Positions 1 through 13,171 of a stretch of DNA of 13,171 bases are shown here, piece by piece. Location of the stretch: positions 1 through 13,171 of the forward strand of contig OMIW01000139.1 in the NCBI GenBank assembly GCA_900299205.1. Direction: 5' to 3'. Position numbers and translations under genes: made by a program. The notes beneath the pieces were generated by a model. The model was given only the letters and a program-made list of their open reading frames with translations, had not been told where the DNA came from and did no database searches. Every line of letters begins with the position of its first letter. Within the stretch, counting starts at the first letter, position 1. This DNA is from Pseudomonadota bacterium. Its GTDB lineage: Bacteria > Bdellovibrionota_C > UBA2361 > OMIW01.

Positions 1-1
1 A

Positions 2-1855
2 GGGGGAGACCCGCGCTACGGCCCGAATTGTAGCAACACGACGATAGATATCAATTATTTCGGCCCTTCCTTTAGCTTGAACGTAGTATCTGACGGGCAC
101 TTTGCAGGCCCAATCGCGTCACTGTCGCTGCCTGAGCTGAGCGTTCTCGGATTGGATGTGGCACGCTTCCCCATCGGATCGGCAGTAGTTGGATTCTCGT
201 TCAGCAAAGAGCTCGTGAGGACGGCGATGTGGTGCGTTACTCCGACTCCTCTGCCCCTGGTGGGCAATGCGCTGGCGATTGAAACGCCAACTCCCACGCC
301 GTGTCCAACGCTCTCTCCAACTCCTTCAAGGACTCCAACGCCCATCCAGACTCCGGGCCCGACCCTGGCTCCCCTAGCCACTTGGACTGCTCTTCCTACT
401 TGGACACCGGTACCCACGTGGACCACTTTGCCTACCTGGACCCCGCTGCCAACATGGACGCCACTTCCCACTTGGACCGCGACGGCTACTCGTACGTCAA
501 CGCCGACACAAACAGCGACACCCACATCCTCAGCGACTTGGACCGCGACGGCAACACCCACAGCAACTCACACAGCAACGGCTTCAGCCACTCCGACTGC
601 AACCGCGTCCTGTACCTTTACGCCCTCCTCCACCCCAACGGCGACGGCAACAGCAACCGCCACGCGAACGGCTACCGCGACGCCAACAGATACAGCCACT
701 GCCACCCCAACCAGAACGGCAACTCCAACTGCAACTGCCACCGCAACGTCAACGGCGACCAGCACGGCAACCCCGACCTCTACCCCAACGGCTACGGCAA
801 CAGCGACCGCCACTCGAACGGCTACCGCGACGCCAACAAATACAGCCACTGCCACCCCAACAAGAACGGCAACTCCAACTGCAACCGCCACCGCAACGTC
901 AACGGCGACCCGTACGGCAACCCCGACCTCTACCCCAACGGCTACGGCAACAGCGACCGCCACGCGAACGGCTACCGCGACGCCAACAAATACAGCCACT
1001 GCCACCCCAACAAGAACGGCGACTCCAACTGCAACCGCCACCGCAACGTCAACGTCGACCAGCACGGCAACCCCGACCTTCACCCCAACGGCTACGGCAA
1101 CGACGACCGGCACCGCCACCCCGACGGCTACGCCAACTCCAACGAGAACGCCAACTGCCACCCCAACGGAGACAAATACCCCAACTCCGACAGCTACCTT
1201 CACGAGCACGGCGACCCCAACTGAGACTGCGACACCGACCGAGACCCCGATGCCGCCTACTCCTTCAGCGACACCAACGGCGACACCAACCGCTGACCCC
1301 GCGATTACTCCGCAGGGGTGTACGTTACCCATCGATGTGTGTGGCGTCTGTGGAGGAACAACGACCGACCAGAGCCAGTGTCCAGGCCAGTGCGTCCTGA
1401 TAAAGCCGACGACCAAAATGCGTCGAATAGGTTCAAGACTTCTCGGTGCATCTTTGGAGGTTGGAAAATCGTGGGACAGCGATATCAAGCGTGCCCAAAA
1501 AAGTGGTCGATGCTCTCAGGTACTCGCACGGCCGCTCGAGAGCACCTCGAAGAGGTTCCAAGCTAAAATCAGGGCGGAGATAACCCGAGGGCTCCTGAAA
1601 TCGACTAAGATATGTGATGGGACCTGCGTCGTGCGGAGCTTTAGCCGTGAGGTGCGGAAGATAAAGGGAATGATAGACCAGTACGCCAAGGCAGCGACTG
1701 GGCTCGCCCGAGATGTCGTCAACTGCTCTCAAGTCAACGGCAATCGGGATAACACCGGTCCTCGGACGGAGCAGAGGTTGCGAGATATCGTAGCAGACAT
1801 AGCAGGTCTCGACACGAACTGCCGAATCTGTAAGGTCGCAGCTTTGAGTGAGTAA
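2..1855 (+). CDS. Thr/Pro-rich repeat surface protein with Cys-rich C-terminal domain (5' partial)
   Basis: The frame is open to the left edge (617 codons visible), so the true start is probably outside; a TTG at 77 is the first start-like codon but has no convincing ribosome binding site. Residues 1-79 form a globular-looking piece. Residues 80-435 are a Thr/Pro/Ala/Ser stalk, with six PTWTxL-type hexapeptides near its beginning and three near-identical 50-residue units later. Residues 435-617 are a separate Lys/Arg-rich, probably helical domain with 11 Cys, including DVCGVCGG at about 445-452 and paired Cys near the end. Such stalks are typical of exported, often glycosylated surface proteins, and the CGVCGG motif recurs in extracellular Cys-rich repeats. 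Secretion and surface location are therefore inferred; the signal peptide would lie off-window. I do not recognise a specific family. No membrane anchor is seen at the C terminus. Confidence 0.8.
380..478 (+). repeat. 18-bp tandem repeat encoding Trp hexapeptides
   Basis: Six ACN-TGG-ACN (Thr-Trp-Thr) triplets recur exactly every 18 bases from 380 to 478, giving the protein pattern TWTxLP or TWTPVP. Another TWT occurs later, outside the regular array. It forms the first part of the Thr/Pro stalk. Confidence 0.85.
631..1100 (+). repeat. 150-bp tandem repeat (about 3.1 copies) encoding 50-residue Thr/Ala/Pro units
   Basis: Copies at 651-800, 801-950 and 951-1100 align without gaps. By hand I count about 7 mismatches between adjacent copies and 8 between the outer two, roughly 95% identity. 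Bases 631-650 are the end of a partial copy. The period is a multiple of three, so gain or loss of a unit keeps the frame. Within each unit there is a finer Thr-Ala/Thr-Pro dipeptide periodicity. Confidence 0.92.
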
Positions 1856-2017
1856 GAATCATAGGTGAAGCGCTCGTCAGCCGAGAGAGTAGAGGCGGGA
1901 AAAGAACAAGGGGGCGGACCTGAGGGATAAGTCGTAGTGATGAGGGAGCGTCGGCCTTTGAGGGTCCCGTCGATAACAAGGATGTAAAGCGAGCGAAGAC
2001 AGGGCCTTTTACCGTCA

Positions 2018-2047
2018 AATAGCCCCTCCTCGCGAGGACGGGCTATT
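2018..2047. terminator. Long hairpin between convergent genes
   Basis: AATAGCCC (2018-2025) pairs with GGGCTATT (2040-2047). After one C-C mismatch the pairing continues inward through the palindrome CCTCGCGAGG. There is no T-tract directly after it on either strand, so it may be a pause, processing or bidirectional termination element rather than a textbook intrinsic terminator. Confidence 0.5.
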
Positions 2048-2060
2048 CAGAAGGTCGATT

Positions 2061-2112
2061 AAAAAAGCTCGCGTTCGGTTCCCTCTGCAACCTTCGAGCT
2101 GTCAATTTTTTT
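2061..2112 (-). terminator. Intrinsic terminator of the zor-like operon, possibly bidirectional
   Basis: On the minus strand AGCTCG (2095-2100) pairs with CGAGCT (2066-2071), with an inner GGTT/AACC pairing, and is followed at once by a T run (2061-2066). On the plus strand the same stem is followed a few bases later by seven Ts (2106-2112), so it could also stop the converging surface-protein transcript. It lies about 50-100 bases after the last minus-strand stop codon. Confidence 0.65.
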
Positions 2113-2163
2113 AGGGTCTGCGATTGATCGCTCGGCATAAGGTTCGACGCGCATGTGTGGTTG

Positions 2164-3081
2164 TCAAACCGTCTCGTTCCATTCCCAACGCTGAGCCGTG
2201 GCTATCGCCTCCTCATCAACAGTTTCAGCCCATCGCGCGCGATTGACAGGGAGAGGTCCGAGATTGGGATGAGCGATTACTATCCCCTGCACCGCCTTGA
2301 GGATGACCGAGGGAGGGCAGCCTGAATTCATCAAAATTAGATTCGATAGCGCTCGACCGAGATCTCGCGGCCGAAACCACCGATAGGGCAATAGGCCATC
2401 AACGACGTATTGCAGTTCATCCGGCGAGGGTCTCGGGCGTTGACAGATCCGACGAATCGCGGTTGATGTGACAGCGCTCATAAACCCGGAGTCATCATCA
2501 ATCCCAAAACGAACGGCGAGCTGAGTTGAGGAGAGTCTGTTATTCACCGCCTCAAGGGACAGATTATCGACATCGTTGAGATCTACCAGAAACCGCACAT
2601 ATCCTCGCCACAATCTGAGCCGAGGACTTCCCTCATCCTCCACTGCCGAGAAACGGCCCCTGAGGAACTCAACTACTCCAAAACGGTTTATAAGCTCGCC
2701 CCACTCTCGATGATAACTTCGGACCATTGAGATTATTGCGCGACGACTCAAGGGAATTTTTCTGGTCTGAAGATGCGCTATAAACACGGGACTCATCGAA
2801 ATTGATGGAATATCACAAAGACGATCTATATCGAGAGACGAGAGCTCCGCCTTTGGTAATCCATCTAATAAAGTTGAAGCCCAAAGCTCTTCTGACTCAC
2901 GAGATTTGACGACGCGTCGTCCCCCTCCAAACGAAGCCTCAAATTTCCTAATAGCATCCTCAAAGAGGGTGAAAGGAGCCGGAAGCTCGTCCCCATGAGC
3001 TGTGCCACCTCCAAGGGAGCGCGAAAGTTCCTCAAGTCTCCTCAATCCGTTCAAAGAGGTAGAAGTAGCTGAGTCCTTCAC
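2164..3081 (-). CDS. ZorC-position helical protein of unknown function
   Basis: This is a 305-residue soluble protein with no TM segment or signal peptide. Its GTG start overlaps the zorB stop by four bases (GTGA), and AGGAG lies 7 bases upstream, so the start is well supported and translation is probably coupled. It occupies the place of zorC in type I Zorya. Parts recall, from memory only, the helical region of ZorC/EH_Signature proteins: a SRRAIISMVRSYHREW stretch at 112-127, an Arg-Leu-Trp-Arg-Gly-Tyr stretch at 156-161, and an NRARWA segment followed by an acidic helix near 280-300. It is much shorter than E. coli ZorC (about 560 residues, from memory) and stops where the rest of the family would continue. 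No helicase Walker motifs, HNH pattern or PD-ExK nuclease core is visible. It could be a truncated ZorC, a distant relative, or an unrelated third component; I cannot decide from sequence alone. Confidence 0.5.
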   Translation of the reverse strand: MKDSATSTSLNGLRRLEELSRSLGGGTAHGDELPAPFTLFEDAIRKFEASFGGGRRVVKSRESEELWASTLLDGLPKAELSSLDIDRLCDIPSISMSPVFIAHLQTRKIPLSRRAIISMVRSYHREWGELINRFGVVEFLRGRFSAVEDEGSPRLRLWRGYVRFLVDLNDVDNLSLEAVNNRLSSTQLAVRFGIDDDSGFMSAVTSTAIRRICQRPRPSPDELQYVVDGLLPYRWFRPRDLGRALSNLILMNSGCPPSVILKAVQGIVIAHPNLGPLPVNRARWAETVDEEAIATAQRWEWNETV

Positions 3082-3800
3082 TGCCGGGCTCCTGCGAGAA
3101 GCTGCTCCCTCACCAGACTATCAAGGTGGGATTTAACCCGTATCTTGAACTCGACTCGACGACTCAACGCCGCATTGGGGTAGTAATAGTTCGGATGCTC
3201 AGCCCCCTCCTCGTCGTTCTTTGGACAGGGGAATGGCTCTGCCCCTGGACTTTCACACATGGGATTGCTCGAACCTCTTCCACTTACCGAGGTTATGTTG
3301 AGAAAGCATGGCTCGTACTCCGGGGTCGTGAAAGACAGCGCTTTGAGCATCACCTCAAGTGCCCGCCGCTGGCTCAGAGCAAGATTATCTTTTTGATCCC
3401 CCGTCGCGTCGGTGTGTCCCTCTATGATTACCGAATTGACAAACTCTTGGTTGTCCTTTGCACAGAGAAGCTCGTTCATCTGAGGGGTAAATCGCTCAAG
3501 GAAGGCCGTCGATTGCTTATCGACTTCGTGGATTGATGGATTGAACTTGAGAGCTTTCTCGGGGACGACGACGATAAGGGTATAGGGATCCTGTTCATCC
3601 TGAATTACTTTTACTCCGTCAAATCGTGGCACGAGCCTTTGTTCGAGAGCGGATTTAATCCTCTCCCGCGCATCCTCCGTTGTCTTTGTCTCGACCCGGT
3701 CATGACTCAGGGCAACGACCAGCATCAGGATAAAAATGACCATCAGGGAGGTCATAAGGTCGGTCAGTGAATTACTGAGGGCTATCGATTTATGGTCCAT
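3078..3800 (-). CDS. zorB: ZorB-like MotB/OmpA stator protein
   Basis: In the MotB/ZorB family this subunit couples ion flow through the ZorA ring to an anchor on peptidoglycan. The 240-residue product has a short cytoplasmic N terminus and one TM helix at about 12-31. It carries Asp14 in LTDLMTSLMVIF, which matches the ion-carrying Asp of MotB and ZorB. The periplasmic OmpA-like domain spans about 72-222: EGHTDATG at 127-134, then N139, LSQRRALEV at 142-150, and RRVEF at 214-218. An insertion of about 20 residues before RRVEF contains Cys182 and Cys192; Cys113 and Cys165 are the other two. A GTG at 3806 would add two residues, but the G-rich Shine-Dalgarno sits 5 bases before the ATG at 3800, which I prefer. 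It follows zorA by 15 bases in the same frame after two TGA codons. Identity as ZorB rather than flagellar MotB rests on size, the partner gene and the absence of flagellar genes nearby. Confidence 0.88.
   Translation of the reverse strand: MDHKSIALSNSLTDLMTSLMVIFILMLVVALSHDRVETKTTEDARERIKSALEQRLVPRFDGVKVIQDEQDPYTLIVVVPEKALKFNPSIHEVDKQSTAFLERFTPQMNELLCAKDNQEFVNSVIIEGHTDATGDQKDNLALSQRRALEVMLKALSFTTPEYEPCFLNITSVSGRGSSNPMCESPGAEPFPCPKNDEEGAEHPNYYYPNAALSRRVEFKIRVKSHLDSLVREQLLAGARQ
3089..3093 (-). promoter_or_regulatory. Shine-Dalgarno for the ZorC-position gene
   Basis: AGGAG inside the end of zorB, 7 bases before the GTG at 3081, supports the GTG start and the 4-base overlap. Confidence 0.75.
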
Positions 3801-3805
3801 TGTCA

Positions 3806-3814
3806 CCCCCCCTC
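3806..3814 (-). promoter_or_regulatory. Shine-Dalgarno for zorB
   Basis: GAGGGGGGG on the minus strand, including seven Gs in a row, ends 5 bases before the ATG at 3800. It lies just after the tandem TGA TGA stops of zorA. Confidence 0.65.
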
Positions 3815-3815
3815 A

Positions 3816-6800
3816 TCACCGAGAATCGCCACGAGGACCATGAGAGCCACCTGGAAAACCATTATGTGAACCACCGCTATCGCGATGATCAATCAAGATG
3901 TCTGACAAGTTGGTAATTGCCGACTCAAAGGTCACCAGACCCCGGGCCGATAGTTCATCGTATCGCTCGAGCGTTCCGTGGAACTGCTCCTGAATGCGGG
4001 ACTGGAATCGCCAAATCTGCTCCTCGAGCTGCGACATGATCTTCGCAATCGACTGATCGAGAGTCGAAAATACCTCGTGATAACCCTTAAGCGCCTCAAC
4101 ATTCTGCGTGAAGAGTGCTCGTGTCTGTTCAGTGATCCCCTCTTCGCGCTCTTGAAGCTGCTGAGTGGCCGTTATCACTACCCTCAGCGCCGCCGTGCCC
4201 TCCCCAATCGCCCGTGAACTCTCATCGAGCCCCGACTTAACCCGGGCGAATGCCTCAACAGCAGGTCCAAATCCTGACAAAGAGGAAACTAATTGCCCTG
4301 CAGTTTTCTCGAGGGATGTGCTCGCAACGATAACCGCCTCCGCTCCGCTACGCTCGCGGTCAGCTATGGCTGAGAAGGCTGATGCGGCCTTAGCCACCAC
4401 CCCTTCAAATTTGCCGACTGAATCCCCCACCGCTCGCCTCACCGACTCGGAGCTATCGGTCACGATGCGCTGCATTCGATTACCGACCGCCTCAAATACG
4501 TTAATACTCCGCTCGAGTTGCGAGCCCGTTGCCTCGACTCTCTGTATCAGCGAATCACCAAACGTGGCCGATGCGTTCGCAATCTGGGCGCATGACTCAG
4601 CAAGTAGTTGCGGAATCCCTCGAAGCGAATTACCCGCCCCCTCGATGAGAAGACTTATATCTGACAGCTGCTCAACGGCCCCCGAGGTAACCTGATCTTT
4701 CAGAGCTTCCAGAATTTCCTTATTATACTGCCAGACCTGCTTATCGAGTCGCTGGACTATACCCGCAATCGTATTGTCGAGCTTTTTGAAGAGCCCCTCC
4801 TGTAGCTCGAGCGATTGACCATGGTAGTCAATCAAACTGCGTGAGCGCTCGGCCACTTGGTCGCTCTGAGCTATCACCGCACGCGCGCCCTCTAAGACCT
4901 GGGTGAGCACCTCCGCTCCCTGCTCCATCGCCGCTGCGCTTGCCTTTAAGACCTGAGAGTATTCCGCCTCAACGGGATCCCTCGTGGAACCCCGAGCTCC
5001 GTTACCGGTCGCCGCCTGAGCCGTTTCCCGATTTGCAACTGCTGACATCGTCAAAGCGAGTTGAGCGACCGACTCTTGCAGATGCGCTGAGGACTCCTCG
5101 ACCGTTGAAATTATGGACCCCACCGCATTTACCAGCGCACCCTCGAAGCGACCTCCAACCAACTCGAGGAGGGAAATCGCTCGTTGGCGCGATTCCTCGG
5201 ACTTCTCGAGGTAACTCTGAATAGCAGATTCGGACGTACCGCCCCCTTGGTTAGTCTCTGTGATGGATTTTGCGAACACCCCTTTCAGCTGGTCCAAACT
5301 GTGAACGATGCTCTCAAGAGGAGCGGACAGCGTCTCGGAACTGATTGAAACCGCCTGCGCCACCTGTTCACGAATGCCGGCCACCGCATCGTGTTGCACC
5401 TGACCAAACTGCTCCTGAGATCGGGCCATGAGACGGCCCATCGACTGCTCCAATACCGGTCCAATAGAGAGCAATTGCTCAAACTGCTCTGAGTTGCGGT
5501 CAATCACCTTTTGCGACTGAAGAACGAGCGCCTCTCCCTGCTCAAATAGCCGTCCGGTGCTTGCGAGTGCCCGCTCTATTACCTCCGCTCCCCTTTCAAA
5601 ACTGGCCGCATTATCGCTAAACGCAGCACCTGCCTCCCCGACGTGAGCGACGGCCTTTTCAAGCTCTATCAGAACAGCCTCGGTCCGCTCGAGCACTAAG
5701 GGAAGTGCATCATTGGCTGGTGTCGATGTGCTCTGCTCACGCGGGCTCCTCTCCACCATCTGAGCAAAAGTCGCCGCTGCAGCATTCACCGATACTTCAA
5801 CTCCCGCTGAAACTTTCTCTAAAGACTCACTCAAACTACGGGAGGTTCTGACCACCGATTCTTGCATGCGCGATCCGACCCCCTCAAGTGTCTTAAGAAT
5901 CCCGGCAAGCTGCTCCTTCGACTGCGATGCATGTTGCCTGAGCGAGTCATCTATCGCTTCAGATGCCGCCACCATCTTTCCGGTAGAACCAGAAAGTGCT
6001 GCCGAAATCTGTTGCAGCGACTCGGTGGAGGAACTTAGGGCGGCACTTACCGCCTTAACCTGCTCTGAGACCCCCCGGAGCAGCCGATTATGCGCATCCT
6101 CTGCTGCGGCAGAGTGTGCTGAAAGCCCCGGCCTCTCGACGATCTCAATCGAACCCGAGGGCTGATTTCTGAAATCCGCAGCCACGGCACAAAGTTGCTG
6201 CATCATTGATTCGATCCTTTCGAGCGTCATCCCCGCTGCATTGTGGACCTCATTCCTGATGTACTGAGGAATGTGAGCAGAAACAATTCGGCTTCTGTTC
6301 ACCGAATCTAGGACCGCTGTCTGAATTTCACGAAGGACGCGGTCGGATGACTGGAACTCAACGTTCTCATCGATCACCCGCCGAATCGAGGCGATGGTGG
6401 CCAAACTAATCCCGACTACTATCCGCTCATAAACCACAAACAGAGCGCTTGCACCGAGCGCACAAACAGAGGCCAAAAATTTTCCTGATAGATTTGACAC
6501 AAGATGCACAATTCCAACCCGCATCCGTTCAAATTCAAGAAGGGACTCGGCCGTTGAGGTAGAGCTACTCGACACAATCGCCCCGTTGAGCCCTGAAAGA
6601 ATCGCGAGAAAGGTCAGAAGGAGGCCCATGCTCGAAAGGATCGAGGGTACCGTGTCTATTATTCGCATGTTTACCCATGCGGCGAGTATCTCCTGCGGAT
6701 TGAACGCCTGACGGGGTGGAGTGGCAGAAGCGAGGCTGGTCCCTCCCGTCTCGGGCTCGAAAACGGCGAGCGATCTTCGGACTTGACGCCAACGCTCTTG

Positions 6801-7043
6801 GTAGGCAGGGGTTGAAGCAAATGCTACGTCGAGCTCCTCGACAGTGGCCACGGAGATTGGATGATCATATAAAATCGATACTAATTGCCGTCTGAGCCGG
6901 AGCGACTGAGCTATCAAACTCACCAGTCGATGGGTGAGATACACCACCGCTACGAAGAAGAAAACGCCGAGAGCCCAGATCCCCGTGGCAAGAAATGAGG
7001 GGATCGACAACCCGAACATAACAACATCAGACCCGGCCGCCAT
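3816..7043 (-). CDS. zorA: ZorA-like MotA/ExbB-family motor protein with very long helical tail
   Basis: In Zorya, ZorA forms the inner-membrane ring around the ZorB pair and carries a long cytoplasmic tail thought to pass the infection signal to effectors. From the ATG at 7043 the product has 1075 residues. TM1 is about 14-38, TM2 about 131-156 with the MotA/ExbB-type SMGLLLTF (138-145), and TM3 about 186-212. The rest (about 240-1075) is a Gln/Glu/Ser/Ala-rich, probably coiled-coil tail of some 835 residues, containing three related units (see findings) and ending in a Gly/His-rich segment (1057-1075). E. coli ZorA is, from memory, about 730 residues, so this tail is longer. The tail looks like chemoreceptor helix, but there is no HAMP or periplasmic sensor domain. 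The frame is open to a TTG at 7262 (73 more residues), but that codon has no Shine-Dalgarno, while AAGAGA stands 7 bases before 7043. It ends with TGA TGA, 15 bases before zorB. Confidence 0.85.
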   Translation of the reverse strand: MAAGSDVVMFGLSIPSFLATGIWALGVFFFVAVVYLTHRLVSLIAQSLRLRRQLVSILYDHPISVATVEELDVAFASTPAYQERWRQVRRSLAVFEPETGGTSLASATPPRQAFNPQEILAAWVNMRIIDTVPSILSSMGLLLTFLAILSGLNGAIVSSSSTSTAESLLEFERMRVGIVHLVSNLSGKFLASVCALGASALFVVYERIVVGISLATIASIRRVIDENVEFQSSDRVLREIQTAVLDSVNRSRIVSAHIPQYIRNEVHNAAGMTLERIESMMQQLCAVAADFRNQPSGSIEIVERPGLSAHSAAAEDAHNRLLRGVSEQVKAVSAALSSSTESLQQISAALSGSTGKMVAASEAIDDSLRQHASQSKEQLAGILKTLEGVGSRMQESVVRTSRSLSESLEKVSAGVEVSVNAAAATFAQMVERSPREQSTSTPANDALPLVLERTEAVLIELEKAVAHVGEAGAAFSDNAASFERGAEVIERALASTGRLFEQGEALVLQSQKVIDRNSEQFEQLLSIGPVLEQSMGRLMARSQEQFGQVQHDAVAGIREQVAQAVSISSETLSAPLESIVHSLDQLKGVFAKSITETNQGGGTSESAIQSYLEKSEESRQRAISLLELVGGRFEGALVNAVGSIISTVEESSAHLQESVAQLALTMSAVANRETAQAATGNGARGSTRDPVEAEYSQVLKASAAAMEQGAEVLTQVLEGARAVIAQSDQVAERSRSLIDYHGQSLELQEGLFKKLDNTIAGIVQRLDKQVWQYNKEILEALKDQVTSGAVEQLSDISLLIEGAGNSLRGIPQLLAESCAQIANASATFGDSLIQRVEATGSQLERSINVFEAVGNRMQRIVTDSSESVRRAVGDSVGKFEGVVAKAASAFSAIADRERSGAEAVIVASTSLEKTAGQLVSSLSGFGPAVEAFARVKSGLDESSRAIGEGTAALRVVITATQQLQEREEGITEQTRALFTQNVEALKGYHEVFSTLDQSIAKIMSQLEEQIWRFQSRIQEQFHGTLERYDELSARGLVTFESAITNLSDILIDHRDSGGSHNGFPGGSHGPRGDSR

Positions 7044-7264
7044 ACTTTTTTCTCTTGTCAACGCTTGATTGAAAGACCCATATGCAGACGTATCGAAACC
7101 GCTCGACGGTAACGATCGACGCACCTCTCCGAAAATATCAGATTTGCCAACCGTCCGTGTGGGACGAAATCCGCGCGCCTGCACCCTTGGACGGGTCGGA
7201 CGCCTCTCAGAAGACCTAAAGAAAAAAAAATAGACGGGCGTTTTATGGCTGGGTTGGGCCAAGA
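7044..7264 (-). other. rlmN-zorA intergenic region, possibly coding for a zorA extension
   Basis: This 221-base stretch has no stop codon in the zorA frame, so a TTG start at 7262 would add 73 residues including four Phe encoded by a T9 run (minus strand, 7222-7230). That start lacks a ribosome binding site. The T9 run has only a weak TGGC/GCCA stem before it, so it is not a convincing rlmN terminator. I see no good promoter here, so read-through from rlmN is likely. Confidence 0.5.
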
Positions 7265-8401
7265 TTAACCAGCAGCGAGCATCTCTTCCCGCGCCGCTTT
7301 ACCCTTTTTTTGTCCCGTTACCGTCAACAACTGGCCACAGGCCGCGTCGATATCGCGCCCCTTGGACCACCGAACCGTTACCTCAACCCCTTTCTCGTGG
7401 AGTTTTCGCTGCCATTGCGCCACCCACTCCTCAGGGGGAGTCTGAAAACCCAAACCTGCGTTTGCATTGTAAGGAATGAGGTTGACCTTCGCAGGAACTC
7501 CTTTGAGGAGCCCCGGTAACCGACGGAGATCTTCCGTCGTGTCATTCACCCCGTGCAACATCACATACTCTATCGTAATCCGCCGCCGCTTGTTGGCGGG
7601 ATACTCGCGAAGAACCTCCAGAAGTTGCTCGAGCGGATACCGCTGATTTACCGGCATTATCTGCGAACGGACCTCATCGGTCGTCGCGTTGAGCGACACA
7701 GCAATGTTAGCCGGAACGGTTGCACCGAATTCACGAATCGCCGGCACGAGACCCACCGTAGAAACCGTTATCTTCCGGGGCGCAATCCCGATGCCATGCA
7801 TGTCGGTGAGTACTCGAACCGCAGTGCGAATATTGGGGAGGTTGTGGAGAGGTTCCCCCATCCCCATAAATACAACATTGGTGAAGGTGTCCCCGAACGA
7901 TCGCGAATCGGCTATAACCGCCATAACCTGCCGGAGTATTTCGGATGCGCTCAGATGCCGCCGAAGACCCATCGTTGCCGTCCGACAGAACTTGCACCCC
8001 ATGGCACACCCGACCTGGGACGAGACACAAAGGGTGTTCCGACGAGGTTGCTTGATCAGCACCGTCTCGACTAGGTCCCCTGACTCCACCTCGACAAGAT
8101 ATTTGCGGGTGCCATCTTCGCTTATCTGACGAGAATGGATGCGTCCTGTCGGAATAACGAGCTCCTGTATCAGTCGGTCACGAAACCCCTTGGAGAGGTC
8201 AGACATCTGGGCGATATCCCCTATGCCGCGCTTGTAAACCCACTGAAAAAGCTGCGTGGCCCGGAAAGGGGCTTCCCCATAGCGGTGCTGAATCTCCCTG
8301 CCTAAGGATTCCCGGCAATGCGCCAACAGATCAAGCGGCGAATGCGTCTCGGGTGTGGAGCCGGTTTGCTCTTCGGGCATGGGGACAGAAGCAAGCGACA
8401 T
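7265..8401 (-). CDS. rlmN: Dual-specificity RNA methyltransferase RlmN
   Basis: This radical-SAM enzyme methylates C2 of A2503 in 23S rRNA and, in the characterised E. coli enzyme, A37 of certain tRNAs. The 378-residue length fits the family (E. coli 384). The iron-sulfur cluster motif CxxxCxxC is Cys132, Cys136, Cys139; Cys125 just before it and Cys355 in the IDAACGQL segment correspond to E. coli Cys118 and the methyl-carrying Cys355. Further family segments are FMGMGEPLHN (178-187), SLNAT (236-240) and the conserved YNANAGLGF region (311-319). The ATG at 8401 has only a weak, distant AAGG upstream; the next in-frame ATG (8380) has nothing better. ndk lies upstream in the same direction, a pairing also found in gammaproteobacteria, and zorA lies downstream. 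A near-consensus promoter precedes it, so it probably has its own transcript. Confidence 0.98.
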   Translation of the reverse strand: MSLASVPMPEEQTGSTPETHSPLDLLAHCRESLGREIQHRYGEAPFRATQLFQWVYKRGIGDIAQMSDLSKGFRDRLIQELVIPTGRIHSRQISEDGTRKYLVEVESGDLVETVLIKQPRRNTLCVSSQVGCAMGCKFCRTATMGLRRHLSASEILRQVMAVIADSRSFGDTFTNVVFMGMGEPLHNLPNIRTAVRVLTDMHGIGIAPRKITVSTVGLVPAIREFGATVPANIAVSLNATTDEVRSQIMPVNQRYPLEQLLEVLREYPANKRRRITIEYVMLHGVNDTTEDLRRLPGLLKGVPAKVNLIPYNANAGLGFQTPPEEWVAQWQRKLHEKGVEVTVRWSKGRDIDAACGQLLTVTGQKKGKAAREEMLAAG

Positions 8402-8451
8402 GACTAAGCGACCTTGACGGGCGGGGTATGAACACGAGAACGGAGGCCACA

Positions 8452-8468
8452 GCCCCCCTTGGGGGAGC
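8452..8468 (-). promoter_or_regulatory. GC-rich hairpin in the rlmN leader
   Basis: On the minus strand GCTCCCCCAAGGGGGGC folds into a 7-bp stem (one G-T pair) with a 3-base loop. It lies between the predicted transcription start (near 8488) and the rlmN ATG. No T-tract follows, so it is not a terminator; a role in mRNA stability or translation is only inferred. Confidence 0.5.
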
Positions 8469-8494
8469 GATAGCGGTGAGCGATCAAACCTTGG

Positions 8495-8523
8495 ATTATA
8501 CCACCGCAGCTCGCTCTACACAA
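8495..8523 (-). promoter_or_regulatory. Sigma70-type promoter of rlmN
   Basis: On the minus strand there is a perfect -10 box TATAAT (8495-8500), then a 17-base spacer and TTGTGT (8518-8523) as a weak -35. It points at rlmN and gives a leader of about 85 bases. Confidence 0.7.
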
Positions 8524-8532
8524 AGAGTCCAA

Positions 8533-8552
8533 GCTTTTTGTTTAAAAAAAGC
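8533..8552 (-). terminator. Possible hairpin after ndk
   Basis: On the minus strand GCTTTTT (8546-8552) pairs with AAAAAGC (8533-8539) around a 6-base loop, 15 bases after the ndk stop. No T run follows the stem; the Ts lie within it. It may be a weak terminator separating ndk from the rlmN promoter. Confidence 0.3.
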
Positions 8553-8567
8553 CCAGACCCGCCAAAC

Positions 8568-8981
8568 TTAGGCAACCTCTGGAAAAAATAAACCTATTTC
8601 GCGCGCTGCGCTCGTTGGGCTGTCAGAGCCGTGTACTGCATTTGCTCCGATAGAATCACCAAATCGCGCCCGTATCGTTCCTGCATCGGCCTTCGCTGGA
8701 TCGGTCGCTCCCATCAGGGTTCGATTTAAGGTGACGGCATTGTCTCCCTCTAGAACCGAGATGAATACAGGCCCACTGCACATGTAATCAACGAGCTCAC
8801 CAAAAAAACTCCGCTCTTTATGCTCGGCGTAAAACTGCTCAGCCTCTGCCTTCGTCATGGTGTGGATACGGCCAGCGATGATAGAGAGGCCCGCCTCTTC
8901 GAAGGTTGCCAGGATCTGCCCGAGAACTCGCTTTGCCATGGCGTCCGGTTTTACGATTGAAAAAGTTCGCTGTCGTTCCAT
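8568..8981 (-). CDS. ndk: Nucleoside diphosphate kinase
   Basis: This enzyme transfers the gamma phosphate between nucleoside triphosphates and diphosphates through a phospho-histidine, keeping cytoplasmic NTP and dNTP pools balanced. The 137-residue length is standard. Visible family features are TFSIVKPDA (6-14, with the nucleotide-site Lys11), the RxxxFFGELV region (57-64), the Arg-rich IRARFGDS segment (103-110) and the active-site NAVHGSDS with His117. The ATG at 8981 has GGAG 9 bases upstream. It lies 166 bases before rlmN and about 120 bases after the membrane protein gene at 9105, with a plausible promoter in that gap. No unusual residues are seen. Confidence 0.98.
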
Positions 8982-9055
8982 CTTGTTTTGCTCCAGTCAC
9001 TTCAACTTGTGGTCTTCTGTCACCGCCCATCCACGCAGGCGACGATCCGAGGGTC

Positions 9056-9084
9056 ATGGTACCGTGAGAGGGGGGATAATTCAA
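9056..9084 (-). promoter_or_regulatory. Candidate ndk promoter
   Basis: On the minus strand TTGAAT (9079-9084), a 17-base spacer and TACCAT (9056-9061) each match four of six consensus bases. They lie about 75 bases before the ndk ATG. No terminator is visible after the gene at 9105, so ndk may also be reached by read-through. Confidence 0.45.
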
Positions 9085-9104
9085 ATGAGAGGGGACCGAG
9101 AAAT

Positions 9105-10685
9105 TTAATCGACAACCTCAAAAAGTGTGCTGACCTTCCCGCGCCACCGCTCGTTCAGTTTTCCGGTATCTCGCAGATATATTGCGAGTGGCTCGTTTGT
9201 TTCAAGCAGGAGATATTTCGCCCGTACTCGATTCAGATAGCCTCCAATATCACCCCCTACCCGCTGGCTTTCGAGGAAATCTTTATACGCTCCCTCACCA
9301 AGAAGTGAATTCCGATCATCGATCACTGGCTTAAATCGTCCCTTGCCGTGGAAGGCGAGAAATCCGCCCCAGTCGGGGGTCGCAGCGACGGCAACAGGTA
9401 TTGGGGAGGGCTCACGCGACATTATATCATCAAGCGCGGCCACTCCATCATAGGGGAACTTTTCCCGACTCTGCTCGAACGGGCCCTGATATGGGTATAC
9501 CGTACCATGAAGCGCGGCATCTATAATCGGAAACGCCGCGATTGCAGCAACCGCCCAGAGATAACACGGTACAGCTCGCCTGCCCGCGGCATCGAGAGTA
9601 CTCAGATAATCTCCCACACGGCGATACAGTGGCAATCGCATAAACGGCTCGCACCCGACGATACGGACGAGCGCCAACGCAAGAGGTGGCGCGGCTACTA
9701 TCGCAAAATAGGGAAGAAAACGGACCGAAGTTATCGCTGACCACCCGAAAAATCCGATGATTAGACACTCAGTCACATACAACGGCGCACCTCGGCGAAC
9801 GGCGAAAAACGCTCCCACGATAAGAAGCCCGACGGTCTGATAGAAAAGGACGCCTTCAGGCGAACGGGCCTGCAAGGGGCGCCATTCAACGTTGAGATTC
9901 ATGAAGAAATCACTCCCTACCAGCCCGAAAACCTGCCGAAGCAACCCCACACCGAACGGCGTCGCGAGAGTCGCCACCGCCATCAGGGAGATGGTGCTCA
10001 CAAGGAGGACACCTGTCCGCACCGATAGCGGCCGTTGGTCGACTACCACCGTATCAACCACCAGACCCGCCGTAGCAAGTGCCATGAGAATAATCCCGAG
10101 CGCGAAAGAAGGATGCAGGTTTGCCCAGAGCGCGGCAAGCGGGATAAGGAGGGCAAGTTGAAGGAGCCGGAGGGAAGTGCCACTGCGAACCTGCGAGATG
10201 ATGCGCCAGGTAATCGCGCTGGTGACGGCGAAAGGGACGAAGCCGATGAGGACGGGGCGGACGATGAAGTGGGTTGCCGCAAGCTTAAGCGCGATAAGAG
10301 ATGCAATCGCACTGAGAAGTTGGGATCGGGCCCTCGTAAAAGCGGTCAAGAAGACTATACCAAAGAAGAGAAGGAGAAATACCGAGGTCGTAAATCCATA
10401 GATGAGCGCCATCCCTCGGTGTGGACCACCGCGATGGAGAATGCTCGCAAAGAGAAGATCGCTCAGCCACTGGTCGGCGATCCAACGTTTTGGCTCGGTG
10501 GATGCCAGGTAGGGATCGAAAAGGGGAATACTGCCGCCGGCCCGAATTATCTCCCCGGTGAGAAGATGCCACCCAAGACCCGGATCGTCGGCAAAACCAG
10601 GCATCTGAAGAACCGTGAGGGTCCAGTAGGCGATAAGGGCAATCCCGATGGCGGGGATAATCGAGGGGTATTTCATTCGAGACAT
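9105..10685 (-). CDS. Polytopic membrane protein, putative GT-C-type glycosyltransferase
   Basis: The 526-residue product has a TM helix at about 8-28 and some ten further hydrophobic helices up to about 400, then a soluble domain of about 120 residues. Just after TM1 is an acidic loop, DDPGLGWHLLTGE (33-45), followed by a DPY motif (57-59) and an aromatic segment with DQWLSD (71-76). This arrangement is shared by many GT-C-fold enzymes and related uncharacterised membrane proteins, in which the first periplasmic loop carries the catalytic acidic residue and the substrate is a polyprenyl-phosphate sugar. The C-terminal soluble part (about 425-526, with TPDWGGFLAF and VIDDRN) also fits this group. 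The specific sugar and acceptor cannot be told. The ATG at 10685 has no clear ribosome binding site; ATG at 10676 is an alternative. Two other glycosyltransferase genes lie upstream in the same direction. Confidence 0.72.
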   Translation of the reverse strand: MSRMKYPSIIPAIGIALIAYWTLTVLQMPGFADDPGLGWHLLTGEIIRAGGSIPLFDPYLASTEPKRWIADQWLSDLLFASILHRGGPHRGMALIYGFTTSVFLLLFFGIVFLTAFTRARSQLLSAIASLIALKLAATHFIVRPVLIGFVPFAVTSAITWRIISQVRSGTSLRLLQLALLIPLAALWANLHPSFALGIILMALATAGLVVDTVVVDQRPLSVRTGVLLVSTISLMAVATLATPFGVGLLRQVFGLVGSDFFMNLNVEWRPLQARSPEGVLFYQTVGLLIVGAFFAVRRGAPLYVTECLIIGFFGWSAITSVRFLPYFAIVAAPPLALALVRIVGCEPFMRLPLYRRVGDYLSTLDAAGRRAVPCYLWAVAAIAAFPIIDAALHGTVYPYQGPFEQSREKFPYDGVAALDDIMSREPSPIPVAVAATPDWGGFLAFHGKGRFKPVIDDRNSLLGEGAYKDFLESQRVGGDIGGYLNRVRAKYLLLETNEPLAIYLRDTGKLNERWRGKVSTLFEVVD

Positions 10686-10686
10686 G

Positions 10687-10697
10687 GTAACTATTCA
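10687..10697 (-). repeat. TGAATAGTTAC motif, copy 1
   Basis: The minus strand reads TGAATAGTTAC ending 2 bases before the ATG at 10685. It is the exact reverse complement of the plus-strand 11-mer at 10879-10889. Confidence 0.6.
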
Positions 10698-10700
10698 GCC

Positions 10701-10718
10701 AACCTTTTTAAAAGGGTT
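10701..10718. repeat. 18-bp near-palindrome before the membrane protein gene
   Basis: AACCTTTTTAAAAGGGTT pairs with itself except at one position. It lies 16 bases before the ATG at 10685 and could be an operator or a short hairpin. Confidence 0.4.
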
Positions 10719-10776
10719 ATTCCAAAGGCATCAAAATCATAAAAATCTGGGGTGATTTCAGTGGCTAGACTCGCCT

Positions 10777-10829
10777 AACGCTCGTCGGCAGTTTTTTACT
10801 GAATAGTTTTGTCTCCCCCCGACGGCGTT
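10777..10829. repeat. Inverted repeat with 11-bp arms and one bulge
   Basis: AACGC-T-CGTCGG (10777-10788) pairs with CCGACGGCGTT (10819-10829), with one bulged T. The 30-base loop contains a small CAGT/ACTG hairpin (10789-10801). No T-tract follows on the minus strand, so it may be a factor-dependent terminator of the upstream operon or a protein-binding cruciform. Confidence 0.5.
10800..10808 (+). repeat. TGAATAGTT motif, copy 2
   Basis: Plus-strand TGAATAGTT lies within the loop of the inverted repeat; it matches nine bases of the 11-mer. Confidence 0.45.
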
Positions 10830-10878
10830 CGCCTGCCATCCCTCAGCGAATGTGGGTGGTTATTCGAAATTATATGGG

Positions 10879-10889
10879 TGAATAGTTAC
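10879..10889 (+). repeat. TGAATAGTTAC motif, copy 3
   Basis: Plus-strand TGAATAGTTAC lies about 30 bases beyond the stop codon of the family 2 glycosyltransferase and is a perfect inverted match of copy 1. Confidence 0.6.
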
Positions 10890-10918
10890 GAGACAAGAAA
10901 GATAGTGACGAGGGGAAA

Positions 10919-11902
10919 TTACCGCTCCCTCTCTGAGCAAGGGCGGATGGAACGGGGGCGTATCCCCGCTTGTTCACTGATACGGTACCGCGGTCGACCT
11001 TTCCCTTCCTCGTACACCCGAGCCAAATACTCGCCGACGATCCCAAGTCCCGCGGTCACTACTCCTCCCACGAGCAAGACCGAGAGGATCACCGTCGTAA
11101 ACCCCTCGACCGCATGACCTGATACATACCGATAAATGGTTTGCACCATGAGAACAGCCGAAAAGGCCAAAAAGCCTGCACTAAAGAAGCTCATCAGCCG
11201 TAACGGAATATTGGTAAAACTAGTTACGACATCAATTCCGAAATTTACCAATCGAAGGAATGACCAGCGACTTCTCCCTTCGGCACGCTCCGGGACTTCA
11301 AAAAAAACCGGCACTGACGAGAAGGAATACCACGCCACCATGCCTCGAAAAAAGGTAGCTCGCTCGGGGAGAGAGCAGATAAAGTCCACTACCGAACGAT
11401 CAAGCAAGCGATAGTCAGTCCGCCCTTCCATATCAACCCCGGTCACCCGCCGAAAGATTCCATATACCACCGATGCACCAATCTGCGAGAGAAAAGGTCT
11501 TTTGGCCGGATCACGTCGCACCGCCTCTACCATCTCCGTCGCTTCTGATCGCCATCGGCGAACCATCTCACCGAGGAGGCGGGGAGGATGCTGCAGGTCT
11601 GCATCCATCGTGACAACGGCATCTCCGAGGCTGTGCTCGAGCCCCGCCCGAAGCGCGGCTTCCTTTCCAAAGTTTCGACAAAATCTTAATCCGCGAACGC
11701 GAGAGTCAGCGGCCATCTCCGTGATTAAACGCCACGAATTATCACGAGAACCATCATCAACGAGTATGATCTCGTAGGCATCTTCGATATTTTCCAGGGC
11801 AGCGTGGATCGCCGCGAGAAGAGCCGCAATATGTCGTGATTCATCCTTGAGCGGGACCACTATCGAGAGCCCCACCCCCGCATCCGGCACGATGTCATTC
11901 AT
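10919..11902 (-). CDS. Family 2 glycosyltransferase, DPM1/GtrB-like, with two C-terminal TM helices
   Basis: It probably transfers a sugar from a nucleotide donor to polyprenyl phosphate on the cytoplasmic face of the inner membrane, as GtrB- and ArnC-type enzymes do. The 327-residue product has a GT-A domain: SIVVPLKDES (13-22), VDDGSRD (48-54, nucleotide and metal binding), FCRNFGKEAALRAG (74-87) and DADLQHPP (100-107, the DxD-type motif). A conserved EGRSRWSF segment (208-215) follows. Two TM helices (about 235-260 and 268-292) come next, then a basic tail. The frame opens with a GTG at 11920, but GAGGGAG (11906-11912) is placed correctly for the ATG at 11902, which I choose. The upstream membrane protein gene ends about 18 bases earlier, so the two are likely co-transcribed. 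Donor sugar is unknown. Confidence 0.93.
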   Translation of the reverse strand: MNDIVPDAGVGLSIVVPLKDESRHIAALLAAIHAALENIEDAYEIILVDDGSRDNSWRLITEMAADSRVRGLRFCRNFGKEAALRAGLEHSLGDAVVTMDADLQHPPRLLGEMVRRWRSEATEMVEAVRRDPAKRPFLSQIGASVVYGIFRRVTGVDMEGRTDYRLLDRSVVDFICSLPERATFFRGMVAWYSFSSVPVFFEVPERAEGRSRWSFLRLVNFGIDVVTSFTNIPLRLMSFFSAGFLAFSAVLMVQTIYRYVSGHAVEGFTTVILSVLLVGGVVTAGLGIVGEYLARVYEEGKGRPRYRISEQAGIRPRSIRPCSERER

Positions 11903-11905
11903 TGG

Positions 11906-11912
11906 CTCCCTC
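11906..11912 (-). promoter_or_regulatory. Shine-Dalgarno for the family 2 glycosyltransferase
   Basis: GAGGGAG, with GAGG 6 bases before the ATG at 11902, favours this start over the GTG at 11920 or the ATG at 11914, neither of which has a comparable site. Confidence 0.65.
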
Positions 11913-11920
11913 ATTTGCAC

Positions 11921-13168
11921 TCATTTTACCGTCTGACGCCGAGCGTTCTGCTGCCTCACCATCATGACAAGGGTAGCGATGAAGAGAAGGAACAGGAGCG
12001 ATGATAAATTGTATTCCCCCCCCCCGATGACCACCTGCCGTCCAAATAGCTCAACATAAAAACCAACTCCGATTGCGGACAGGACGACTCGGTTATGACG
12101 AGGCAACTCGCAAAACAGCGAGGCCAGAATGAAAAATGGGACAAGAAGAATCGCCAGATCGTACCGTATACACTGCACCGAGCACCCAATTGACGCAACA
12201 GATATCAGGGCAAACGCAAGCCGATTATCGTCGCGCGATCCACGTCTTATAGCCTGTACCGCCGAATACACGACCACTCCGCCCAATAAAGCCAAAAAAA
12301 AGGCAGCACTCCCAATCGAAGGAAAGAGCTGGACCATAGCCCCGAAGAGGCCAGCTCCCTGATTCGGAGGAAGTTGCACTCCGGGGAGGTAGTCTCGACC
12401 GTACAGGTACGATGATGCCGCTGACAGATACGTAATAAGCCCGCTCCATCCCCCGAGCGCGAGGGTAAGAAATCCCAGGCTCAGCGCTCCTCCCAAGAAT
12501 CCCACCATCCACCGATATGGCTGAGTGAGGATAAGACACACCAATGCGAGGAAAAAGAGAGGGGGCTTGTAATACGATAAGCTAAAAATCGCTCCTGAGA
12601 GGAGATATCGGCACCGGCGCAAACTCACGAAGACTCCGGCACATATCCCCACGCCGAGCGCTGATAACTGGCCGGACATGAGGGTATTCATCGTGAACGG
12701 GGCGTAGCCTCCTATCGAGAGGAGGACAACCGTAAAGTGCTTTCGGGATAGTAACCCTACTTCCCGAGCTACTAACAGGAGTGCCCCCACTGAAAGAACA
12801 AGGCAGGTAGCACTCCAGGCACAAAATGCAGTAATAAAGGGTAGTTGTGCGTACAGGGAGAAGATCGCCGCCACAAGGATCGGGTACACAAACGGTAGTT
12901 CCGGTGATTCGGAGACCCCCTGCGCATCGAGGAACTCTCGGCGGTATTCTCGCTGAAACGAAAGGTCGTACAATGCCCCCCGCTTCTCCTGAAATATCTG
13001 TCCCGCGAGATAAAAGGTTATAAAATCGCCCCCCAGAATTTTGCCATTTTTCTGAAGAATAGTTCCTCTTTCGGGCAGATTATCAATAAAAACAGAGGTG
13101 AATCTGACAACCGCCCCGAGGAGGGCACCACAGAGGATGGCGGTGATGAGACGCGGGGGTGGCGGCAT
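11921..13168 (-). CDS. GT87/DUF2029-like membrane glycosyltransferase (start at the window edge)
   Basis: The product of 415 residues has about ten TM helices. After TM1 comes a periplasmic loop with GGDFITFYLAGQ (46-57), then a GALYD segment (64-68) and a PFVYPILVAAIFSLYAQLP stretch (about 92-110). This matches the GT87/DUF2029 pattern, in which an Asp before an aromatic pair, an LYD motif and a Tyr-Pro-before-TM segment are typical; known members are polyprenyl-phosphate-mannose-dependent mannosyltransferases. The assignment is from pattern recognition and the sugar is unproven. The ATG at 13168 is three bases from the window edge and the frame stays open beyond it, so the real start may be further upstream. 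It ends just before the family 2 enzyme, whose lipid-linked product it could use. Confidence 0.75.
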   Translation of the reverse strand: MPPPPRLITAILCGALLGAVVRFTSVFIDNLPERGTILQKNGKILGGDFITFYLAGQIFQEKRGALYDLSFQREYRREFLDAQGVSESPELPFVYPILVAAIFSLYAQLPFITAFCAWSATCLVLSVGALLLVAREVGLLSRKHFTVVLLSIGGYAPFTMNTLMSGQLSALGVGICAGVFVSLRRCRYLLSGAIFSLSYYKPPLFFLALVCLILTQPYRWMVGFLGGALSLGFLTLALGGWSGLITYLSAASSYLYGRDYLPGVQLPPNQGAGLFGAMVQLFPSIGSAAFFLALLGGVVVYSAVQAIRRGSRDDNRLAFALISVASIGCSVQCIRYDLAILLVPFFILASLFCELPRHNRVVLSAIGVGFYVELFGRQVVIGGGEYNLSSLLFLLFIATLVMMVRQQNARRQTVK

Positions 13169-13171
13169 CGG

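Follow-up and report, generated by a model that had tools for sequence, protein, structure and literature searches.

The closest described relatives of the locus analysed here are the Zorya defence systems. Type I combines a ZorA with a MotA/ExbB-like core and a long tail, a ZorB with a channel Asp and an OmpA-type domain, a ZorC with an EH domain and, after zorC, a ZorD made up of an SNF2 helicase and a nuclease; type II has ZorE (HNH nuclease) after zorB, and type III has ZorF (DUF3348) and ZorG (DUF2894). ZorAB is an ion-driven motor of 5:2 composition that is anchored to the peptidoglycan, and in the model proposed for type I it recruits ZorCD (PMC11890865). Deletion of each component abolishes protection by the Zorya I system of Serratia (PMC11890865). 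A second set of genes comes from magnetotactic cocci: in 'Ca. Magnetaquicoccus inordinatus', 'EH signature', MotB and apolipoprotein-like genes of unknown function are described between mamD-like and feoA1, in passages of a 2019 paper that do not link the three genes to Zorya (PMC6783814). Our literature search found no paper naming both magnetosomes and Zorya.

The window, that is, the whole stretch of 13,171 bp that we analysed, is one entire contig (G000:C139) of a draft genome of ~2.4 Mb in 206 contigs, ~90% complete. Its minus strand carries ndk, rlmN, zorA, zorB and a short zorC in that order (Table 1). Gene calls confirm zorA, zorB and the short zorC as genuine genes at the coordinates given in a first-pass annotation made from the sequence alone, including the 4-bp overlap of zorB and the short zorC, and the three frames run through 1,622 codons without a stop or frameshift. 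Both rlmN and ndk are chromosomal neighbours conserved across the order; the Zorya genes lie directly 3' of rlmN in the window and in none of the eight rlmN loci read in relatives. The terminator annotated after the third gene is only partly borne out: a very stable hairpin lies between the convergent genes (~2021-2048, in the region 1985-2080; fold z -3.3), but it has no T-tract and is absent from the output of a terminator scan of the window. Likewise, the gene beyond it is convergent as described, but in place of a recognisable surface protein it encodes a Thr/Pro/Ala repeat protein for which a Pfam search gave no match. Within this gene, a unit of 150 bp is repeated in tandem (3.2 copies at 94% match).

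Table 1. Features of the window discussed in the text, with positions counted from its first letter.
Feature	Position	Strand	Description
zorA-like	3816-7043	-	1,075 aa; three TM, MotA/ExbB-like core, ~800-residue helical tail
zorB-like	3078-3806	-	242 aa; N-terminal TM with Asp16, C-terminal OmpA-type peptidoglycan-binding domain, EGHTD motif
short zorC	2164-3081	-	305 aa; N-terminal helical half of ZorC, without EH domain
intergenic stretch	1856-2163		expected place of the zorC 3' part and zorD; no remnant detected; contains the hairpin
rlmN	7265-8401	-	insertion-site landmark, outside the Zorya system
ndk	8568-8981	-	neighbour of rlmN
repeat-rich (TATPT-type) protein gene	2-1855	+	convergent; boundary of the locus, outside the system

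The window ZorA and ZorB are Zorya type I-like motor subunits. The first was annotated as a three-TM, MotA/ExbB-like protein with a giant tail, and this holds: it matches PADLOC ZorA1 (3.6e-13), while ZorB matches PADLOC ZorB1 (5.9e-31), and the closest solved structures for both are the ZorA and ZorB chains in the PDB. The NCBIfam matches (antiphage_ZorA_1, 1.6e-13; ZorB1, 2.2e-9) fall under the curated cut-offs, and the OmpA domain of ZorB passes that of Pfam. In PADLOC the top-scoring profile of each protein is a Zor profile, and so it is for ZorB in NCBIfam. ZorAB profiles fit the two proteins better than flagellar MotAB or Tol/Exb, and the window ZorA is not among the matches listed in a MotA_ExbB search of its own genome. 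ZorA thus has the core and long tail of type I and ZorB the channel Asp and OmpA-type domain; only the numbering of the membrane Asp, given earlier as Asp14, needs care, as it is residue 16 from the GTG start and 14 from the next ATG. Besides Asp16, the channel residues kept are in the Thr segment 'LLLTFLAI' and the Ser segment 'SGKFLASV' of ZorA. The window ZorA is unusually long, with 1,075 aa against 642-679 aa in nine related full-length ZorAs, including that of the acidobacterial locus L066, which also has a short ZorC; the long tail is therefore no general companion of the short form. An internal duplication of the tail was rejected, as self-comparison gave no significant match, and comparison with the tails of relatives gave weak similarity of coiled-coil type only.

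The third protein (P0001) had been taken for an unrecognised sole partner of the motor. This part of the annotation fails, because P0001 is the N-terminal, all-helical half of ZorC, with the EH domain absent. Profile searches that matched ZorA and ZorB gave no usable match for P0001 alone in Pfam, NCBIfam or PADLOC, so that its identity becomes visible only through relatives. A scan of the phylum with P0001 gave weak matches in two genomes (G035 and G002), to proteins that sit after zorB or before zorD. Against an HMM built from ten full-length ZorCs, with P0001 left out, it scores 86.0 bits across residues 34-295 (highest score among 200 shuffles, 0.7). Aligned with these relatives, P0001 accounts for two thirds of ZorC from the N-terminus and stops at W-x3-E-x-V, immediately ahead of the conserved 'FFF...FW...VEF...H' block of the EH domain. 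The Glu and His of that block, missing in P0001, are the counterparts of E400 and H443 in E. coli ZorC (PDB 8r68; counted on the printed alignment), two residues that we take to matter for function. The AlphaFold model of P0001 is all-helical, with pLDDT mostly 75-95 from residue 61 and weak before it. The helical part comes first and the beta-rich EH part follows it in the model of a full related ZorC, for which 8r68 is the top PDB match. The P0001 model itself, a helical repeat, had no significant match in Foldseek or VIA-align, and 8r68 was absent among the matches listed. No close match to P0001 came from searches of plasmids, viral contigs or genome contigs.

The statement that no known effector is present at the locus stands. 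No ZorD follows the short zorC, the ZorC half occupies the place after zorB where type II has ZorE and the operon ends with it, and none of the three proteins matches ZorF or ZorG in Pfam or PADLOC. In the 2.1 kb beyond the short zorC, no zorC or zorD remnant rises above noise in any frame, frameshifted ones included. An EH_Signature (PF15611) search of the window's own genome gave no match. The unlinked zorD that the first-pass annotation thought worth seeking in the host genome was not found either: two SNF2 proteins were rejected as candidates since they match only the helicase segment of ZorD, although an unlinked zorD could be missed in an assembly that is ~90% complete.

Complete relatives exist: in the same class, L013 has zorA-zorB-zorC-zorD, also with a 4-bp zorB/zorC overlap, and zorD follows an EH-containing zorC in 11 of the 12 clade loci with readable downstream DNA (L013, L015, L016, L017, L018, L019, L023, L024, L029, L056 and L057; some of the zorD reads are partial). 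This makes the four-gene order the standard state, from which the window departs by loss of both ZorD and the EH half of ZorC. The presence of intact zorC-zorD directly after zorB in relatives goes half way to what the annotation had named as refuting its reading, namely zorD or zorE right after this gene in related genomes and a clear deletion here, but an EH-less half also recurs in two other lineages (see below). In the twelfth locus, L105 (G298), the ZorC is full-length and zorD is reduced to a stub of ~60 codons, beyond which lies a pair of unrelated genes; this is clearly a real zorD deletion, unlike the window in appearance, and a rule that an EH-containing zorC is always followed by zorD was rejected on its account. 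By eye, this minus-strand pair (L105:3135-6748) resembles an AbiE-type toxin-antitoxin system.

Other shortened forms were met during the survey. The 306-aa ZorC of L012 and L028 was rejected as a natural short form, because a contig end cuts the gene. In L020 (positions 1346-4163; Bryobacteraceae) a tail-less ZorA of 285 aa and a ZorB are joined by a 425-aa ZorD-related protein, which matches the N-terminal part and, weakly, the C-terminal part of ZorD with the helicase absent, so that the locus looks like a reduced Zorya form. Two acidobacterial loci (L021:155-2299 and L022:1991-3552) have ZorAB with a tail-less ZorA (311 and 295 aa) and no adjoining ZorC or ZorD match. At a contig end in a cyanobacterial bin (L025:10674-11363), a ZorC-like N-terminus continues, judging by eye, as RNase HII-like sequence, possibly a chimeric assembly.

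A survey for further copies of the three-gene unit, as the annotation had proposed, found none in the window's own phylum (45 genomes) but one in another. Among 396 genomes of Acidobacteriota, the phylum of Occallatibacter, we found full-length ZorCs and a 309-aa ZorC in G365 that ends at the same profile position as P0001. Its locus, L066, lies on a 3.67-Mb contig and consists of zorA (650 aa), zorB and the short zorC without zorD, followed by a convergent gene and, ~2 kb downstream, a transposase-like gene. Frameshifted zorC or zorD remnants downstream of L066 did not rise above noise, and its ZorC half was not found in plasmids. A further scan of 399 genomes returned full-length ZorC only, and the short form is thus uncommon.

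Five of 398 Pseudomonadota genomes encode a protein of 421-423 aa whose match to ZorC stops at the boundary seen in P0001 and L066 (L091, L092, L099, L100 and L101). In both of those scanned with EH_Signature the match ends at residue 267 of 423, as in L066, and an Hpt-like domain follows the ZorC half in the two tested (5.3e-7 in one; 0.07, below cut-off, in the other). Upstream are a ZorB-like protein of 309-314 aa and a giant ZorA-like protein (1,334 and 1,609 aa in the two translated loci; open frames of 1,265-1,634 codons in the other three), with no ZorD. Three of the five loci lie in magnetosome gene clusters, next to mamD, mamH, mamE and Feo genes, and the other two adjoin feoB. From gene order and domains, rather than their sequences, we infer that the three genes of PMC6783814, as its passages describe them, belong to the same family. 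These loci (L092:6683-13722, L099 and L100, with L091 and L101) hint that magnetosomes and phosphorelay may be connected with Zorya-type motors, and would extend such motors beyond defence.

In a ZorB tree of 47 rows, the type I loci with which the window groups come from Acidobacteriota, Chlorobiota and the window's own class; L066 falls elsewhere within the type I clade, the magnetosome set has a branch of its own, and the short forms require at least three separate state changes. The window's branch is long (0.93), and as no starred branches fix its position, its exact neighbour is uncertain. The ZorC half is as divergent from full-length ZorCs as its ZorB predicts (residual -0.05 SD; L066, -0.32 SD), which speaks against long relaxed drift of the fragment and is compatible both with continued constraint and with a recent cut.

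Judged by its anatomy and homology, the absence of EH and ZorD, its grouping with zorABCD loci and the recurrent cut, the locus represents a Zorya I that has been secondarily reduced and whose ZorC lacks the EH half. The annotation had rightly listed a minimal subtype, a decayed system and a non-defence role as options; what falls away is the new partner. Between a working copy and a recent remnant, readings that overlap and whose weighting is a matter of judgement, we lean slightly towards a retained motor-adaptor module. The uninterrupted frames, the 2.1 kb of downstream DNA clear of debris (unlike the L105 stub) and a ZorA tail longer, not shorter, than in complete systems all speak against a decaying remnant, in which one recent deletion would have taken the 3' third of zorC along with the entire zorD and left frames as yet uneroded. 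Moreover, the cut coincides to within a few residues with that in L066 and falls where the Hpt fusions have their edge, and an EH-less half without ZorD in two other lineages is not explained by a one-off deletion. A remnant nevertheless keeps a real, if lesser, probability: zorC and zorD are adjacent at the corresponding place in relatives, so that a single deletion suffices, and L105 shows that zorD deletion happens in this clade. The single copy found in the phylum (45 genomes) and the need for every component where Zorya I was tested (PMC11890865) tell for a remnant and against a retained module, and the docking of the ZorC N-half on ZorAB is a prediction.

A motor co-opted for a non-defence task, such as signalling or envelope work, would recall the magnetosome-cluster loci, with their giant ZorA-like and ZorB-like proteins, ZorC-half-Hpt fusion and lack of ZorD, and the ZorA tail is enlarged in the window also. 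We consider this improbable, as the window ZorB groups with zorABCD loci and apart from the magnetosome set, Pfam and NCBIfam searches detected neither an Hpt nor any other signalling domain in P0001, and the window has no magnetosome genes. Very improbable is a misjoin in a metagenome bin that removed the 3' part of zorC and zorD: the short zorC has its own stop inside continuous sequence with the convergent gene beyond it, and the same cut occurs on the large contig of L066, even if a 206-contig draft in which the window is one whole 13-kb contig invites the suspicion.

Of the type I system, the locus keeps the motor, by analogy an ion-driven ZorA5ZorB2 complex, together with the helical half of ZorC, and has lost the EH half and the ZorD helicase-nuclease. 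The helical half may dock on the motor and read ion flow or tail movement after a disturbance of the envelope, while the natural cut suggests that the EH half and ZorD make up the DNA-acting output. Having no known output, the window locus is not expected to attack the DNA of phages in the way known for Zorya I; if the locus is active, the motor's signal might pass through the ZorC half to an unlinked partner, or the motor might work by itself, e.g. by ion flow. That ZorC is naturally cut between its halves, with ZorD absent in every case read, predicts a division of labour in which the N-half couples to the motor and the EH half works with ZorD. More tentatively, comparative evidence raises the possibility, to our knowledge new, that ZorAB and the ZorC N-half are a module of their own, a motor and adaptor without the DNA-cutting arm, which has been used repeatedly, so that Zorya-type motors could be wired to non-nuclease outputs.

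Set beside known systems, the locus has only the ZorAB core in common with Zorya types II and III, and is without their ZorE, ZorF and ZorG. The magnetotactic cocci genes, as far as the passages of PMC6783814 describe them, and our five Hpt-fusion loci share with it a giant-tailed ZorA-like protein, a ZorB-like protein and an EH-less ZorC N-half without ZorD, and differ in the fusion to Hpt, the longer ZorB on a separate branch and the position beside mamD/mamH/mamE or feoB. L066 shares the three-gene unit, the cut point and the absence of ZorD; its ZorA is of normal length, its ZorB lies in another subclade, a transposase-like gene is nearby, and the two ZorC halves are only 17-18% identical. 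From Zorya type I the window differs in lacking the EH half and ZorD and in a ZorA tail ~400 residues longer than in related complete loci, whereas it shares the ZorA and ZorB families, the gene order with the 4-bp zorB/zorC overlap, the homologous N-terminal half of ZorC and the ZorB clade.
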